64,000 nucleotides of DNA from Haloprofundus halobius. GTDB taxonomy: Archaea; Halobacteriota; Halobacteria; Halobacteriales; Haloferacaceae. Positions within the stretch are counted from its first letter, which is position 1, and every line of letters starts with the position of its first letter. The position numbers were made by a program, and so were the translations under genes. Positions 1-64,000 of the stretch are shown piece after piece. Where the stretch lies: positions 62,001 through 126,000 of the forward strand of contig NZ_CP083666.1 in NCBI RefSeq assembly GCF_020097835.1. The letters are read 5' to 3'. Below the pieces are notes generated by a model. It ran no database searches. It was not told where the DNA came from and was given only the letters and a program-made list of their open reading frames with translations.

Positions 1-66
1 CTCGAGGACTCTCTGTGATGCGCCTGCCAAGTTTATCACACCCCCGAGGGGTGCAGGTGTTACTTA

Positions 67-351
67 GTGCACCAACCAACGTTCCGACGACAGATCGGTG
101 TTCGACTTCGAACGATTGTCTCTCAACTCTCCCGACACGGGAGACTCCCAGCACTCTCTAATCCCCGGTGTGCGCATCCAGGCTCAGACCGGTCGCTGTA
201 TCTCATCGGCTCTGAGTCGCTGCAATGTTGTGAGTTCTGTGGTGCCGTCTTGATGCGAAGAGCGCTTCCAGATCCCGCAGGGACGACGACGTATCTCGTC
301 GATGAGCCAACCCGTGAAAGTCGACCAGAGCAGGCGTTATTTCCAGATTGA
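67..351 (+). CDS. Small hypothetical protein with one CxxC
   Basis: A 94-residue reading frame with a GTG start. The only recognisable feature is a cysteine cluster CCEFC at residues 54-58, a single CxxC knuckle that could bind zinc alone or as a dimer. The last 30 residues are acidic and proline-containing, as in many haloarchaeal proteins. No second CxxC is present, so this is not a complete zinc ribbon. I do not recognise the family. The upstream end of the window limits promoter inspection; a short C/G hairpin lies about 25 nt before the start. It may be a real small gene or a fragment. Confidence 0.45.
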   Translation: MHQPTFRRQIGVRLRTIVSQLSRHGRLPALSNPRCAHPGSDRSLYLIGSESLQCCEFCGAVLMRRALPDPAGTTTYLVDEPTRESRPEQALFPD

Positions 352-446
352 GAGTGTTTGAGACGAATAATCCGGCGGTTACTCAGCTTCTCGAGGTGAC
401 CATCCCTCTCTCACAAATCAGAGATTTGTCAACAAAACGCTCCTCA

Positions 447-878
447 TCAAATATCAGGGCGCGGCATCGACTCTAGCTCTTTGATTCGGCTTGTCTTTTC
501 GACAGCGGCGTACTGTCGTTTCCAGGCGTCCTCCGGGAAGAGGCCATTGCGATCGAACAGGTCGCGTGCTTCGGGAGTGAGCTCGAAGAACTGGTAGGGG
601 TAACCTCGGATACGGCTCCCCGGTTTGAACTCGCGGACGCGGACAACATCGACATCCGTGAGGGTGTTGAGGTGGCGACGAATCGAGTCGTCGCTGAGTG
701 GTGGATTCATATAATCGAGTTCTTCGACGCTGGGTGCGCCCACCGGATGACCGACGATATCTGTGAGAATGTCTGCACGTTTTTTATCAGTCGCTCGCTG
801 GAGTGCACGCCACGTGTCGAACGCTGTTTCACCCTCGTTGGTTTCGTCCTCGGGTACCGGCTCTGTCTCCGGTATCAT
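447..878 (-). CDS. Winged-helix (ArsR-like) transcriptional regulator
   Basis: Haloarchaeal DNA-binding protein of about 143 residues. A helix-turn-helix/wing core spans roughly residues 30-110: a helix with KKRADILTDIVGHP, a recognition region around SDDSIRRHLNTLTDVDVVRV, and a wing with GYPYQFFELTPEA. The frame is open to 917, but I chose the ATG at 878 because a TATA-like TTTATGA lies about 30 nt upstream, fitting a leaderless transcript; upstream in-frame Met codons would fall in that promoter. Target genes are unknown; the divergent neighbour at 1016 is one candidate. Confidence 0.7.
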   Translation of the reverse strand: MIPETEPVPEDETNEGETAFDTWRALQRATDKKRADILTDIVGHPVGAPSVEELDYMNPPLSDDSIRRHLNTLTDVDVVRVREFKPGSRIRGYPYQFFELTPEARDLFDRNGLFPEDAWKRQYAAVEKTSRIKELESMPRPDI

Positions 879-1015
879 ATCTCTCTGTTGTACTGGCAGT
901 CTCATAAAGACTCGCACCTAGGTGAGTGTATTTCGCAATTAGTACCATAACTACTTGGACGTTATTGTGACGAAGAACCGTTGATTAATGAGTCGAGAAA
1001 TAGAGTAACTGACTA

Positions 1016-1615
1016 ATGGACGATGAGGCCAGCCGCCCCGAGTTAGGCGACGCTGTCGAAGAGACGATTCCGACAGAGTCGGAGATCATGGCCGAAATTG
1101 GAGATATACGGCTCTCACCATCTGATCACCAGCAAATCAAAGATTTGGTGAATGGCGACGAGATGCGCCGTATCAAGAACCACGACCGTCGGTATCTAAT
1201 CGTGGGCGCTGGTGGTGAAACCGAAGCTGCAACACGCCGCATGATCGTCTATGATCGTCTGGATGAACGTCGTGATGCAATTTCGATGCGGTTAGAAGAC
1301 TTTGGGCTGACTCCTGACGACATCGAACTGTGGACTCGTGTGTTCGACATCCTCTGCGGGCGTGCAACGCAGATCGTTGGCGTGATTGAAGACTTCGACG
1401 GAGGCTACGTGTGGGAACTTGGACTGCTCTTTGCGTCATCGTATCGAAAAAAGGTTTGGGTACTGAAGCGACGGTACGCAGACGAAAAGACTGAACACGA
1501 CCACTTTGACAATGGAATGGCTGCTTCGCACGTCAACGTGTTGTTGACCGGCAAGCGCTGTTTCGAATGGCGTGACGTAGACGAACTTCGTGACGCTGTG
1601 GACGAACTTCCTTGA
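1016..1615 (+). CDS. Hypothetical protein, nucleoside deoxyribosyltransferase-like fold
   Basis: A 199-residue soluble protein. Residues about 60-170 resemble the Rossmann-like nucleoside 2-deoxyribosyltransferase/TIR-like fold: a first strand RYLIVGAGGET, a charged helix region, then RATQIVGVIEDFDGGYVWELGLLFA with the D..G..WE.G pattern that in this fold holds a catalytic Glu, followed by KKVWVLKR. The family resembles haloarchaeal DUF7509-type proteins (name from memory). The substrate is unknown; NAD or nucleotide cleavage is only an inference from the fold. It is convergent with the PIN/RHH module downstream. Confidence 0.6.
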   Translation: MDDEASRPELGDAVEETIPTESEIMAEIGDIRLSPSDHQQIKDLVNGDEMRRIKNHDRRYLIVGAGGETEAATRRMIVYDRLDERRDAISMRLEDFGLTPDDIELWTRVFDILCGRATQIVGVIEDFDGGYVWELGLLFASSYRKKVWVLKRRYADEKTEHDHFDNGMAASHVNVLLTGKRCFEWRDVDELRDAVDELP

Positions 1616-1643
1616 CAAATACGAGTGCTACTCGAACTTGCTC

Positions 1644-2138
1644 TCAGACCTCTTCGAATAGCTGACGTGCGTATCGATATATCGGTGCCCCAAGCCAGTC
1701 TCTTTGCTCGGCAATCGTTTCGAGTGCTGACTTCGCTGTGTCTTCGCTCAGGGCGCCTCGCTTGACGAGCGCACGGAGAACAACCGGCGAGAGTGCGACC
1801 TCTGCGTCGATGAGGTGCTGTAGCTCTGGAAGTGCGCGATAGTCGTCAGTAATTAGAAAGGCTGCATCAATCTCTCTCATTGCTGCGACGCAACTTGCTT
1901 CTCCGTCGTCGATTCGACTCGTTACGAACTTTTCGCCGGTGATGTCAAGAGAGTCGATTCGCTCAAGCTGATCGAGAACTGTTGAAGCACCTCGTCCATG
2001 CTCATCATCGTAGTCGGCAGTCACTTCGAGCTCATCGATTACTACGTGGGTCGCAACGACATCAAACTCTGCAAGTGTAACGCCAAGAGCGTCACCGACT
2101 GCGAGTGAAACAAGCGCACTCGTATCTATAACGAGCAT
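1644..2138 (-). CDS. PIN-domain toxin (VapC-type ribonuclease)
   Basis: A 164-residue PIN-domain protein. The four acidic positions of the magnesium-binding site are visible: D5 in MLVIDTS, E36 in VIDELE, E80 in DDGEAS and D98/D99 in LITDDY. PIN toxins cleave RNA, often tRNA or rRNA, and are neutralised by a small DNA-binding antitoxin. The gene directly follows the RHH gene (stop at 2139, start at 2138), so the two are translated from one message. The frame appears intact. The RNA target cannot be read from the sequence. Confidence 0.85.
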   Translation of the reverse strand: MLVIDTSALVSLAVGDALGVTLAEFDVVATHVVIDELEVTADYDDEHGRGASTVLDQLERIDSLDITGEKFVTSRIDDGEASCVAAMREIDAAFLITDDYRALPELQHLIDAEVALSPVVLRALVKRGALSEDTAKSALETIAEQRDWLGAPIYRYARQLFEEV

Positions 2139-2441
2139 TCAGAGGTCAGCAAGTTTGTCTGCAAGCTCTTCACCGCGATCTAAGACCTCTTTTGATGCAC
2201 GGACTGCTTCGGCGTCTTGTCGCCCGATGATATCGACGAGGATCCCAAATTCGATTTGATCGTCAAGATAGAGGTCGACGACCGCTTCGCGGAACTTCTC
2301 TTCAGATTCTATCTCTTCGAGGTACTGTCGAAGTGCCTCGACGAGCAGTTCAGTTCGATTCTTGTGCGTGATTTCGGCTGCGATATCTGCGTGTGTAATC
2401 AACTCTTCCGGAAGTCGGAAGTTGACGCGTTTTGTACCCAT
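2139..2441 (-). CDS. Ribbon-helix-helix antitoxin
   Basis: A 100-residue protein with an N-terminal ribbon-helix-helix fold: strand KRVNFRLPEELI (residues 4-15), then two helices to about residue 45 (NRTELLVEALRQYLEE). The acidic C-terminal half is the likely toxin-binding region. It precedes the PIN gene in the same operon. A perfect 9-bp inverted repeat begins 4 nt upstream of the start codon and is the obvious operator for autorepression by the RHH dimer, as is usual in type II modules. Confidence 0.85.
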   Translation of the reverse strand: MGTKRVNFRLPEELITHADIAAEITHKNRTELLVEALRQYLEEIESEEKFREAVVDLYLDDQIEFGILVDIIGRQDAEAVRASKEVLDRGEELADKLADL

Positions 2442-2444
2442 TCG

Positions 2445-2465
2445 TGTACATACATTGTATGTACA
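2445..2465. promoter_or_regulatory. Palindromic operator of the RHH/PIN operon
   Basis: Perfect inverted repeat TGTACATAC-ATT-GTATGTACA directly before the antitoxin start at 2441. Its spacing and symmetry suit binding of an RHH dimer pair; the function is inferred from position. Confidence 0.7.
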
Positions 2466-2599
2466 ATAGCAAAAGTGTGTTGTCGGGAGTGTGTTTTCTG
2501 CCAGCGAACTGCTTCAGGGCCAAGCCCCGAAGCCTCGGCCTGCTTCGCTTATAGAACGAGAAGAACAGGGTGGCTGAATCTGGTGTTGCTCTTTAATCT

Positions 2600-2932
2600 T
2601 CGTCGGCGGCACGCCCCGCTCGCCGCCCTTTGTCCTTCGTTCGCTCGCCCAGTTGGACGCCAGCGGGTTAGCCAGTCGGTCCGTGCGCTCCGTGGGTGCG
2701 CCGGACCGCCAAGCTAACTCCGCTGGCCGCTCACTACGGGCGGGGCGGCGCGCGTGGCTGGTTGGTGCGTTCTTTCGGCACGCGCCGCTTCGCGCCCCGG
2801 GCGCGAAGCGAAGGCGCAAAGCGGCGCGTGCAGACGTCTCTGTCGAGAAACTGTCGGTGTGGTCGTGTAGAAAACCGCGAGTAAGGTCGCGGTTGTCGGG
2901 CGTCGTGAAACGCCTTCGGAGTTAGGACTCCA
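2600..2932 (+). repeat. Tandem stem-loop region ahead of the RPA-like gene
   Basis: GC-rich non-coding DNA of the long 2466-2932 gap. Stems read on the plus strand: a long nested stem about 2660-2725 (CCAGCGG...CCGCTGG arms with an inner GGTCCG...CGGACC); a 19-bp stem with one mismatch, 2778-2796 with 2813-2831, enclosing a second palindrome; CCGCGA/TCGCGG 2875-2892; GGCGT/ACGCC 2899-2914; and GGAGT/ACTCC 2918-2931. The last stem ends one base before the ATG at 2933 and contains the only Shine-Dalgarno-like GGAG. I see no gene here. Confidence 0.6.
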
Positions 2933-3823
2933 ATGGCAAGTACGAACGCACTCGGTAATGAAGTTGCGGGACAGCGCGGTGAACAATCTGAGAACGCGGA
3001 TGTCATTCTCGACGAGGATGGATTCGAGGTAATCGACGAGGTTGCAGAACGCGAGCGAAACCTCAGGGCGACAGTAGAGATGGAGATTCAAGCGAAAATC
3101 GATATCGACCACTACGAGACGCGACGGCGTGGGTTAACCCTTGAGCAGGAAGAGCGGATTGAAGCGAGAGAGTGGGAACTCGGACGGACGAGAGTGCGGT
3201 TCGACAGACAGCAGGAGTCGGACCGAGAAGCACGGACGCGACGAGTGGCAGAGCAGGGAAGCGTCGAACGGCGGCGTGAATTCGGAAAGCGGGCGGCGAG
3301 CGTGGACCCGTGGGCGGACCCGGATGTGGTCGATGCGCGTGAGCAACTGTCGTGCGAGAAGTTGGCGACAGTAAACCAGGAAGCGGTACGGGTAGCAGCG
3401 AAGCTTTCGGGGTGGTCGCAGGCGGCGGTCAGTCGACGAGTGGCCGAGCGCGTCGTTGACGGCACGGATGTCCTCAGTGCAGTCATCAGGGTATTCGAGG
3501 AGTTCCAGAGTGACCCTGGTCGAGTGGTTCCAATCGCAGCGCTCGAAGAGGTGCGAAGTCACGAGGTGAGCATCTCGGGGACGATAACCCAGTTATGGGA
3601 GCCACGAAGCCGTGCGATCCAACAAGTCGGACTCATCGAAGACGAGAGCGGACGAACGAAGTTCACGGTCTGGGAGAAATCGGAGATGCCGATGCTGGGT
3701 GAAGACGACCGAGTGGTGTTGCACAACGTGGCGCGAAATTGGTATCAGGGTCGGTGCTCGGTTGCACTAACGGGCTGGTCGTCGATTTCGTTCCCCGAAC
3801 GTGAGCGATGGTGGGCTAAGTAG
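2933..3823 (+). CDS. RPA-like OB-fold DNA-binding protein
   Basis: A 296-residue protein of a haloarchaeal family annotated as DNA-binding or replication factor A-like. Residues about 30-115 are a highly charged, probably coiled region; 135-185 form a small helical domain (QAAVSRRVAERVVDG); 205-290 look like a single-strand-binding OB fold, with SISGTITQLW, GLIEDESGRTKFTVWE, VVLHNVARNWYQGRCSVAL and conserved aromatics. Its role is probably single-stranded DNA binding. The gene lies behind an unusual series of hairpins and is followed by a T-tract terminator. Such genes are often found on plasmid-like or accessory DNA. Confidence 0.75.
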   Translation: MASTNALGNEVAGQRGEQSENADVILDEDGFEVIDEVAERERNLRATVEMEIQAKIDIDHYETRRRGLTLEQEERIEAREWELGRTRVRFDRQQESDREARTRRVAEQGSVERRREFGKRAASVDPWADPDVVDAREQLSCEKLATVNQEAVRVAAKLSGWSQAAVSRRVAERVVDGTDVLSAVIRVFEEFQSDPGRVVPIAALEEVRSHEVSISGTITQLWEPRSRAIQQVGLIEDESGRTKFTVWEKSEMPMLGEDDRVVLHNVARNWYQGRCSVALTGWSSISFPERERWWAK

Positions 3824-3837
3824 CTCACTTCGGCCAT

Positions 3838-3848
3838 CCTTTTTTTCT
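3838..3848 (+). terminator. T-tract terminator after the RPA-like gene
   Basis: A run of seven T residues (3840-3846) lies 17 nt after the stop codon. Oligo-T on the coding strand is the usual archaeal termination signal. Confidence 0.5.
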
Positions 3849-3957
3849 GAACGCCAGCTTCCTCCCCAGCCGTCGTCCTCGCTTCGCTCGGACGCCCCTC
3901 GCGCGCGGTCGTGGCCGGAGGCCACTCTTCGCACGCGCCATAGAAAACTTTGGGCTT

Positions 3958-3992
3958 CACTTGAGATCCTTCCCGTCCTATAGGGCGGGGCT
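3958..3992 (-). mobile_element. Solo right end of an IS1341/IS605-type element
   Basis: Read on the minus strand, GAAAGCCCCGCCC-TATA-GGACGGGAAGGATCTCAA has the hairpin plus GGA(A)GGATNTCA layout also seen at the other IS605-type right ends here (7936-7966 and about 47886-47920). No transposase gene accompanies it. The stop codon of the ATPase gene lies in the hairpin loop, so the relic supplies the end of that protein. Confidence 0.5.
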
Positions 3993-5390
3993 TTCTCCTT
4001 GACTCTCCGTAAGGGCGTTTACGACATCTGCAGCAGTAAAGAGCGAAACGTCATCACGTTCGACGGCGACCTCTTTCAGAGAGTTCTTGAATCCACTTTT
4101 AGAGAATACAGCGTACTCACAGCTGCGCTCTCCACCTTGTTCTGGCTTCCAGCGAAGTGCCGATTCATGGTTCTCGAGTTTACTCAGTACATCATACCCA
4201 ACAGGCGAATTCTGGAACTTGCACTCTCCGATGAGCAACACATCGCTGTTAGTAATTCCGACGACGTCGATTTCATGGTTTTGATACCACCACCGTCCGG
4301 TTCGAGTGATGGTCTGAGAGGGGTAGAGTTTCCGAAGGGCGTGTTGCGCAAGCGTCTCGAATGTCTCGCTAGCGAAATCGTTCATCTCGGGTTCCACAAC
4401 TGTGTCATATGCACCTGGCATGAGTTGGTCGTACTGAGTGGGCGTCCCATAGAGGAACCGGAACCAAAACTCGAACATCGAATCTACGATACGGTATTGG
4501 CCTCTCCGGGACTTTTCAGGTCGCTCTGTGACTGGAACTTCTCGTTCGACGAGACGAAGTCGTTTGAGTCGGTCGATATATCGAGAAATTTGATCTGAGT
4601 TGACTCCGCTTGCCTGTGCGATTTCGTTGAGGAAAGTGTTTCCGCCGGCGATTGCTTCTAGAATAGAGAAATATCGTGTCGGCTCAGAGAGCTCCATCCG
4701 GAGTACGTAGTCGGGGTCGTTGTGAAGAGACGAATGCGATGAGAGGAGTGTTTGTTCGATTGCATTACTGAGGGTGTTGTAGGTGGCTGCTTCTTCGATG
4801 TAGTAGGGGATGCCCCCGAATACAGCCCAAAGCAGAATTTGTTCGCTGGGATTGTATGTATCGGGATAGAGGCTCATCGCTGCTTTGAACGGCAGCTCGG
4901 TGATGTCGAGTTTCTCAGAGCATCGACCATACAGCGGGCTGTTCCCGAGGAGCGCTGCGTCTTCCATCATACTGATCGAGGACCCGACTAACACGAGAGT
5001 TAGTGCAGACTGGTCCACACCATAGTCGTACAATTCTTGAATAACTGATGGGAGACTGGACTCTTCTTCGATAAGATATGGGAACTCGTCTAGCACCACA
5101 ATCGCGTCTTGGTCTGCGAGATACCCAATTAGTGAATCCCAGTCTTTTCGGATACGTGAGATCCCGGGAAAGGACTCTTCGGCTGTTTCGATGAACTCTC
5201 GGATCTGAAGTTCCTTCGTCTTTTGTTTTGCTTGAAATAGAACGACGCCCTCGTAGTCAGTAAGAGACTCACGCACGAGGGCCGTCTTTCCTAATCGGCG
5301 GCGGCCAAAGATCACAGCTAACTCTGCTTGATCAGAGTCGTAAAGCGCAGTAAGCCGTCCAAGCTCTGCGTTCCGGTCGACGAATTCCAT
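3978..5390 (-). CDS. Archaeal ATPase (ATPase_2) with DUF234 nuclease-like C-terminus
   Basis: A 470-residue protein of the archaeal STAND/ATPase_2 + DUF234 type. Walker A is GRRRLGKT (residues 29-36), Walker B VVLDEF (98-103). A winged-helix region spans about 240-290. The DUF234 part has the PD-(D/E)XK-like pattern EIDVVG (373-378) and GECK (388-391). Such proteins are common on archaeal mobile DNA; the biochemical role is unsettled. The final residues GESPAL and the stop come from an IS605-type right end, so the native C-terminus may be lost. Two palindromes 48-92 nt upstream could be its operator. Confidence 0.75.
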   Translation of the reverse strand: MEFVDRNAELGRLTALYDSDQAELAVIFGRRRLGKTALVRESLTDYEGVVLFQAKQKTKELQIREFIETAEESFPGISRIRKDWDSLIGYLADQDAIVVLDEFPYLIEEESSLPSVIQELYDYGVDQSALTLVLVGSSISMMEDAALLGNSPLYGRCSEKLDITELPFKAAMSLYPDTYNPSEQILLWAVFGGIPYYIEEAATYNTLSNAIEQTLLSSHSSLHNDPDYVLRMELSEPTRYFSILEAIAGGNTFLNEIAQASGVNSDQISRYIDRLKRLRLVEREVPVTERPEKSRRGQYRIVDSMFEFWFRFLYGTPTQYDQLMPGAYDTVVEPEMNDFASETFETLAQHALRKLYPSQTITRTGRWWYQNHEIDVVGITNSDVLLIGECKFQNSPVGYDVLSKLENHESALRWKPEQGGERSCEYAVFSKSGFKNSLKEVAVERDDVSLFTAADVVNALTESQGESPAL

Positions 5391-5438
5391 GCGAAGGTAT
5401 ACGTGTGCTGAAGCAAAAGCGTACTGCTAAGGTAACTC

Positions 5439-5482
5439 AAAATACGGTATTTCAGAATACCCTATTTTCGAGTACCGTACTC
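5439..5482. promoter_or_regulatory. Two adjacent palindromes upstream of the ATPase gene
   Basis: AAAATACGGTATT (5439-5451) faces AATACCCTATTTT (5456-5468) with one mismatch and loop TCAG. GAGTAC-C-GTACTC follows at 5470-5482. Both sit 49-92 bp before the minus-strand start at 5390. They are probable regulator-binding sites. The rest of 5391-5783 holds only another GGAGGTG/CACCACCTCC inverted repeat (about 5657-5680). Confidence 0.45.
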
Positions 5483-5783
5483 ATCCAGGGTGGGTGAACG
5501 AGTAGACTGCGCGCTCGCAACTGTATCGCTGTGAGAGGCACAGAGAACTGTTCTATGCCGAAGGAAGACTGGCTTGGTGGCGGTGGGGGAGAAGATATCC
5601 TGGAGCCACCTATACGAGATTTGGATGTTGCAGTTCACTCAACAAACATCCCGAAGGAGGTGTGGTATTCACCACCTCCGACGTTCAAACTGCGTACCTC
5701 TCGATTTGCCGCGCACGCTTGACCACTTCTTCAAATCGCTTCTGGAGATTCTGTTCGAACGTATTAATATTAAATTAACTGAC

Positions 5784-6137
5784 ATGTCGGCCCCGAAGAC
5801 TGCGACAGACGCCACGACGACAGTATCCGGAAACGATTCTACCGCTGTCGAAGCAAACAATTCGATTGAACAGCCACCCCCACTCCCTGATCACTTGACT
5901 AAGCGCTATGAGAGTGAGAAATACCCTGAACGCAACCCCCAGACCACTCGTCAAGTGATCGTGGTGATAAACACGCCTGACGAGGAGACGCGAGATTACC
6001 GTCCTCACGTGAAGGGTGCCTTCAGATGGTGGCAGCAAAATTCGACTGCGTTTTTCGGCCCTGGAAACTACACGTACTCACTCACCGAAAATGCGTCGAA
6101 TACAACTGTAGTGATAAACTTTGTTTCTGATAGATAG
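5784..6137 (+). pseudogene. 5' half of a metzincin protease gene cut by an insertion sequence
   Basis: An open frame from ATG 5784 encodes a Ser/Thr-rich N-terminus and then a folded part ending ...NTTVVINFVSD. The frame stops at 6135 just where the IS200/IS605 left end begins. Its continuation is found after the right end at about 7967-8271. Joining the halves gives a protein of about 210 residues. No clear signal peptide precedes it; the true start could lie further upstream, since the frame is open back to 5574. The protein cannot be made intact. Confidence 0.6.
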
Positions 6138-6272
6138 TGCGAGCGCATACCCGCGTCTTCAGGCGCGGGTCAAGCGGACAATAGCGTACACATCCACCGA
6201 CGATGGCACGGCTGGGTTTCCCACCGTGAACCGTCGTTTTAAAACACTTTGGATTCATAGTGTGTAGTACGG

Positions 6273-6659
6273 ATGAAGACCACACGGCACGCAACGTACA
6301 ACCTCAACTACCACATAGTGTGGATACCGAAGTACCGCCAATCGGTACTCGTCGGTAACGTTGCAACCCGTGTACGAGACATCCTCCACGAAATAGCCGA
6401 TGACAAGGGGTTGGAGATTATCGACCTCACTGTTCACCCCGACTACATCCACCTATTCGTCAGTAGCCCGCCGAAACACGCTCCGTCACTTCTCGCCAAC
6501 TGGTTCAAAGGCATCAGTTCGCGCAAATACAACCACCGCTACGCCGACCACGACGGCGAGAAAATCAAGTGGGCACGCGGCTACTACGCAGGAACAGCAG
6601 GCCACGTTTCGAGCGAGACTGTCGAGAAGTACATCCGGCGTCACGAGGAGGACAAATAG
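6273..6659 (+). CDS. tnpA: IS200-type TnpA transposase, HUH motif altered
   Basis: A 128-residue Y1 transposase, the usual family length. It normally cuts single-stranded element ends with a catalytic tyrosine, here Y120 in EKYIRRH. The family's metal-binding HUH motif (normally PDHVHL) reads P56-D57-Y58-I59-H60-L61, so the first histidine is a tyrosine; one C-to-T change in a CAC codon would do this. The rest of the fold (NYHIVWIPKYR, WARGYYAGTAGHVSS) is intact. The stop overlaps the tnpB GTG start. Activity is doubtful. Confidence 0.85.
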   Translation: MKTTRHATYNLNYHIVWIPKYRQSVLVGNVATRVRDILHEIADDKGLEIIDLTVHPDYIHLFVSSPPKHAPSLLANWFKGISSRKYNHRYADHDGEKIKWARGYYAGTAGHVSSETVEKYIRRHEEDK

Positions 6660-7893
6660 TGACCGAACTCACCGAGACGCTGGAACTGAAACTTGTGGAA
6701 CCGAACGCCCACAAGCATCGGAAACTCTGTGAGACGAGACGTGCGTACCAAGACGCGCTCAAAGCCGCGTTCAACGCCAACTGCACCACCAGTCGGCGGC
6801 CAACGACGTGGTGGTCAACTACGACCTGAGCGGCTACGCGAAAAACGCGCTCAAGAAATACGTCCCGCAACTTTGTGGCGGAAGCTACGACGCGAAAGAG
6901 CTTCACGACGACCACCCTGTTCGGTTCACAAACGAAGGTCCGAAGCTCGACCACAAGCCACAGAACGCAATCGAGTGGTACATCAAAATCCCGCACCACG
7001 ACGACTACCACCTCTGGGTGCCCGCTCAAATCAATCCTGAACAGCGAAAGTGGCTCGAAGCGTTGTACGCCGAAGACGCGAAGATGCGTGAGTGTCGGTT
7101 GTTTGACCGTGACGACGAGTGGTACTTCCACATCGTCGCCACACGGGACGTGGAGAAACGAGAAACCAGTTCGGCTGAGACGCCGATTGGGGTAGATATT
7201 GGGGAAGCCTCTTTGTTAACGGTGTGTCACCGTGACGAGCGCGGCTCCCCGACTGCACCCAACCTCTGGAATGACGAAGGAAAGGCGGTTCGACAACTCC
7301 GCGAGACATATTTCACGGCGATTCGACGCCTTCAGCAACGCGGAAGCGAACGTATCGCTGAATCCTACGGCGACGAACTGTGGCGACACATCGACCACAT
7401 CCTTCACACGGTCACGTCGGAGGTCGTCGCCTACGCCGACCAATTCGAGAACCCCGTACTGGTTCTGGAAGACTTGACGCACATCCGTGAGAACATGGAC
7501 TATGGTGCGTTCATGAACCGCCGCCTCCACGGATGGGGCTTTGCGAAGATGCACGCGCAGATTCGCTATAAAGCACTTGAGAAAGGGATTCGCGTCGAAA
7601 CGGTGAATCCTGCATACACCTCGAAGACGTGCTACTGTTGCGGTGAACAGGGCTATCGTTCGAAGCAGGCGACGTTCACGTGTTCCAACACGGAGTGTTG
7701 GGTTTCAGAGTACCAAGCAGACATTAACGCCTCGCTCAATATTGCAGACCGCTACCTCAGCGGAGAGAGCCATTCAAGAGAACACACGAGTGGCGATGAC
7801 TCGGCTGAGGAAGGGGGACGTTTGACCGTCTCACAAGACAGCCAAGCCGATGCTGACACCCAGCAAGAGACGCTTGGAACGTATGCGTCTTGA
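6659..7893 (+). pseudogene. tnpB: TnpB RNA-guided nuclease gene with a frameshift
   Basis: Starts at GTG 6659 overlapping the tnpA stop: VTELTETLELKLVEPNAHKHRKL and on to about 6788. The frame then changes; homologous sequence (QSAANDVVVNYDLSGYAK) resumes in another frame from 6790, implying one missing base in ACCACCAG. Downstream all TnpB parts are visible, numbered from GTG 6808: RuvC D130 (GVDIGE), E221 (VLEDL), D305 (YQADINAS), and the zinc finger C275/C278/C292/C297. An internal start at 6808 could give a 361-residue protein lacking the N-terminal nucleic-acid-binding part. Confidence 0.75.
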
Positions 7894-7966
7894 AACCTGA
7901 GGGCCGCGCTCGGCCCGAAATCCCATGGTGGGATTCCCGCGGCTAAAGCCGCGGGAGGAGGTCAAG
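7800..7966 (+). ncRNA. Probable omega-RNA/right-end RNA of the IS element
   Basis: In this family the guide RNA for TnpB spans the 3' end of tnpB and the right end of the element. Here that stretch has two hairpins: AATCCCA/TGGGATT around 7919-7935 and CCCGCGGC/GCCGCGGG 7936-7955. The guide would continue into the flanking protease sequence after 7966. Assignment rests on position and structure only. Confidence 0.4.
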
Positions 7967-8271
7967 CTGAGAGACATTGTGGGTCTATCGAGGGTAGAAA
8001 TATCGTAAGGTGTGCAGCGTTACTTGACGAAGAATATTCAATGGTGAGGCCTGCTCACCTCTACGTCGAAACGGGAATGGACGACGGATCTACTGCATAT
8101 ACTGTCGCCCACGAACTCGGACACGTCTTTGGGAAGACCCACGACTCACATGCGCCGGTCATGGAGACAGGCACCTCCGACACGATTTCGCTCTACAACC
8201 AGTCGTGGAACACGAGCGGACCCACCTCTACCGCGGCTGACAACTCTACGGCATCTCTCCGGCCGGCTTAA
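7967..8271 (+). pseudogene. 3' half of the metzincin protease gene
   Basis: An uninterrupted frame runs from the element's right end: ERHCGSIEGRNIVRCAALLDEE..., then VAHELGHVFGKTHDS and PVMETG, to the stop at 8271. HELGHVFGKTH is the zinc-binding motif HExxHxxGxxH of metzincin metallopeptidases and the following VMETG is a plausible Met-turn. An ATG at 8041 could start translation, but the product would be an isolated 76-residue fragment. Together with 5784-6137 it once encoded a small metallopeptidase. Confidence 0.7.
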
Positions 8272-8289
8272 ACCCCTCCAGACGATCAT

Positions 8290-9744
8290 TCAGCTACTAA
8301 ACACGAGCGATTTCACGACGACGGGGACTGTCTGGCCGCTCTCCAGCGGGTCGCCGATATCGAGATAGTCGCCGTCGGACGCGACAACTTCGTCTACGAC
8401 GATGAGCGGCGCATCCGCGTTCGACGTCGAACGCAACTGCTGGCCGAGCGCCTTCGCACAGTTCTGTCTCGTGAGCACGACTCGGGGAGACTCGCTCGCA
8501 AAACACTGTTCGTACACCTCGTCGACCGCTCGTGCGAGGCCTCTAATTCGTTCGTATCCCAACGGTGTGATCGAGGGAAGAGACAGCACGAACGGCGTCT
8601 GCTCGTCGATTTCGTACAGTTCGCGTTCTCGCTCGAAACAGCTCCGTAGCTCACTCACGAGGGTATCGTGGTCCTGTTGCTCGGTCACGACGGGTGCTTC
8701 GATGACCGGCAAGTTCCGTAGCGGCAGTACTGCGTCGTCGATGTGCGTCGTCGTCCCGCTGAACGAGGTCGTCTGGGTTCCGACCCCGACGACAGTTGCT
8801 CGAATGTCTTCGTCGGGGAATCGAACGCGGAGCGAACTCCGTTCGAGCCGCCGTTGAATCGCAGACGCGAGGTGGAGACCGAAGTCGTCGAACGCGAACG
8901 GTGAGCGCCCGCTCGTCTCTTCGGTCGCAGAAATCAAGCGGCCGACACCACCGCTGAACACGACCGCATAAACCGTCTCTCCCGTGTACTCGCTCGACCC
9001 GATGGTGAGCGTTTCCGTGACTGAAGACAGCGGCGGTCCCGCTATCGTGTCGAATATCGACTCTGCCATCGCAGCCGCGAGCCGACGCAGTTCAGCGTTG
9101 GTTGGCTGGGTTCCACCCTCGATATCGAACCCGTGAATCGCGACGAGTCGCGCTGCAGGCTCCGAGATGTGCGTTACCTGCCCCGACTGGTCGAATCGAA
9201 GCAGTCGCCCGCCGACGTCGAGACAGCGCGTTTCGACGACGTCGTCGCCCGAAAAGAGACACATGTTGGTCGTCCCTCCCCCCACGTCGACGTTGAGCAC
9301 CGTTTCCTGATTCTCTGCGGCCCACGCTGCAGCCCCCGACCCCTTCCCCGCCAAGACGGCTTCCAGTTCGGGACCCGCTGTCGCAACGACGAACTCCCCG
9401 GCGTGGTCGGCGATGTGGTTGACGAGTTGCTCGGCGTTCTCCTTGTAGGACGACTCCCCTGTGACGATGACCGCGCCGCTGTCGATTTCCGGGGGTGAGT
9501 AGCCCGCAGCGTCGAGTTCCGATTCGACGAGTTCCCGGACTGCATCCGTGTCGAGCGTCTGTCGGTCCAAAAGCGGCGTCTCGTGTATTTCTCCTCGATG
9601 GACGATAGTCGTCTCGCCGATGTCGACGGCGACAGCGCCGATACCGGACCGATCGACTGTGAGTTCGCTGACGATGAGTTGCGTCGTCGTCGTCCCGATA
9701 TCGATACCGACGCTGGTCAGCGTTGGCGGGTTTTCCTCTGACAT
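8290..9744 (-). CDS. eutA: Ethanolamine ammonia-lyase reactivating factor EutA
   Basis: A 484-residue ASKHA-type ATPase that reactivates coenzyme-B12-inactivated ethanolamine ammonia-lyase. Nucleotide-binding loops are visible: GIDIGTTTTQ (13-22) and NVDVGGGTTNMCLF (151-164), then FSGGVGRL. I start at ATG 9744 (MSEENPPTLT), 15 nt after the eutC stop; the frame is open far upstream through eutC, but that is antisense-type open DNA of GC-rich sequence. It is the last gene of the eutB-eutC-eutA operon. Confidence 0.88.
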   Translation of the reverse strand: MSEENPPTLTSVGIDIGTTTTQLIVSELTVDRSGIGAVAVDIGETTIVHRGEIHETPLLDRQTLDTDAVRELVESELDAAGYSPPEIDSGAVIVTGESSYKENAEQLVNHIADHAGEFVVATAGPELEAVLAGKGSGAAAWAAENQETVLNVDVGGGTTNMCLFSGDDVVETRCLDVGGRLLRFDQSGQVTHISEPAARLVAIHGFDIEGGTQPTNAELRRLAAAMAESIFDTIAGPPLSSVTETLTIGSSEYTGETVYAVVFSGGVGRLISATEETSGRSPFAFDDFGLHLASAIQRRLERSSLRVRFPDEDIRATVVGVGTQTTSFSGTTTHIDDAVLPLRNLPVIEAPVVTEQQDHDTLVSELRSCFERERELYEIDEQTPFVLSLPSITPLGYERIRGLARAVDEVYEQCFASESPRVVLTRQNCAKALGQQLRSTSNADAPLIVVDEVVASDGDYLDIGDPLESGQTVPVVVKSLVFSS

Positions 9745-9758
9745 CGTTCGGTCCGTTC

Positions 9759-10493
9759 TCAGCCGAGGTCGATACCGCTTCCTTGCTGCTCGTGCATCCG
9801 CTCGACGAGATCGATGATCTGTGCGCCCGCTTCGACCGCTGGAAGCCCATCTGCGTGGATGTTCGAGATGACCGATTTCTTCGCCGTCGGCTTTCCGGGT
9901 CGAGGGTCGTACACCAGATACGCGCTCAGACTCTCGGCCGTGTTCAACCCGGGTCGTTCCCCGATGAGGTTCACGACGCTCGTCGCCCCGAGCGTCTCTC
10001 CGATTGCGTCCATCACGTCGACGCGGCCGAACTTGACGAACAGCGGTGTCCCGACCACGAACCCACGCTCTTCGAGTCCATCTACGAGCATCGGCAACAG
10101 ATCGGAGACGTTCGCTTCGACCGCTGTCGAACTCAGTCCGTCGCAGACGATAATCTGGACGTCCGGGTCCTGCGTACACTCGTCTCGAATCCGCGCTTTG
10201 GTCTCGTCGCTAATCTGTCGACCCAGGTCAGGCCGAGCGAGATACTCGTCTTGGTCCGTGACTCGGCTCTGAATCGGAATCAGCCCTGCATCCTCGACCA
10301 TCTCGTCGGATACCTTCGTCAAGACAGCGTCGCGGGCACGGGCGTGGTCCGCACGAAACGACAGCATCGACGACGTCCGAGGTCGGGTACCGCTCCGTCC
10401 AACTCCCAGTCGAGAGGGACTCGCGTCGACGATTCGTTCGAGCGCGTCTTCGTCGTTCGGCCCGTTCTCGCCCGGGCGGTGCGAGTCGCTCAT
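9759..10493 (-). CDS. eutC: Ethanolamine ammonia-lyase small subunit EutC
   Basis: A 244-residue light subunit of the adenosylcobalamin-dependent lyase that converts ethanolamine to acetaldehyde and ammonia. Family hallmarks include LSFRADHARARDAVLTKV near the N-terminus, VQIIVCDGLSSTAV, LIGERPGLNTAESLSAYLVYDPRPGKPT and the C-terminal ISNIHADGLPAVEAGAQI. The start at ATG 10493 overlaps the eutB stop by 4 nt (ATGA), so translation is coupled and subunits are made together. It forms the active complex with EutB. Confidence 0.92.
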   Translation of the reverse strand: MSDSHRPGENGPNDEDALERIVDASPSRLGVGRSGTRPRTSSMLSFRADHARARDAVLTKVSDEMVEDAGLIPIQSRVTDQDEYLARPDLGRQISDETKARIRDECTQDPDVQIIVCDGLSSTAVEANVSDLLPMLVDGLEERGFVVGTPLFVKFGRVDVMDAIGETLGATSVVNLIGERPGLNTAESLSAYLVYDPRPGKPTAKKSVISNIHADGLPAVEAGAQIIDLVERMHEQQGSGIDLG

Positions 10494-11863
10494 CGCGCTC
10501 CCTCCAGAAAGCGGGTCGGGTCGCCGGCGCGTGAGGTCAATCGCCCATCTTTCATCAGCCCCATCGATTCGAGCCACTCTTCGAACTCCGGGGCCGGACC
10601 CATCTCGAAGATATCCCAGAGCGCCGACGCGTCGTGATAGCTGTTCGATTGGTAGTTGAGCATCGTGTCGTCACCCATCGGAACGGTGATGAAGTAGTTC
10701 GACCCGGCCGCGGTGAGCAAGACGGCGAGGTTCTCGATGTCGTTCTGGTCGGCCTGGATGTGGTTGGTGTAACAGGCGTCGATGCCCATCGGGATGCCGG
10801 TGAGTTTGCCCATGAAGACGTCTTCGAGTCCGGCTCTGATGACCTGCCTTCCGTCGTAGAGGTACTCGGGGCCGATGAAGCCGACGACGGTGTTCACCAA
10901 AAACGGGTCGTAGCGCTTGGCGAGTCCGTAACAGCGAGCCTCTAACGTGACCTGGTCGACGCCCGCGTGGGCGTCGCTCGACAGCTCCGACCCCTGGCCG
11001 GTCTCAAAGTACATGACGTTCGGCCCCGAAGCAGTACAGCGGTTCTGGCCGAACTCGTACGCCTCGTCGAGGAGGTCGACGTCGATGCCGAAGCCCTCGT
11101 TACCGGCTTCGGTTCCCGCGAGGCTCTGAAACAGCAGGTCGGCGGAGGCTCCCTGTCGGACGGCTTCCATCTGGGTGGTGAGATGCGAGAGCACGCAGTT
11201 TTGCGTCGGCACGTCCCACGTCTCGATGAACTCCTTCGTCACGTCCAGCAGCCGCTTCGTTCGCTCGGCGTTGTCTTCGACCGGATTGATGCCGATGACG
11301 GCGTCGCCGACGCCGTACGAGAGCCCTTCTCGAATCGAGTGACGGATGTTTTCGACGTCGTCACTCGGGTCGTTCGGCTGGAGTCTGAACGACAGCGTCC
11401 CCTCGCCACCGATGGTGTTGTTGCACCGGGCGGTGACCTGCATCTTCGACGACGCCTGAATCAGATCCATGTTCGACATGAGTTTCGCGACGGCGGCGAT
11501 CATCTCGCTCGTCAACCCCGGTCGAATACGGGCGATTTCGGCTTCGCGCGTCCCTTCGTCGACGAGAAACTCGCGGAACTCCGAGACGGTCCAGTCTTTG
11601 ATTCGTTCGGAGGCGGCCTCGTCGACGCCGTCTTGGATGACTCGGGTGACCTCGTCGTCTTCGTACGGGATGGCGGGCGACTGCCGGAGCGTTTCGAGCG
11701 TGAGTTCGCCGAGCGCGTCCTTCGCAGCGATACGTTCAGCCTCCGAGTCGGCGGCGATTCCCGCGAGTTCGTCTCCGGACTTCTCCTCGTTCGCCTTCGC
11801 CAGTACCTCTCGAACCGAGTCGAAGGTGTGTCTCGACCCGGTGATGCGTGATTCGATGTTCAT
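10490..11863 (-). CDS. eutB: Ethanolamine ammonia-lyase large subunit EutB
   Basis: A 457-residue TIM-barrel large subunit, full length for the family. Characteristic stretches include MSNMDLIQASSKM, RCNNTIGGEGTLSFRLQPN, PTQNCVLSHLTTQ, GTEAGNEGFGID and IPMGIDACYTNHIQADQND. It binds cobalamin and substrate. A strong Shine-Dalgarno GGGGAG lies just before the ATG. No transporter, EutL-type shell protein or aldehyde dehydrogenase gene is next to it, so the acetaldehyde must be handled by enzymes elsewhere. Confidence 0.93.
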   Translation of the reverse strand: MNIESRITGSRHTFDSVREVLAKANEEKSGDELAGIAADSEAERIAAKDALGELTLETLRQSPAIPYEDDEVTRVIQDGVDEAASERIKDWTVSEFREFLVDEGTREAEIARIRPGLTSEMIAAVAKLMSNMDLIQASSKMQVTARCNNTIGGEGTLSFRLQPNDPSDDVENIRHSIREGLSYGVGDAVIGINPVEDNAERTKRLLDVTKEFIETWDVPTQNCVLSHLTTQMEAVRQGASADLLFQSLAGTEAGNEGFGIDVDLLDEAYEFGQNRCTASGPNVMYFETGQGSELSSDAHAGVDQVTLEARCYGLAKRYDPFLVNTVVGFIGPEYLYDGRQVIRAGLEDVFMGKLTGIPMGIDACYTNHIQADQNDIENLAVLLTAAGSNYFITVPMGDDTMLNYQSNSYHDASALWDIFEMGPAPEFEEWLESMGLMKDGRLTSRAGDPTRFLEGAR

Positions 11864-12690
11864 CTCTGTCTCCCCTGGGATGGTCGATTTCGGTTGTGAC
11901 GTCTGGAAATTGGCGTGCCTGTTCGTCGATCACCCTCAGGTCGGACTGTCGACGGAGATCGGCGACGGTGGCGTGGCCTCGTCGCCGAGGTCGCCGACTG
12001 CATCTCTGGGCGTGCCAATGTCTAACACAACCTAGTTCCTCAACACGGTACGACTTGAGTGTTGCTCGAACCCGGGTTTTCGAGACGCGTCGACCCACAA
12101 TCGCAACCGTCTCGTAGTGAGCAGGAGTCACGACTGCTCTTCGGTTGCGGCGCGCTCTTGGTGATGTTTTGCGAACGTCTACAGCTTCACAGAGACGCAA
12201 GAAGCGTAACTCGGACTCGTCCGCGAGGAACTCCATCCCTGCGTCCCCGTCGAAAGACAGCGTCAAGGGGGTGCCAGCGGACGACGCTGTCTCGTAACGA
12301 GGGCGAGATGTACAGGTGATGGTAGGAAGGGAGGTACCGTGGAGAATCGTGCGGTAAATTCTCCATACTGGCTGATGCTGACGCCTCCCTCAAGTCGCTT
12401 AGTCCGTTCACTCCGGCGACCCCGTCGATCGGCTCTCGCCCTCGGTGGTGTGATACACTAGCGGCACGTTGGTGGTGGGGTCGCCACGTTCTATTACTTA
12501 CTCAAGAACAATAAAAATTATTCATCTCGCAGAGATACAATCACTCTCTATTCGATTAAAAATTGTCATGAACGGGAACGCAGCGCCCTCGATTCGCGAC
12601 TCGCACTCTGAGTCTCTCTTTCGGCGAGATTCCATCCATACAGACGAAACCACGAGGAGAGCGACCCCCTCGCGAATTAACTTGCTCGAA
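11864..12690. other. Non-coding or decayed stretch upstream of eutB
   Basis: I find no convincing gene in these 827 bases. A minus-strand frame (11736-12266) is open and overlaps the eutB start, but its product is arginine-rich and overlaps coding DNA, so I read it as chance. A short inverted repeat GGAGAAT/ATTCTCC lies at about 12342-12364. The eutBCA promoter must lie here; no clean TATA box stands out. Confidence 0.4.
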
Positions 12691-13083
12691 TCAGGTTGTG
12701 TAGTACTCGTTGACCTCCTCGCCGAGGCTCGCTTCGAGGCTGACCTGCAGCGGTGTGGCGTCCTCGGTGAGTTCGACCGAAATCCAATCGCCTTCGCCCC
12801 CGTACTCGACGACGTTGGCAGCCGCGAGTTTGGGAAGATGTTGATGGTAGAGCGAGGTTAGCACCCCCTCTATCTCTTCGTCGCTCGGCGAGTCGTACTC
12901 TCGTCGTGCGACCACCGCAGCGAGGTCTTCGAGAAGGACGGGTCGTTGCTGCTCTATGAGGTGTGCGAGGACGCGTCGGCGACGTGGATGGCGTACCGCG
13001 TCGGCGACGATGTTCTCTAACGACCCGCCGGAGAGATACCCGAACGCCCGGTCTGCAGCCGTGTTTCGGGTCGGCTTCATCAT
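12691..13083 (-). CDS. Haloarchaeal winged-helix protein (DUF7344-like)
   Basis: About 130 residues in the arrangement common to haloarchaeal DUF7344-type regulators: a first helix ENIVADAVRHPRRRRVLAHL, a central region with IEGVLTSLYHQHLPKLAAANVVEY that forms the winged helix, and an acidic tail. I start at the tandem ATGs 13083/13080; the frame runs further up to 13170, but a TATA-like CATATATAG at 13141-13149 marks the promoter there. The same family recurs at 16265 and 54168. Targets unknown. Confidence 0.75.
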   Translation of the reverse strand: MMKPTRNTAADRAFGYLSGGSLENIVADAVRHPRRRRVLAHLIEQQRPVLLEDLAAVVARREYDSPSDEEIEGVLTSLYHQHLPKLAAANVVEYGGEGDWISVELTEDATPLQVSLEASLGEEVNEYYTT

Positions 13084-13122
13084 GAGTAGAACGGTACTCC
13101 CCAGAGCCGCCTGAAGGCATGG

Positions 13123-13137
13123 CCCGTAAATTACGGG
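13123..13137. promoter_or_regulatory. Palindrome between the divergent regulators
   Basis: CCCGTAA-A-TTACGGG lies 40 nt before the minus-strand start at 13083, just inside the TATA-like element CATATATAG. Its place near the likely transcription start suggests an operator or a 5' hairpin. Confidence 0.35.
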
Positions 13138-13348
13138 TCTATATATGTCGGATTCACGAGAACTGAACAACCATCTGCGCTGTCAGGTAGATGGGCTTCT
13201 GTCGACGTACGATTTCGTCCACTATTGACCCGCCTGCCCTCTCTGCCACAATGAGCAGGTACAAGCATGGCAATGTGGGTTATGAGAGAGCCATCGTAGA
13301 CGGGCTCGTTCACAACACAGAACCGCCTACTTCGGACAGAGCGAATGG

Positions 13349-13354
13349 TTATAT
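13349..13354 (+). promoter_or_regulatory. TATA box of the FilR1-like regulator gene
   Basis: TTATAT lies 28 nt before the ATG at 13377, the spacing of leaderless haloarchaeal transcripts. It decides the start, since the open frame extends upstream to 13191. Confidence 0.5.
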
Positions 13355-13376
13355 CCGGACCGTGGGTAGACTTAGC

Positions 13377-14201
13377 ATGGGGCTGAAAATGAGATCGCCA
13401 ATCGACGACATTGCGTACCTCACGCGGGCCGAACACCGCGTTTCGATGCTCGTCGCGCTGGCTGACGACCCTCGCACCCGAATCGAACTCAGGGAGATGA
13501 CAGGGGTCTCGCCATCGACGGCTCAACGGACGCTGCGGACGTTCGAGGACCGAAACTGGATTCGAAGAACCGGACACGAGTTCGAGGCGACAGCACTCGG
13601 CGCGTATCTCGCCTCCGGCGTGGTCGAGCTCGTCGAACGCTTCGAGGCCGAATCGAAGCTCCGAGACGTTTGGCACCGGCTTCCGGTCGAAGGAGAGGGC
13701 CTCGGAATCGACCTGTTCGCCGATGCGGTCGTGACAGTCGCAGAGACGACAGATCCGTATCGGCCGGTGAACCGGTTCGTCTCGCTGCTCGAAACGACCG
13801 ACGAGTTCCGACTCCTCAAGTCCGACATCGCCATTTTCGAACCGTGTCGCGAGCTGTTCTATCAGCGAATCGTCGACGGTATGGAGGCGGAGATCATCGA
13901 CCCACCGTACGTCTCGGCGTACATTCTCTCGACGTATCCCGAGCACGTCGCGAAAACCCTCGAAACCGGCAGGCTCACGGTGTGGGTACACGAGGAGTTA
14001 CCAGCCTACGGACTCGCCCTGTTCGACGACCGAATCAGTATTACCGGGTATGATCCCGACAGCGGAACCATCCACGTGTTGGTCGACACCGACGCCCCGG
14101 AGGTGCGCGAGTGGGCGGACGCGACGTTCGCGGACTACCGACGCTCGGCGCAGTCGTTCGACGCCGGGGACAGAGACGTCGAATCAGAGCGCGCGATGTA
14201 G
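13377..14201 (+). CDS. HTH regulator with FilR1-like middle domain
   Basis: About 274 residues. The N-terminal winged helix (residues about 8-60: LTRAEHRVSMLVALADD, MTGVSPSTAQRTLRTFEDRNWI) is followed by an effector-like domain of the type seen in methanogen FilR1 and many haloarchaeal regulators (DIAIFEPCRELFYQRIVDGMEAEIIDPPYVSAYILSTYP is split between a helix and strands; YGLALFDDRISITGYDPDSG). Such proteins regulate neighbouring or distant genes, the ligand usually being unknown. The ArsM-like gene lies downstream on the same strand after 275 nt. Confidence 0.8.
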   Translation: MGLKMRSPIDDIAYLTRAEHRVSMLVALADDPRTRIELREMTGVSPSTAQRTLRTFEDRNWIRRTGHEFEATALGAYLASGVVELVERFEAESKLRDVWHRLPVEGEGLGIDLFADAVVTVAETTDPYRPVNRFVSLLETTDEFRLLKSDIAIFEPCRELFYQRIVDGMEAEIIDPPYVSAYILSTYPEHVAKTLETGRLTVWVHEELPAYGLALFDDRISITGYDPDSGTIHVLVDTDAPEVREWADATFADYRRSAQSFDAGDRDVESERAM

Positions 14202-14476
14202 TCCACAAGCAATCCGTCCATCGTGTCGTTCTCGGTCTTTCGAGTGGTGACTCTCGACTCTCCCACTCGGTGACGGCCGGTCAGTATCTGAACGGAAGTC
14301 AGTCGCTGCCGGATAGTCACGACGTGCGTGTTGGTCAGCAGCTCCCGGGGTGTCACGAGATAGCTATCTACCGCTCGGACTCGAAACTCGTTCGCCAACA
14401 GGCAGATGGAAGACGATGACAACAGCACACAAATTCGACTGTGAAGCGGTGGGCGACGATTGAGGAGTAACGACGC

Positions 14477-15262
14477 ATGCCAGATTCACTCAATGTCAAA
14501 CGGCTCGAACAGGCAGTCAAAAACGTCTATCGGGACGTTGCGGAGTCTCCGAACGAGGAGTATCACTTCGAGATGGGACGCGAGTTGGCCGAACAGCTCG
14601 GGTACCCGCCGCGTGATCTCGATCGGATTCCCGCACGAGCACTAGAGTCGTTCGCGGGTGTGGGGTACCACTTCGGTCTCGCCGAACTCCAGGAGGGCGA
14701 CCACGTGCTCGATCTCGGCAGCGGGTCGGGGACGGACGTGTTCGTCGCGGCGCTACACGTCGGAGACTCGGGGAGCGTGACCGGATTGGACATGACCGAC
14801 CAACAGCTCGCGAAGGCACGGCAGTTACGCGACGAGGCGGGGATGGACAACGTCTCCTTCGAGAAGGGGTACATCGAAGACGTCCCGTTCGACGACGGGG
14901 CGTTCGATGTCGTCATCTCGAACGGAGTGATCAACCTCTCGGCGGACAAACAGCGGGTGTTCGAGGAGGCGAATCGGGTTCTCGCGGCGGGTGGACGGCT
15001 CGCGATCTCCGATATCATCAGCGAGACACAGATGCCCGAGAGTATCAAGAACAACGAAGACCTCTGGGCGGCCTGTATCGGCGGGGCCGAGCAGACCGAC
15101 CGCTACACGACGCTCATCGAAACTGCGGGATTCGAACTGGGCGACGTCCGGGACAACACGAAGTACGAGTTCATCTCGGAGCAGGCGGCGAACGCGTGTC
15201 AAAAATACGGTGTGAAGAGCATCTCGCTCGACGCGCGGAAGTCGCATCGACGGGAAGCGTAA
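14477..15262 (+). CDS. SAM-dependent methyltransferase, ArsM-like
   Basis: A 261-residue class I methyltransferase. Motif I is VLDLGSGSGTD (78-88), followed by GLDMTDQQL and the acidic IEDVPFDDGAFDVVISNGVINL. Overall layout and the ending ACQKYGVKSISLDARK match archaeal arsenite methyltransferase-type proteins, though the classical cysteine set of ArsM is not obvious (Cys occurs in AACIGGA and ANACQKYG). Substrate is therefore uncertain. Its 3' end overlaps a histidine-kinase relic on the other strand. Confidence 0.7.
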   Translation: MPDSLNVKRLEQAVKNVYRDVAESPNEEYHFEMGRELAEQLGYPPRDLDRIPARALESFAGVGYHFGLAELQEGDHVLDLGSGSGTDVFVAALHVGDSGSVTGLDMTDQQLAKARQLRDEAGMDNVSFEKGYIEDVPFDDGAFDVVISNGVINLSADKQRVFEEANRVLAAGGRLAISDIISETQMPESIKNNEDLWAACIGGAEQTDRYTTLIETAGFELGDVRDNTKYEFISEQAANACQKYGVKSISLDARKSHRREA

Positions 15263-15640
15263 ACGAGAACGTCGCCCCCTCGACGGGTTCGAACTCGACC
15301 CGTATCCCGCCGTCGTGGCGCTCGACGATGCGCTGACAGAGCGCTAACCCGATGCCTGTCCCGACGTGTTCGTCGCGCCCGTGAAGCCGCTGAAAGAGCT
15401 CGAAGCTGCGGTCTACGTCATCGGGGTCGATGCCGACGCCGCCGTCGCTAACCGAGATGCACCAGTACGTGTCCTCCCGCTCGGCGCTGATTCGGATGCG
15501 CGGTGGCTCGTCACCGCTGTACTCGAATGCGTTGCTCAGTAGGTTCTGGAACACTTGACGGAGCTGTTTCTCGTCCCCGTCGACGACGACGTCGAGGGGT
15601 GTTCGCCTTCGGTGACGGCGACCGGACGGTCGAGTCAGGC
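15171..15640 (-). pseudogene. Relic of a sensor histidine kinase (ATPase domain)
   Basis: On the minus strand MFQNLLSNAFEYSGDEPP is the N box of a HATPase_c domain, followed by VSDGGVGIDPDDVDRSFELF (G1) and GTGIGLALCQRIVERHDGGI (G2), then TFSFTLPVDA. Upstream, LDRPVAVTEGEHP and LDVVVDGDEKQLRQ are in different frames, with one missing base near 15597, and a TGA precedes them. The dimerisation and sensor domains are absent. The ORF end runs about 90 bp into the ArsM-like gene, which may reflect overlap of original 3' ends. Confidence 0.65.
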
Positions 15641-15827
15641 GACTCTCAGCAGGTCGAGGTCGCCGTCGGCCCGCCAGCCGTCGAGCGTCGACTCGGAGGT
15701 TCCGAGCGAGAGCGGCGCCCTCCGAGAGAAGTCTTCATATACGCTCAATCGCTTATGAGGTGCAGTACCTCTACAGACGTCTATTGGCACCTCCGCACAG
15801 TTACCGGCGAACAGACAATCAACGATC

Positions 15828-16037
15828 ATGGACACACAACAAAACAAGGTACCCGCGATCAGAGAGTTCGAACAGTCGCTCCAAACGTTACTCTTGGAGG
15901 CGTTCGCGCAAGGCGTCCCGCTCGAAGGAGCGTGGGTGATCTCACTAGATTCACCGAACCTCCCGGATTGGTCGGTTCAAATCCGCAAAGAGGAACCGGA
16001 GAGCCCCGAGTACGACCCCGAATTCATCGAAGAGTAA
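15828..16037 (+). CDS. Small conserved haloarchaeal protein
   Basis: A 69-residue acidic protein beginning MDTQQNKVPAIREFEQ. A predicted amphipathic helix (REFEQSLQTLLLEAFAQG) is followed by a strand-rich part (EGAWVISLDSPNLPDWSVQI) and an acidic tail. It has the look of small haloarchaeal proteins often found near regulators; I cannot assign a function. A TATA-like sequence (CTTATGA) lies further upstream near 15752. Confidence 0.55.
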   Translation: MDTQQNKVPAIREFEQSLQTLLLEAFAQGVPLEGAWVISLDSPNLPDWSVQIRKEEPESPEYDPEFIEE

Positions 16038-16264
16038 CGCCGCGACGACTCGAGATACCGACGTCGGGCCCCTCGAAACAGACTCACTCGCTCCTTTTTT
16101 AGATACTCTCTCCCGTAATCGAACAGTCCGCATTCTCGATACATGTAACACACATAACGTTTATGAAGGATGCTGGCCGTGGGTTGTAGTGTACACTGCT
16201 GAAGCCGGGGCGGAAGACGACAGGAGAGCTATGCTGCGTAGGCAGGTACGGAGAGCGCTACATC

Positions 16265-16633
16265 ATGACCACTAAAACAAGCGACACGAACCCTACGGAC
16301 AACGATCCTGATCTTTCGCCGACAGAGATTTTTTCGCTCTTATCGAACGAGAGGCGCCGGTACGCGCTTCACTATCTGTCCTCGCGAGTCGGCGCGATCC
16401 CTATTGGCGAGGTAGCCGAGCAGATCGCCATCTGGGAAGGCGACCCCACGATGGACCGCTATCAACGAGTCTACGTCGGACTGATCCACAACCACCTCTC
16501 GAGGCTCGGTCACGCGGGCGTGATCGCATACGACTCGGACGAGGAACTCATCACTACCACGGACGGTATCGACGCCGTCCGTCCGTACCTCGAACTCGCT
16601 GCGTGTGTGGATATGAGTCGGTTAAACGGGTAA
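16265..16633 (+). CDS. Haloarchaeal winged-helix protein (DUF7344-like)
   Basis: A 122-residue DNA-binding protein. The sequence LSPTEIFSLLSNERRRYALHYLSS opens the winged helix, GEVAEQIAIWEG and VYVGLIHNHLSRLGHAGVIAYD complete it, and an acidic N-terminal tail of 17 residues precedes it. It is the same type as the products of 12691-13083 and 54168-54527. The gene stands alone with its own promoter region; targets are not deducible. Confidence 0.78.
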   Translation: MTTKTSDTNPTDNDPDLSPTEIFSLLSNERRRYALHYLSSRVGAIPIGEVAEQIAIWEGDPTMDRYQRVYVGLIHNHLSRLGHAGVIAYDSDEELITTTDGIDAVRPYLELAACVDMSRLNG

Positions 16634-17069
16634 CGACGCGCACCTTCCGTTCGAACTCGCGTTGGCCAGTTTCTACGCGGCCGTCACACGTACTCGACTC
16701 GCGTTCGGAGAACGGCCTCCGAGACACCCCTGCCTAATCGTATTGGTACTGTCTCTTTATGGGGATCTCACTAGAATACAATCGAGAGTGTTCACACTCT
16801 CATCCCGAGGTCAGAGGCACCCGCTCCTCATGTGGTGACGAAGCGTGTACATTCGGGCAGGGCTGTACACGTGGTACTCACTCGCTTCGGAGCGCACGTA
16901 ACGCTTGGAGTCGCCGATATCGACCCCTGCTTCGGTTTCAGGTACGGTTCGGAGACCCATCCTCGTCGTGAACAGTAGCACGCTCCGGACGTGGTCGGTC
17001 GCTGATTCGTCGCTAGCTGTCACATAGAACCGACTGACCACCGTGTTCAACAATAGGCGGTTAATGACG
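16634..17069. other. Intergenic, nothing recognised
   Basis: No supported gene in this 436-base gap. Short open frames on both strands (16759-16971 plus; 16811-17200 minus) give low-complexity products without family resemblance and one overlaps the TrmB gene. Confidence 0.4.
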
Positions 17070-18146
17070 CTACTGGGCCGTATTTTCGTAGAGAGTGATC
17101 GATACCAGTCCGTATCCTTCGTAGAACGGTTGGAGACTGCCGTTACTGCCGCCCGTTGCGATGCGTCCGTCCGGCGTATCGAAGACGAGATTGTTCTCAA
17201 TTGGAAATTCGTTAGTCGGGTCGCCGACGATATTTTGATGGATTTCGACGACAGGAACGCCTTCGTAGGTGATCGTGTCTTCGGATCCGATCGCCTGCAC
17301 GGTGACGTCTGCAGTGAGTGATCGCTCCTGGATGAAGTGAAGTGCAGCGTTGGTTACCGCGGTTCGGGCATGGGTGTAGGTTGCTGGGAGCGGGTCGGGG
17401 TCTGCGGTGAACTGGTTGTCACCCATTGGCCAAAAGTTGCTAATGGCGTTTCCGAAGAACGCACCTGCGATGTCTTGCTGGGAGAACACAAGTGCATACG
17501 CGGAGTTGTGGCGACCTGAGAGGATACTGTGTGCGCCCATTGCGCCGGTTTGCTCATCGGCGACGACGGTGACTGGAGGGGTTGCCTCCCAGGATTTAAC
17601 GATGGTTGCATACTCCTGCCAGTCAGTACCCGTCGGAATCTTCTCTACGGGTTCGACGAGTTGGAGATAGATCGTGACGCCGCGTTCTCGAGCTTCTCTG
17701 AGAGGGTCTTGGAGGTGCGTGAATTCGGACCCAGGAACGGTGAGCACGACCTCCTGACGGGCGTGGTCGATAGCTCGAATGATCCGTTTTCGGGTGGTGA
17801 CGCGAGAGTGGACGATCTCCACGGCTGGATCGTCTGTGTCTGAGTGCTGATACAGTGATTCAATGTCGTGTCTCATCTGGGTAAGACGGTCGGAAAAGCC
17901 CCCGAGAGCATCTTCGGGTGAGCGTGCATGGAGGAGTGTTGGACTTCTCGTCTCGTCGATGCTGATGAGGCCACGGTCTGCGAGTTCGGCTGCGAGTTCG
18001 TAGACGTATGCCTGTGAGATTTCGGCGCGTCGTGAGACGTCGCTGGTTGTTGCGGTTCCTGACTGGAGAATGGCCAGGTAGGCTTCGGTCTCCTTTGTAG
18101 AGAGCCCAAAGGCCGTGAGGTGCTCCCGGAGGGAGTCTCGAGACAT
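17070..18146 (-). CDS. TrmB-family sugar-responsive transcriptional regulator
   Basis: A 358-residue TrmB-like protein. The N-terminal winged helix (residues 1-70: LTAFGLSTKETEAYLAILQSG, TTSDVSRRAEISQAYVYELAAELADRGLI) is joined by a coiled linker to a PLD-like sugar/effector domain (TTRKRIIRAIDHARQEVVLTV) and a C-terminal TrmB effector domain. TrmB proteins control sugar uptake and metabolism. It is divergent from an MFS transporter across 60 bp of AT-rich DNA, so it probably regulates that gene and itself. Confidence 0.85.
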   Translation of the reverse strand: MSRDSLREHLTAFGLSTKETEAYLAILQSGTATTSDVSRRAEISQAYVYELAAELADRGLISIDETRSPTLLHARSPEDALGGFSDRLTQMRHDIESLYQHSDTDDPAVEIVHSRVTTRKRIIRAIDHARQEVVLTVPGSEFTHLQDPLREARERGVTIYLQLVEPVEKIPTGTDWQEYATIVKSWEATPPVTVVADEQTGAMGAHSILSGRHNSAYALVFSQQDIAGAFFGNAISNFWPMGDNQFTADPDPLPATYTHARTAVTNAALHFIQERSLTADVTVQAIGSEDTITYEGVPVVEIHQNIVGDPTNEFPIENNLVFDTPDGRIATGGSNGSLQPFYEGYGLVSITLYENTAQ

Positions 18147-18206
18147 GAAAGAGGATTGTGATACTATCTACAAAATATTTTCCCGATGGGATGTGATGGT
18201 CGATGT
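18147..18206. promoter_or_regulatory. Divergent TrmB/MFS promoter region
   Basis: A 60-bp AT-rich gap containing GTGATACTATCTACAAAAT and a TATTTT core, shared by the two divergent genes. TrmB-type operators are usually palindromic; no long perfect palindrome is seen here. Confidence 0.4.
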
Positions 18207-19403
18207 ATGGAAACGGTCACCGATACTGAAGCTACAGCTGTGTTTACGAGCCGCCGTTTGTGGACACTAGCTATCTTCGCCTTTGCGGCACTCGAAGGCG
18301 CGACGCTGCAGATGCAGGGTGCGATTATTCCGGCGCTTCGAGCAGAGTTTGGCACGCCCGAATGGCTGCTGGGGATGGTTGCGCCTGCAGGAACGGCCGG
18401 GTTTCTCGTGTTCGTCGCCGCGGTCGGTGCTGTTGCCGGGCGACTGGATACTCGACGAATGCTCCTCTTTGGGATCGTTGGGACCGGATTCGGCGTCTTC
18501 GTGATGGGTCTGGTTCCATCCTTTGGGTTGTTTCTTGGAGCGTTAGTCCTCCGGGGGGTGTTCAGCGGGATTGGACGCGGGAGTGACCGACCGCTGTTGA
18601 GCCACCTGTATCCCCGCAGACGCGGTCAATTGTTTGGATACTACGATATGATGTGGGCGGTCGGAGCGACGCTCGGTCCGCTCGCAGTCGCGGCTGCGCT
18701 CTGGTTTGATAATTGGCGACTGGCGTACTACGGACTCGGTGTGTGTTTCATCCCGCTCGCAGCCCTTATCTGGTATCTCCCGAAGCCGTCTGTCACCGGT
18801 GGTGGTGACGATCCGTTGACGCTCGCTGAATTACGGCGGATCAGTCGGAGTCCTGCAATATTGGTGATGGCCGCTGGAATCTTGCTGACCACGGGTGTCG
18901 AAGGCGGATTGTTCACCTGGCTGACGACGTATGCGGATGGCCGGATTTCTGCGTCACTTGCGACGGTCTCATTGAGCGTCTTGTTGGTGGCGTATATTCC
19001 CGGACGATTCGCCGCAGGATCGTTGTCCGAGCGATTCGGGTATGTACCGTTGGCGTTTGGACTGGGTGGGCTGTGTTTGCTCTCGGCGATCTATACGTTC
19101 GTATTGGCGTCGGGGCTGTGGTTACTGGTTGGGGTGTTCTGTATCGGGCTGACGTTGTCGGGGTTGTATCCGACGTTGTTAGCGTATGCGACCGAGAGCG
19201 CGCCTGAGCATAGTGCACCTGTAAATGCGATCGGGTTAGTTGTCTCTTCGTGTGGAATCGCGGCAGTCCCAGCAGCGATGGGATTCGTGATCGGGAGTCT
19301 GGGTGTGGACACAGCGATGCAGCTATTGTTTGTTCCCCTCGGTGGCGTGTTGGTCGTTACTGCGATTGCCTGGATGCAGATCGGGTCGACTGACTCTGCG
19401 TGA
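18207..19403 (+). CDS. MFS transporter
   Basis: About 398 residues with some 12 predicted transmembrane segments and the two-bundle layout of the major facilitator superfamily. An arginine/aspartate loop between TM2 and TM3 (GAVAGRLDTRRMLL) corresponds to motif A, repeated in the second half as SLSERFGYV. A glycine-rich GVFSGIGRGSDRPLLSHLYPRRRG loop is near TM4-5. I start at ATG 18207 (METVTDTE) rather than 18186, which sits in the divergent promoter. The substrate is unknown; the TrmB neighbour suggests a sugar or related metabolite. Confidence 0.82.
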   Translation: METVTDTEATAVFTSRRLWTLAIFAFAALEGATLQMQGAIIPALRAEFGTPEWLLGMVAPAGTAGFLVFVAAVGAVAGRLDTRRMLLFGIVGTGFGVFVMGLVPSFGLFLGALVLRGVFSGIGRGSDRPLLSHLYPRRRGQLFGYYDMMWAVGATLGPLAVAAALWFDNWRLAYYGLGVCFIPLAALIWYLPKPSVTGGGDDPLTLAELRRISRSPAILVMAAGILLTTGVEGGLFTWLTTYADGRISASLATVSLSVLLVAYIPGRFAAGSLSERFGYVPLAFGLGGLCLLSAIYTFVLASGLWLLVGVFCIGLTLSGLYPTLLAYATESAPEHSAPVNAIGLVVSSCGIAAVPAAMGFVIGSLGVDTAMQLLFVPLGGVLVVTAIAWMQIGSTDSA

Positions 19404-19536
19404 GTTGTCCATCATCACCGCGACTACATCGAAGAAATCCGTACTGCTCCACGCACCAAAACGTGAACAAGCAGTCGAGACGGCGGTCGGAAGTACATGC
19501 GTAGTATCTTCGTGAATCCAGCCCGTAGTATCGCAT

Positions 19537-20346
19537 ATGGAATACGTCACCGCCGAAGGTGTGGACGTGCCGGTGCTTGGCTTCGGGACGTGGCCGATGA
19601 AGGGAGAGACCTGTCGAAGTGCCGTCCAACACGCACTAGACACCGGATATCGCCACATCGATACGGCGCAGATGTACAACAACGAGGACGCTGTCGGGGA
19701 GGCGATAGCCGACTCCGAGGTACCGAGAGAGGACCTATTTCTCGTTACGAAAATCCGCCGACAGAATCTAGCCCACGACGACGTGCTACGTACGGTCGAG
19801 GAGAGCACGCAGCGGTTAGGGACTGAAATCGACTTGTTGCTGATTCACTCGCCGAGTCGAACTGTGTCGATCGAAGAGTCGATCGGCGCGATGAACGAAC
19901 TCCAAGCGCGTGGAACCGTCGAGCATATCGGCGTCAGCAATTTTTCTGTCGAGCAGCTGCGGCAGGCGATTGCCGCATCTGATACCCCGATTCTGACGAA
20001 TCAGGTCGAGTACCACCCCTTCAAGAGTCAGTCAGAGCTACTCGAATTCTGCATCGAGAACGGCGTCATTCTGACTGCGTACAGTCCACTAGACCAAGGA
20101 AGAGTGGTCGGAAACGAGGTGCTCGTGGAAATCGGAGCACAGTACGGAAAGACCGCAGCGCAAGTCGCACTCCGCTGGTTGATTCAACAGGAGATGGTCG
20201 CAGCGATTCCCAAGGCATCGAGCCAGGCACATATCGAAGCGAACTTCGAGGTCTTTGATTTCGAGCTTTCTGACGAGGAGATGGACCGTATCTTCGATAT
20301 GCAGGGCGGACTTCTCTCTCGGCTTCGTTCGCTCCTCGGGCTCTGA
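19537..20346 (+). CDS. Aldo/keto reductase
   Basis: A 269-residue NADPH-dependent TIM-barrel oxidoreductase of the 2,5-diketogluconate reductase type. The catalytic tetrad is visible: D42 (HIDTAQ), Y47 (MYNNE), K72 (VTKI) and H104 (LLIHSP). The cofactor site IPKASSQAHIEAN is near the C-terminus and QVEYHPF lies mid-protein. It reduces aldehydes or ketones of sugars and small metabolites. It follows the MFS gene on the same strand after 130 nt, which might indicate a linked uptake/metabolism function. Confidence 0.87.
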   Translation: MEYVTAEGVDVPVLGFGTWPMKGETCRSAVQHALDTGYRHIDTAQMYNNEDAVGEAIADSEVPREDLFLVTKIRRQNLAHDDVLRTVEESTQRLGTEIDLLLIHSPSRTVSIEESIGAMNELQARGTVEHIGVSNFSVEQLRQAIAASDTPILTNQVEYHPFKSQSELLEFCIENGVILTAYSPLDQGRVVGNEVLVEIGAQYGKTAAQVALRWLIQQEMVAAIPKASSQAHIEANFEVFDFELSDEEMDRIFDMQGGLLSRLRSLLGL

Positions 20347-20384
20347 GTGGCAGCTTGAGGTATCCAGACATTCTCACCTGTAGA

Positions 20385-20439
20385 CGGAATAATAATCTAG
20401 TAAGAAGATTTATTCCGCACATCTCCCTTTAGGCCACTA
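20385..20439 (+). promoter_or_regulatory. Promoter/operator of HTH + TumE-like module copy 1
   Basis: Inverted repeat CGGAATAA (20385-20392) / TTATTCCG (20410-20417), then TTTAGGCCACTA touching the ATG at 20439. GATTTATTCCGC (20407-20418) and TTTAGGCCACTA recur in nearly the same form before the second module (46367-46389), suggesting control by related HTH proteins. Confidence 0.55.
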
Positions 20440-21011
20440 TGAGGGAACCACGCGACGAACTGAAGGCTGACAGCAACGAGCGTAGTGAGAAGCCAGACTT
20501 CGATGTCTTGACCGCATCCAAGGACGTTGTCCGTGGCGAACGCACACGCGACGATTTCTTCGATGCAGTCCTTGCACTCGATCGCCCTACGTCCGTCGAC
20601 GAAGTCGCTGACCTCGCTGGCCATGGAGTAGATGCTGCGCGCGAATATCTACAGTGGTTCGAGCAAATGGGAATCGTAACGCGAGTCACAACGTCACCAG
20701 CGACATACGAGCGCAACGACGAGTACCTCCGATGGCGACGTGTTCAGACACTTCGCAACCAATACACGAGTAACGAACTGCTCGAGTTCCTCGAAGACGA
20801 AACAGAGCGTGACCGGTCGTATGCAACTGAATTCGAGGTCGAGTCTCCAGAAAGAGTCTCAATTTCGCAGTATGCAGTTGAGACTAGTCGCTCCATTGAG
20901 GACGTTTGGGAAGACCTCACGAAGTGGAAGACGACACGACACCGCATTACGCTTCTCGAACAGGCATTGTCCGGTTCAGATGGCTCAGCCGACCAACGCA
21001 GTACGGCATGA
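20439..21011 (+). CDS. HTH regulator/antitoxin-like protein (DUF7342-like), module copy 1
   Basis: A 190-residue protein. Residues about 43-85 form a helix-turn-helix (LALDRPTSVDEVADLAGHGVDAAREYL..., split as two helices and the GIVTRV wing). The C-terminal half is helical and ends with WKTTRHRITLLEQAL, matching YRLSIVEEAI in the product of 46399-46920. Its stop overlaps the start of the next gene (ATGA), the usual order for antitoxin then toxin. An inverted repeat just upstream is a likely self-operator. The toxin-antitoxin role is inferred. Confidence 0.7.
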   Translation: MREPRDELKADSNERSEKPDFDVLTASKDVVRGERTRDDFFDAVLALDRPTSVDEVADLAGHGVDAAREYLQWFEQMGIVTRVTTSPATYERNDEYLRWRRVQTLRNQYTSNELLEFLEDETERDRSYATEFEVESPERVSISQYAVETSRSIEDVWEDLTKWKTTRHRITLLEQALSGSDGSADQRSTA

Positions 21012-21442
21012 CAGGCGGACACCGTGAGGATGACAGCGGAGCGCCAGTCGATTTTGACCGACTCGAAACCATCGGCGAACGACTCGCAAGCGACAGTCGA
21101 TTCACCCAAACTGTTCTCCGTCCAGCGTTCGCACCCGACCGACTCGTCTGTACGTACAACGCAAGTTTCTACCCAAACAGCGTTGAGATCGCTCGTCTCG
21201 AAATGACTTGGTTCTCGAACGGCGATTTTTCTATTCACTATCACGAGACACATCACGACGGAACGTTCGACCATCGCTGGGACCGCCACCCATCGGGCCA
21301 CAACACACGCGACCACATCCATCCTGGACCGGACGCACCGACACCTGGAGAAGACAGATCACACCCGAACGATTGGCGAGACGTCCTCTCGGCAGTCCTC
21401 TCCGAAATCGAAGACCGACAACGAGCGTTCTGGACCGTCTGA
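21008..21442 (+). CDS. TumE-like (DUF6516-like) putative toxin, module copy 1
   Basis: A 144-residue protein starting at ATG 21008, overlapping the upstream stop by 4 nt; the longer open frame to 20906 overlaps the HTH gene and is not needed. The core FSIHYHETHHDGTFDHRWDRHP, shown here in two parts (FSIHYHETHHDG and TFDHRWDRHP), followed by DHIHPGPDAP and a C-terminal helix DWRDVLSAVLSEIEDRQRAF, resembles TumE-type toxins in having FxxHY...W..HP and HxHP elements. The product of 46924-47382 shares the layout. Activity is unproven. Confidence 0.6.
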   Translation: MTGGHREDDSGAPVDFDRLETIGERLASDSRFTQTVLRPAFAPDRLVCTYNASFYPNSVEIARLEMTWFSNGDFSIHYHETHHDGTFDHRWDRHPSGHNTRDHIHPGPDAPTPGEDRSHPNDWRDVLSAVLSEIEDRQRAFWTV

Positions 21443-21576
21443 TTCACGAATCCTCCTCTGTCGAAGCATTTCGTGTCTGGCCCATCTCGCGTGAGAATTC
21501 AGAGTTCAACCGTGCAGCCAACCCAGACCTAGTCTAATCAGAAAGCGCATATGTTGGTACTCTAGAGGATACGAGC

Positions 21577-22863
21577 ATGCGACGCCGTGCCCTCCTCGCC
21601 ACGGTCGCCACCTGTGGAGCCGTCGCGATTGCCGGGAATAATACGAGAACCCCATCCTGTGGGCCACCAGAGGAGTCGTTCGACAGGCCACGAAGCCGCT
21701 GGCCGACGACAGGATACGGGCCGACGAATACTGCCTACGCGCCGGCCGGGCCATCGAATGGCGAACTCCAATGGCAGACCGACCGCGAGAGCGGAGACGG
21801 ACCTCGATTGAACGGCTGGTTCAGCACACCCATCGTCGGCGAAAACGCGGTATATGTCGCAATTCAATCGCTCGACAGGTACGACCGAGGCTATCCTGGC
21901 TATCTTGTCGCACTCGACGACGAAACCGGCGAGATACGATGGCGAGTCGAGTTCCCGTCGCTCGCAGGCGGCGATCCCGCACTCGCGGGCGACACCATCC
22001 TCGTTGGCGACGAAGCGGGCACCCTCTACGCCATCTCAACCACGGGTGAACGACGCTGGACACAGGAGCTCGACGCGGCAGTCCGAACCCCGACCGTCAT
22101 CGGCGAACACGTCTACGTCCTCGACGCGTCAGCGACCGTCTACGGCTTCACACTCGATGGGGAGCAGTGCTGGAAGCATAGCCACTCTCGGTTCTGGAAC
22201 GACCTTCTCGGTCGGGGCAGCTCGTTTGCGGTCGATAGTGCGCCCACCGTCGACGACTCGCGTGTATACGTGACAGTACAGGAAAACCCAAGCGACGACC
22301 GAACTGGTCACGTGACGGCGTTCAATCACGGAGGGAACGAGGAGTGGAACTACAGTTTTCCAACGGGATACGACTCCCCAAGCACGCCCGCTGTCGTCGA
22401 CGACATCGTTCTCGTAACTGGGGGTGACCGAATCGTCGCCCTCGATGCGACGACAGGTGAACGGCGATGGCGCTTCGTTGTCGGCCACGAGTACACCGGG
22501 GCACCCGCGACTGACGGGAAGCGCGTGTACGTCGGTGCGAAGAATCTGTATGCACTCGACATCACGGACGGCAGCGAGCAGTGGCGAATCGTCAATCACG
22601 GCGTCCGTGACGCCGTTGGATGGGAGAAGAGCGTCCCATTCATGGCACGTCCTGTGGTGACCGACGACGCGGTTTACCTCCGCGCAGGCGCGTTTGACCC
22701 TACTGATGGGAGTCGACTGTGGGGTGGTCTGGCGGAAGCGGAATTACTCGGGTCGAACTACGCGACGGAGAACTACGGTTGGAACTCGTTGGCACCGCTG
22801 TCGGTGACCTCGGACGCACTCTATCTCTCCCATCAACTTCTGGGGGTGGCTAAGATCGCATGA
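21577..22863 (+). CDS. PQQ-type beta-propeller protein, exported
   Basis: A 428-residue protein. The N-terminus MRRRALLATVATCGAVAIAG is a twin-arginine-like signal, but the expected lipobox cysteine after AIAG is Asn, so it may be secreted or uncleaved rather than lipid-anchored. The remainder is a series of beta-propeller blades with PQQ_2-type repeats (LVALDDETGEIRWRVE, LYAISTTGERRWTQEL, IVALDATTGERRWRF, LYALDITDGSEQWR). These proteins act as extracellular scaffolds. It overlaps the next gene, a related protein, by ATGA. Confidence 0.8.
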   Translation: MRRRALLATVATCGAVAIAGNNTRTPSCGPPEESFDRPRSRWPTTGYGPTNTAYAPAGPSNGELQWQTDRESGDGPRLNGWFSTPIVGENAVYVAIQSLDRYDRGYPGYLVALDDETGEIRWRVEFPSLAGGDPALAGDTILVGDEAGTLYAISTTGERRWTQELDAAVRTPTVIGEHVYVLDASATVYGFTLDGEQCWKHSHSRFWNDLLGRGSSFAVDSAPTVDDSRVYVTVQENPSDDRTGHVTAFNHGGNEEWNYSFPTGYDSPSTPAVVDDIVLVTGGDRIVALDATTGERRWRFVVGHEYTGAPATDGKRVYVGAKNLYALDITDGSEQWRIVNHGVRDAVGWEKSVPFMARPVVTDDAVYLRAGAFDPTDGSRLWGGLAEAELLGSNYATENYGWNSLAPLSVTSDALYLSHQLLGVAKIA

Positions 22864-24065
22864 ACCGCCGTCGTTTCCTCCGGACGGTTGGTGCTACCGG
22901 TATCGTCGGAGCAACAGTTGGAATTGCCGGCTGTGGCCAGTTCACGGACGAGTCAAACGCAGGTCAAACGGAAGCCTGCGGGCCGTACGAACCAACCGTC
23001 TCTGGATCGACCGGTTGGCAGACGGTTGGGGGCGATCCCGCAGGGACCGGCGTCGTCCCGGCGAGTGAGACACCCGAGCCACCGCTGTCGCTCGACTGGA
23101 CGTACATCCTTGGAGGGATGGCAGGGGCGGTTCAACCCGTCGCTACCGCCGGCCGAGTCTACGCGCACGAATACGACTCTCTGTTGTGTGCTGTCGACGC
23201 CACGTCCGGCGAGAAAGTGTGGGAAAAACGCGTCGAGAGTCCGCATGGCCCACTGGCTATCGGTGACGACGTGGTGGTCGCTCTCGCCGAGTCCACGGTC
23301 CTCGGACTGAACCCCGAGACCGGTGAGACACGATGGACCGTTTCCGAGAACTATACTGGCCTGTTCCGGGGGGGTCCAGTCGTCGTCGACGAGACGGTCT
23401 ACGTTTCGACGGAACTGTCGCTACTTGCGCTGGACCTCGCAGATGGGACGGTTAGATGGAAACACACGACGGGTGAAGAGACCGTCGCAACGCCAGCTAT
23501 CGTCGGAGAGACGGTCTACTACGGTGATTACGATACGTACGTCTACGCGCTTGATGCGGCGACAGGCGAAGAAAAGTGGCGCGTCAAGACGAACGCGCAC
23601 ATCGACTGTAACGTGACCGTCGCAGACGGCACCGTATTTGCTGGCAATCCAGACGGAATCGTCCATGCAATCGATGCAGCGTCCGGCGAGCACACGTGGA
23701 CGTACGACGTCCGGTCCGACCCGAACGTCCTCGCGACCGATGGGTCACATGTGTATGTCCAGACCGACGATCAACTGTACGCAGTCGAGGCGACGACTGG
23801 CGTTTCCTGCTGGTCTACCGAAAGCACGGGTGCCGGTGTCGCCGTTGGCGATGGCTGCGTCTATACTCCACTCCCCGTGGAAGAACCGGAGTCGAGGAGT
23901 CTCCCGGGCGTACTCAACGCAGCGACCGGTGAGAAACTCGCAAAGACCCAAGGCGAATTCGAGTCGCGCTATGCGAGGTATTACAAGGGTTCTGCTGTCG
24001 TCGACGGTGCAGTATACGCATCCGGGGTTGACGAGGATGGAATCTCCCTCGCTCGATTCAGCTGA
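22860..24065 (+). CDS. Tat lipoprotein with PQQ-type beta-propeller
   Basis: A 401-residue protein with a textbook Tat lipoprotein signal: MNRRRFLRTVGATGIVG followed by lipobox IAGC, so it is probably lipid-anchored outside the cell. Propeller blades repeat as LCAVDATSGEKVWEKR, VLGLNPETGETRWTVS, LLALDLADGTVRWKH, VYALDAATGEEKWRVK and VHAIDAASGEHTWTYD. It is coupled to the preceding paralogous gene. Substrate or partner is unknown. Confidence 0.85.
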   Translation: MNRRRFLRTVGATGIVGATVGIAGCGQFTDESNAGQTEACGPYEPTVSGSTGWQTVGGDPAGTGVVPASETPEPPLSLDWTYILGGMAGAVQPVATAGRVYAHEYDSLLCAVDATSGEKVWEKRVESPHGPLAIGDDVVVALAESTVLGLNPETGETRWTVSENYTGLFRGGPVVVDETVYVSTELSLLALDLADGTVRWKHTTGEETVATPAIVGETVYYGDYDTYVYALDAATGEEKWRVKTNAHIDCNVTVADGTVFAGNPDGIVHAIDAASGEHTWTYDVRSDPNVLATDGSHVYVQTDDQLYAVEATTGVSCWSTESTGAGVAVGDGCVYTPLPVEEPESRSLPGVLNAATGEKLAKTQGEFESRYARYYKGSAVVDGAVYASGVDEDGISLARFS

Positions 24066-24318
24066 GCAGTTTCGGGTTCAGGCGACCAACGCGAATAGGG
24101 GCTCGACATTCGACGACTACGGGCGGCTGGCATCTAGAATCCACTCTGGACGTATTGGTTGCTTGATGCCGTACTCCCCTCATCGACTTCGTCATCGTGA
24201 TTGAGTACTTGCTCCAACGGAGTGAAGTTACACAGTTGAAAGCACGTAGCAGTCCGATAATCTAGCCTAGTAACTCAGTACATTCAGTACGGGTTCCGAG
24301 GAGGGTATCGAGTACCGT
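24066..24318. other. Intergenic, nothing recognised
   Basis: No gene seen between the propeller operon and the HNH relic; only short AT-richer segments around 24220-24290. Confidence 0.4.
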
Positions 24319-24483
24319 ATGCCGAACCTGACGCGAGAGGAGAACGGAGACCCTTAGTGGGTCCCATTTGCAATGAATGCTGACGAGTGTGCAGTCGAAC
24401 TACAGACTGCACACCTTCTCACTCATCACATCGATGGGTCGGCAAAGAATCTCGTTACGATGTGTGCGGGCTGTCATCAGTAG
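24319..24483 (+). pseudogene. HNH-endonuclease fragment
   Basis: The frame from 24319 reads MPNLTREENGDP, a TAG stop, then WVPFAMNADECAVELQTAHL and LTHHIDGSAKNLVTMCAGCHQ with a stop at 24481. HHIDG...NLVTMCAGCH is the end of an HNH nuclease motif, with the zinc CxxC of the second knuckle. The first knuckle is damaged (only one Cys) and a stop interrupts the start, so this is a relic, not a working gene. Confidence 0.6.
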
Positions 24484-24531
24484 AGTCAAAGCGAGCCCGC
24501 AGATTCGGAAACGTGGACGCAACTCGACCTC

Positions 24532-25116
24532 TTAGACTGTGATATCGACAGCAGTTGATGACGTTAGCGTTGCCTCTGTACTCTCATAGAGTTCGTGTTT
24601 CTCGTTGAGACGCTGGCGAATCGCGTCGATATCACCCGTCGGTACCGGTTCGAAAAATGCCTGTACTTGTTCTAGTTTAGCGCGGTGACGAATCGGGTGT
24701 GTCTCACTCTCGGAATCCACACAGTAGCTCACATCGATTTCGACTGTATCGCCGAAACACCGCTCGAAGATGTACGCTGCTCGTTCTGCGTGATACCGGG
24801 AGGTTACGAGATAGAGTGTCTCTACTTGGTGATTGAGTTCGTCAACGCGCATCCGCGTAAAGTATCCGTTCCCGATCGTATCTAACGCACAGGGCTCTGG
24901 GACGACACATGATGGATCGATACCCTGTGAACGGGCGTATTCGGCCATCACCTCGCACTCCGTTTTATCCACGCAGGGATTCACTTGACCGCCGCTTAAG
25001 AGAAGATATGGCGCGTCTGTGCCTGAGAATGCCTCAATCCCGGCATCCATGCGTGCTTGGAGTTGCGGATGCAGTTCTTCGGATTGGAGTTTATGACCAA
25101 GCACGACAACGACCAT
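24532..25116 (-). CDS. YdcF-like DUF218 protein
   Basis: About 194 residues of the DUF218/YdcF family, which has a Rossmann-like fold and acts on envelope or nucleotide substrates in some bacteria; here the function is unknown. Motifs: MVVVVLGHKL at the N-terminus, APYLLLSGGQVNP, CALDTIGNGYFTRM and LYLVTSRYHAERAAYIF. I start at ATG 25116 because TATAAT lies about 26 nt upstream; the frame is open to 25155. No transmembrane segment is present. Confidence 0.78.
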   Translation of the reverse strand: MVVVVLGHKLQSEELHPQLQARMDAGIEAFSGTDAPYLLLSGGQVNPCVDKTECEVMAEYARSQGIDPSCVVPEPCALDTIGNGYFTRMRVDELNHQVETLYLVTSRYHAERAAYIFERCFGDTVEIDVSYCVDSESETHPIRHRAKLEQVQAFFEPVPTGDIDAIRQRLNEKHELYESTEATLTSSTAVDITV

Positions 25117-25403
25117 ACTTCCATCCTCTCGTCGATGATTATAGGCTCTTCGCAAATTTGAAAATTATAGTGTTTTGATATTTAATCGGCGTATCACTCT
25201 CGAGAGAGTTTCAGAGACGGTACATCCGCCTTCATCCGGAAACGACATCGAAAATCCGGTGTGTACGTCGGTAGAGAGTGCACGGCATACGCTCGTTGAG
25301 AAACGAATCTAGTGATGAGTCTCACCAATTCACAACTGCACTAGTCTCGTAGCGATCTCCTGTCAGACATCAAAATACACTAACAGTAATTCTACACGAA
25401 AGT

Positions 25404-25425
25404 ACTTACTCAAATCTGAGTAAGT
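25404..25425. promoter_or_regulatory. Perfect 9-bp palindrome
   Basis: ACTTACTCA-AATC-TGAGTAAGT in the AT-rich gap (25117-25503), about 80 nt before the small membrane-protein gene at 25504. It may be an operator or a terminator-type hairpin. The remainder of the gap shows no gene. Confidence 0.4.
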
Positions 25426-25503
25426 CTTAATACCGTCCGTCTCCTTCGTTGATTTGATGACTGAAATACCCTCTTTGATCGAATTCGTTCCGGGTGCTGT
25501 GCG

Positions 25504-25809
25504 ATGATGTGGCAAGATCTCATCTTCCTCGCCGGAAGCGTTTTCTCGCTTCTCGTGTTGGTCCCTACGGTCCGAGATTCCACCGCCAGTATTCCGCTCG
25601 GAACGTCGCTGCCGTCGGCGAGTCTCGGTGTCGTCTACGGGACGACGTTCCTCTCTCTCGGGATGACGATGTCCGCCGTCGGGTCGCTTCTGACGTGCGT
25701 GATGTGGGGCGTGATCGCGACGCTTCGCTCGCCGCATCCCTTCGATCAGTATCTCGAGTCGAACGCTGACGAACCGTCCCCGCGGGCCGCACCGCAGTAT
25801 GCTGACTGA
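25504..25809 (+). CDS. Small membrane protein
   Basis: A 101-residue protein with two or three hydrophobic segments: FLAGSVFSLLVLVPTV (about residues 8-23), GVVYGTTFLSLGMTMSAVG (about 42-60) and LLTCVMWGVIATL (about 62-74). The last 25 residues are hydrophilic. Such small haloarchaeal membrane proteins commonly occur in integrated elements. It precedes the Orc1/Cdc6 gene in the same direction by about 245 nt. No function can be assigned. Confidence 0.6.
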   Translation: MMWQDLIFLAGSVFSLLVLVPTVRDSTASIPLGTSLPSASLGVVYGTTFLSLGMTMSAVGSLLTCVMWGVIATLRSPHPFDQYLESNADEPSPRAAPQYAD

Positions 25810-26054
25810 ATCTCTCGGGTGAACGGCGACTTCGCGTACATGCTCGTCTTCCTCGCCGTTGCGGCGTTCGATGCGGGTGTATCCTCGGTCTCGATGCGAT
25901 TGTCGGGGTGACTTTTCGTCCGTCTGTTCGAGTTCTCGCGGTCTCGCTTCCAGCACGTACGTTATGGTCGCTCGCGTCGATACATAGACACACGTAGTTC
26001 CGGTGGAATTTCAGACGGGGATTGCAGCGACCGTAAACCGGCTACCGAGAGACG

Positions 26055-27263
26055 ATGACCAACTACGACGACCTCTTCGCTACGACCGCCCCGACGAACA
26101 GCGTCTTCGCCGATAAAGCGGCGTTGAACCCGCTAACGCCCTCCGAGAAAATCATCGCGCGCGACATCCAGGAACGACGGCTGGCGACGCCTCTCAACGG
26201 CGTTCACGAGGGATATCTCCCGCCGACGGTGGCGGTTTATGGCCCACCGGGGACGGGCAAGACGCTGACGACGCGACGCGTTTGTGAGGAGTTCGCCGCA
26301 CGCCACGAGGAGGTGGCCGTCGAGTACGTCAACCTCAAGGAGTGTCGAACGATCTTCAGCGTCGCAAACGAACTGTTGCGGGTGCTTTCAGGCGAGTCCA
26401 AGCAAGCGTGGGAGGGACTCGACGGTGTCTTTGCCGGCATCTGGGAAGCACTCGAGGAGTATCCCGAATGGACGGTGCTCATTCTCGACGAAATCGACCA
26501 CGTCGCCCACGACTCCAACTACGACCCGAACGAGTTCTTCTATCGACTGCTGCGCGGTGAAGGGCGGCTGCAACGAGGCATTCAACTGTCGGTGTTTCTG
26601 TTGAGCAACGAGTTGCTGGAGGTGGATCTGCGCCTCGACAGTCGCGTCAAGAGCGCGATGAGCGGTGAACAGCTCTTTTTCCCGCCGTACTCGAGGTCGC
26701 TATTGCGACAGGTACTAGAGCCTCGTGTTACACAGGCGTTCAAAGAGGATGCACTATCTGAGACGGTGTTCGAGTATGGGGTTCAGCAGGCTGCAGCGCG
26801 GTGGGGCGATGCACGGCGGACGATGACGCTGTTTCGCAGAGCCGGCGAGACCGCAAATGAGCGCGGATTGACGGCGCTCGACGAGGACTGTATCGACGCC
26901 AACCTCGAGTTGACCGAGAAGGAAGAGACGATCGATAAACTGCTGCAGCTACCGTTCCAGCAGTATTTCGTCCTCCAGGCGGTGGCCAGCTACACCGATC
27001 GTCGAACCGACGAGATCGCCCAGCCGGTGACGACGGCGCAGGTTCACGAGGCGTATTCGAGATTCGAGTTACCGACGCGAGCGACGCTCGGCGAGCGTGC
27101 GATTCGAGAGACGGTGACCGAGCTGGAGACGATGGGACTCGTCGAGACGTGGATCGACGCACGCGGCCGCGACGGACGCGTCAAACAGATACAGACGACG
27201 TTCGACCCGGAGTGGGTCCTCGAAGTACGGCCGGCGTACTTGGAGGCGCTTCGGCGGTCGTAG
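26055..27263 (+). CDS. Orc1/Cdc6 replication initiator protein
   Basis: A 402-residue AAA+ protein of the archaeal Orc1/Cdc6 family. Walker A is GPPGTGKT (63-70), Walker B VLILDEIDH (141-149), sensor 1 SVFLLSNELLEVDLRLDSRVKS, and the C-terminal winged helix about 300-400. These proteins bind origin repeats and load the replicative helicase. Haloarchaea have many copies, most on plasmids or integrated elements. I see no clear origin-recognition-box repeats on either side, so this copy may not serve a local origin. Confidence 0.88.
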   Translation: MTNYDDLFATTAPTNSVFADKAALNPLTPSEKIIARDIQERRLATPLNGVHEGYLPPTVAVYGPPGTGKTLTTRRVCEEFAARHEEVAVEYVNLKECRTIFSVANELLRVLSGESKQAWEGLDGVFAGIWEALEEYPEWTVLILDEIDHVAHDSNYDPNEFFYRLLRGEGRLQRGIQLSVFLLSNELLEVDLRLDSRVKSAMSGEQLFFPPYSRSLLRQVLEPRVTQAFKEDALSETVFEYGVQQAAARWGDARRTMTLFRRAGETANERGLTALDEDCIDANLELTEKEETIDKLLQLPFQQYFVLQAVASYTDRRTDEIAQPVTTAQVHEAYSRFELPTRATLGERAIRETVTELETMGLVETWIDARGRDGRVKQIQTTFDPEWVLEVRPAYLEALRRS

Positions 27264-27319
27264 GCGGAGACAGATGAGGAGTAGTTGGTGTTCGATTCTC
27301 TGAGGAGTTGAGTTGTACT

Positions 27320-27517
27320 CTACTCGTCGCAGACGACGTCTCGGAGTTCGTCAAGGAGGTCAGGGTGGTGTTCGGCGAGTAGCTCGACGTCTTCTGTGAG
27401 TTCTTCTTTGATTCGACGACGAACCCGAGAAGTCGCTTGATATTTCCTGTCTTGACCGTGTTCCCCAGTAATTTGTTCTCGCTCTGTATCTGTGAGGAGT
27501 GCACGGCTCTTAGCCAT
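27320..27517 (-). CDS. Small helical haloarchaeal protein
   Basis: About 65 residues from ATG 27517 (MAKSRALLTDTEREQITGEH). Mostly charged helices with a basic middle (YQATSRVRRRIKEEL) and acidic end (DELRDVVCDE). Small proteins with this start are common in haloarchaea next to accessory genes, and a DNA-binding role is possible but not shown. The open frame extends to 27601, but the later start has the recognisable N-terminus. Divergent from the operon at 27718. Confidence 0.65.
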   Translation of the reverse strand: MAKSRALLTDTEREQITGEHGQDRKYQATSRVRRRIKEELTEDVELLAEHHPDLLDELRDVVCDE

Positions 27518-27587
27518 ACTTCCCTGTTTGGTGGTCACCATTACAATATTTACTAACACGTTGTCGCAAATAGAACTTAGTATATTA

Positions 27588-27599
27588 GCTAACGTTAGC
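27588..27599. promoter_or_regulatory. Palindrome in the divergent promoter
   Basis: GCTAACGTTAGC, a perfect 12-bp palindrome, next to a TATA-like TAGTATATTAG in the 200-bp gap between the divergent genes 27517 and 27718. Possible operator for either gene set. Confidence 0.4.
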
Positions 27600-27717
27600 A
27601 CATACAGACACCCTTATGCGGTTAGGAGATGTACTACTGTTCGAGGACACTCGGTAATGTCGCGAAAAGCGGCCGGTGGTGCAACACCGACCGAGGGTTC
27701 TCTCAGGTGAGGAACCC

Positions 27718-27912
27718 ATGAGTACGGAAGCAACACGACATCAAAACGCTGGTGTTACTGACGAAGACGTAGAGAATTCGATCTCCGGCCCGCACGTCGG
27801 TTACGACGCGTACGGTCGGCGTGACCACACCTACTACCGCTGTGAGGAGTGCGGCTGCGAGGCACTACGAGTAATCGACCTCCTGCACTATGCGGGGTGT
27901 CCAGTCGCATGA
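27718..27912 (+). CDS. Small zinc-finger-like protein
   Basis: About 64 residues from ATG 27718. The C-terminal half has YRCEECGCEALRVIDLLHYAGCPV, given here as YRCEECGCEA and LLHYAGCPV: a CxxC knuckle and a later H..GC, fitting a small zinc site. First of three genes with ATGA overlaps, a pattern typical of haloarchaeal integrated elements. Probably nucleic-acid or protein binding; function unknown. Confidence 0.65.
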   Translation: MSTEATRHQNAGVTDEDVENSISGPHVGYDAYGRRDHTYYRCEECGCEALRVIDLLHYAGCPVA

Positions 27913-28442
27913 GCGACGAGGAACTGTTGGTCGGCCCCGAACTCGAGGAGTGTCCAGTTTGTGGTGCCATCGGACTACCCGAGCGGATCGAAGAACACGA
28001 CTGTGAAGTGTTTCTCGAGGGACGAATCCGAGACGCCGAACAGGGAGACGGTCGCTCGAAAAAGGAGTGGCTGTCGGCTCAACGCAATCCGATTCTCACC
28101 GCGCCCGCGAGCCAGGTGCTTACTGGACTTTCTGTCTCTCGGATGGAGGCCATCTCGTGTGCCCGCTGTGCGACACCACTACGAGAGGGTGCGTCGGTCA
28201 TCGCGCTCGTCTCATGGTACTCACGAGAGGCGCGTTGGAAACCGCTCCATCTGTGCTGTTCGAGTTGCCTGCCGACGCTGGAGGATAAGTTCCACCGCCA
28301 GACCGTCGAGAAGCCACTTCCGGAGTTACTTGTTCTGGCCCGTCTCGGAATTCGTTCGGTTCCGAGCCAGCGTCGACATCGGCTCTGTCTATCGGAGATT
28401 GAGCGAGTTGCACGGTGCGGGCCACTAGGAGGTGCCCGATGA
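27909..28442 (+). CDS. Zinc-ribbon-type hypothetical protein
   Basis: About 177 residues starting at ATG 27909, overlapping the upstream stop by 4 nt. Cysteine pairs occur in EECPVCGAIG (near residue 16), ISCARCATPL (near 87) and LHLCCSSCLP (near 117), pointing to two structural zinc sites. The rest is not family-typical to my eye. Second gene in the coupled trio. The role is unknown; zinc-rich small proteins of this kind are frequent in haloarchaeal proviruses and plasmids. Confidence 0.6.
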   Translation: MSDEELLVGPELEECPVCGAIGLPERIEEHDCEVFLEGRIRDAEQGDGRSKKEWLSAQRNPILTAPASQVLTGLSVSRMEAISCARCATPLREGASVIALVSWYSREARWKPLHLCCSSCLPTLEDKFHRQTVEKPLPELLVLARLGIRSVPSQRRHRLCLSEIERVARCGPLGGAR

Positions 28443-29221
28443 GAGCCAATGGAGCAGACGATTCGGAAGGTCAGCGACTCGCCCGGCTTGAAGCGAAACT
28501 CGCGGAAGTGGAGTCAGAACTAACGGCCGAACGAGAACAGCGGCAACAGCTCGAAACACGGCTCGAATCGGCCGAGCGTGATGCAAACGTCGGGCGACGG
28601 CTCGCGTCGACGCTTCGGTCGTACGTCGTCGGCGAGTACGACGCTGAGTATAGCGTCGATGAGTTCGACGCGATGTTCGACGAGCAAGGCTCCGTTCTCG
28701 CCCGACTCGATATCCTTGAGGGGGAAATCGAGACCGTAGCGCAACATCGGGCGTGGATTCTCGACGAGCGACGGCTTCGAGGCCGAGAAGATGGGCGTCT
28801 CGCGCGACGTCTTAGCGTCGTCGAAGACGAAGTAGGAATCAATCCACCGGAGGCTATCACAATCGGTAAAGGAGGTGAAGAGGGTCGGACGCTGTCTCGC
28901 TTAGAGCGGTTTCTTCGCTTTGGCCCGACTGCGGTTGTCGATCACCCGTATCCCGTCCATCACCGTGCGCACGAGATTGGATTGCATCTCGGCGAGTGGG
29001 GGATGCGGATTAGTGATGTGAACGGCCGACGGATTCGACTCTGCTCGAAGCGTGATGATTTGAAGCAGAAACTCGAGGCGAAACGCGACGAGAGCTTGCA
29101 GTGGACGCAGGTATATCGGGCGATGGAGAAATTAGAGGATATCGCGGATGGTCATATTTGCCTCCGTGAAGGTGGCGAAGTCGAAGGACGATACGTCCTC
29201 GAGGTACGCTACGATGACTAA
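28439..29221 (+). CDS. Coiled-coil + winged-helix protein
   Basis: About 260 residues from ATG 28439 (ATGA overlap with the previous gene). Residues 8-60 form a coiled coil (LARLEAKLAEVESELTAERE). Two further helical parts follow (ILEGEIETVAQHRAWILDER), and the C-terminal 110 residues look like a winged helix (LERFLRFGPTAVVDHPYPVH, SLQWTQVYRAMEKLEDI, REGGEVEGRYVLEV). Probably DNA-binding and oligomeric. It completes the three-gene operon. Function unknown. Confidence 0.65.
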   Translation: MRANGADDSEGQRLARLEAKLAEVESELTAEREQRQQLETRLESAERDANVGRRLASTLRSYVVGEYDAEYSVDEFDAMFDEQGSVLARLDILEGEIETVAQHRAWILDERRLRGREDGRLARRLSVVEDEVGINPPEAITIGKGGEEGRTLSRLERFLRFGPTAVVDHPYPVHHRAHEIGLHLGEWGMRISDVNGRRIRLCSKRDDLKQKLEAKRDESLQWTQVYRAMEKLEDIADGHICLREGGEVEGRYVLEVRYDD

Positions 29222-29528
29222 CCGTACCGCGATGAAGGTGATGAACTGCGAAACCGGAACGGTGAGACTCGAACTGACTTACAGATGTTGCAATCGCAGG
29301 CAACTACAGGGGGGGTGGTTCGAACGGCGGTTAACCGACTCACGGTATTCGCTCAGCGTTGTTTTGTTTGCTTTTTGGACCGCCGTTTGGTGGTTCACTA
29401 CTGGAGGGTCCCTCTCCTCGAACGGCAGTCGACGGCAGTCGTGGACACGACCAGCGAAGATTCGAGTCTCACAGCAGGTGTATGTGGGCAACTTCGAGTT
29501 GAAGGAGTTACGAGGTAATTGGTTCTAA
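29214..29528 (+). CDS. Possible small membrane protein
   Basis: A frame from ATG 29214 overlaps the upstream gene by 8 nt. It contains a hydrophobic segment LSVVLFAFWTAVWWFTTGG and two Cys (RCCNRR). The start overlap supports coupling to the operon, but the C-terminal part is arginine-rich and unlike a known family. It may be spurious. Confidence 0.3.
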   Translation: MTNRTAMKVMNCETGTVRLELTYRCCNRRQLQGGWFERRLTDSRYSLSVVLFAFWTAVWWFTTGGSLSSNGSRRQSWTRPAKIRVSQQVYVGNFELKELRGNWF

Positions 29529-29669
29529 GGGCGTCTCGCTGTTCAAGATCTGTAACCTGGAACGAGCTCGCCGACCGTTAGCTCAACGGCGCTAGTCTGC
29601 ATTGAACCGTTGTCTGGCCAACCCGAGAGTACTGGATGACACCATTCGCTAAGGCGAGACCACAACGAA
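29529..29669. other. Short gap, nothing recognised
   Basis: No gene seen; a tRNA-like GTTAGCTCAACGG at about 29577 lacks a T-arm and acceptor stem. Confidence 0.4.
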
Positions 29670-29925
29670 TCAATCGCAGGTCGGTTCCAACAATGAGAGT
29701 CCGCTATCGGTGAGTAAGGATGCTGTGGCGCCGTAAAGTTCGAGATGCTCGTCGAATTCGGTGAGTTGGATGGTTAGTGGCTCTGTACGAACGAAGTCGT
29801 CGAGATGACGCTCGATACCTGAGACGGCCCAGTTGGGATTTTTGAGGGCGATTGACCCTCCCAACGTAATTATCCTGCCGTAGTCTGCATCAAGGAGTCC
29901 AGTTGTTGGTACAGAAATACCATGG
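29670..29925 (-). pseudogene. C-terminal remnant of a ROK-family kinase
   Basis: On the minus strand the frame reads ...VPTTGLLDADYGRIITLGGSI then ALKNPNWAVSGIERHLDDFV and ends EHLELYGATASLLTDSGL. The pattern I(V/T)LGGSIALxNP and LYGAxA is the end of archaeal ROK sugar kinases/regulators. The nucleotide- and sugar-binding N-terminal 200 residues are missing, with no homologous sequence beyond about 29925. A truncated, non-functional fragment. Confidence 0.55.
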
Positions 29926-30041
29926 AGGAGGTTTGGAGAAGTGGTTTGAGCGACTCTCTAGCTGAGAGCAACTGCGGACAGCGAGACTGCTCGCTCTCTG
30001 AATCCTCAAAGTCGCTTCGGTTTCAGTTGCGACGTGGCGAG

Positions 30042-30323
30042 TCAGGCTTCAATCGATTGATATTGGTCTTCCCACGACCGTCGCTCTCGAATGGCTTCTC
30101 TTCCCTTCTCTGTGATTGCGTAGTAATTCGTTCGACGGTCGATTGGCCCTTTCTCAACGTATTCTTTGTTCACGAGGGTGTCGAGGTTCGGATAGAGCCG
30201 TCCATGGTTGATTTCGCCATCGACGTACCCTTCGAGTTCAGTTTTGACCTGCTGTCCTGATGGTTGATCGAATCCTGAAATCACGTACAGGAGGTCTCGC
30301 TGGAAACCACTCAAGTCGTGCAT
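30042..30323 (-). CDS. PadR-family transcriptional regulator
   Basis: About 93 residues from ATG 30323 (MHDLSGFQRDLLYVISGFDQP). The PadR winged helix is complete: helix 1 FQRDLLYVIS, GQQVKTELEGY, recognition part HGRLYPNLDTLVNKEYVEK, and wing RTNYYAITEKGREAI. A TATA-like ATTATATG lies about 30 nt upstream, over the alternative start at 30347, so the shorter form is favoured. Target unknown; it borders the surface-glycan region. Confidence 0.82.
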   Translation of the reverse strand: MHDLSGFQRDLLYVISGFDQPSGQQVKTELEGYVDGEINHGRLYPNLDTLVNKEYVEKGPIDRRTNYYAITEKGREAIRERRSWEDQYQSIEA

Positions 30324-30669
30324 ATGATATACCCCACAAATTTGCATATAATAGTTCGTAGTGTCATTATTTCTGACAATTAGTGCGGGCGATGGCTAAC
30401 GCTTGACTCTATTTCCAATCCTCTGACGGCGGTAAGTCACCGACGGTGGGCCGATAACTTGTCGAACTCTGTCTCGAATCTTCGAAATTCAGTAGCAGAT
30501 CTCACTCCGCCTGACCGCTGAGGTAACATAGATGGTGAACTACCGACTGAGCGGACACCGTACGGTTTGACCAGTCGCTCGAACTGGTTGACTCGCCGAT
30601 TTTTGATTTCGAGCGGCATCTTCGGCCTAATCATAGCGTTTATCATCCGGCGATTTATTCCACAATACG

Positions 30670-32103
30670 ATGCTTACAGGGTGGCGGTATCGGGTCGTCA
30701 GCGTCGTCGGCGCTGCCAGTCTCACGGCCCTCGCGGTGTACTTCGCCAACCACCCGCTGCCACAGGAGCTGTTTACGGCGTACGTCCCGATTTTCAACCG
30801 CCTCGAAGCGCACGTCCTCGACGGGACTTCGCTCAGCCGTGCGGTCTGGACGGCGGTTCTCGCCGTATTCGTCTGCTTAGTCCCATTGTACAAACCGCGT
30901 CCACGTCGAATCCTCGACGTCGTCGCGCTCACGCAGAAACACGTCCTCGTCGCCGGCCTCGCGCTCGCGACGTTCGGTTACTTCGAGTGGTCGCATCGCC
31001 TGCCACGGGCGACGCTCGTGATGGTCGTCTGCATGCTTTTGGTCGCGCTCCCGGCGTGGTTCGTCTGGATTCGCCGTCGTCCCCCGGCCGACACCGAGCG
31101 GACGATCATCGTCGGCGACGACCCGATGCTCATAGAGCGCATCGCCCAAGAGGTGTCGGTGCTGGGCTACGTCTGTCCGACGAGCGCACTTCCGCGCCGA
31201 CAGCGGACGGTCGTCGACGGCGATGCCGACGTGACCGACGCGAGAGCCGACGGCGGTACCACGCTTCCGGAACTCTCGCATCTCGGCGGGTTCTCGCGAC
31301 TCGACGACGTGCTCGTCGAACAGCACGTCGACACGGTGGTGCTGGCGTTCGTGCGCCCCGACCGCGCGGAGTTCTTCGGTGCGATCGACACGTGTCACGA
31401 ACACGGCGTCGAGGTGAAGGTCCACCGTGATTACGCCGATTCGGTGCTGACTGCGGAGGGGAGTGTGGGAACGCTCGTCGACGTCGACGTCGAACCGTGG
31501 GACATGCAAGATTACATGCTGAAGCGCGCGTTCGACGTGGCCTTCGCGGCGACGGGACTGCTCGCCCTCTCGCCGCTGTTGCTCCTGGTCGCGATTGCGA
31601 TCAAACTCGACAGCGACGGCCCGGTGCTGTACGAACAGGAACGGACGGCCGTCTTCGGCGAGACGTTCGGCGTCTACAAGTTCCGGAGCATGGTCGAGAA
31701 CGCCGAAGCCGAAACCGGTGCGGTGGTGAGCCAGGAGGACGCCGGCGGCGTCGACCCCCGAGTGACGCGCGTCGGGAAAATTCTCCGGCGGACGCACATC
31801 GACGAGATTCCCCAACTATGGGCGATTCTCGTCGGCAAGATGAGCGTCGTCGGCCCCCGCCCCGAACGTCCGGAGTTGGACTCCGACATTCAGTCGGGTG
31901 TGCTCGACTGGCAGAAGCGGTGGTTCATCAAACCGGGGTTGACCGGATTGGCGCAGATCAATCACGCGACGGGCCACGAACCCGACGAGAAGATCCGCTA
32001 CGATATCGAGTACGTTCGGCGGCAGTCGCTGGGGTACGACGCGAAAATCGTCGTGCGGCAGTTGTGGATGGTTCTCGAAGATATCCTGGAGTTCGTTCGG
32101 TGA
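30670..32103 (+). CDS. Polyprenyl-phosphate sugar-1-phosphate transferase
   Basis: A 477-residue membrane enzyme starting glycan assembly by placing a sugar-1-phosphate on a polyprenyl phosphate. Four to five N-terminal transmembrane segments (residues 1-140), a Rossmann-like domain (about 140-265), a further membrane helix, then the bacterial-sugar-transferase domain from [16 protein letters not shown] (about 280) with [34 protein letters not shown] and [10 protein letters not shown]. It heads the glycan region and is GC-rich like the host backbone. Confidence 0.88.
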
Positions 32104-32149
32104 GGGCGAACCGAACGAACCTTACTCCTCGTTCTACAAGCGCTGCGTA

Positions 32150-33244
32150 ATGCGTATTCTCCGCGTCGCACAGACGGTGTATCCGGAGGTCAAAGGCGGC
32201 GGTGCGTACCACGTTCACGCGATGAGTCGCGACCAAGCGGCGATGGGTCACGACGTGACGGTGCTGACGCTCTCCCGCGGCGTCGACGAACCACACCGAG
32301 AGCGACGAGACGGATACGATATCGTGCGGTACCCGGTGACGACGAGTGCACTCGGGAACGACATCTCACTCGGTGTCGCGTCGTTTCTTCGGGACGCACA
32401 CTCGTTCGACGTAATTCACGCGCACTCACATCTGTACTTCTCGACGAATCTCGCCGCTTTGAAGCGTCGGTTGGGAGATATTCCGCTGGCGATTACGAAT
32501 CACGGACTGTACTCGCAGAACGCACCGAAGTGGTTGTTCGATCTGTACCTTCGGAGCGTCGGGCGGTGGACGTTCAATCAGGCCGATGTGGTGTTCTGCT
32601 ATACGGAGACCGATAAGCAGCGAGTTGGTGATCTCGGAGTAAGTTCCCATATCGAAGTAGTTCCTAACGGAATCGACACTAATCGGTTTACTCCTGACGG
32701 ACCAAAGAGCAACCTGATCGATGCGGATGGTCCAGTCGTGCTGTTCGTGGGCCGGCTAGTCGAAGGGAAGCGACCAAGCGATGTGATTCAAGCGGTGGCA
32801 ACAGTTCAAGAGGAGTACCCTGACGTCGAATTATACCTGTGTGGTGAGGGGTCACTAAGTGATGAACTTGAGGAACTCATAGAGAATTTGGATGTCGATG
32901 AGGCCGTTCGATTCCTCGGACACGTACCGTACGACGAAATGCCGAAGGTGTACCGCAGCGCAGACGTATTGGTGCTGCCGAGTCGTGCAGAGGGGTTACC
33001 GCGTACCGTGCTGGAGGCCCAGTCGTCCGGTATCAGCGTCGTTACGTCTGACTTGGAGCAAATATCAGACGCACTCGGTCCGAACGGACAGACATTCGAG
33101 GGAGGAAACGTGATGGATCTATCCAATGTGTTGGCTCGGGTAGTAGGACAGAATCAAAGCGATCAAACGGCCGAAGTCCAGTCATGGGAATCGACGGTAG
33201 AACTCACTACTGACCATTTGAGAGCGGTAATTCGACGTATGTAG
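32150..33244 (+). CDS. Glycosyltransferase family 4
   Basis: A 364-residue GT-B glycosyltransferase. N-terminal acceptor domain with GGGAYHVHAMSRDQAAMGHD and DVIHAHSHLYF; C-terminal donor domain with VVPNGIDTNRF, VVLFVGRLVEGKRPSDVIQ and LPSRAEGLPRTVLEAQ, including the E-x7-E pair. It transfers a nucleotide sugar to a glycan in the cytoplasm. The first part of the gene is GC-rich and the second visibly more AT-rich with different codon use, suggesting a recombination junction inside the gene. Confidence 0.87.
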   Translation: MRILRVAQTVYPEVKGGGAYHVHAMSRDQAAMGHDVTVLTLSRGVDEPHRERRDGYDIVRYPVTTSALGNDISLGVASFLRDAHSFDVIHAHSHLYFSTNLAALKRRLGDIPLAITNHGLYSQNAPKWLFDLYLRSVGRWTFNQADVVFCYTETDKQRVGDLGVSSHIEVVPNGIDTNRFTPDGPKSNLIDADGPVVLFVGRLVEGKRPSDVIQAVATVQEEYPDVELYLCGEGSLSDELEELIENLDVDEAVRFLGHVPYDEMPKVYRSADVLVLPSRAEGLPRTVLEAQSSGISVVTSDLEQISDALGPNGQTFEGGNVMDLSNVLARVVGQNQSDQTAEVQSWESTVELTTDHLRAVIRRM

Positions 33245-33973
33245 TCAGGAACTGAGAAAACGATTAACTTCAGAAACGATTTCGTCGACGTTTGTCGTAA
33301 TGTCTGTGGGTCTCTCGTTGACTACAGTAAGTTCCTCGAACTGTGAATACTGAGACGAGAGATCATCTACGAGGTCTTTAAGTTCGTCGAACACGTCGAA
33401 CGCGTCTTCAAGTGAGTATCCGTCGTCCACGGTCGGTTTCACTCGACTCCAGTTCGAGTCTCTACTTGCGAGACGATCAGTAATGGTCTCCCTATCGGTA
33501 ACTACCTGAACGACAAATGTCGGAACAGTTCGATACCTCTCTCTGAGCAAAGATTCTATGCGAAATTTGACTTTCGGATGTTCGCTTAGTGCGGTTGACC
33601 AGTACCCTTGGAGGGGGCCCTGATCTATAACAGAGATACCTCGTTTACGGTTATGTCGTTGAATAACCCCATTGACGAAGAACCAGTTGAAGCTCACACT
33701 TCTCGTATCGCTTGACTCCACGAGACTGCGCCACGGTAGAGCTCCTATCGACTTAGCAGCAAATCTCGGATTAGTTACACATAAGAGTCCTGAATAGGCT
33801 GCTTTCATCGAAACACGCACCATAGGAGATAGAGCATCAACTCGGTTGTTTGGTTGGTAAACCTCGAATCCAGCATCCCTTAATCTGTCAGCTAGAGCCG
33901 TCGCGAGGGTTGTCTTCCCAACTCCGGGAACGCCGACGAACTCAACGAAAAGTGGGTGCCAACCGTCACTCAT
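33245..33973 (-). CDS. P-loop kinase-like protein (thymidylate-kinase type)
   Basis: A 242-residue nucleotide-binding protein. Walker A is GVPGVGKTT (14-22), and ISVIDQGPLQGY is a likely Walker B/catalytic strand, followed by a lid-like basic region (RDSNWSRVKP). It resembles the small-molecule and nucleotide kinases (AAA_33/thymidylate-kinase-like) found in archaeal glycan clusters. Its ATG overlaps the end of the upstream methyltransferase gene by 8 nt, so the pair is an operon. Substrate unknown. Confidence 0.72.
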   Translation of the reverse strand: MSDGWHPLFVEFVGVPGVGKTTLATALADRLRDAGFEVYQPNNRVDALSPMVRVSMKAAYSGLLCVTNPRFAAKSIGALPWRSLVESSDTRSVSFNWFFVNGVIQRHNRKRGISVIDQGPLQGYWSTALSEHPKVKFRIESLLRERYRTVPTFVVQVVTDRETITDRLASRDSNWSRVKPTVDDGYSLEDAFDVFDELKDLVDDLSSQYSQFEELTVVNERPTDITTNVDEIVSEVNRFLSS

Positions 33974-34643
33974 CTGGTTTCAGGAGATACACGTGTTCCT
34001 GGGAGAGAATTGGGAGAACGCGCTTTGAGGCGACAATCGTAAATCCATCTCCCATAATCTCTCTCGTTACTTCGGATGTTTCGTAACAGTGCTCACGTTC
34101 ATCGCCCCCGAGAATCCGTTGACGAGCGGTACGCCGGTACGAGTGAAACGTCGATTCAACTCCTGTCGAAACTATCACGTAGTCAGCAACAGAACCGAGT
34201 TCTTTGAGGATTCGCCGCTTCGTGTCGCTTGGGACACGATGGAGGAGTCGAAGACAAACAGCTACATCGAACGACTCATCAAGCGTATTAGTGATTCCTT
34301 CGGCGTCGCAAATTTGGAACCGGGCGTTCTCAACTCCAGTACGCTCGTACTCCGACTCAGCAACTTGAAGCATATTCTCCGAGATGTCACAGGCAAGTAC
34401 AGACGATCCCGTCTCCGCAAAGACTGGTGCCAGTTTTCCAGTTCCAGTAGGAATATCCAAAACTGACGCGTTAGGGACTTTGTTGATGAGATTTTTTATG
34501 GTCTGCCTTTCCCGGCTAGCGATTAGACGGTGCCGCCAGTGACCTTCATTAGAGAATGCCTCATGATAATTTTCAGCTACTTCGTCAGACTTGTAATAGT
34601 CCTTCATTTCCGACGAGTAGTCGAATGTTCGTTCGTCACTCAT
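33966..34643 (-). CDS. SAM-dependent methyltransferase
   Basis: About 225 residues from ATG 34643 (MSDERTFDYSSEMKDYYKSD). Class I methyltransferase with motif I SVLDIPTGTGKLAPVF, motif II VLACDISENML and post-motif ICDAEGI, DVAVCLRLLHRV. The location in the glycan region and co-transcription with a P-loop kinase suggests methylation of a sugar or lipid-linked intermediate. Composition is more AT-rich than the flanking backbone. The acceptor cannot be deduced. Confidence 0.8.
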   Translation of the reverse strand: MSDERTFDYSSEMKDYYKSDEVAENYHEAFSNEGHWRHRLIASRERQTIKNLINKVPNASVLDIPTGTGKLAPVFAETGSSVLACDISENMLQVAESEYERTGVENARFQICDAEGITNTLDESFDVAVCLRLLHRVPSDTKRRILKELGSVADYVIVSTGVESTFHSYRRTARQRILGGDEREHCYETSEVTREIMGDGFTIVASKRVLPILSQEHVYLLKPDE

Positions 34644-34839
34644 TCTGGTTTTTGGATACACTCTTTGTTAATTACTGTTGTTATTTCCTCCTTCGATTTT
34701 CTGGATAGTCTATCTATATTAGGCTATCGTAGTTTAAGAAACACAGTAAGGTCTCAGAGTGACGCCGACCGACAATTAGCATTGTAGTCAGTTCAAAATA
34801 TTCATATCTAACGGCTAGAAATACACGCCTGACTTACTA

Positions 34840-36289
34840 ATGCGAAAGTGGACCAAGTATCTTGTTTGGTTCGTTCCTGCGCTCGGATTGATTCCACTAC
34901 TCACCGAGAAAATCCCGGTGACGATACACGGAGCTCGGGAGATCGCAGGATACTTTCAGTCACTCGCAATCGCACGAGCTGGATTGGCCTCATATCTCTT
35001 TTTGACCCCTGAAGTTTAGTGCCTTGCATCTTCACAGTTGGCTGACCGCACCGCTCGTCGCTCTTGGATATGTAGAAGGTGGCCGACTCATCTCTTTGGT
35101 TGCTGCGGTCGGCGCCGGAATCTGCCTGAGTCTCATAGCCCGTCGGGTTGCTGGACGCGAAGCGATGCTGCTTGCTCCCGCTCTCCTCTGGGTGCAGCCG
35201 ATGTTCATCCGCCACTCTTGGGTTTATCAGCCAGATACACTCAGTATCGCACTAACGACTGCTGCCGTTCTCACAGGGCTGCTGTTCATCGAATCGAACG
35301 ATGACCGATGGTACGTCGCTGCTCTCGTACTCCTCGTTCTCGACATTACGAACCACATGTGGGAGGCCATCGCCGCACTTCCACTCGTTGTCCTTTTTCT
35401 CCGGGACCGTCGGTGGATCCGCGCAGGCGGTGTCGTGGTTCTAACGCTCGTGACGATTCCGACAGTCATCTGGTTGACTGAACTGCAGCTAAGCGGTGCA
35501 AGTACGCTCTACACACACGGCACTCACAGCGTCGGCCTCGGCATCTTCCTCACTCCCGGGTTCTGGTTAGCCCACCTCGACTTCCATCTCTGATATCCCG
35601 TGCCGTACGGTGTCGCACTCACGATCACGCTATTCGGTTCCGTCGTCGCCTGCGTGTATTGGGCCACGCGTGCAGTTCGGACGAACGAACTACGGGCCCA
35701 CCTCCTCTGGTCGTGGCTTGCTGCTGGACTCGCGATTCCTCCACTCCTCACGAAGGGTTACACGATTCACTACTACTACTTGTGGGGATTGCTCGCACCG
35801 TTTTCCTTGACAGTAGCGATCGGTGGAAGGCACTTCCTCGAATATCTCGAACAGAAAACCTCAATCGAAGGGGAAGAAGCGCTTCTATCCGTCATCTCTG
35901 CCCTCGTGGTTGCGTCACTTCTTTACTCGGCCGTCTTCCAGATCGGTCTACTCGGTGGGTCTTCTGTTCCTGTGGCCGGACAGATCGAGGGGGAAGGTCT
36001 GGAGGCGCCGAATACGATGCAAGCGAGCGCCGAACTTCGTGAGCTCGACGCAAATCCAGACGAGATTTTGTTCGTCGGGGAATGGGAGAACGATTTCAAT
36101 AGAGATACTGGGCGGGTCGTCGTGTATAGCGATATGCTCATCCGGCAACGGACGATAACCGAGTCTGGAGGGCCGGAGCGAATCACCGATCCGGATGCGG
36201 TCCGTGATTGTTCCGACCTCGAAAACGACGAGTCGAAGATCGTTTTCCACCGAGTCAACGGAACTATCACGACCCTCGATTGTCGGTGA
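34840..36289 (+). pseudogene. GT39-like membrane glycosyltransferase, broken
   Basis: A multi-pass membrane protein gene read in pieces. ATG 34840 gives MRKWTKYLVWFVPALGLIPL up to about 35005; a +1 base in the CCCC run at 35006-35009 shifts the frame, and KFSALHLHSWLTAPLVALGY follows. A TGA at 35591-35593 then interrupts an otherwise continuous frame (HLDFHL-stop-YPVPYGVALT) to the stop at 36287. The full product would be about 480 residues with a C-terminal extracellular domain. Resembles dolichyl-phosphate-mannose-type transferases. Two lesions suggest real decay, though sequencing error is possible. Confidence 0.7.
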
Positions 36290-36373
36290 CGAATCGGTGA
36301 GAACTAGCTTTCACCGTAGGACGAAACCGATATCTACAGACAAGATGGACCACGAATTCGTTCGTAGGAACAA

Positions 36374-37495
36374 ATGAGCGGCACACCGAGTACGAGAGAG
36401 AGGATGCGAGTCGCTCTGAGCGTAGCAATACTCGCATTAGTGCTTCGACTGGCTGCCATCCCTCTTTCTATACTCCGAATTAATCCATACTCCCAAGCTG
36501 ATGTCTATGGTTTCGAGGCGGCCGCAGCAGAAACGGCATCGGCTCTCGCCAGCGGTCAACTACCGGTCGTGAGACTCGGCGACCCCACGTTGGTCTGGGG
36601 GGTGATGCTCTCTCCGTTCTGGTTCCTTCCCGGACCGAGCGCTCTCTACGCTAGAGTCGGTATCGCGTTTCTGGGAGCAGCAGCAGTCTACAACGTCGTT
36701 CTGCTCGGTATTCAGCTTCACTCCCGGCGGGCGGGTATCGTCGCTGGAGTACCATTGGCCGTCCTCCCGAGTCTCGTTCTCGTACACGCTTCCTTGCTGC
36801 GAGAGGCAGTCGTTCTCTTCGCGCTGACGTCAGTAGTTCGTCTATGGCTCGCACCGCCGCGACGACTCCGACAGACGGTACGCGTCGCGTTGGCTGTGGC
36901 GTTATTGCTGGTCGCGACCGCACTCCGAATCGAGAACGTCCCCTTCTACGCGCTCGTCGTCGGTGTCGGCATCGTCGCGACACTCCTCGAACGTGAGCGA
37001 GTTCCGTATCCGTCTCTCGCAGTACCGGCCGTCGGAATAGTGGGTGGTCTAGTCGCAGCGTCACAACTTCCGAGAGTGACCAGATACCTGACGGAGATCA
37101 GAGACGCTCGCGCACGCGGTCGAGCAGTGTACCTCGCCGACGCGCTCCCGGCGAACGGCCTCGAACTGATCGCGTTCTCGTGGGTCGCCGCGGCGTACTT
37201 CCTGTTCGCGCCGTTCCCGTGGATGGTCTCGACGCCAGCGGACCTCGTCGGGATGGCCGAGGGATTGGTGACGCTCGGGTTCGCCGTCGCGAGTATCTGG
37301 GGCGTGCGCTCTGCCGGGCGCGTCGCTCCTGCGGCGACTGTGACGCTTCTGGTCGGACTGCTCGTCGGAGCGACGCTCTACGGACTCGCGAACGCGAACT
37401 ACGGGACGACGATACGCCAGCGACAGATGTTCACGTGGGTGCTGTATCTGTTCGGGGGAATCGGCGTGTGTGAGCACTTTCGGATACGGTGGTAA
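36374..37495 (+). CDS. Multi-pass membrane protein, GT39-like
   Basis: A 373-residue integral membrane protein with about nine to ten hydrophobic segments. The first loop SQADVYGFEAAAAETASALA carries acidic residues where GT-C glycosyltransferases place their catalytic Asp/Glu, and LLREAVVLFALTSVVRLWLA is a typical central helix pair. It is probably a lipid-linked-sugar glycosyltransferase or polymerase in surface-glycan synthesis. No strong family motif fixes this, so other membrane functions remain possible. Confidence 0.65.
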   Translation: MSGTPSTRERMRVALSVAILALVLRLAAIPLSILRINPYSQADVYGFEAAAAETASALASGQLPVVRLGDPTLVWGVMLSPFWFLPGPSALYARVGIAFLGAAAVYNVVLLGIQLHSRRAGIVAGVPLAVLPSLVLVHASLLREAVVLFALTSVVRLWLAPPRRLRQTVRVALAVALLLVATALRIENVPFYALVVGVGIVATLLERERVPYPSLAVPAVGIVGGLVAASQLPRVTRYLTEIRDARARGRAVYLADALPANGLELIAFSWVAAAYFLFAPFPWMVSTPADLVGMAEGLVTLGFAVASIWGVRSAGRVAPAATVTLLVGLLVGATLYGLANANYGTTIRQRQMFTWVLYLFGGIGVCEHFRIRW

Positions 37496-37547
37496 ACCCG
37501 ACGGAAGAGAACGAGATGACCATGCTCTTGCCGTGTTGGATACGTCC

Positions 37548-38753
37548 TCAAGAGTCGTGTACGATGCTCTCGTACATCCTCTCCACCTTCTCGGTTAGAA
37601 CGTGGAAATTCCGCCGTTCACTCACGTAGTCGCGCCCCCGTTGACCCATCTGTCGTCGCTGTTCCGGTGAGGAGAGCAATTTCTCGATCGCCGCCGAAAA
37701 CTGGCCCACGTCGTAGTCGACAGCCATTCCTGCATCAGACTCTTCGAGGACTGCGCGCTGGTCGGGAGTCGCCGACGCCACTACCGGCGTAGCCAAACTC
37801 ATGTATTCGAGAGTCTTGATCGGTGCGTTCATTCGGAGAACGCTGTCTATCGGGAGCGGAGAGAGCCCGATATCCGCGGCAGCGACTGCGGCGTCAATCT
37901 CGTCTCTGTCTGTTATCCATCCGGTGAACGTGACGTTTGAAGAGACGCCCGCCTCCGAAGCGAGTCGTTTCAGCCGCTCACGCCGCTCCTTCGAGCGACC
38001 GCCGAGCATGAACAGTTCGACATCGTGCGATTGCTTTACCTCCCCGAGTACGTCGAAGAGGAACTCCAATCGACGTATCGGAGACATTGACCCCATATAG
38101 AGGAGGACGTGATCGCTTTCGACGCTGTACTTCGATTCGAACGAATCGCCGTTCGGAACTTCGTCACTCACTTCGGTTCCCGTGGGCAGCACTTCCATCG
38201 GCGTGTTGTACCCTCTACGAGAGAGGTACTCCGCCATCGCTTCGCTGATAGGGAGTAGGAGGTCGGCTTCGTCGGCGACGACTCGGCGAAGTCGCTTCCC
38301 GAGATGGCCTTTCACCCACGCCGCTCGGCTCTCGAATCCTTCACGATAGGCTTCGACGAGCGATTCCGCTTTGAGATGTGAAATCTGGTGCGCGAAGGCT
38401 ACGTCGTGAGTGTTCGCGATGTGTGCCGCGGCGAGTCCCATCGGGAGGTCGTTTCGGACGTGAACGATCTCGAAGTCGGCGAACTCGATGTCGGTCGAGA
38501 ACAGCGCGTTCTCGGTGATTCTCCCGGTTCGATAGCGGAGGTAGTTTCGGACCGGGTCGAACGCCGTCTTCGGGAGGACGTACACATCGGAGCCGTTCCA
38601 CGTGTGGCGTTCGGTTCGCTTTTGGTCCGGGTCGTCCGGCCGCATCACCCAGGTCACGTCGTGACCGCGTTCGACGAAGTTCTCGGCGTAGACATTCGTC
38701 AGGAACTGGTGGTCGCAGGGGTAGGTCCAGTCGGCGAGTAATAATATCTTCAT
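37548..38753 (-). CDS. Glycosyltransferase family 4
   Basis: A 401-residue GT-B enzyme. N-terminus MKILLLADWTYPCDHQFLTN and acceptor-domain features (FEIVHVRNDLPMGLAAAHIA); donor domain with LPTGTEVSDEVP, LLYMGSMSPIRRLEFLFDVL, VTFTGWITDRDEIDAAVAAA, IGLSPLPIDSVLRMNAPIKT and the final E in LEYMS. Likely adds a sugar in glycan assembly. It is transcribed towards the membrane-protein gene and is GC-rich relative to the AT-rich genes on its other side. Confidence 0.85.
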   Translation of the reverse strand: MKILLLADWTYPCDHQFLTNVYAENFVERGHDVTWVMRPDDPDQKRTERHTWNGSDVYVLPKTAFDPVRNYLRYRTGRITENALFSTDIEFADFEIVHVRNDLPMGLAAAHIANTHDVAFAHQISHLKAESLVEAYREGFESRAAWVKGHLGKRLRRVVADEADLLLPISEAMAEYLSRRGYNTPMEVLPTGTEVSDEVPNGDSFESKYSVESDHVLLYMGSMSPIRRLEFLFDVLGEVKQSHDVELFMLGGRSKERRERLKRLASEAGVSSNVTFTGWITDRDEIDAAVAAADIGLSPLPIDSVLRMNAPIKTLEYMSLATPVVASATPDQRAVLEESDAGMAVDYDVGQFSAAIEKLLSSPEQRRQMGQRGRDYVSERRNFHVLTEKVERMYESIVHDS

Positions 38754-38862
38754 TTCATCTTCTTCCGTTACAGCGATTGGCTAAAAGTGGCACGTTCATC
38801 GCTGTGTCTCTCTTTTGTGACCCTACTGCCATCTTTGTGAAACTATTTCAGAATCGCTCTCC

Positions 38863-40155
38863 GTGAGAATTTTATATCTAATTGGATTGGCAAAGTATGT
38901 AGTGATCGAATCTAACTCCTGGTCAGTAGATGACTATCTGACATTCCTTCATTTTCGCTACTATCCTGCCGGTGGGAAGACAGATATTCCACCACAAATT
39001 CGGAGTGCTATCTCTAATCAAACTCTTGAATATTCAAAACCTGAACTACTAGAACGTGGTGAACAGTGCATACTACAGTCAATAAAGAACCATATTAAGA
39101 ACGCTAGTGCAAATAATACGCATGTAGTCCCTCTTAGCGGTGGACTTGATTCTCGGACAATATTAGCGGCTCTAATCACGAGCAATAAGGTAGACCAACA
39201 AAATATCAAAACTGTGAGTTTTGGGTCCCCCAGAACATGGGACTTCGAGTTAGGACAACAAATTGCAAGGGCTGCAGGGGTGAAGAACATTGCAATAGAC
39301 CTTACAAGTCCTGAGGTAGATTGGTCTATTGATAATTTACTCAACGTTGCGCAGTCATCCTCGAAACCAGTACCAATCTTAGAAGCGCGGGCAAACCGAC
39401 TACCTGTCGAAAATTTCGAATCAAAAAACACCATCTTTTGGTCTGGATTCATGGGGGACCCTAGCGTGGGATCTCACCAGCCCTCAAATCCTCATAGAGA
39501 TTGGGAGCTAGCCAAATCCGAGTTCATAGACAATAATTTGATTATAGGTGATTCACCACTACATAAGCCAGATTTCGTTGGTCAACTACCAAGTGAAGCA
39601 TATTTTGATGAATCTCTTCTGACCTATGAAGAACAATTAGACTTTGCTATTAGACAGGAGAACTATATCCGACCAACAGTTGTACCTGATGAACAATATC
39701 TCACACCATTTGCCTGTGATGAGTGGCTCTCCTTCTGGCTAAACATTCCGAGAGACCAACGTAGAGGCCGTAAGTTGTTTAGACAGGTTGTTTATTCAGC
39801 ATTTCCTGATCTATTTTCACTCCCGTCTAGCACAAATTACGGACTTCCAATCACGTCTTCAAGATTACAGGGTAATCTCAATGGTGTAAAGGAAATCGCC
39901 AAAAATTGGTTGTATAGTAAGATATATAAGAAAACTTATACGCATCCCAATACCAATTATTTAAATTTCGAATCAGCAATTCGAGGCCCTCACCAGTTAC
40001 ATAAAAGTGCCGAATATCTCCTAGAATCATTCGAAGAACGAGACATCTTGGAGATTAATCTTAGCTCAATATGGGACCAGCATCAGGCCGGTGAAGATCA
40101 TACTGAGTTGATCCGTTCGGTCATGTCTCTTGAATCGCACCTATTGTCCAATTAG
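38863..40155 (+). CDS. Asparagine-synthase-like amidotransferase
   Basis: A 430-residue protein with the PP-loop ATP-pyrophosphatase motif SGGLDS (92-97) of asparagine synthetase B-type enzymes. The N-terminal 60 residues retain only the tail of the usual domain order (DDYLTFLHFRYYPAGGKTDI); no glutaminase Cys2 is present, so ammonia or another donor would be needed. Related enzymes aminate or amidate sugars in surface-polysaccharide clusters. Start is GTG 38863. The gene is strongly AT-rich, pointing to transfer from a different source. Confidence 0.78.
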   Translation: MRILYLIGLAKYVVIESNSWSVDDYLTFLHFRYYPAGGKTDIPPQIRSAISNQTLEYSKPELLERGEQCILQSIKNHIKNASANNTHVVPLSGGLDSRTILAALITSNKVDQQNIKTVSFGSPRTWDFELGQQIARAAGVKNIAIDLTSPEVDWSIDNLLNVAQSSSKPVPILEARANRLPVENFESKNTIFWSGFMGDPSVGSHQPSNPHRDWELAKSEFIDNNLIIGDSPLHKPDFVGQLPSEAYFDESLLTYEEQLDFAIRQENYIRPTVVPDEQYLTPFACDEWLSFWLNIPRDQRRGRKLFRQVVYSAFPDLFSLPSSTNYGLPITSSRLQGNLNGVKEIAKNWLYSKIYKKTYTHPNTNYLNFESAIRGPHQLHKSAEYLLESFEERDILEINLSSIWDQHQAGEDHTELIRSVMSLESHLLSN

Positions 40156-41060
40156 TGGCCCATATCGAACAGCCCTTTAATTAGGTGGGCCGCCATTGAT
40201 TTCACGTCTTTTAATTTAAACTGCCGAATTGCTCTAAATAGAATGATTGCCCGCTCCTCTTTGCGATTTGTAACTACAGTCTTACCCATACTCGTGAAGT
40301 ATATGCGATTTTTGTCCAGTCTATTTATTTCATGAATTGCGTCTGTCACGTCCCCTCCTTGACGAGCTCCATGACCATCCACTTCTTTGAGTCGGCCGTG
40401 GAAAATCTTCACTCTTCGACTCACACGGCCGTACGTTCTGAAAATACAATTGTACTCACGGGTTAGCGTGTGTATACCTACATTTGACTTGTAGAGAGAG
40501 CGTCTAAACGAGGCTTGATCTGGGGGGTGATCCATGACATAATCACAATCATGTCTATACCCTTCTCTCCAATCTGAAAATAAATTGGATACATCATCAT
40601 TAGCTTTGAATGCGATTACCCCAGTATTGTATTCTGGCACACCTTCGGGTAGTGTGTTTATCGGATGGTTTTTGGGAATATTTACCTCACCAAAGTTGTA
40701 TTCAGTAAGATTATGTGATGCAGCCACATCCCACTCGTTTAGAATCTCAAATAATTCTTCAACCCCGTCTTCAAGATAGATATCTGTATCAAAATATATT
40801 GTCTTTTTAAACGGGGTTTTGTGTATATTTTGGACTTTAACGCCAAAGTCACCCGAATTAGTCTGTGAATTGAGTGTGATATCAAAAATACTTGGAGGAG
40901 AATCAACCCATCTTTCGCTGGTAATGAGTGCAATCGGAATATCTCCCATAGTATCTCTAACGGTCTGGGCAGATTTCACCGCTTCCCTAAGAAAATTTTC
41001 TTCGGTTGCAATATATAAAATGCCTCTCTCCGGAGAAGACGCAGAAACATTCTCGAACAT
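40152..41060 (-). CDS. Putative nucleotide-sugar glycosyltransferase
   Basis: A 302-residue GT-A type protein. Strands GILYIATEENFLREAVKSAQ and IPIALITSE start a Rossmann-like fold, and KKTIYFDTDIYLEDG carries a DxD motif (D91-D93) for metal/nucleotide-sugar binding. EYNTGVIAFKAN and HPPDQASFRRSLY match the acceptor side of glycosyltransferase family 8-like proteins. Convergent with the preceding gene, overlapping by 4 nt at the stops. AT-rich like its neighbour. Confidence 0.75.
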   Translation of the reverse strand: MFENVSASSPERGILYIATEENFLREAVKSAQTVRDTMGDIPIALITSERWVDSPPSIFDITLNSQTNSGDFGVKVQNIHKTPFKKTIYFDTDIYLEDGVEELFEILNEWDVAASHNLTEYNFGEVNIPKNHPINTLPEGVPEYNTGVIAFKANDDVSNLFSDWREGYRHDCDYVMDHPPDQASFRRSLYKSNVGIHTLTREYNCIFRTYGRVSRRVKIFHGRLKEVDGHGARQGGDVTDAIHEINRLDKNRIYFTSMGKTVVTNRKEERAIILFRAIRQFKLKDVKSMAAHLIKGLFDMGH

Positions 41061-41148
41061 ACAAAATTGACCTGTTTAGCATTAGAAAAATCTTCCCATC
41101 AGATACTGGTTCGCCCAATTTCAACTTTCCTGTCAATTGTGAGTGCCT

Positions 41149-42963
41149 CTATGCAGACTGTACGTTATACAGCTTTCCGTATACTCCATCGTTTGAGAGA
41201 AGTTCTGCATGTGTTCCAGATTCTACTACTCGCCCCTTCTCCATCGTGTAAATCCGATCAGCGTTCGTCACCGTCGACAACCGGTGCGCGATGACCAGCA
41301 TCGCGTAGTCGCGCTCCATCGCCTCGATACCCTCGTGCACTTGCTTCTCCAGGGACGTGTCGAGGTCGCTCGTCGCCTCGTCGAGCACCAGCAGGTCGGC
41401 GTCCTTCAACAGCGCTCGCGCGATGGCGACGCGCTGGCGCTGTCCGCCTGAGAGCATCACGCCCTGGTCGCCGAGCACCGTCTCGTAGCCGTTCGGCAGG
41501 TCGTCGAGGAACTCGGTGATCTGGGCGATTTCGCAGGCCGTTTCGAGTTCGTCCTGCGAGACGTCTCGATTGCCGATGGTGACGTTCCGTTTGAGCGTGT
41601 CGTTGAAGATGTGGGGGTCCTGTCTGACCACGGAGACGCGCGAACGCCACTCGTCGATGTCGACCTCCGTATGTGGCGTGCCGTCGGCCGAAATCGACCC
41701 CTCGTCTGGGGTGTACATCCGCGCGAGCAGCGAGACGATAGTCGACTTTCCGGCCCCCGAGGGGCCGACGAACGCGACGAACTCTCCCCGGTCGACGGCG
41801 AACTCGACGCCGCGAAGCACGGGTTCATTCTCCTCGTCGTAGCTGAACCAGACGTCGTCGAACGCGACGGTGTCGATGCGGTCGGGGAGCTGCTTCCGAC
41901 CATCGCCGGGTTCGCGACTCGCCGAGAGCTCCGCGACGAACGCCTGCGTTCGGACGAGATGCGGAAGCTCACCCTCGACGCGGTAGACGAGTCGGTTCAG
42001 GTTGCTCACCTTCGGCCCGAGTCGGAACATCGCGAAGAGGAACACGCCGAGCGCGCCGAGTTCGAGCGACGAGAACGTCAGCGCGGCGTAGATGAGGACG
42101 AACACGCTCACCGCCGTCACCAACTGATAGAAGTTCGTGATCGCCGACTCGTTGCGGAGCAGTTTGATCCGCGAGCGCTCGAACTGCTGGACCGACTCGG
42201 TGAACCCCTCCCGAAGTTCGTCGGCGAGACCGAACAGTTTCACGTCGCGTATCCCCTGCGTTCCGGCCTGTGCGTTCTCCTGAATCCCCTCCTTCGCGTC
42301 AGCGACCTCATCACCCAGCGAGTAGCCGCCCTCCAGAACGTTCCGGAACAGGACCGCCACCGAAGCGAGGAGCGCTGCCGTGACGACGGTCAGTACGGGC
42401 GCGAGATACAGCGCGATGGCGACGTACATCAGCGACAGTAGCGCCTGCTCGACCGTCTGGAGCGCGTAGCGAATCACGCGCCCGGCGTACTCCGCCTGCG
42501 TGACGATGGCGTTGAGGATATCGTCGGATCCCTCCGTGTCGAAGTAACCGATTTCGGCGTCGAGTGCGTTGTCGAACGCCTCCTCCTGTAGGTACCGAAC
42601 GTACTGCGTCTCTATCGCTCCGCGGAACCACCCGACGAGGAAGCTCGACGTGAACCGGACGGTCATAATCGTCACGACGCCCACGACGAGATAGCCCATC
42701 GTGAACGGGATTCCGAGGAAACTGTAGAGAGTGAGAAACAATCCGAGCAACCCGTCCGCCTCCCCCGGGTTGACGCCGCCTGACTGGGCGAGTTCGACGA
42801 TGGGAAGGATGAAACTCAGTCCGAACCCTTCCAGCACCGCGGCGACGACGCTGAAGAAGACGACTGCGGAGGCGAGTTTCGGCTTGAATTTTGCGACTCG
42901 ATACATCGCGCGAAGCTTCTGACGCCAGCCGAGTCCGACGTTCGTATCCTGGAGAGTAGACAT
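41149..42963 (-). CDS. ABC transporter, fused permease/ATPase (flippase-like)
   Basis: A 604-residue exporter with six transmembrane segments in residues about 30-310 and an ATPase domain: Walker A GPSGAGKST (400-408), Q-loop VVRQDP, signature LSGGQ (504-508), Walker B LLVLDEATSD (525-534), H-loop IAHRLS. It resembles MsbA/PglK-like proteins that move lipid-linked oligosaccharides across the membrane and fits the glycan region. The last 30 or so codons (41149 to about 41250) are AT-rich while the rest is GC-rich, a likely recombination junction. Confidence 0.87.
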   Translation of the reverse strand: MSTLQDTNVGLGWRQKLRAMYRVAKFKPKLASAVVFFSVVAAVLEGFGLSFILPIVELAQSGGVNPGEADGLLGLFLTLYSFLGIPFTMGYLVVGVVTIMTVRFTSSFLVGWFRGAIETQYVRYLQEEAFDNALDAEIGYFDTEGSDDILNAIVTQAEYAGRVIRYALQTVEQALLSLMYVAIALYLAPVLTVVTAALLASVAVLFRNVLEGGYSLGDEVADAKEGIQENAQAGTQGIRDVKLFGLADELREGFTESVQQFERSRIKLLRNESAITNFYQLVTAVSVFVLIYAALTFSSLELGALGVFLFAMFRLGPKVSNLNRLVYRVEGELPHLVRTQAFVAELSASREPGDGRKQLPDRIDTVAFDDVWFSYDEENEPVLRGVEFAVDRGEFVAFVGPSGAGKSTIVSLLARMYTPDEGSISADGTPHTEVDIDEWRSRVSVVRQDPHIFNDTLKRNVTIGNRDVSQDELETACEIAQITEFLDDLPNGYETVLGDQGVMLSGGQRQRVAIARALLKDADLLVLDEATSDLDTSLEKQVHEGIEAMERDYAMLVIAHRLSTVTNADRIYTMEKGRVVESGTHAELLSNDGVYGKLYNVQSA

Positions 42964-43137
42964 GGAGCTAACCGGGGTCCGTTGAAGAATTTCTCAATGG
43001 GGCGAATACAAAACAGCGTCGTTATGCTACGATGTTGTCACCGAATCACCTGTGGTAATTCATATTGGTTACTGCTGTTAATTGGTAGTATATTTATTTG
43101 TATTAAACTAAATTATCTTGCTATGTTCGTAGAGAGG

Positions 43138-44403
43138 CTATATATACCCTAAATCAGAGAGATGAGACTGGATATTCTCTGGGATACGCTGTTCTTCTGA
43201 CTTCTCCTCGTTCTTTTCTAACGTAGAAACAAGCTCTCTCAATTCGCGCTGTAAATACTCATTTTTGTCATTTCCATTGTTTTCTATGTTCCATCCGTTG
43301 ACGGTCTCGAACCCAAAAGAACCCTCTGATGTTATAATTCCATTCTGTCGTGTGTCATACTTTTGGATCGTCTCTTCACTCATTCCACATTCTTGCAGGT
43401 ATTCAATTTGACTTGGACGGATTCCATGATATTCTGTTAATATTGGTTCTGAATCAATTTTGGAAAGAAGATTTCGCCCACGTGACGGATGTTCTACCTC
43501 GCTAACGGATAAGACGGTTTGATGGATATCTAATAACGAAACTACATCAGATCGCTGTGTAGAATCTTCATTAGGTGCAATGATTGCTAGTGGGACGTGT
43601 GTTAGTTCAGAGTATAATCCATGCCAGTGGTGACAAAGTCCGTATTCACCGAATAATTCACCATGATCAGAACAGAGTATTATATACTCGAAATCATCTT
43701 TTATTGTGTTGTACAGCTCTTCACATCTTTCTGATAAGTACTCCCCAGTTTTAACGTAATTATCCCAACAGTTTCGGTGTTCTTCTATATCTCCAAATGG
43801 CTCAAACTCGTTATCCAAATGTGATGAATGGGCCTCCATCAAATTAATATAGAGAAATTCACGATCTCCAAAATTTGTCTTTTTAGCTTGGTTAATTACT
43901 TCTTCTGTACCATTGAAGCTATTCGTTTTTGCTTCCCAACCAAACTTAAACGAACGAACCGTCTCATAATCCTCGAAAACACAATTCAACATGGCTAGCG
44001 AATACGCCAGCCAAGTGGGCTTATTTGACTCCGAAATGTATTTCCTCCAAGGGAAAATACGTTCCTCGGTGATCTGAGCTCTACCAATTGGAATAAACTG
44101 ACTAAACCCTTTATCAAATCCTTGCTGGCACATTAAGAGGTTTTCACACCATGCACGCGTAGTATATCCTTCTCTCTGTAACAACTCGGGAAGCACTAAA
44201 ATATCTTCACGCAGTTTTTCGCTTTTCGCGTGAACGCCGCTTTCACTTGGGTACTTTCCTGTAAACATTGCACCATGAACCGGGATCGTGTAATGGCTTG
44301 GTGCCCATGCGTTCTCAAAATTCACTCCTGGTATCCAGTCGAAAAAGCGGTCAAAAACATCTTTCCGAAGCGTATCAAGCGTGATTACCGCAATATTCGT
44401 CAT
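43138..44403 (-). CDS. Sulfatase/alkaline-phosphatase superfamily enzyme
   Basis: A 421-residue cytoplasmic-type protein without a signal peptide. Metal ligands appear in VITLDTLRKD near the N-terminus and LCSDHGELFGEYGLCHH. The nucleophile region APSHYTIPVHGAMFTGKYPS has Ser/Thr in place of the Cys used by formylglycine sulfatases, so it may be a phosphodiesterase/phosphotransferase-like member. Haloarchaeal glycan loci often hold such enzymes for sulfate or phosphate decoration. Strongly AT-rich; C-terminus HLSDLGYI is typical of the family. Confidence 0.8.
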   Translation of the reverse strand: MTNIAVITLDTLRKDVFDRFFDWIPGVNFENAWAPSHYTIPVHGAMFTGKYPSESGVHAKSEKLREDILVLPELLQREGYTTRAWCENLLMCQQGFDKGFSQFIPIGRAQITEERIFPWRKYISESNKPTWLAYSLAMLNCVFEDYETVRSFKFGWEAKTNSFNGTEEVINQAKKTNFGDREFLYINLMEAHSSHLDNEFEPFGDIEEHRNCWDNYVKTGEYLSERCEELYNTIKDDFEYIILCSDHGELFGEYGLCHHWHGLYSELTHVPLAIIAPNEDSTQRSDVVSLLDIHQTVLSVSEVEHPSRGRNLLSKIDSEPILTEYHGIRPSQIEYLQECGMSEETIQKYDTRQNGIITSEGSFGFETVNGWNIENNGNDKNEYLQRELRELVSTLEKNEEKSEEQRIPENIQSHLSDLGYI

Positions 44404-44614
44404 TGAGGCCTAATCTAACGCATACCAAATAATTCTTGTCTTTCCAGTAAAGACAAATAAAAACAATATATCTCTATCTATATGTGCATTCCAATCATAA
44501 ATTGAGCCAAATTCAACTTCCTGATTGTAAGACTACATTTCGGGAGGATCGACCCGGAACGAATTAGTCCCCTGATGCGTCTGTCCGAGATATGCTCGAA
44601 TCCGGTGGTTCTCG

Positions 44615-45727
44615 ATGCCTCTAATCGACGACGATGGCTCGCTATTCGGTCTCGTCAACGTCGTCGACGCGCTCGTCGCGTTGTTCGTCGTCGCACTCGT
44701 AATCGGTGGGTCGGCGTTCGTCCTCGCCGACGACTCGGAGCCCGTACCGACTACCGACGAACCGGAGACCGAGACGCGCTACGCGACACTCGACCTCGGC
44801 GACCAACCGAAGTACGTCGCCGAACTGCTCTCGGAGGGAGACGCGACCGTCTCCGAGAGCGGTAACCTCACCGTCACCGACGTCTACGCCGTCCCGACCC
44901 AGACGTCCGACCGCCGTGTCTTCGTCCGTGTCGAACTCACGGGCGAACCGAGCGACGAAACCATCCAGTACGATGGCGATATCCCGCGAGTCGGCCGCCA
45001 ACTCACCATCGAGACCGACGACTACCGGACGGACGGCACGATCACTACTGTCGACGAGACGGATTCGAACCTCCCGACCGAGAACGAGTCGATGCTTCTT
45101 CGAGCGACGGTTCCCACCGAGACCGCCGAAGCCATCGAACCCGGCGACGAGTACGATGTCGACGGTCGGACCGTCGGCACCGTCGAATCTGTCACCGCCT
45201 ACGGCACCGACGATCCCGACCGCAAGCGCGTCTACGTCGGCGTCACCTACCGCGCTCTGCGGCTGAACGGCGACCTGCACGTGGGCGACACACGTCTACA
45301 CGAGAACGTTGCCCTGTCGTTCGAGACCGACGCGTACGACTTCAACGGTACCGTCGCTCGCGTGGGGACAACCGAACAATCCGGCGAACCCGCCACCCGA
45401 ACCGTTCAGCTCGAGATCGAAAACGTCGATCCGGACCTCGCCGACAGCCTCGATACTGATATGGCGGAGCGCGTGCGCGGGGAGACCGTCGCCGAACTGA
45501 CGCGCGTCGACGTCGAACCGTCGACGGTGGTTCTCACGAGTGAGGACGGCCAAATCTACCAGCGCGACCACCCCGTCGAGAAGGACGTCTCGATGACCGC
45601 CCAGCTGTCGGTTCGCGAAACTCCCGCCGGTCTTACCTTCAAAGGCGAACGCCTCCAACAGGGCGACGAGGTCGTCCTCGACCTTGGGACTGTGACCGTC
45701 CGCGCGACCGTCGTTCGGATCGAGTGA
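44615..45727 (+). CDS. DUF4330 membrane-anchored protein
   Basis: A 370-residue protein. One N-terminal transmembrane segment (GLVNVVDALVALFVVALVIGG split across residues about 12-33), preceded by DDDGSLFG as in DUF4330 proteins, anchors an acidic, beta-rich external part with repeated units (VGRQLTIETDDYRTDGTITT, LHENVALSFETDAYDFNGTV). DUF4330 genes often accompany polysaccharide export loci in haloarchaea. GC-rich again, so it marks the end of the AT-rich insert. Followed by a linked small gene. Confidence 0.75.
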   Translation: MPLIDDDGSLFGLVNVVDALVALFVVALVIGGSAFVLADDSEPVPTTDEPETETRYATLDLGDQPKYVAELLSEGDATVSESGNLTVTDVYAVPTQTSDRRVFVRVELTGEPSDETIQYDGDIPRVGRQLTIETDDYRTDGTITTVDETDSNLPTENESMLLRATVPTETAEAIEPGDEYDVDGRTVGTVESVTAYGTDDPDRKRVYVGVTYRALRLNGDLHVGDTRLHENVALSFETDAYDFNGTVARVGTTEQSGEPATRTVQLEIENVDPDLADSLDTDMAERVRGETVAELTRVDVEPSTVVLTSEDGQIYQRDHPVEKDVSMTAQLSVRETPAGLTFKGERLQQGDEVVLDLGTVTVRATVVRIE

Positions 45728-45740
45728 CGAGGTGACCGTG

Positions 45741-46238
45741 ATGACCGAACCCACCGAATCCGAGTCGAACTCCCTATTCCCCACGGCGCTGTCGGAATCT
45801 CGCGTCGTCCGCAACGCCCGAAGCGCGGCGGATCGATTCGCTGTAATCGCCGACCGCGCTCGACCCCTTGTGACGAACTCCTATCTCTACCGCTGGCTCA
45901 CCACCGAGCCCGATCCGGAGGTGATCGTCATTGACCTCCGGGAGACGTACACCGTCGGTCCGTTTATTCGGCTGCTCGACCGGCTCGCTCCCCCTATCCG
46001 GCGCGCGTTCGAGCACTCCACCGTCGGTAGACTCGCCATCGCGGTGAGTGGTCACCTCGTCGCTTGGGGTGAACGTGTCACCGAGACGCGCCTCGGCAAA
46101 CTGGCCGTCGCGGCCTTGGAGCCGCCAACCCCGCCCCAAGAGCGAGCGCTACGAACGCAGACGGCCGACGAGGACGATGTGGAGACGAGCGAGTCTGATA
46201 GAATGCGCTCCGATGAGCGCGCATCGCGACGAGAGTGA
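45741..46238 (+). CDS. Conserved haloarchaeal protein next to DUF4330
   Basis: About 165 residues from ATG 45741 (GTG 45732 is an alternative). Central conserved-looking block SYLYRWLTTEPDPEVIVIDL and TVGPFIRLLDRLAPPIRRAF, then moderately hydrophobic helices (VGRLAIAVSGHLVAWG), and a charged disordered tail. It follows the DUF4330 gene by 13 nt and is surely co-transcribed. Possibly a peripheral membrane partner. Function unknown. Confidence 0.62.
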   Translation: MTEPTESESNSLFPTALSESRVVRNARSAADRFAVIADRARPLVTNSYLYRWLTTEPDPEVIVIDLRETYTVGPFIRLLDRLAPPIRRAFEHSTVGRLAIAVSGHLVAWGERVTETRLGKLAVAALEPPTPPQERALRTQTADEDDVETSESDRMRSDERASRRE

Positions 46239-46360
46239 GTGAACGCGAAGCGTTCGCGAACTACGTCACGGAAGCGAACCGACCGAAGTGGTACTGCTGT
46301 TCGGAATCCGATTTACGCACCGAATCCAGCCGTGATTCCCGAACTCAATAATTTTACCTA

Positions 46361-46389
46361 GGAGTAGATTTATTTCGCTTAGGCCGCTA
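46361..46389 (+). promoter_or_regulatory. Promoter/operator of HTH + TumE-like module copy 2
   Basis: GATTTATTTCGC (46367-46378) and CTTAGGCCGCTA (46378-46389) differ by one and two bases from the boxes before module copy 1. Here the two boxes abut rather than being separated by 9 nt, and the ATG follows at 46399. Confidence 0.55.
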
Positions 46390-46398
46390 CAGAAGGAC

Positions 46399-46920
46399 AT
46401 GACTCACTCCGACCCCGGCGTCGACGCGTGGAAGGAGCATACGAGCGCCTTCGACAGAGTCCGGTCCGTCGCGCAGACGGTCTCGGAACCCCGATCGGTG
46501 TCGTGGATCGCCGAAAAAGCCGCTGTTTCGGAGAACACCGCTCGCGGGCATCTGCGACGCCTCGTCGAGATGAACGTCCTCCTCACGTTCGACCGCGACG
46601 GCCGCACCACGTACGCTCCCGACCCCCTTCACACCCGACATCAGACGCTTCGCGAACTCCTCGACGAGTACGATCACGAGGGTCTGATCGCCCTGAAGGA
46701 GTCTCTCCAGACCCAGATTGAAACGTGGCGCGGCGAATACGGGGTCGCCGCACCCGAAGAGCTCCGAACGCTGGCCGCCGACACCGAAACCGCCGAGGAG
46801 ACGGCGACCGTTCGTCGGACGGCCAACGACTGGGCACTCACCGAATACCGACTCAGTATCGTTGAGGAAGCGATCGACAACTACACGACGTACAGCCGTC
46901 GCGGGACGGCCTCCGCGTAG
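46399..46920 (+). CDS. HTH regulator/antitoxin-like protein (DUF7342-like), module copy 2
   Basis: A 173-residue protein. Helix-turn-helix at about residues 20-62 (EPRSVSWIAEKAAVSENTAR, GHLRRLVEMNVLLTFDRDG). The C-terminal half is helical with TANDWALTEYRLSIVEEAI, aligning with the end of the 20439-21011 product. The gene is followed after 3 nt by a TumE-like gene, the same order as copy 1. Shared upstream boxes support common ancestry and similar autoregulation. Confidence 0.72.
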   Translation: MTHSDPGVDAWKEHTSAFDRVRSVAQTVSEPRSVSWIAEKAAVSENTARGHLRRLVEMNVLLTFDRDGRTTYAPDPLHTRHQTLRELLDEYDHEGLIALKESLQTQIETWRGEYGVAAPEELRTLAADTETAEETATVRRTANDWALTEYRLSIVEEAIDNYTTYSRRGTASA

Positions 46921-46923
46921 CTC

Positions 46924-47382
46924 ATGGGTGAGGGAGGCCCAACAGATCCGACGTACGATCCCGCAGCGGTATCTCACCGCGCGCTCCGCGAGATCAGACG
47001 CGAACTCGAACGACATCCAGCCGTCGCGCACGCTCAGGGCTTCCCCCCGGACTCGCACGCTCGGGTCGAAGGTCGACTCGATCCGTCTCCGTTCGGCGTC
47101 GACGTCGACTCTGCCACGCTCACCGTGCGCTGGTTCGCCGGCGAAACACCCGACGACCCTCCCGAGTTCTCCATCCACTACAGCGACGAGAGGGGAGTCG
47201 ACTTCGGATGGCACCACGAACCGAACCCCCATGTCGAGGGATGGGGTCACTACCAGGAGCGGACCGATTCGACGGCGGAGTACGCCTACGAACCCCATTC
47301 CTTCTCGACGTCCGTTCCGTCGCGGGTCATCTGGGAGACGCTGTCTCTCCTCCAGGATGCCGTCTCTACCGTGGACCACTGA
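46924..47382 (+). CDS. TumE-like (DUF6516-like) putative toxin, module copy 2
   Basis: A 152-residue protein. Core elements in order: LTVRWFAGETP, EFSIHYSDERGVDFGWHHEP, EGWGHYQERTD, YAYEPHSFSTSVPS and a C-terminal helix RVIWETLSLLQDAV. The FSIHY...W.H.P and HYQ...HSF layout resembles both the product of 21008-21442 and TumE-type toxins. Sequence identity between the two copies is low, so they are diverged paralogues or independent acquisitions. A tnpB relic lies 20 nt downstream. Confidence 0.62.
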   Translation: MGEGGPTDPTYDPAAVSHRALREIRRELERHPAVAHAQGFPPDSHARVEGRLDPSPFGVDVDSATLTVRWFAGETPDDPPEFSIHYSDERGVDFGWHHEPNPHVEGWGHYQERTDSTAEYAYEPHSFSTSVPSRVIWETLSLLQDAVSTVDH

Positions 47383-47399
47383 GATGACGACTATCTTGA

Positions 47400-47925
47400 T
47401 TCAAGGAAAGAATCCCGCCGTCCACGGCGGGCGTGAATCCGACATGGTACTGAGCAGTCGCCGACGATTGCTCACCGAAACCCAAACGCTTAGTACACGC
47501 CGTTACGTGGGTCTTAGCAGGGTTACGTCGGCTCTCGTCACTTGCGCGGGAGTACGAGACGCGCTAAAACCAGCGTCCCGAATATTTCGGGGCGTCGGTT
47601 CCCACGGGTCGGTTCTGCAACCGACTGCGGGGTTCGCGTCGTTCGTCAGCACGGGAACCCGGCCTACAGGTCGGGGAAGTGTGACCGAACCGGCCGTGCC
47701 GTGAGGCATGACCGCTTGGGAGAGAGACGCCTCGAGAAACCGGGTGTCGATGACTCGCTTGCGGATGGGAGCGCCCGTGACAGCGCCTCAGGACGCTCCC
47801 GAGCGAGGGACGAAACCCGTCCCACCGACCTCGGGAGAGAGGGTCCTGAAACCTGCTCGGCAACAGGCCGGGTTTCCTCGTGCGGGGGAAGCCCCGTCGT
47901 TTACGACGGGGAGGATGTCACGTCG
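47400..47925 (+). mobile_element. Relic of an IS1341/IS605-type element with tnpB tail
   Basis: This 526-base stretch has no intact gene. Near the start is a hairpin CCCGCCG/CGGCGGG (about 47411-47428). In one frame GERRLEKPGVDDSLADGSAR and DSASGRSRARDETRP resemble the low-complexity tail of haloarchaeal TnpB. The right end GCCCCGTCGTTTACGACGGG plus GAGGATGTCA (about 47887-47920) matches the other right ends. The nuclease domain is deleted. It lies directly after the TumE-like gene. Confidence 0.6.
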
Positions 47926-48090
47926 TGCCGGTTCTTACTGACGTTCTTTCGACAAACGAGCGACGACCGTTGAACGGGAGGTCTGCGACCGACCTCTCTC
48001 GACGACGTGCTTCCGTAGCCCGAGAAACCCGAGCGCGTCCGACCCCTACACCGACCGACCACCAGCGACCGACTGCCCGCGACCGGATAG

Positions 48091-49077
48091 TTAAGACGAC
48101 TGTACGAGCGGCTCGTACCACTCTCGATTCGCGTCGTACCACTCGATGAACTCCCCGACGCCCGCCTCGATGGACCGCGACGGTTCGTAGTCGATCGACT
48201 CCCGCGCTTTCTCGACGGACGCGTGAGTGTGCTCTGCATCGGCTTCGCGCGCCTCTTCGTAGACGATATCCAATTCGGGTGCGAGTTGGTTCCGAACCGT
48301 CTCGGCCAACTCCCGAATCGAGATGTTGTCGCTGCTACCGATATTCAGTACGTCGCCGTCGACGGCGTCGGAGGTCAGAAGCGAGAGGTTCGCGTCCACG
48401 ATGTCCTCCACGTAGGTGAAGTCGCGCGTCTGCGATCCGTCGCCGTAGATGACGGGCGGTTCGCCGTTGTAACAGCGGGAGACGAAGTTCGAGATGGCCA
48501 TGTTCGGTCGCATCCGTGGGCCGTAAACCGTGAAGTATCGGAGACAGACCGTCGGTAGCCCGTGAAGTTCGTTGTAAACGCGAGCGTAGTGTTCGCCCGC
48601 CAGTTTCGTCACGCCGTAGGGGCTCACCGGCTCTGTCGGGTGGTCTTCGGTGTAGGGAAGCGACTGTGGTTTCCCGTATACCGACGAGGAACTTGCGAGG
48701 ATGACACGGTCGGCTTCGCTCTCGACGGCTGACTCTAGGACGTTCACCGTCCCACCGAGGTTGATGTCGGTCACCTTCCGCGGTTCGTCGACGCTCGTCC
48801 GGACACCGGCCTGCGCTGCCTGGTGCACCACGATATCGGCGTCGGCAACGAGTTCCGAGATGAGATCTGCGTCCCTGACATCCCCCTCGACGAGTTCGTA
48901 CTCTCCGTTACTGGCGTCGGCGACCGCTCGGCACTGTTCGACCGTGTGTCGCTTGATTCCGAGGTCGTAGAACGGTTCGAAGTTGTCGAGAGCGGTGACG
49001 CTGTGCCCGTCCCCGACGAAGGCCTCCGCCAGGTGGCCGCCGATGAACCCGGCACCACCCGTGACCAGTATTCGCAT
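48091..49077 (-). CDS. NAD-dependent sugar-nucleotide epimerase
   Basis: A 328-residue short-chain dehydrogenase of the UDP-glucose 4-epimerase type. Cofactor motif VTGGAGFIGGHL (5-16), active-site residues S130-S132 (LASSSSVYG), Y154 and K158 (SPYGVTKLA), plus VCLRYFTVYGPRMRPN in the substrate site. It interconverts sugar nucleotides for surface-glycan synthesis. It is separated by 55 nt from the upstream STT3-like gene on the same strand. Exact substrate cannot be read. Confidence 0.87.
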   Translation of the reverse strand: MRILVTGGAGFIGGHLAEAFVGDGHSVTALDNFEPFYDLGIKRHTVEQCRAVADASNGEYELVEGDVRDADLISELVADADIVVHQAAQAGVRTSVDEPRKVTDINLGGTVNVLESAVESEADRVILASSSSVYGKPQSLPYTEDHPTEPVSPYGVTKLAGEHYARVYNELHGLPTVCLRYFTVYGPRMRPNMAISNFVSRCYNGEPPVIYGDGSQTRDFTYVEDIVDANLSLLTSDAVDGDVLNIGSSDNISIRELAETVRNQLAPELDIVYEEAREADAEHTHASVEKARESIDYEPSRSIEAGVGEFIEWYDANREWYEPLVQSS

Positions 49078-49132
49078 CGCTCGGGGCGAACACGTCGACT
49101 CTTATAACGTCTCCGGGACGCGGACAGATGGA

Positions 49133-52100
49133 TTAGCCGGCGAATCGGTCGTACATTTCGATTACCGTTTCCGAATCGATGGGCTGGTCTCGTATCTCTA
49201 CCTGGTCGATTCGTCCTCGGAACTGCCGAGAGTCGTCCGAAGAAGAGCCGATACCGAGACGGTTCGGCGGAGTCACCGACCCGTCGAACTCTCGGCTGCC
49301 AGCTGTGTCCCCGTCGACGTACAACCGTGCTTCTTCCCCGTCCCAAACTACTGCCAGGTGGTGCCATTCCGCGTCGTCGATACGAGGGCCTCTGAGTGTC
49401 GCCACATCTGATCCGTCGCCGAGGGCGGCGACAACGTTGCCGCGTCCGAGAGCGAGCTGGTAGCCTTCTGTGCCGCCGTAACCTCCGTTCTCTGCGTTTG
49501 CGACGAGCCGAGGGAACTCCAATCCACCTCGATAATCAACATCCTCGTCCGTTCGCACCCACGCCGACACGGTGAACCCGTCCTCCCCGCTCAACGCCTC
49601 GGCGTTCGGCACCGAAACAGACCCGCTCCCATCGAACTCCAACGCGTATCCGTCGATACCTTCCGTCCACGATACCCCACTCACGGAACCGTGGTGACCA
49701 CCCTCCGAATCGAACACGAACTCTCCACGTCCTTCGTCGAACGACCACACCGCACGCGAACCTTTCTCCGAGGTAAACCCACCAGACTCCACCGCCTCCT
49801 CCGAAACCTGATACCGCTCACCGGCCAACGAATACTCGCCGGTGTGCGGCACGCGAACCGCGTACCACCCGTTCTCCGTCGGTTGCACCGACCGTTCGTA
49901 GGTGACCGATTCGCCTCCGACGTCCACCTCCGTCTGTACCGTCTGGCTCCCCGAATCCCCCTGGCCGACGAGTACCGCGCCCGGGACGAGCCCGAAGACT
50001 TTCTGTGAGCCGTCGTCGCTGGCGAACAGCGCCCGATAGTGACCGAGACCCGGCAGCGAGTTGTCGCCACCTCCGTACTGAGTGTGAAGCCGAGACTGCA
50101 GCGTCGCGCCGCCTCCGCCACCGTCGCCGCTTCGAGCAACGCTGACACCGCCCTGGGTCACGATGAATCCCACCTGATCCTGCAATCGTCGGTACCACTT
50201 CTCGCCGTTGCTCGACCCGAGGAAATCACGATAATTGCTGTACGCGAACCCGTACGAATCGGACTCCCCGTTCACCAAATAATTGTACGCCCGATTCCAG
50301 CTCCACTCGCTGAACACGTAGTTCTCGGGGTACTCCCAGCCCTGCTCCTCGGAGTACTCGCGCATCCACATCGCCGCGTCGTACATGCCATCGGAGACGA
50401 GCAACTGCCCCGTCTTCACCGGCACCTGAACGAAACTGAGACTCCCGGCCAACAGCCCGAGGCCCACGAGCGACATCGCCTCGCGGCGCTCCGGGCGCTC
50501 CAGGCCCACCGTCTCGTTCGCTCGCTCGCGCCCGCGCCGCCCCGACTCCACTTCTGCGAACGGCTTCGGGGTCCGCACCGCGTCGATCTTCGCGGCCAGA
50601 TGGACGAACCCTAGCCCAGCGAACACCGCGACGAACACCGACAGCTCACCGGCGAAGCGCAGTTGAACCAGCGCCAGCGCCAAGAAGTACCACGTATACG
50701 TCGCCATCGCGAGCCACGCCGGTTCGTACTCCCGGACCGAGCGCAGCACCGCCCACCCGGCGTACGGCAGCGCCAGGAGAATCAAGAAGCCGAACGACAA
50801 CACGGGGCCGACGAGCGACCCCTGCTCGGCGCCGACCAGCGACTGCGTCTCGGCGATACCCTCCGTTTCGAGGAGGAACTGAATCCCGCTCTGTAACTCG
50901 GCACCCAGTTGCGGCACGACGAGGGGCAAAATCCCGAAGGCGACGACGCCCGCGACGACCTCGCCGCCCGCGAGCGTCCGAGACGACCACTCCTGTCGCG
51001 ACGCCAACTCGGCGACGCCCACGACGGCCGCAGCGCCGACGACCAACCCGGCAGGCGCGAACGCCACCGTCGCTCCGTGCCACCCGAGCGCGACGTGCGC
51101 ACCCGCGGTCAACAAAGCAGCGAGCGCGAGTCCGCCGACCACGCCGCCGAGTTCCCGAATCGGCGACTTCCCGGCCCGAACCGCCGTCGTCGCCCAGCCG
51201 ACGATAATCAAGCCCAGCGGGAGGATCAGGAGCGGTCCGGCCTCCCACGCGAGCGTCTGTCCGGCGACGGCGACGCCGAAGACGACGCTCCAAAGCGCCG
51301 TTACAGTCTCACGGCCGCGGCCCGTCTCCGCGTCGCGACCGCGACCCGACCGCACGGCGAGCGACACCAGCGCCGCCGCCGTCAGCGCGAGCCAGAAGTA
51401 GTCGAACGCGTGGTGATCGGCGAAGCCGAGACTCGTCCGATAGGCGTGGGCGGGGACCAGCGCCAGCGCCACCACCGCGGCGAGTCCGACTCGCTGATCG
51501 TCGGTCAGTCGAACCGTCGACAGATACACCAGCGCGCCGGTCAGCACCGCGAAGACGACGGGGTAGAGCGCGAGCACGAGACCCGAGGCGTTCGCGTCGC
51601 CGCCGAGCAGCTCCGTCCAGAACCAGAGCGTGACGATAAGCAGCGGTTCGCCCGCCGTGACGCGGTGCGGAAGCGACGCCAGAGACTCGAAGTCGAACGG
51701 CCCGCTCGTCTCCGCGGCCACCGTCTCGACGATGTAGCGGTAGAAGTAGGGGTCGTTCGCCGAGAGGACGATAGTGCCCTCGCGGAACACCGCCGAAACC
51801 GAGATGAGGCGAACGAGCGCGAGGAAGACGAGCGCCCCGACGAGCGCGAGCGCCGCGGTTCGGTCGACGTTCACGTTCGACAGCGACGGCATCGTCACCG
51901 ACGAGGCAGTCCCCGAAGCCGTCCGCCTCCCCGACTCGGCCGCGCCGTCGCCGTCGAGCGCCGCACGCACGCCGGCGGGGTCGCTGACCCGATAGCCGCC
52001 GTCTCGTTTCTCGACGATACCCGCGGCGACGATCTCGCCGAACAGCCCCGAGTCGACGTCCACGTCGTCGAACGTCCACGTCCCGTGCTCGTCGGCGGCG

Positions 52101-52177
52101 AGGACGGAGCGAAGCGCCGACTCCGCGTTCGGTCGCTCCGCGAGGAGGGCGTTCGTCGCCTCGCGCGTTTCAGTCAT
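49133..52177 (-). CDS. STT3-like membrane protein with HTH-like N-terminus and LamG C-terminus
   Basis: A 1014-residue protein. Residues 1-75 look like a small winged-helix domain (NALLAERPNAESALRSVLAA, VEKRDGGYRVSDP). About 108-580 is a multi-pass membrane region like oligosaccharyltransferase STT3/AglB: SANDPYFYRYIVETV and SLGFADHHAFDYFW carry the acidic loops. The soluble domain has SEWSWNRAYNY near residue 625 where AglB has WWDYG. Residues about 830-1010 are a LamG/jellyroll domain (SFDEGRGEFVFDSEGGHHGS, WHHLAVVWDGEEARLYVDG). It could be a diverged glycan transferase to a special target. Confidence 0.75.
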   Translation of the reverse strand: MTETREATNALLAERPNAESALRSVLAADEHGTWTFDDVDVDSGLFGEIVAAGIVEKRDGGYRVSDPAGVRAALDGDGAAESGRRTASGTASSVTMPSLSNVNVDRTAALALVGALVFLALVRLISVSAVFREGTIVLSANDPYFYRYIVETVAAETSGPFDFESLASLPHRVTAGEPLLIVTLWFWTELLGGDANASGLVLALYPVVFAVLTGALVYLSTVRLTDDQRVGLAAVVALALVPAHAYRTSLGFADHHAFDYFWLALTAAALVSLAVRSGRGRDAETGRGRETVTALWSVVFGVAVAGQTLAWEAGPLLILPLGLIIVGWATTAVRAGKSPIRELGGVVGGLALAALLTAGAHVALGWHGATVAFAPAGLVVGAAAVVGVAELASRQEWSSRTLAGGEVVAGVVAFGILPLVVPQLGAELQSGIQFLLETEGIAETQSLVGAEQGSLVGPVLSFGFLILLALPYAGWAVLRSVREYEPAWLAMATYTWYFLALALVQLRFAGELSVFVAVFAGLGFVHLAAKIDAVRTPKPFAEVESGRRGRERANETVGLERPERREAMSLVGLGLLAGSLSFVQVPVKTGQLLVSDGMYDAAMWMREYSEEQGWEYPENYVFSEWSWNRAYNYLVNGESDSYGFAYSNYRDFLGSSNGEKWYRRLQDQVGFIVTQGGVSVARSGDGGGGGATLQSRLHTQYGGGDNSLPGLGHYRALFASDDGSQKVFGLVPGAVLVGQGDSGSQTVQTEVDVGGESVTYERSVQPTENGWYAVRVPHTGEYSLAGERYQVSEEAVESGGFTSEKGSRAVWSFDEGRGEFVFDSEGGHHGSVSGVSWTEGIDGYALEFDGSGSVSVPNAEALSGEDGFTVSAWVRTDEDVDYRGGLEFPRLVANAENGGYGGTEGYQLALGRGNVVAALGDGSDVATLRGPRIDDAEWHHLAVVWDGEEARLYVDGDTAGSREFDGSVTPPNRLGIGSSSDDSRQFRGRIDQVEIRDQPIDSETVIEMYDRFAG

Positions 52178-52270
52178 TGGACGCTACACGGTGAAAGAAC
52201 GGTTAAAATCCTCCGAAGGGCGGCGCGGTCGGTCGACGACTGACGTCGAACGCCGGTCGGCGTCCCTGCC

Positions 52271-52999
52271 TCAGGCCGTCTCGACGATCTCTGCTTGCAA
52301 TCGACGCTCGGCTTCGTCTCTATCCTCGGAGTAGCCGACGTCGACGCGCCACCCGTCGAGGCGAATCGCGTCGATGGTCCGGCCGCTCTGCAAGAGGAGG
52401 TTGATGGCGTCGGTTATCTCGTACTCGTCGCGGTCTGACGGCTGGACGAGATGGCAGGCGTGGAAGATGGCGGGCGAGAACGTGTAGAAGCCGGTCATCA
52501 CGAGGTTCGTCGGCGGTTCGTCGGGTTTCTCGATGACTTCGACGATCTCGCCGTAGTCGTTCGTGTTGCAGACGCCGTAGCGTCCCGCCTCCTCCTCGGG
52601 CACCTCTTCGACGAGGAACGCAGCGTCGGCGCGTTCCTCGCGCTGTCGCCGGACGACGTCGCCGAGGTTCGCCTCGAAAACGTTGTCGCCGAGCATCAAC
52701 ACGAAGTCGTCGTCGATGTGCTCTTCGACGGTCAACAGCGCGTGCGCCAGCCCGTTCTGCTCGCGCTGGTGGGCGTAGGTGATGGGAACGCCCTGCACCT
52801 CGTCGCCGTAGTGGCTGATGACTTTCTCCTTCTTGTAGCCCACGACGACGATGAACTCGTCCGCGCCGAGGCGCGCGAGTTTCTCGAAACAGTGCGTGAG
52901 AATCGGTCGTCCGTCGACCTCGACCAGTCCCTTCGGTTTCTCTTCGGTGAGCGGTCGCAGACGAGTCCCCTTTCCCGCCGCGAGCACGACTGCTTTCAT
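52271..52999 (-). CDS. Sugar-1-phosphate nucleotidyltransferase
   Basis: A 242-residue RmlA/AglF-like enzyme that makes NDP-sugars from a sugar phosphate and NTP. N-terminus MKAVVLAAGKGTRLRPLTEE carries the GxGTRLRP signature and EKPKGLVEVDGRP; metal-binding acidic residue in FVLMLGDNVF; substrate strand GRYGV and EVIEKPDEPP; GWRVDVG. I start at ATG 52999; the frame is open to 53083 but this Met opens the conserved fold. It supplies precursors with the nearby UGD and epimerase. Confidence 0.87.
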   Translation of the reverse strand: MKAVVLAAGKGTRLRPLTEEKPKGLVEVDGRPILTHCFEKLARLGADEFIVVVGYKKEKVISHYGDEVQGVPITYAHQREQNGLAHALLTVEEHIDDDFVLMLGDNVFEANLGDVVRRQREERADAAFLVEEVPEEEAGRYGVCNTNDYGEIVEVIEKPDEPPTNLVMTGFYTFSPAIFHACHLVQPSDRDEYEITDAINLLLQSGRTIDAIRLDGWRVDVGYSEDRDEAERRLQAEIVETA

Positions 53000-53441
53000 A
53001 CCACTTCCCGTGAACTCATAGGATATGTGTCTTTTCCCTGAGCGTGAGGGTTGCTGAAGTTCACGACGTATGTGATGGGTCAAGCGGCCGACCTGTGGGC
53101 GGGGCTGATGGTGTTTATTGGCTCTGTTGAAATCCTCGGAGAGTTACAGGCCAACCTGGTAGTACAACTGAATGCAGACCCTCCCAAAGTCACGGTTACT
53201 CGGTTCTCCTCGGGGACAAGGGCTACTCGACTGTCTCACACACAACCTCGACCAAACACTCCGATGTTAGATGCAGAGGAAGCGAGAACGACCTCGGCGA
53301 TCTCATCGGTGATTCTACCGGTTGCGTCGAGACGCACCGAGTACCGATTCAGGATTAGGCGATCAGGCGTCGCGAACTGCGGCATCATGAACACGGTCTG
53401 ACTAGCCAGCCCTTTCCCGCTGGAAACCGATGATATAGCCA

Positions 53442-54098
53442 ATGGCCACCGAGGCGACGTTCACGGTTTCGTCTGAGCAGTTCCCGCTAGGGACAGTGTT
53501 CAACCAACTGCCGGACGTAACGGTCGAACTTGAGCGTATTATCCCCGCGCAGGATGTGGTGATCCCGTACTTCTGGGTACGGGGTGCCCACGTCGATGAC
53601 ATCGAGAGTGAGTTCACCGAGCACCGGGGCGTGAAAGAGATTCGGTTCGTTGACTCCGTCGAAGACGAGTATCTGTTACGAGTCGAGTGGGCGCTGGACT
53701 ACGCCGACGTGCTAACCATATTGACGGAGACAGAGGTACCGCTCATTGAGGCCACTGGCACGAACCAGCAGTGGACGTTCGAGATCCGCGGCGACGATCG
53801 AAGCGACATCGCAGCCTTCCAACGGCGCTGTCGAGAGCGAGATATCTCGATCACGCTGACGGAGGTGCACGCGCTCACACCGGTTGAGACGGCGACCGAA
53901 GCCGCCCTCACCGACACCCAGCAAGAGACGCTGGTGCTCGCCCACGAGCGTGGCTACTTCGAGTCCCCGCGTGAGGTCACGATGGCAGATCTCGGTGAGG
54001 AACTCGGCATCTCACAGCAGGCCGTCGCCTCCCGCCTTCGGCGGGGGATCAAGCACGTCATCGGGAGTACGCTCTCCGCCATCACCGTCCGATCCTGA
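53442..54098 (+). CDS. Bacterio-opsin-activator-type HTH regulator
   Basis: A 218-residue protein of the Bat/HTH_10 class. An N-terminal sensor-like domain (residues 1-155, beta-rich: FPLGTVFNQLPDVTVELERI, ELRGDD-like blocks) is followed by the HTH_10 domain: ALTDTQQETLVLAHERGYFE, SPREVTMADLGEELGISQQA and VASRLRRGIKHVIGS. These regulators control light, oxygen or stress responses in haloarchaea; ligand and targets are unknown. It lies inside the inverted-repeat-bounded unit and reads toward the DUF7344-like gene. Confidence 0.85.
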   Translation: MATEATFTVSSEQFPLGTVFNQLPDVTVELERIIPAQDVVIPYFWVRGAHVDDIESEFTEHRGVKEIRFVDSVEDEYLLRVEWALDYADVLTILTETEVPLIEATGTNQQWTFEIRGDDRSDIAAFQRRCRERDISITLTEVHALTPVETATEAALTDTQQETLVLAHERGYFESPREVTMADLGEELGISQQAVASRLRRGIKHVIGSTLSAITVRS

Positions 54099-54167
54099 CT
54101 ATCAGGTAAAAACGGTTTGTATACTAAAAAGTCAGTATGAAGCCATCAGACGGCTGCATTAGTGATA

Positions 54168-54527
54168 ATGAGTCGGGATTCCATCGCCTTTGATTCGATA
54201 CTGAACCTGTGTCAGAACCAGCAGCGCCGGATCGTGCTTGCGATACTCGTAGCAGAACAGCGGTCGTTGACACTAGATGAGCTCACAAAGACCGTCTTTG
54301 AGTACAACCATCGTACCCCACTTACAGAGGTATCTGTGGACGTGCGAGCAGAGATTCGCCTCTCACTCTATCACGTCCACCTCCCAAAGTTGGCCTCGGA
54401 AGGGCTCATCAGCTTCGATTCAGACCGACAGCTCGTGGAACCGACCGAGCAGTTCGAGCAGGGACAGCCGACCGTGTCGACGATTCTTGATGCCGACCCC
54501 ACAGTCGAAGTGCCAATCGAACTGTAG
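54168..54527 (+). CDS. Haloarchaeal winged-helix protein (DUF7344-like)
   Basis: About 119 residues from ATG 54168 (GTG 54162 is an alternative). The helix pair DSILNLCQNQQRRIVLAILV, then LDELTKTVFEYN and VRAEIRLSLYHVHLPKLASE, and wing GLISFDSDRQLV match the family seen at 12691 and 16265. A TATA-like TATACTAAAA is about 50 nt upstream. It follows the Bat-type gene by 70 nt within the inverted-repeat unit, so both may be transferred together. Confidence 0.78.
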   Translation: MSRDSIAFDSILNLCQNQQRRIVLAILVAEQRSLTLDELTKTVFEYNHRTPLTEVSVDVRAEIRLSLYHVHLPKLASEGLISFDSDRQLVEPTEQFEQGQPTVSTILDADPTVEVPIEL

Positions 54528-54662
54528 TATTGACCAACCGCTCTCCCTCCCGTCCAGCGCCATGTTATCCATTGAAGCAACGATAGCAACGAACGAGACG
54601 CAGACTACCTAACGCCTATTTCAGCGACGAGAGTGCCGAACTACTAGGATTTCAACAGCGCC

Positions 54663-54915
54663 ACGCAGTTGGAAGTACTGGGAATCTTCAAACTCGAAGA
54701 AGGCGGTCTGATGGGGCGATTCGACCAGCCGTCCCGTTCGACAAAATCGAGATGCACATCGACGATCCGCTTCTCGATAACGTCGATGCGGACAGTACAC
54801 CCGCTAACGCGGACTGATTCACGTATCCGTCGTACAACAGAGTATATATACAGCGTTCGCCGCGCTCGCCGACGGACAAAAACGCTCATACCACCGCCCG
54901 CCAACACCCCGAGCA
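54663..54915. promoter_or_regulatory. Leader and promoter region of the UDP-glucose dehydrogenase gene
   Basis: No gene is supported. A short frame ending PFDKIEMHIDDPLLDNVDAD (stop at about 54818) may be the tail of a lost protein. A TATA box GAGTATATATACAG lies at 54840-54853, about 65 nt before the start at 54916, so this transcript probably has a leader. Confidence 0.4.
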
Positions 54916-56253
54916 ATGCGCGTCAGCATCGTCGGCAGCGGCTACGTCGGCACGACGCTCGCCGCCTGTCTCGCCGAGTTCGGTCACCGAGTCGTCGCCG
55001 TCGACATCGACGAATCGACCGTCGCCGACGTCGAGAACGGCGTCGCGCCGGTTCACGAACCGGGACTGGACGACCTGCTCGCTCGCCACGGCGGCGACCG
55101 ACTCCGGGCGACGACCGACTACGACCGCGTCCGCGACACCGACGTGACGTTTCTGGCGCTGCCGACGCCCTGCGACGCCGACGGCCGCATCGACACGGGT
55201 ATCATCGAAGCGGGCGCGCGCTCGCTCGGCGAGGCGCTCGCCGCGAAGGACGACACCCACCTCGTCGTCGTCAAGAGCACCGTCGTCCCCGGGACGACCG
55301 AGGACGTGCTCGCGCCCGTCGTCGCCGACGCCTCGGGGAAGACGCTCGGCGAGGACCTCCTCGTGGGGATGAACCCCGAGTTCCTCCGCGAGGGCAGCGC
55401 CGTCTCCGACCTCCAGCACCCCGACAAACTCGTCTTCGGCGCACGAGAGGAGCGTGCGTTCGAGCGCCTCCGAGAGCTGTACGCTCCTCTCCGTGACGAC
55501 AGCGACGACCACGACGACAGCGACGACAGCGACGGCGACCGAGAGCCCGAGACGCCGGTCGTCGAGACGGGTATCCGGGAAGCGGAGATGATAAAGTACG
55601 CCAACAACGCCTTCCTCGCCTCGAAGGTCAGCCTCGTCAACGAACTCGGCAACGTCTGCAAGGAGTTCGGCGTCGACGCCTACGAGGTGGCCGACGCCAT
55701 CGGCCTCGACGACCGAATCGGCGCGAAGTTCCTCCGTAGTGGAGTGGGTTGGGGCGGGAGCTGTTTCCCGAAAGACACGTCCGCGCTCGTCACGGCCGCC
55801 CGCGACGCGGGGTACGAGCCCGAACTGCTTGACACCGCCATCTCGGTCAACGACCGCCAACCCGAGCGCCTGCTCTCGCTGCTGGACGACCACCTCGATG
55901 TCGACGGCGCGCGCGTCGCCGTCCTCGGCCTCGCGTTCAAGCCCGGAACCGACGACGTGCGCAACTCGCGGGCGATTCCGACCATCGAGGGACTGCTCGA
56001 CCGCGACGCCTCGGTCGTCGCCTACGACCCCGTGGCCGCCGAGAACATGCGCGCGCACCTCCCGGATATCGAGTACGCCGACAGCGCCGCGACCGCTCTC
56101 GACGGCGCGGACGCGGCCGTCGTCGTCACCGACTGGGACGAGTTCGCGGCGCTCGACGACGAGTTCGAGGCGATGTGCTCACCCGTCGTCGTCGACGGTC
56201 GCCGCATCGTCACGCGGCGCGAGGGCATCGAGTACGAAGGGCTGACGTGGTGA
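54916..56253 (+). CDS. aglM: UDP-glucose 6-dehydrogenase (AglM-like)
   Basis: A 445-residue NAD-dependent enzyme oxidising UDP-glucose to UDP-glucuronate for N-glycan and exopolysaccharide synthesis. Rossmann motif [13 protein letters not shown] (4-16), [13 protein letters not shown] (151-163), catalytic Cys C283 in [10 protein letters not shown], and the C-terminal domain [18 protein letters not shown]. Residues about 193-212 are an acidic insertion ([17 protein letters not shown]) coded by a repetitive GACGACAGC tract, absent from most family members as I remember them. It should sit on a surface loop. Confidence 0.88.
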
Positions 56254-56410
56254 CCGCACTCCCGTGGACCCCGTTAGAACAGTCGACGGCGTCGACCACC
56301 GACTATCCGTGGCGAACGCGGACTCGTTCGAGACTCTCGGAATCGCCGCTCACCTCGACGAAAATTAGTGTCAGGTGGATATTTATACGTAATTGAACAC
56401 TCAATTCACC

Positions 56411-57646
56411 ATGGATCTCGACGAACTGCTCGAAGGATACACGGGCCGGACGCGAGAGGAGCTTACGGCGCACCACGACCGACCGGAGGATCTGGTCAAT
56501 CTTCTCGCGGAAGAGCTCGGAAACGACCTCCCCGAGGATTTTCTCACCGAAGTGACGAACGTCCGTCTCCATTCGGATACGATTCTGCTCTCGCTGGCCG
56601 ACCGACAACTGAAACACCTCCGATACACCGAGGAGATCGAACAGTCGGACGAGGCGTTCGTTCGGATGGACTTCACCGAACGTCCGGACGGTCACCCAGA
56701 CGAGTTCGAACACCGTGAGTTCAAGACGCCGACGGAGCACGCGTTCGACACCTGCACGGCCTGCGAGGGGTCACCCATCAGCGACTGTTCGTGCTGCGAT
56801 GCGACGGGTATCTCGGAGTGCGAGCGATGCGACGACGGGGCGGTGCCCTGTCGTTCCTGCGAGGGGACGGGGTCTCTCATGTGCCCGGTCTGTAAGGGCG
56901 ATGTGACCGTCGACTGCGAGACGTGCGACGGGGACGGACATCTGTCTCGGTCAGTACCGTGTTCGCCATGTAACTCCTCCGGGTCGGTCATGAGCCGCGA
57001 GAGCTGTACGAACTGTCAAGGGAAGGGGAGTCTAACCGACGCCGAAGGGGAGTCGGTTCGCTGTCCTAACTGCCGCGGCCGCAGCACCGTTTCGGTCACG
57101 CGGACGTGTACCTCGTGCAACGGTGCCGGCCAGCAGACGATTCAGAGCGGGTGCCCCGACTGTGCGATGGGCCGCGTCGACTGTCCGGAGTGTGACGACG
57201 GCGAGGTCTGGTGTCGGGTGTGCGAGGAGAGCGGTACCCGCGAGTGTCCGGACTGCGGCGGAACGACCGAAATTTCCTGTCAGAACTGCGACGGTGCCGG
57301 CACGCTCACCTGTGATATCTGCGAGGGCGACGGCGAGACGCACCAGTACGTCCTCGCTCACGACGCGTACACGGTGAAGAAAGGGGGTCACCAGTTCGGC
57401 TCGCTGCCCCACGGCATCGAAGCGGCCGACTGGGTGGAGTACGATGCCTGTCGTATCGAGCCCGAAGACAAGGTGGTTCTCCGGGAGGTCGTCCCGTCAG
57501 CCGCCGCGATTCGAGAGGTGAGATACGACTACGGCGAGCAGACGTTCAACCTCCGACAGATGGGCGGAGAGCTCTACTACACGCGGATTCCCGAACCGAC
57601 TCGAGAGGGGATTTTCAGTCGTCTCCGGAACCGGTTCACGGGGTGA
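56411..57646 (+). CDS. CXXC-repeat (DnaJ-type zinc-finger) protein
   Basis: About 411 residues from ATG 56411 (TTG 56393 is possible). After an alpha/beta N-terminal part of 110 residues, some 16 CxxC units in the style of the DnaJ CXXCXGXG cluster follow (CTACEG, CRSCEG, CPVCKG, CETCDG, CTNCQG, CPNCRG, CTSCNG, CPECDD, CQNCDG, CDICEG), binding perhaps eight zinc ions. A C-terminal domain of 100 residues has no J motif. Probably a chaperone or redox-type protein. Convergent with a J-domain gene, overlapping by 11 nt. Confidence 0.78.
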   Translation: MDLDELLEGYTGRTREELTAHHDRPEDLVNLLAEELGNDLPEDFLTEVTNVRLHSDTILLSLADRQLKHLRYTEEIEQSDEAFVRMDFTERPDGHPDEFEHREFKTPTEHAFDTCTACEGSPISDCSCCDATGISECERCDDGAVPCRSCEGTGSLMCPVCKGDVTVDCETCDGDGHLSRSVPCSPCNSSGSVMSRESCTNCQGKGSLTDAEGESVRCPNCRGRSTVSVTRTCTSCNGAGQQTIQSGCPDCAMGRVDCPECDDGEVWCRVCEESGTRECPDCGGTTEISCQNCDGAGTLTCDICEGDGETHQYVLAHDAYTVKKGGHQFGSLPHGIEAADWVEYDACRIEPEDKVVLREVVPSAAAIREVRYDYGEQTFNLRQMGGELYYTRIPEPTREGIFSRLRNRFTG

Positions 57647-58766
57647 AAAGCGCCCACGCGAGAACGAGGACGACGACCGCGACCGCCACGAGTCCGAGTC
57701 GACGCCGAAGGGAACCGTTCGTGGGCGGTTGCTCGACGCGGTACGTTGCCGAGCCGGTCTCGACGTCGGCTTCGACCGCGTCGGCGCCGTACCCTCGTTC
57801 GGTCGCGTACGCTTCCATCTCGATACCCGGGGGCCAGCCGCGAAGCGAGGCCCACCCCTCGGAGAACTCCTCGTGGCCGAGCGTGTCGTACCAAGCCCGC
57901 AGCCGCGGGTTGTCGAGGACCTCGAAGGCCTTCACGTATCCCTGGTACTGTTCTTCGCCCTCGATGGTCGCGCGGTCGGTCGACGAGTACGCGGCGTCGA
58001 TCTCCGCGAACCGGTCGCGAATCTCCGTCTGCGCCGCGTCCGGACCGACGCCGAGGCGGTCGTAGAACTCGCCGGCCGTGGCCGACGTCGGAGCCGTCGA
58101 TTGCGAAACCGACTCGGCTGCTGTGTCACCGCCGCCGGAGACTGACTGAGCGGTGTGGACCTCTGACCGGGCCAAATCGCCGTTCTCCGTGGCCTCCGAT
58201 GGATTCTGTGTTCCGGGACCGCTCTCGGCGAGAAAGTCATCGCGCCACCGCTCCCAGTACTCTCCCTCCTCGCTCGCCGACCCGTCGACATCCGACTCCT
58301 CGTCGCTTCCCGTCGGTCTGCTGTACCGGCTCCAGTCCGTTCGGTGCCCACCGCCTCCGGTTTCGTACTTCGGGCCGCGGTGGGCCGTCTCCGTCGCGTC
58401 GTCGAGATTCGTGTTCTGCGGTTCCGCGTCGTCTACGAACAGGTTACTCGGATCGTCGACGTTGTCGGGTCGGTGTTTCTCGATCCACGCGTCGACGTCG
58501 TAGATACCGCCCCCGAAGTCCCACCACTTCTCGAACGTCCGATGTCCGTAGGTGGGTCCGAGTTCGGCGAGCGTCTTGTCGTACTCTTCCCGGAAATCCC
58601 TGAGCACGCCCCGAGCGTGGACCAACTTTCGCGTCAACTGCCGTGCGTCCGCCTCGCTGCGAACGTCGGGATGCGTCTCGAGCAGTCGCTCGCGAAACCC
58701 TGCCTTGATGGCCGCGTACGAGCCGTCTCGGTCGACCCCCAGCTGCTCGTAATAGGTGTCCACCAT
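57636..58766 (-). CDS. Tail-anchored protein with two J-like domains
   Basis: About 376 residues from ATG 58766 (MVDTYYEQLGVDRDGSY). The first J domain keeps HPD at 32-34 (LLETHPDV). A second J-like segment at about 240-300 (EFYDRLGVGPDAAQTEIRDR, GYVKAFEVLDNPRLRAWYDT) lacks HPD and reads AAYSS there. A long acidic, low-complexity linker joins them. The last residues RRRLGLVAVAVVVLVLAWAL form a membrane anchor with the bulk cytoplasmic. It could recruit DnaK to the membrane; the zinc-finger protein opposite may be its partner. Confidence 0.8.
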   Translation of the reverse strand: MVDTYYEQLGVDRDGSYAAIKAGFRERLLETHPDVRSEADARQLTRKLVHARGVLRDFREEYDKTLAELGPTYGHRTFEKWWDFGGGIYDVDAWIEKHRPDNVDDPSNLFVDDAEPQNTNLDDATETAHRGPKYETGGGGHRTDWSRYSRPTGSDEESDVDGSASEEGEYWERWRDDFLAESGPGTQNPSEATENGDLARSEVHTAQSVSGGGDTAAESVSQSTAPTSATAGEFYDRLGVGPDAAQTEIRDRFAEIDAAYSSTDRATIEGEEQYQGYVKAFEVLDNPRLRAWYDTLGHEEFSEGWASLRGWPPGIEMEAYATERGYGADAVEADVETGSATYRVEQPPTNGSLRRRLGLVAVAVVVLVLAWALFTP

Positions 58767-58825
58767 GGCACCTACCAATAGGTTAGATTATAAGTATGTT
58801 CTGTAGCTGTCTTCGGCGATGCCAC

Positions 58826-60763
58826 TCAGAACAGCGGCAGCGCCCGCGACAACGCCCGAATCATCGGGAGCGCGAACTCACCCGCGTAGCCGAAGTACTC
58901 CCACCCCGAGAGCAACAGAAACACCGTCGTCAACCCGCAGGCGACGCCGACTATCGCCGCACCGACGCGCGGAGACGTCGCCTCGCGACTCTCGGCGAAC
59001 AGGGTCCACAGCGCAAGCGCCGTCGCCGCGGCGAGATGCGCCAGCGCGTGGACCTGCATCGCCTCGCCCAGTCGAACCTCCTCGAGTAGAAGCGCGAGCA
59101 GCAGCAGTTGCCCGCCGATAGCGACGGCCCCCAGATAGCTCCACGCGAGCATCGGCCACTCGCCGAGCGCGTCACGGACGCTGTCGAGGCGAACCACGGC
59201 GTAGACGAGTATCGGCAGTATGGGGACGAGATACCGAACCGTCACCATCGCGTGCAGCGGCAGCCGGTGGAGATAGATGAGCGAGAACGTCCAGCAACTC
59301 GTCGCGGCCAGGAGGTCGGTCGCACGTGTCGGCGACCGGAGCGCGGTAGAGAGTCCGGAGAGTCGTTCGCGGGGCCGCCCCCGGAGCCGTCGCCCGACGG
59401 CCAGCTCTCGAACGCGCAACACCACGAGCGGGACGACCCCGACGAGCGCGCCGAGAACGGGCGCGGACTCCACGACCGCCATGTTGACCGCCTCGCCGCC
59501 GTCCTCGCCGGCTACGTCGGAGAGATAGCCGCTGCGGACGAAGATGCGATAGAGCCGTTCCGGTTCGAGGCTGGCCGACAACCCGCGTCCGAGGTATTCG
59601 CCGAACAGCGTCGCCCGGGCGGCGGCGCTGACGAGAACCGCACCGACGGACGCGACGAACCCTGTCGACCCCCCATCTCCGCCGCTCTCGCCGTTCTGGC
59701 CGCTCCCGCCGCCGACCGCCGACTCCTGTCCCGCTCCCGCGCCGCTCGTCGGGTCGATTGCGAGCGCCTGTTCGCCGGTGAAGCGCGGCCAGAGCCGCGG
59801 CGGCAACACCGGGTTGCCCGTCACGAGCGCGTTCGTCGCCAGAAACGGGACGAGCGAGAGCGCGAACGCGGCGGCGACGACGCCGAGCGCGCGGCCGTCT
59901 GTCCGTCGGGCGGTCAGCAGGTCCACCGGGACGAGCGCGACGAACAGCGTCAGCGCCTCGGCGGGTTGCACCCACGTCGAGAGACCGATCGTCGCGTACG
60001 CCGCGGCCCGAAAGCCGAGCGCTCGTCGCGGGTCGCGCTCGGCTTCCTCCCGACTCCGGTAGAACGCGTACAGCACCACCGCGACGACGAGCGCCATCGT
60101 CGCGTGTCGCTTCGGTAGCGACGCCCAGAAGCCGACCGGCGTCGCGAGTGCGAGCATCGCTCCGGCCGCGAAACCCGCCCGTCGGTCGGCGACGCGCGCG
60201 AGAAGCCGGTAGAGGAAGACGGCCGCGAGTGCCGCGGCGTACATCGACGCGAGCTGCAGCGCCACGAGCGGGAACCACTTCGGGTCGAGCGACATCGCGA
60301 ACGGGAGGTTGACCCCGAACGACGCGACGCCGAGGAGCGCGCCGACCGCGTTTCCCATCGCCGGACGGTCGACAGCCCGCCCGACGACGACGCACGCGCC
60401 CAGCAGGGTGAGACTCCACGCCCCGACGACGAGGAGGCGCGGGTCGGCGACCAGCGCGCTCAGTTCGAGCGCCCACAGAATCGGGAGCGCGAGCGCCATC
60501 TGTCCGTAGTTCCGGCCGTAGAGACGACCGTCGACGACGTTCATGCCGGGCGTCGCGCCGTGGGCCGGGCCGTACCGGAGTTCGTCGACGTGGAGGTGGC
60601 CGTCGGCGACGCCGACGAACGCGTTGGCGACGGTGTAGGTGTCGTTGACGAAGACGCCGACGCGCCAGAACAGCCCGAAGAAGACGAGCGAGAGAAGAAA
60701 CAGCGCGAGGCCCGCTCGGTCGCCGAACACGGCGGCGACGACGCGTCGCTTCGAGCCTCTCAC
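58826..60763 (-). CDS. Large multi-pass membrane protein, GT39-like
   Basis: A 645-residue integral membrane protein with about 12-14 hydrophobic segments, beginning at GTG 60763 (MRGSKRRVVAAVFGDRAGLA). The first extracytoplasmic loop VNDTYTVANAFVGVADGHLH has an acidic residue placed as in GT-C enzymes, and a Gly/Ser-rich loop (GGGSGQNGESGGDGGSTG) occurs mid-protein. Likely a mannosyltransferase-like or glycan-processing protein; substrate unknown. Its start overlaps the stop of 60760-61287 by 4 nt (GTGA), so the two form an operon. Confidence 0.68.
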   Translation of the reverse strand: MRGSKRRVVAAVFGDRAGLALFLLSLVFFGLFWRVGVFVNDTYTVANAFVGVADGHLHVDELRYGPAHGATPGMNVVDGRLYGRNYGQMALALPILWALELSALVADPRLLVVGAWSLTLLGACVVVGRAVDRPAMGNAVGALLGVASFGVNLPFAMSLDPKWFPLVALQLASMYAAALAAVFLYRLLARVADRRAGFAAGAMLALATPVGFWASLPKRHATMALVVAVVLYAFYRSREEAERDPRRALGFRAAAYATIGLSTWVQPAEALTLFVALVPVDLLTARRTDGRALGVVAAAFALSLVPFLATNALVTGNPVLPPRLWPRFTGEQALAIDPTSGAGAGQESAVGGGSGQNGESGGDGGSTGFVASVGAVLVSAAARATLFGEYLGRGLSASLEPERLYRIFVRSGYLSDVAGEDGGEAVNMAVVESAPVLGALVGVVPLVVLRVRELAVGRRLRGRPRERLSGLSTALRSPTRATDLLAATSCWTFSLIYLHRLPLHAMVTVRYLVPILPILVYAVVRLDSVRDALGEWPMLAWSYLGAVAIGGQLLLLALLLEEVRLGEAMQVHALAHLAAATALALWTLFAESREATSPRVGAAIVGVACGLTTVFLLLSGWEYFGYAGEFALPMIRALSRALPLF

Positions 60764-61287
60764 TCTTCGACCTCCACCGTCACCGTCCGCTCGTGGAGTA
60801 CCCGACGCTCCGACTGCGTCCGCAGGAGCACCGACACCTCCGCCTCGTAGCTCGACTCTGTCACCCGCTCGGGGTCGACCGGGTCGTCGTCGAGCGTCAG
60901 CGCGAGCGTCGTCGGTCCGTCGGCGGTGAACGACTCGTTCAGAAACGCCGTCGAACTCCGTTCGTAGCCGAGTTCGGGAATCCGAACGTTGTAGACGAGC
61001 ATCGGACGCCCGGTGACCGACCGAAGGCGGGCCGTCGCGTCGGGCATCCGGAGGTAGTACGACGCCGACCCGTACGCCCCGCGTTCGAGACGAACCCCGT
61101 CGGCGGCGACGGAGACGTTGTCGACCGACGCGTCGCCCGTCCCCAGCGGAACGGCGTCGGCCTCGTCGATCTCCGCACTCGACGCGTCGGGGGTGAAGTC
61201 GACGCCGGAGACGAGCGGACCGCTCGCCACAGCCGTAGTGACGACGAGGAGGGCGGCGAGACGGACCGCGACACCCGACGCGTGCAT
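60760..61287 (-). CDS. Exported hypothetical protein linked to the membrane protein
   Basis: About 175 residues from ATG 61287 (MHASGVAVRLAALLVVTTAV), whose N-terminus is a signal peptide or single anchor. The external part is beta-rich with LRSVTGRPMLVYNVRIPELG, SFTADGPTTLALTLDDDPVD and a closing TQSERRVLHERTVTVEVEE, perhaps an immunoglobulin-like fold. I prefer 61287 to the open-frame start at 61332 because it begins the hydrophobic segment. Co-translated with the downstream GT39-like protein, possibly a partner on the outer face. Confidence 0.65.
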   Translation of the reverse strand: MHASGVAVRLAALLVVTTAVASGPLVSGVDFTPDASSAEIDEADAVPLGTGDASVDNVSVAADGVRLERGAYGSASYYLRMPDATARLRSVTGRPMLVYNVRIPELGYERSSTAFLNESFTADGPTTLALTLDDDPVDPERVTESSYEAEVSVLLRTQSERRVLHERTVTVEVEE

Positions 61288-61507
61288 CAAAGTGCGAACG
61301 TCAGAGCCACAGAATAAAACCGTCGGAACCACTTGCGGTGTCGGAACCGAGCGACCGAGAAACCGCGTCCGTCGTCGTTGAACCGCGACAGAGACCGTCG
61401 ACGACTCGGATATCTTGCCCGGTGAGAAGCCGTTCAGGCTCGCCGAGAATCACTTAACGCCGGATTTAGAACCCCGCTGGTGTACCTTCGGCGACGCCGA
61501 CACATTG

Positions 61508-61513
61508 TTATAG
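61508..61513 (+). promoter_or_regulatory. TATA box before the mini-ORF and CHAT gene
   Basis: TTATAG lies 28 nt before the mini-ORF ATG at 61536, the distance expected for a transcript starting at that codon. Confidence 0.5.
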
Positions 61514-61535
61514 TTTCAGCCAAATCAACAGAGTA

Positions 61536-61583
61536 ATGACTGCTCTCCCTGCCGTGGTCGCGCTTCGGAGGTGGACCCCGTGA
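61536..61583 (+). CDS. 15-codon leaderless mini-ORF coupled to the CHAT gene
   Basis: ATG 61536 encodes MTALPAVVALRRWTP and stops at TGA 61581-61583, overlapping the GTG at 61580 of the CHAT gene. A Shine-Dalgarno GGAGG (61567-61571) sits inside it at ideal spacing for GTG 61580. It could be a translated leader that couples or regulates the protease gene. Too short for coding statistics; support is the promoter and overlap geometry. Confidence 0.45.
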   Translation: MTALPAVVALRRWTP

Positions 61584-63658
61584 CCATCCGGTTTGGGTGT
61601 GCCACCGAGCGCTCGGGCGTCGAAGTCGTCGACGCCGTCGAGCGCCACCGGTACCTGCTGGAGACGCCCGAGGACGTCGAGCCGACTCCCGTCGACAGCG
61701 ACGAGTTCCGGTTCCCGGTCGACGCCGCCGTCTCGCTCCGTACGTCGGCGCTGACGCTGCCGACGGTCGTCCCCATCTACGTCCGCGACACCGACGGGAC
61801 GATGCTCGCGCACGTCACCCCGTCGGAGTCGATCTCGCTGCCGACCGGCGAGTACGCCGTCGAACTCTGTGCGCCCATCAAGATGTACCTGCGCGTCTCG
61901 GGCGAACTCACCGTCGACCGGACGCAGCAGCGTCTCGACTTCGGGACGGAGACGACGGTGTCGCTGGGCGCGCGCTCGCACCACGAGCATCCGGCCGGCA
62001 CCATCACCGTCACCGACTCCGTTGACGACGCGATGCGCGCCGTCTCGCTGTTCGGGTCGGCGCTGAAGACGACGACGCCGGAGCGCTCCTACCCGACGCT
62101 CCGGGGGCACCCGCCGACGGTCGAACTCGGTGACGCTTTCGAGGCACCCGACGACATCGTCGCCCCCGAGACGGGCGTTCGCATCGAACTGCCGCGCGAA
62201 CGCTCCTACGTCTACGCGGCCGCGCCGCTGGCGTACTACCTCAGCGCACGCGTCGAACCCGGTCCGGTGCCGCGATTGGTGACTGACGCGGGGTTCGAGT
62301 ACCGACTCGATACCGACAACGGCGTCGAACGCGAACTCGAACGGCTGTTGCGTCACGTGTTCTTCCTCGATTGCCTCTGTCGGACCGAGGGGCTCTATCC
62401 CGTCGACCTCCACGAACGTCGGGTCGTCGAGGAGGCGCTCTCCGGGGAGTTCGAGATGGCGTTCGACCGTCTGTACGAGTTGCCCTCCGACGAACGCCTC
62501 GCGGCGTACCTCTCGGTTCCGTACGAACTGTTGGAACCACACCACCCGGAGTGGAAACTCGTCAGCCACGTCGCACCGACGGCGCAGAGCGTGGAACTGC
62601 TGCCGTTTCTCGTCGACGACCTCGCGATCGTTCGCGCACCGACGCGAACCGAAGCTTCGACCGCATCGGAGATACAGGTCGACGCCGTCGACGAGTTCCT
62701 TCGCGACGGCGACGAGTTCACCCGCGGGGCAGCAGCGCAGTCCTCCGCGATGGAGTTCGTCCAACCGGAATCGGCCGACGCTGTCGAGCAGGCGTGGGTC
62801 GGCGAGGGGACGCCCGTCGGTGCGAACAAGGCCACCATCGAAGCGTACCGCAACCGCCTCAGTCGGACGATGGCCGGCGACGACATCGACATCGTCGTCG
62901 TCTGCAACGACTCCGAGATGGTCGACGAGCGCGACGATATCGACCACGTGTACGGTTCGCGCGACGAACTTCCGTTCGACGTGAGCATCCATCGGTCGCT
63001 CACCACCGACGAGTTGGCCGACGTGCTTCGCACGCAAACGGAGTTTCTCCACTACATCGGTCACATCGACGACGGCGGATTCGAGTGTGCCGACGGACGC
63101 CTCGACGCTCGCGAACTCGACGACGTTGGCGTCGACGCGTTCCTCCTGAACGGGTGTACCTCCTACGAGCAGGGGCTGTCGCTCATCGACGCGGGAGCCA
63201 TCGGCGGCATCGTCACGCTCTCGGACGTCATCAACAGCGGCGCGGTGCGTATCGGGTCGGTCCTAGCCAGACTCCTGAACGGCGGGTTCCCACTTTCAGT
63301 AGCGCTCGAGATCGCCCGCGGTGAGAGCATCGTCGGCAGTCAGTACGTCGTCGTCGGCGACGGAGGCCTTGCGATTACGCAACCTGAGAGCGGAGCACCG
63401 TCCCTCTGTGAGGTCGAACGGTGTGATGGGGTCTATGAAGTTTCGCTTCGCGTATATCCAACCGAGAAGTATGGGATAGGGAGTATGACAATCCCCTATA
63501 TTTCGGACAACAAACAGTACTCACTAACTTCGGGTGTTTATCAACAACGAAACATCTCGAAGGGAGAGTTACTTGAGTTCCTCTCTCTCGAAGATTTCCC
63601 CGTCCGCTTTAACGGTGAACTCCGCTGGAGTGAGTCTATTCAGGACTACGAACTTTAG
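61580..63658 (+). CDS. CHAT-domain (caspase-like) protease
   Basis: About 692 residues. N-terminal 200 residues are beta-rich, a helical middle follows, and the C-terminal third is a CHAT peptidase: GDDIDIVVVCND, LHYIGHIDDGG with the catalytic His near residue 495, and FLLNGCTSYEQG with the catalytic Cys near 526, then GIVTLSDVINSGAVR. CHAT proteases are activated by partner sensors in several defence systems. I start at GTG 61580 because GGAGG lies 8 nt upstream; GTG 61571 would overlap it. The last 110 codons are notably AT-richer. Confidence 0.8.
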   Translation: MTIRFGCATERSGVEVVDAVERHRYLLETPEDVEPTPVDSDEFRFPVDAAVSLRTSALTLPTVVPIYVRDTDGTMLAHVTPSESISLPTGEYAVELCAPIKMYLRVSGELTVDRTQQRLDFGTETTVSLGARSHHEHPAGTITVTDSVDDAMRAVSLFGSALKTTTPERSYPTLRGHPPTVELGDAFEAPDDIVAPETGVRIELPRERSYVYAAAPLAYYLSARVEPGPVPRLVTDAGFEYRLDTDNGVERELERLLRHVFFLDCLCRTEGLYPVDLHERRVVEEALSGEFEMAFDRLYELPSDERLAAYLSVPYELLEPHHPEWKLVSHVAPTAQSVELLPFLVDDLAIVRAPTRTEASTASEIQVDAVDEFLRDGDEFTRGAAAQSSAMEFVQPESADAVEQAWVGEGTPVGANKATIEAYRNRLSRTMAGDDIDIVVVCNDSEMVDERDDIDHVYGSRDELPFDVSIHRSLTTDELADVLRTQTEFLHYIGHIDDGGFECADGRLDARELDDVGVDAFLLNGCTSYEQGLSLIDAGAIGGIVTLSDVINSGAVRIGSVLARLLNGGFPLSVALEIARGESIVGSQYVVVGDGGLAITQPESGAPSLCEVERCDGVYEVSLRVYPTEKYGIGSMTIPYISDNKQYSLTSGVYQQRNISKGELLEFLSLEDFPVRFNGELRWSESIQDYEL

Positions 63659-63795
63659 GGTCCGGAAACGTTCCCAGTCGCCGCCGCAACCGCGTTTCCT
63701 GCCTGCGAGAGCAGCAGCATCATCGTGAAGACGACGCCGATCATCCGGGGGTTGTTTTTGAGGTAGTTCGCCATTCCAGAGTCGTTCTGGCTCAT
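63655..63795 (-). CDS. 46-residue hydrophobic exported peptide (DUF7503-like)
   Basis: Too short for a usual ORF call. ATG 63795 reads MSQNDSGMANYLKNNPRMIG, then VVFTMMLLLSQAGNAVAAATG, ending NVSGP with stop at 63655. A short charged head, YLKNNPRM, one hydrophobic signal-like segment with an AxAAA end, and a tiny tail match the haloarchaeal DUF7503 type (name from memory). A TATA-like TTTAAATATA lies about 40 nt upstream on its strand. Stops of this gene and the CHAT gene overlap by 3 bases. Confidence 0.7.
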   Translation of the reverse strand: MSQNDSGMANYLKNNPRMIGVVFTMMLLLSQAGNAVAAATGNVSGP

Positions 63796-64000
63796 ACTAC
63801 AGAGGATACCCCCCGCGGCAATGAATATATTTAAACACTTCCCACAGATAATTCAATAATATAATATCAGGATCTAGACGGAATAACGCATTCAAAAGCT
63901 GTCACGACAGCCGCGTAGTTACCATTTCTCACGGGGGCACCTCATTCTACCGCCTTCCGTCACCGGCTGCGTCCCGAAATCGTCGCGTCCTCGCTCCGCC
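63796..64000. other. AT-rich gap at the window end
   Basis: It holds the minus-strand promoter of the small peptide gene (TATA-like at about 63826-63836) and AT-rich DNA to about 63900; no gene is seen before the window ends. Confidence 0.4.

Follow-up and report, generated by a model that had tools for sequence, protein, structure and literature searches.

The 1,543-bp stretch bounded by inverted repeats within the window (the whole 64-kb stretch of Haloprofundus halobius DNA analysed here) very probably descends, by deletion of the transposase, from an IS5-family transposon with regulator genes as passengers. A transposase remnant inside the unit, a complete relative elsewhere and transposase-free copies with target duplications together point to a passenger-carrying insertion sequence (IS) which has lost its transposase and resembles mobile insertion cassettes (MICs).

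The left end of the unit, GGCTCTGTTGAAATCCT, is located on the plus strand at 53120-53136, as determined by a motif search of window and genome, and a motif search placed the right end, GGCGCTGTTGAAATCCT, on the minus strand at 54646-54662, with 16/17 positions identical between the two. No other match at up to three mismatches occurs in the 64 kb (0.11 expected; two never arose in 100 shuffles), and the inverted repeat can be extended to 23 nt at 87% identity. The right terminal region (54605-54662, minus strand) aligned at 76-79% identity with terminal regions of other such elements (a piece of L168, and L177), and its part at 54605-54657 was 79% identical to another terminal region. Two intact genes, both on the plus strand, are enclosed by the ends: one for a Bat-type regulator of 218 aa (53442-54098) with BAT and HTH_10 domains (PF15915, PF04967), the other for a DUF7344 protein (PF24035) of 121 aa (54162-54527). 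The initial annotation had described inverted repeats around a Bat-type HTH and a DUF7344 gene, and coordinates, the 16/17 match and both domains were borne out. Its placement between genes for a sugar nucleotidyltransferase and a UDP-glucose dehydrogenase also agrees with the Pfam families of the neighbours, NTP_transferase (PF00483; 52271-53002, minus strand) and UDP-glucose/GDP-mannose dehydrogenase (PF03721/00984/03720; 54916-56253, plus strand). At 56393-57646, the window further encodes a cysteine-rich protein with weak similarity, below the Pfam cut-off, to the DnaJ zinc-finger domain.

The left part of the unit aligned with the intact element L168 in three pieces. At 53120-53205, the left terminal region and the beginning of an IS5-family transposase gene (ACTGAATGCAGACCCTCCCAAAGTC, MQTLPKSR...) showed 80% identity, an internal transposase fragment (LLGDKGY) at 53201-53226 was 85% identical, and the 3' end of the gene (CLTHNLDQTL) at 53230-53280 was 81% identical. 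All three are located on the plus strand, are collinear and amount to some 160 bp at 53120-53280, so that this part is a transposase gene shrunk by internal deletions. The earlier statement that no transposase is present inside the unit holds for a complete gene, as there are three fragments only, but not for remnants. In elements with GGCTCTGTTGAAATCCT ends, the transposase belongs to the IS5 family (NF033579) and the target duplication is 8 bp long; the transposases of L119, L158, L160, L162 and L168 scored 209-218 bits against NF033579, for which the cut-off is 140 bits. The window unit shares its 17-bp ends with these NF033579-encoding elements, indicating that it is IS5-derived. In its length of 8 bp, the duplication of the intact relatives may resemble that of the ISH1 group.

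A complete transposase-bearing relative was identified on plasmid unnamed2 of Natrinema caseinilyticum. In this 2,900-bp element (L119), the gene for an IS5 transposase comes first, followed in turn by those for a Bat regulator (74% identity with the window's), a DUF7344 protein and a HalOD1 protein; the sequence ATCTAGCC, present at either flank, forms an 8/8 target duplication. Halogeometricum limi has a copy (L203) with 96.6% identity over an alignment of 2,901 columns; the similarity begins at the left end and halts within a base of the right end, and the two sites are unrelated. No matching target duplication was found for this copy. A third copy in another genome is 98% identical over positions 185-2638. 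L119 and L203 carry both their own transposase and passengers, as expected for a transporter IS, which does not apply to the window copy.

Five further sites hold a member of the Bat-type regulator family between the same ends and show duplications of 7/8 or 8/8; a transposase is present at one of them. The transposase-free units measure 1,207 bp in Halegenticoccus soli (L073/L234; duplication 8/8), 1,310 bp (L074; 8/8), 1,493 bp in Halorussus ruber (L213; 7/8) and 1,445 bp on a plasmid of Haloterrigena sp. KLK7 (L118; 7/8). The left end of L074 also seems, by eye and by a short alignment match, to show a decayed transposase start. L118 holds the same two genes as the window unit, to which it is 79.7% identical at the DNA level, so that a proposed check, a search for this pair between these ends elsewhere, gave a positive result. 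When ends of different loci were paired as a control, none of 163 combinations yielded a duplication at 7/8 or better. The five sites and the near-identical copy of L119 at an unrelated site support the initial proposal of a non-autonomous transposon moving regulatory genes. The window's genome has the gene pair once more, on contig C4, 271 bp inside a like end and with a regulator of 84% amino acid identity; the partner end was not found there.

At 60 of 80 homologous regulator loci, no end in flanking orientation was detected within 5 kb up- or downstream (up to three mismatches), an end within 400 bp upstream occurs at only 8, and a transposase is present in only 1 of the 79 upstream regions examined. 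A DUF7344-like partner follows the regulator within 900 bp downstream at 35 of the 80. The small number of ends and transposases around the homologues indicates that the regulator pair occurs independently of such elements as well. Judged by these sequence comparisons it is a conserved unit in its own right, and its capture by the elements may be recent or repeated. A general scan of the 80 loci for any inverted repeat with a duplication returned 14 GG..CC-ended pairs versus 3-15 in six shifted controls and hence no excess; only two pairs, those with the 17-bp end, look real. Both regulators look selected when codons are compared, as dN remained well below dS: dS was 0.49-1.72 and dN 0.08-0.19 for the Bat gene (seven pairwise comparisons), and 0.48-0.63 and 0.14-0.18 for the DUF7344 gene (two comparisons), with dN/dS at about 0.11-0.29 over all nine.

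Related genomes lacking the insert, which the initial annotation had proposed to look for, were found: all five loci identified in the four other genomes of the genus (one genome with two loci) are empty. The gap between the aligned neighbours is about 62 to 164 bp in these relatives versus some 1.9 kb here, and the extra block (approximately 53037-54903) exceeds the unit itself. The left flank (53037-53119) does not align to the same-genus relatives, and a comparison of 53030-53119 with plasmids gave no match. Outside the right end, about 150 bp at 54670-54821 (plus strand) are what remains of the 3' part of an HVO_A0114-type plasmid regulator gene, with 81% identity to C3:74671-74823; genes of this type occur on many haloarchaeal plasmids, and the best plasmid matches to the right flank start 3-4 bp past the right end. 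The sequences directly flanking the unit, TGTTTATT and ACGCAGTT, agree at 2/8 positions and thus do not form an 8-bp target duplication. The missing duplication points to a later rearrangement at this site and, as the right end abuts the plasmid-type 3' end, suggests that the unit likely arrived within a block of about 1.87 kb.

The ancestral form would have consisted of a 17-bp end, a DDE transposase (NF033579), the Bat-type HTH_10 regulator, the DUF7344 and HalOD1 genes and a second end, and would have generated an 8-bp duplication. Internal deletions would then have left some 160 bp of end and transposase gene with both regulators intact, and further movement may have occurred in trans by a related transposase recognising the shared ends. 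The element may first have inserted into the HVO_A0114-type gene of a plasmid, and a piece comprising the element and part of that gene may later have been joined into the chromosome. Direct transposition into the sugar-nucleotide gene pair probably did not happen. The only transposase of the group found in the window's genome is a partial match on contig C3 (45% identical), near which there is only a 4-mismatch resemblance to such an end. Since no close cognate transposase was found in this genome, the unit is most likely immobile now, with its regulators presumably kept by selection.

It has to be considered that two solo ends of different elements flank, by chance, a regulator pair that arrived otherwise; the initial annotation had also named two solo ends, as a product of IS-mediated rearrangement. 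The absence of a target duplication at the window site would fit, and does show a later rearrangement; solo ends are also common in the window's genome, and most homologous regulators occur without ends. However, start, middle and 3' fragments of the transposase are followed in order by the cargo and by a right end of the kind found on transposase-bearing elements, and in Haloterrigena KLK7 this gene pair likewise sits between such ends, flanked by a 7/8 duplication. The arrangement of left end, transposase remnant, cargo and right end is that of intact elements, which makes chance flanking improbable. A functional non-autonomous transposon that inserted directly between the two sugar-nucleotide genes would explain the empty locus in the same-genus relatives and the intact ends and cargo, but is very unlikely: the target duplication is missing, the genome has only the one distant, partial group transposase, and both flanks look foreign (some 83 bp on the left, the plasmid HVO_A0114 3' end on the right), by which direct insertion is largely refuted.

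The ends had also been described as IS6-type, and the terminal GGC.CTGTT indeed resembles IS6 ends, and IS6 elements likewise make 8-bp duplications. However, 30 loci of IS6 (NF033587) were inspected in the family, and wherever the ends could be read they were of the GGCACTGTCTAGTTAAG or GGCGGTGTTCAGATAAG type; no IS6-transposase element bounded by GGCTCTGTTGAAAYCCT was seen among them, whereas elements with the window's end encode an IS5-type transposase and the remnant within the unit is IS5-type as well. With neither IS6 ends nor an IS6 transposase, membership of the unit in this family was rejected, and an IS6-type non-autonomous element is exceedingly improbable. In the window's genome, no match scored above the IS6 family cut-off; degenerate IS6 transposase fragments are located at C2:23882-24459 and C3:93082-93264.

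The transposase-deleted IS5-type element of the window belongs to a widespread end family. The exact end GGCTCTGTTGAAAYCCT occurs in 118 of 148 family genomes, while the reversed pattern gave 0 matches in all 148; gene cassettes without a transposase are often what such ends enclose. The window's genome has 26 ends at up to two mismatches versus 0 for the reversed pattern; at least one of these (C1:2214377) sits in coding sequence and looks like a chance match. Twenty regions taken from the matches shown in the exact-end search comprised 17 inverted pairs (ends more than 150 bp and at most 5 kb apart) and one wrongly oriented pair, besides two MITEs of 125 bp. Target duplications at 7/8 or 8/8 were present in 11 of the 17 pairs. 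An IS5-family transposase is encoded in five of these (L158, L160, L161, L165 and L168); the matches in L161 and L165 were taken from genome coordinates, and the longest open piece of the L161 transposase is partial. In five others, long open frames of a different kind and no transposase were noticed: L154 (BrkB-like), L155 (luciferase-like), L156 (no Pfam family), L157 (alpha/beta hydrolase) and L164 (pectate-lyase-like, below cut-off). L167 is a 178-bp element, also with a 7/8 or 8/8 duplication. Six pairs (L152, L153, L159, L162, L163 and L166) lack such a duplication, although L162 holds a transposase. The end pairs of L159 and L166 were rejected as single units, as one end of each is part of a 125-bp MITE that has a separate 8/8 duplication. 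MITEs of 125 bp with the same 17-bp ends and 8/8 duplications (L169, L170, L159, L166) occur in several family genomes. L165, a 3,276-bp element with an 8/8 duplication, encodes two further long open frames besides its IS5-type transposase, by eye one lipoprotein-like and one oxidoreductase-like, and represents a larger passenger-carrying IS.

End-bounded units were also observed elsewhere in the window's genome. L042 (C1:2187824-2192800) is an apparently transposase-free cassette of 4,977 bp with genes that, by eye from their translations, are stress-protein-like, Trk-type transporter-like and dehydrogenase-like; the 9-bp sequence ATTTATTAA flanks both sides, with no match in a strict 8-bp register. 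L041 (C4:33724-35484), a unit of 1,761 bp with a 7/8 flanking repeat (GAGAAAGT/GGGAAAGT), holds a 223-aa gene without assigned kind, and no transposase was noticed.

A total of 100 distinct ends from 76 loci, a sample biased by how the loci were fetched, was classified by simple patterns. The inner motif near GTGCTGAATACAGAG.G.GTAT occurs in 35 of them; 8 are transposase-side ends, among them the left end of the window unit (53120-53205), 15 are ends of 125-bp MITEs and 4 belong to the type that closes transposase elements on their far side. The other 38, including the right end of the window unit, fit none of these patterns. It is quite possible, if not quite probable, that haloarchaea share a very large and largely undescribed set of transposase-free cassettes which have in common a single type of 17-bp end, with a recurrent motif some 20-40 bp further in, and which all depend in trans on one lineage of IS5-type transposases; the window unit would be a decayed member of this set. 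The candidate cassettes reach up to about 5 kb, with regulators, a transporter, a stress protein, a dehydrogenase and a hydrolase as cargo, and would constitute an open cargo system moving operons between archaea. A single IS5-type end system would transport paired transcription regulators of archaea, and apparently many genes of other kinds, from replicon to replicon and from family to family, and its decayed cassettes are easily overlooked in annotation. The concrete end motif can now be used to map cargo exchange across haloarchaea.

In open-licence literature on such haloarchaeal cassettes (titles and starts of abstracts), no description of this end family was found, which is weak evidence of absence, and the string GGCTCTGTTGAAA gave unrelated matches only. 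The category of the unit is already known, and novelty may lie in how common and how diverse in cargo this single end system is. MICs, MITEs, solo inverted repeats and transporter ISs are established categories, as outlined in PMC3129680, and transposase-free mobile repeats (MITEs, PATEs, SMRs) have been described in outline for Haloquadratum (PMC3119063). The window unit has passenger genes between IS ends and no functional transposase and, by its sequence, would correspond to MICs, sketched as IS ends around non-transposase genes that are presumably moved in trans (PMC3129680); it differs in its IS5-type ends, its archaeal host and the visible transposase remnant. The Natrinema and Halogeometricum element, with transposase and regulators between its ends, corresponds to a transporter IS, that is, an IS with passenger genes in the outline of PMC3129680, whereas the window copy has lost its transposase. 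Transposase family, ends and the 8-bp duplication of the intact relatives are shared with the IS5-family NF033579 group, but the regulator-carrying element bears genes unrelated to transposition. The Haloquadratum MITEs, PATEs and SMRs are likewise transposase-free, mobile and haloarchaeal, and the MITEs have the ends and the duplication length of a transposon; however, the MITEs in the account of PMC3119063 do not exceed about 520 bp and for the most part have no coding sequence, whereas units of the window type carry whole genes.

Follow-up and report, generated by a model that had tools for sequence, protein, structure and literature searches.

A CHAT-fold protease gene and a DUF7503 micropeptide gene kept tail-to-tail across Halobacteria

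Does a 46-residue peptide gene whose stop codon overlaps that of a CHAT-type cysteine protease gene encode the protease's partner, and if so, what might the two do together? The question arises near the end of the stretch of the Haloprofundus halobius genome analysed here (the window; 64,000 nucleotides, RefSeq assembly GCF_020097835.1, contig NZ_CP083666.1, positions 62,001 to 126,000 of the forward strand). A preliminary description, made from the sequence alone, had reported a leader mini-ORF, a CHAT protease gene and a convergent small gene with overlapping stops, and had proposed that the peptide or another local product might serve the protease as sensor, substrate or effector, perhaps in defence or cell death. 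Every part of that layout is present in the window:

61508..61513, + strand: TATA-like element TTATAG, 23-28 nt 5' of the mini-ORF ATG (sequence)
ATG 61536, TGA 61581-61583, + strand: leader mini-ORF of 15 codons, MTALPAVVALRRWTP (sequence and related loci)
61567..61574, + strand: Shine-Dalgarno element GGAGGTGG within the mini-ORF, 5 nt 5' of GTG 61580 (sequence)
61580..63658, + strand: CHAT-fold cysteine protease gene, 692 residues plus stop (AF2 model, Foldseek, PF12770 in relatives)
63062..63064, + strand: codon of the predicted catalytic His495 (HYIGH), invariant in 149/149 relatives
63155..63157, + strand: codon of the predicted catalytic Cys526 (LLNGC), invariant in 149/149 relatives
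63655..63658: TTAG, the overlapping stops of both convergent genes (TAG on +, TAA on -; sequence)
63655..63795, - strand: DUF7503 peptide gene, 46 aa, MSQNDSGMANYLKNNPRMIGVVFTMMLLLSQAGNAVAAATGNVSGP (PF24335 at 72.5 bits, CHAT pairing)
63745..63753, - strand: codons of the [HN]P[RK] motif (N15 P16 R17), predicted cytosol-membrane boundary (conserved P and R/K)
63658..63684, - strand: codons of the variable tail AATGNVSGP, 3' of the [AV]xA site, with Gly-Pro C-terminus (tail survey)
63826..63835, - strand: TATA-like element (TTTAAATATA), the peptide gene's own apparent promoter (A+T block in 84 promoters)

The CHAT ORF opens at GTG 61580 (an in-frame GTG at 61571 is a possible alternative start) and closes with TAG at 63656-63658; its start overlaps the mini-ORF stop TGA as GTGA, and its stop overlaps that of the convergent DUF7503 gene by 4 nt. 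A second convergent pair lies elsewhere in the window: 56393-57646 (+) encodes a protein with many DnaJ-type CxxCxGxG-like zinc motifs, and 57636-58778 (-) one that has two J-domain-like segments and, towards its C-terminus, a hydrophobic stretch, the two together resembling a split DnaJ.

The window CHAT protein has no match of its own in Pfam, NCBIfam or PADLOC, and one scan of GTDB genomes returned 39 relatives, all in Halobacteria. The Pfam CHAT profile (PF12770) weakly matches 7 of 33 close relatives (best E 3.7e-4), and three haloarchaeal relatives score above its cut-off, below which the window protein, taken alone, would fall. A sequence search of the PDB with the CHAT profile returned nothing, even at E 10; the fold search alone was informative. 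With an AlphaFold model built from a 33-row alignment (pLDDT 84, pTM 0.84), Foldseek retrieved separase (3.8e-7), gingipain R, SAVED-CHAT, the anti-sigma factor DdvA and Csx29, at a Foldseek probability of 1.00 for separase, gingipain, SAVED-CHAT and Csx29; model and matches place the protein in the caspase-hemoglobinase fold (clan CD). His495 follows strand 487-493 and Cys526 strand 518-524, the third and fourth core strands of the model, and both residues are unchanged in all 149 labelled relatives of the alignment. Where the first core strand ends, the alignment shows an invariant N443 followed by a nearly invariant D444; E450 is present in 106 of 106 paired CHATs and varies among unpaired ones. 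Modelled fold and alignment thus indicate that the window protein is a member of a divergent CHAT family with an intact His/Cys dyad. The original identification as a CHAT-type protease is supported, and the His and Cys then proposed as catalytic do occupy the expected positions in the model, at the ends of two core strands, and never vary. Our literature search found no link between CHAT domains and haloarchaea.

Upstream of the protease gene, the mini-ORF transcript is probably leaderless, as its ATG lies 23-28 nt past TTATAG. Thirteen related loci, with all five species of the genus represented among them, have a mini-ORF of the same build, which the wider family lacks; these leaders comprise 14-18 codons, with a GTGA or ATGA overlap, an internal Shine-Dalgarno element (GGAGG or similar) and an A+T-rich block upstream, and their sequence differs between genera while the architecture is kept. 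In Haloferax volcanii, termination-reinitiation at overlapping stop and start codons is experimentally established (PMC6728339). The likeliest role for the mini-ORF is in translational coupling: it would set CHAT translation by termination-reinitiation. An effector role for it was rejected, because its sequence varies, its RRW residues follow from the Shine-Dalgarno element and only the architecture is kept. A different gene, encoding DUF7504 (PF24336), lies in line ahead of CHAT in about half of the 39 primary loci (L002-L039). DUF7504 models as a KaiC-like RecA fold, apparently without a P-loop, and is sometimes fused to HalOD1; where it precedes CHAT, no coupled mini-ORF was seen. The placement of CHAT in line with this KaiC-like protein in many relatives suggests a regulatory input.

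Is the peptide tied to the protease beyond this one locus? The window peptide matches Pfam DUF7503 well above the gathering cut-off (27 bits). A context-blind search of 116 Halobacteria genomes with the DUF7503 profile of Pfam identified 125 genes in 95 of them, and a CHAT profile search found relatives in 103 of the 116, each family thus occurring in most of the Halobacteria genomes sampled. Among the matches listed, 120 of the 125 DUF7503 genes are convergent with a CHAT gene within 1.5 kb (median gap 28 nt). Four others, in genomes G027, G032, G038 and G102, were rejected as adjacency exceptions after contig inspection revealed the same convergent CHAT layout at each, bringing the tail-to-tail total to 124 of 125; in the sole exception (G049) the DUF7503 gene is co-directional, 1.4 kb downstream. 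A survey of this kind, suggested in the preliminary description, therefore finds the peptide family almost exclusively beside CHAT genes rather than mostly elsewhere, and supports the peptide as CHAT partner. From the protease side, only one (in G080) of the best 119 CHAT matches listed lacks a peptide inside 1.5 kb, and DUF7503 is found in none of the 13 CHAT-less genomes. No DUF7503 peptide was found beyond Halobacteria in the phylum sample searched. The 3' ends of the two genes overlap by 4 nt, abut or lie a few nt apart in most relatives, gaps of 30-150 nt occur in many genera, and the pair is retained where it exists as several paralogues or on plasmids.

A tree of 151 CHATs places the pairing in one large clade, where 105 of 120 labelled rows show it and losses are few. 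Among clade-B CHATs, 28 of 29 rows lack a DUF7503-profile match, four congeners among these having a divergent peptide, described below; no substitute small convergent membrane ORF conserved across genera was found beside the unpaired CHAT clade. Some tandem CHAT copies have no recognisable peptide, and the existence of wider-family CHATs without one implies that the protease can work without it. Individual loci depart from the usual layout in several ways: at L114 and L115 (G023, G067) two or three CHAT genes stand in tandem, with no peptide recognised beside them; at G012:C1:486534-486796 one CHAT gene is adjoined by two tandem DUF7503 genes; at G074:C1:2744981-2747074 a CHAT gene with one in-frame TGA, likely a recent pseudogene, lies beside a DUF7503 gene; and on a Haladaptatus plasmid (L025, about 9,860) the peptide gene is ~2.8 kb downstream of CHAT, apparently separated from it. 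The L004 peptide was considered as a truncated form and rejected as such, its shortness being a contig-end effect.

The window's own genome encodes four CHAT paralogues and, by Pfam, three DUF7503 peptides. Beside the fourth CHAT (G000:C1 about 798,700-800,900; L151, L153), 94 nt past its stop, lies a convergent 72-residue ORF ending FVARHPRVLVICIALAVGIATQGTVGAETMIEPYNGHSTATGP (C-terminal TATGP), and each of the four congeners has a counterpart next to its orthologue of this CHAT (phmmer E 2e-16 to 2e-21). The 72-residue ORF has no Pfam DUF7503 match and shares with DUF7503 an HPR motif, a hydrophobic core, QG and the GP end. All four CHATs of this genome thus have a convergent peptide and, as the fourth falls outside the Pfam family, this kind of peptide looks older and broader than Pfam DUF7503. 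In sum, Halobacteria conserve the tail-to-tail arrangement of an intact CHAT-fold protease gene and a micropeptide gene, both of which seem to have promoters of their own, and we regard it as very likely that the two are functional partners. Our literature search found no description of this CHAT-peptide module and no mention of DUF7503 or DUF7504.

What the peptide might be is suggested by its build. The consensus of the unique peptides runs from a short polar start through YLxx[HN]P[RK]M, GVLFTxxLLL and SQAGxx[AV]xA to a tail. In the [HN]P[RK] motif both the proline and the R/K are present in 68 of 68 unique peptides, and residues inside the h-region are conserved as well (F 68/68, Q 65/68). 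An uncharged h-region of 12-13 residues is found in 74 of 81 peptides, and the [AV]xA site has Ala/Val at -3 in 77/81 and Ala at -1 in 76/81. The tail has 9 residues in 56 of 81 and 8 in 14 of 81, ends in Gly-Pro in 74 of 81, and is nearly free of charge (D+E 4/729, vs 16% in CHAT). Across 194 close pairs, pN/pS rises from 0.22 before the site to 0.70 in the tail; the final Gly-Pro shows 0 nonsynonymous changes in these pairs, a set limited to GP-ending peptides. The layout agrees with that of a Sec/SPase I signal (basic n-region, h-region of 10-15 residues, small -3/-1 residues), and by hydropathy the peptide falls on the border between cleaved signals and single transmembrane helices. The peptide therefore appears to be built like an exported short peptide, a single membrane helix being also compatible, and is probably exported or surface-exposed. 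Its promoters (n=84) have an A+T fraction of mostly 0.9 or more at -38..-29, and in several genera an upstream repeat like TATCAGAAAxTGTCAGAAAA lies by the TATA block, between -60 and -29; this repeat is a possible site for a common regulator.

Our preferred reading, which we hold tentatively, is that of a dedicated two-gene protease-peptide module, most likely for signalling, with the peptide precursor as the target of CHAT. The precursor would enter the membrane N-in/C-out, its tail being exposed or released outside the cell, and cytosolic CHAT would be its cognate partner. CHAT would most likely cut the N-terminal segment of the precursor after the invariant Arg/Lys of [HN]P[RK], and this cut would control the amount of peptide exported. 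Separase and the gingipains have Arg/Lys (basic P1) specificity, and the site is favoured because the nearest structures include such Arg/Lys cutters and because paired CHATs keep acidic residues, D444 (mostly) and E450, close to where the first core strand ends. That CHAT cuts this DUF7503 peptide is, by analogy with these proteases, a reasonable possibility that we put below the module itself. Against cleavage, the membrane-adjacent R/K could be kept for topology alone, by the positive-inside rule; against a plain signal peptide, the h-region seems conserved beyond such a need; and against a module, the separate convergent promoters do not enforce co-expression.

The closest parallel is Csx29-Csx30, a CHAT protease and a dedicated substrate linked to it within the same system (PMC10028731). 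Csx29 (TPR-CHAT) and Csx30 are parts of type III-E CRISPR (Craspase) and the likeness is one of related protease fold, whereas the haloarchaeal module has no TPR, CRISPR or RNA guide and its genes are convergent; Csx30 is larger and a sigma-factor inhibitor, whereas the haloarchaeal partner is a ~45-residue peptide of apparently export-like build. With SAVED-CHAT (a CRISPR-associated filament, PDB 8tl0) the window protein has the CHAT domain in common (Foldseek down to 2.4e-6), but it lacks the SAVED domain, and no cyclic-oligonucleotide sensing partner was seen. Separase and gingipains R and K, the best structural matches, have in common a caspase-like His-Cys dyad, but sequence identity is 10-15% and the regulatory domains differ, and basic specificity could be assigned to CHAT only by analogy. 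Cyanobacterial heterocyst development offers another comparison, as the pathway of HetF uses the short peptides PatS and PatX, which end in RGSGR-type motifs. HetF is itself a CHAT protease of cyanobacterial development (PMC8406250), but it is bacterial, carries TM and TPR domains unlike the haloarchaeal CHAT, and no sequence relation between the two was seen.

The tail is best explained if the peptide is a pheromone: a signal peptidase or intramembrane protease would free a ~9-residue Gly-Pro peptide, kin would sense it, and CHAT, intracellular or membrane-proximal, would be receptor or effector, each CHAT-peptide pair forming a private channel. In Gram-positive Rgg-SHP and arbitrium systems a very short precursor is likewise encoded beside its partner gene, with a hydrophobic export-like N-terminus and a variable C-terminal signal; the precursor layout resembles that of DUF7503, but the partner there is a transcription factor and here a protease, and secretion and signalling are here presumed. 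A textbook Sec precursor layout, a near-fixed charge-free tail with hypervariable core and conserved GP end, and several paralogous pairs per genome with different tails all fit such a pheromone, but the conserved h-region is left without explanation, and CHAT shows no sign of an importer or receptor domain. Quorum sensing does occur in H. volcanii, through a disk-forming signal of 3 kDa or less, but this signal, the one haloarchaeal example known, withstands proteinase K and was taken to be a small molecule rather than a large peptide (PMC12240190). Because of that resistance we did not equate the DUF7503 peptide with it, and we consider the pheromone possible but doubtful.

A membrane effector or cell-death pair, in which a small membrane-active toxin is restrained or unleashed by CHAT cleavage in gasdermin-like fashion, would suit a small hydrophobic peptide with its own promoter and the cell-death and defence systems in which CHAT proteases act elsewhere (Foldseek neighbours; PMC10028731). 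H. volcanii also has a caspase-like activity, and PMC3615174 describes the proteins behind such activity in haloarchaea as unidentified, but the activity reported there is Asp-directed (LEVD). Furthermore, PADLOC assigned no family (0) to CHAT protein or peptide, IMG/VR viral contigs contain no relative, and the layout of a type II toxin-antitoxin system (a co-directional operon of two small genes) is absent, the genes being convergent with separate promoter-like elements. At the loci examined for context the module sits on the chromosome, with gene order conserved and a stable setting of housekeeping and signalling genes (IMPDH, Lrp/AsnC, aminotransferase, Usp and HalX response regulator); two CHAT loci are on plasmids. 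A GP C-terminus and near-fixed tail length are likewise not expected of a lytic peptide. The defence or cell-death role raised at the outset is thus not borne out, defence being rejected on the PADLOC and IMG/VR results; a membrane effector is improbable, and signalling seems somewhat more probable than killing.

More improbable again is a tether or adaptor, an uncleaved single-pass anchor that is not proteolysed and whose cytosolic N-terminus recruits or inhibits CHAT: the conserved n- and h-region residues, a hydropathy fitting one membrane helix and a CHAT without a clear membrane segment would agree with it, but the [AV]xA site, the uncharged 9-residue tail and the conserved GP end would have no explanation. 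That the genes are merely old, vertically inherited neighbours without functional link, locked together by overlapping 3' ends, is very improbable: stops that overlap or abut in many loci would hinder separation, but overlap cannot enforce linkage across the gaps of 30-150 nt, paralogous and plasmid-borne copies retain the pair, CHAT-less genomes do not retain the peptide, and linkage persists at the deeply diverged fourth paralogue.

The signalling module that we prefer would bring together in one testable unit a Pfam family that is still uncharacterised and a family of caspase-fold proteases that has no name, within reach of the genetically tractable Haloferax, and would mean that CHAT proteases have linked, dedicated partners in archaeal physiology as well as in bacterial CRISPR systems. 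Haloarchaeal CHATs become candidates for the caspase-like activity of these organisms, a role that basic specificity would not fit, and the pairs provide gene candidates for the question of whether archaea signal by ribosomally made peptides. It is a still more doubtful proposal that DUF7503 peptides are lineage-wide, exported, Gly-Pro-terminated signals, each with its own CHAT making or reading the signal and with several private channels per genome; if true, such Gly-Pro peptide signals would constitute a ribosomally made peptide-communication system in archaea.
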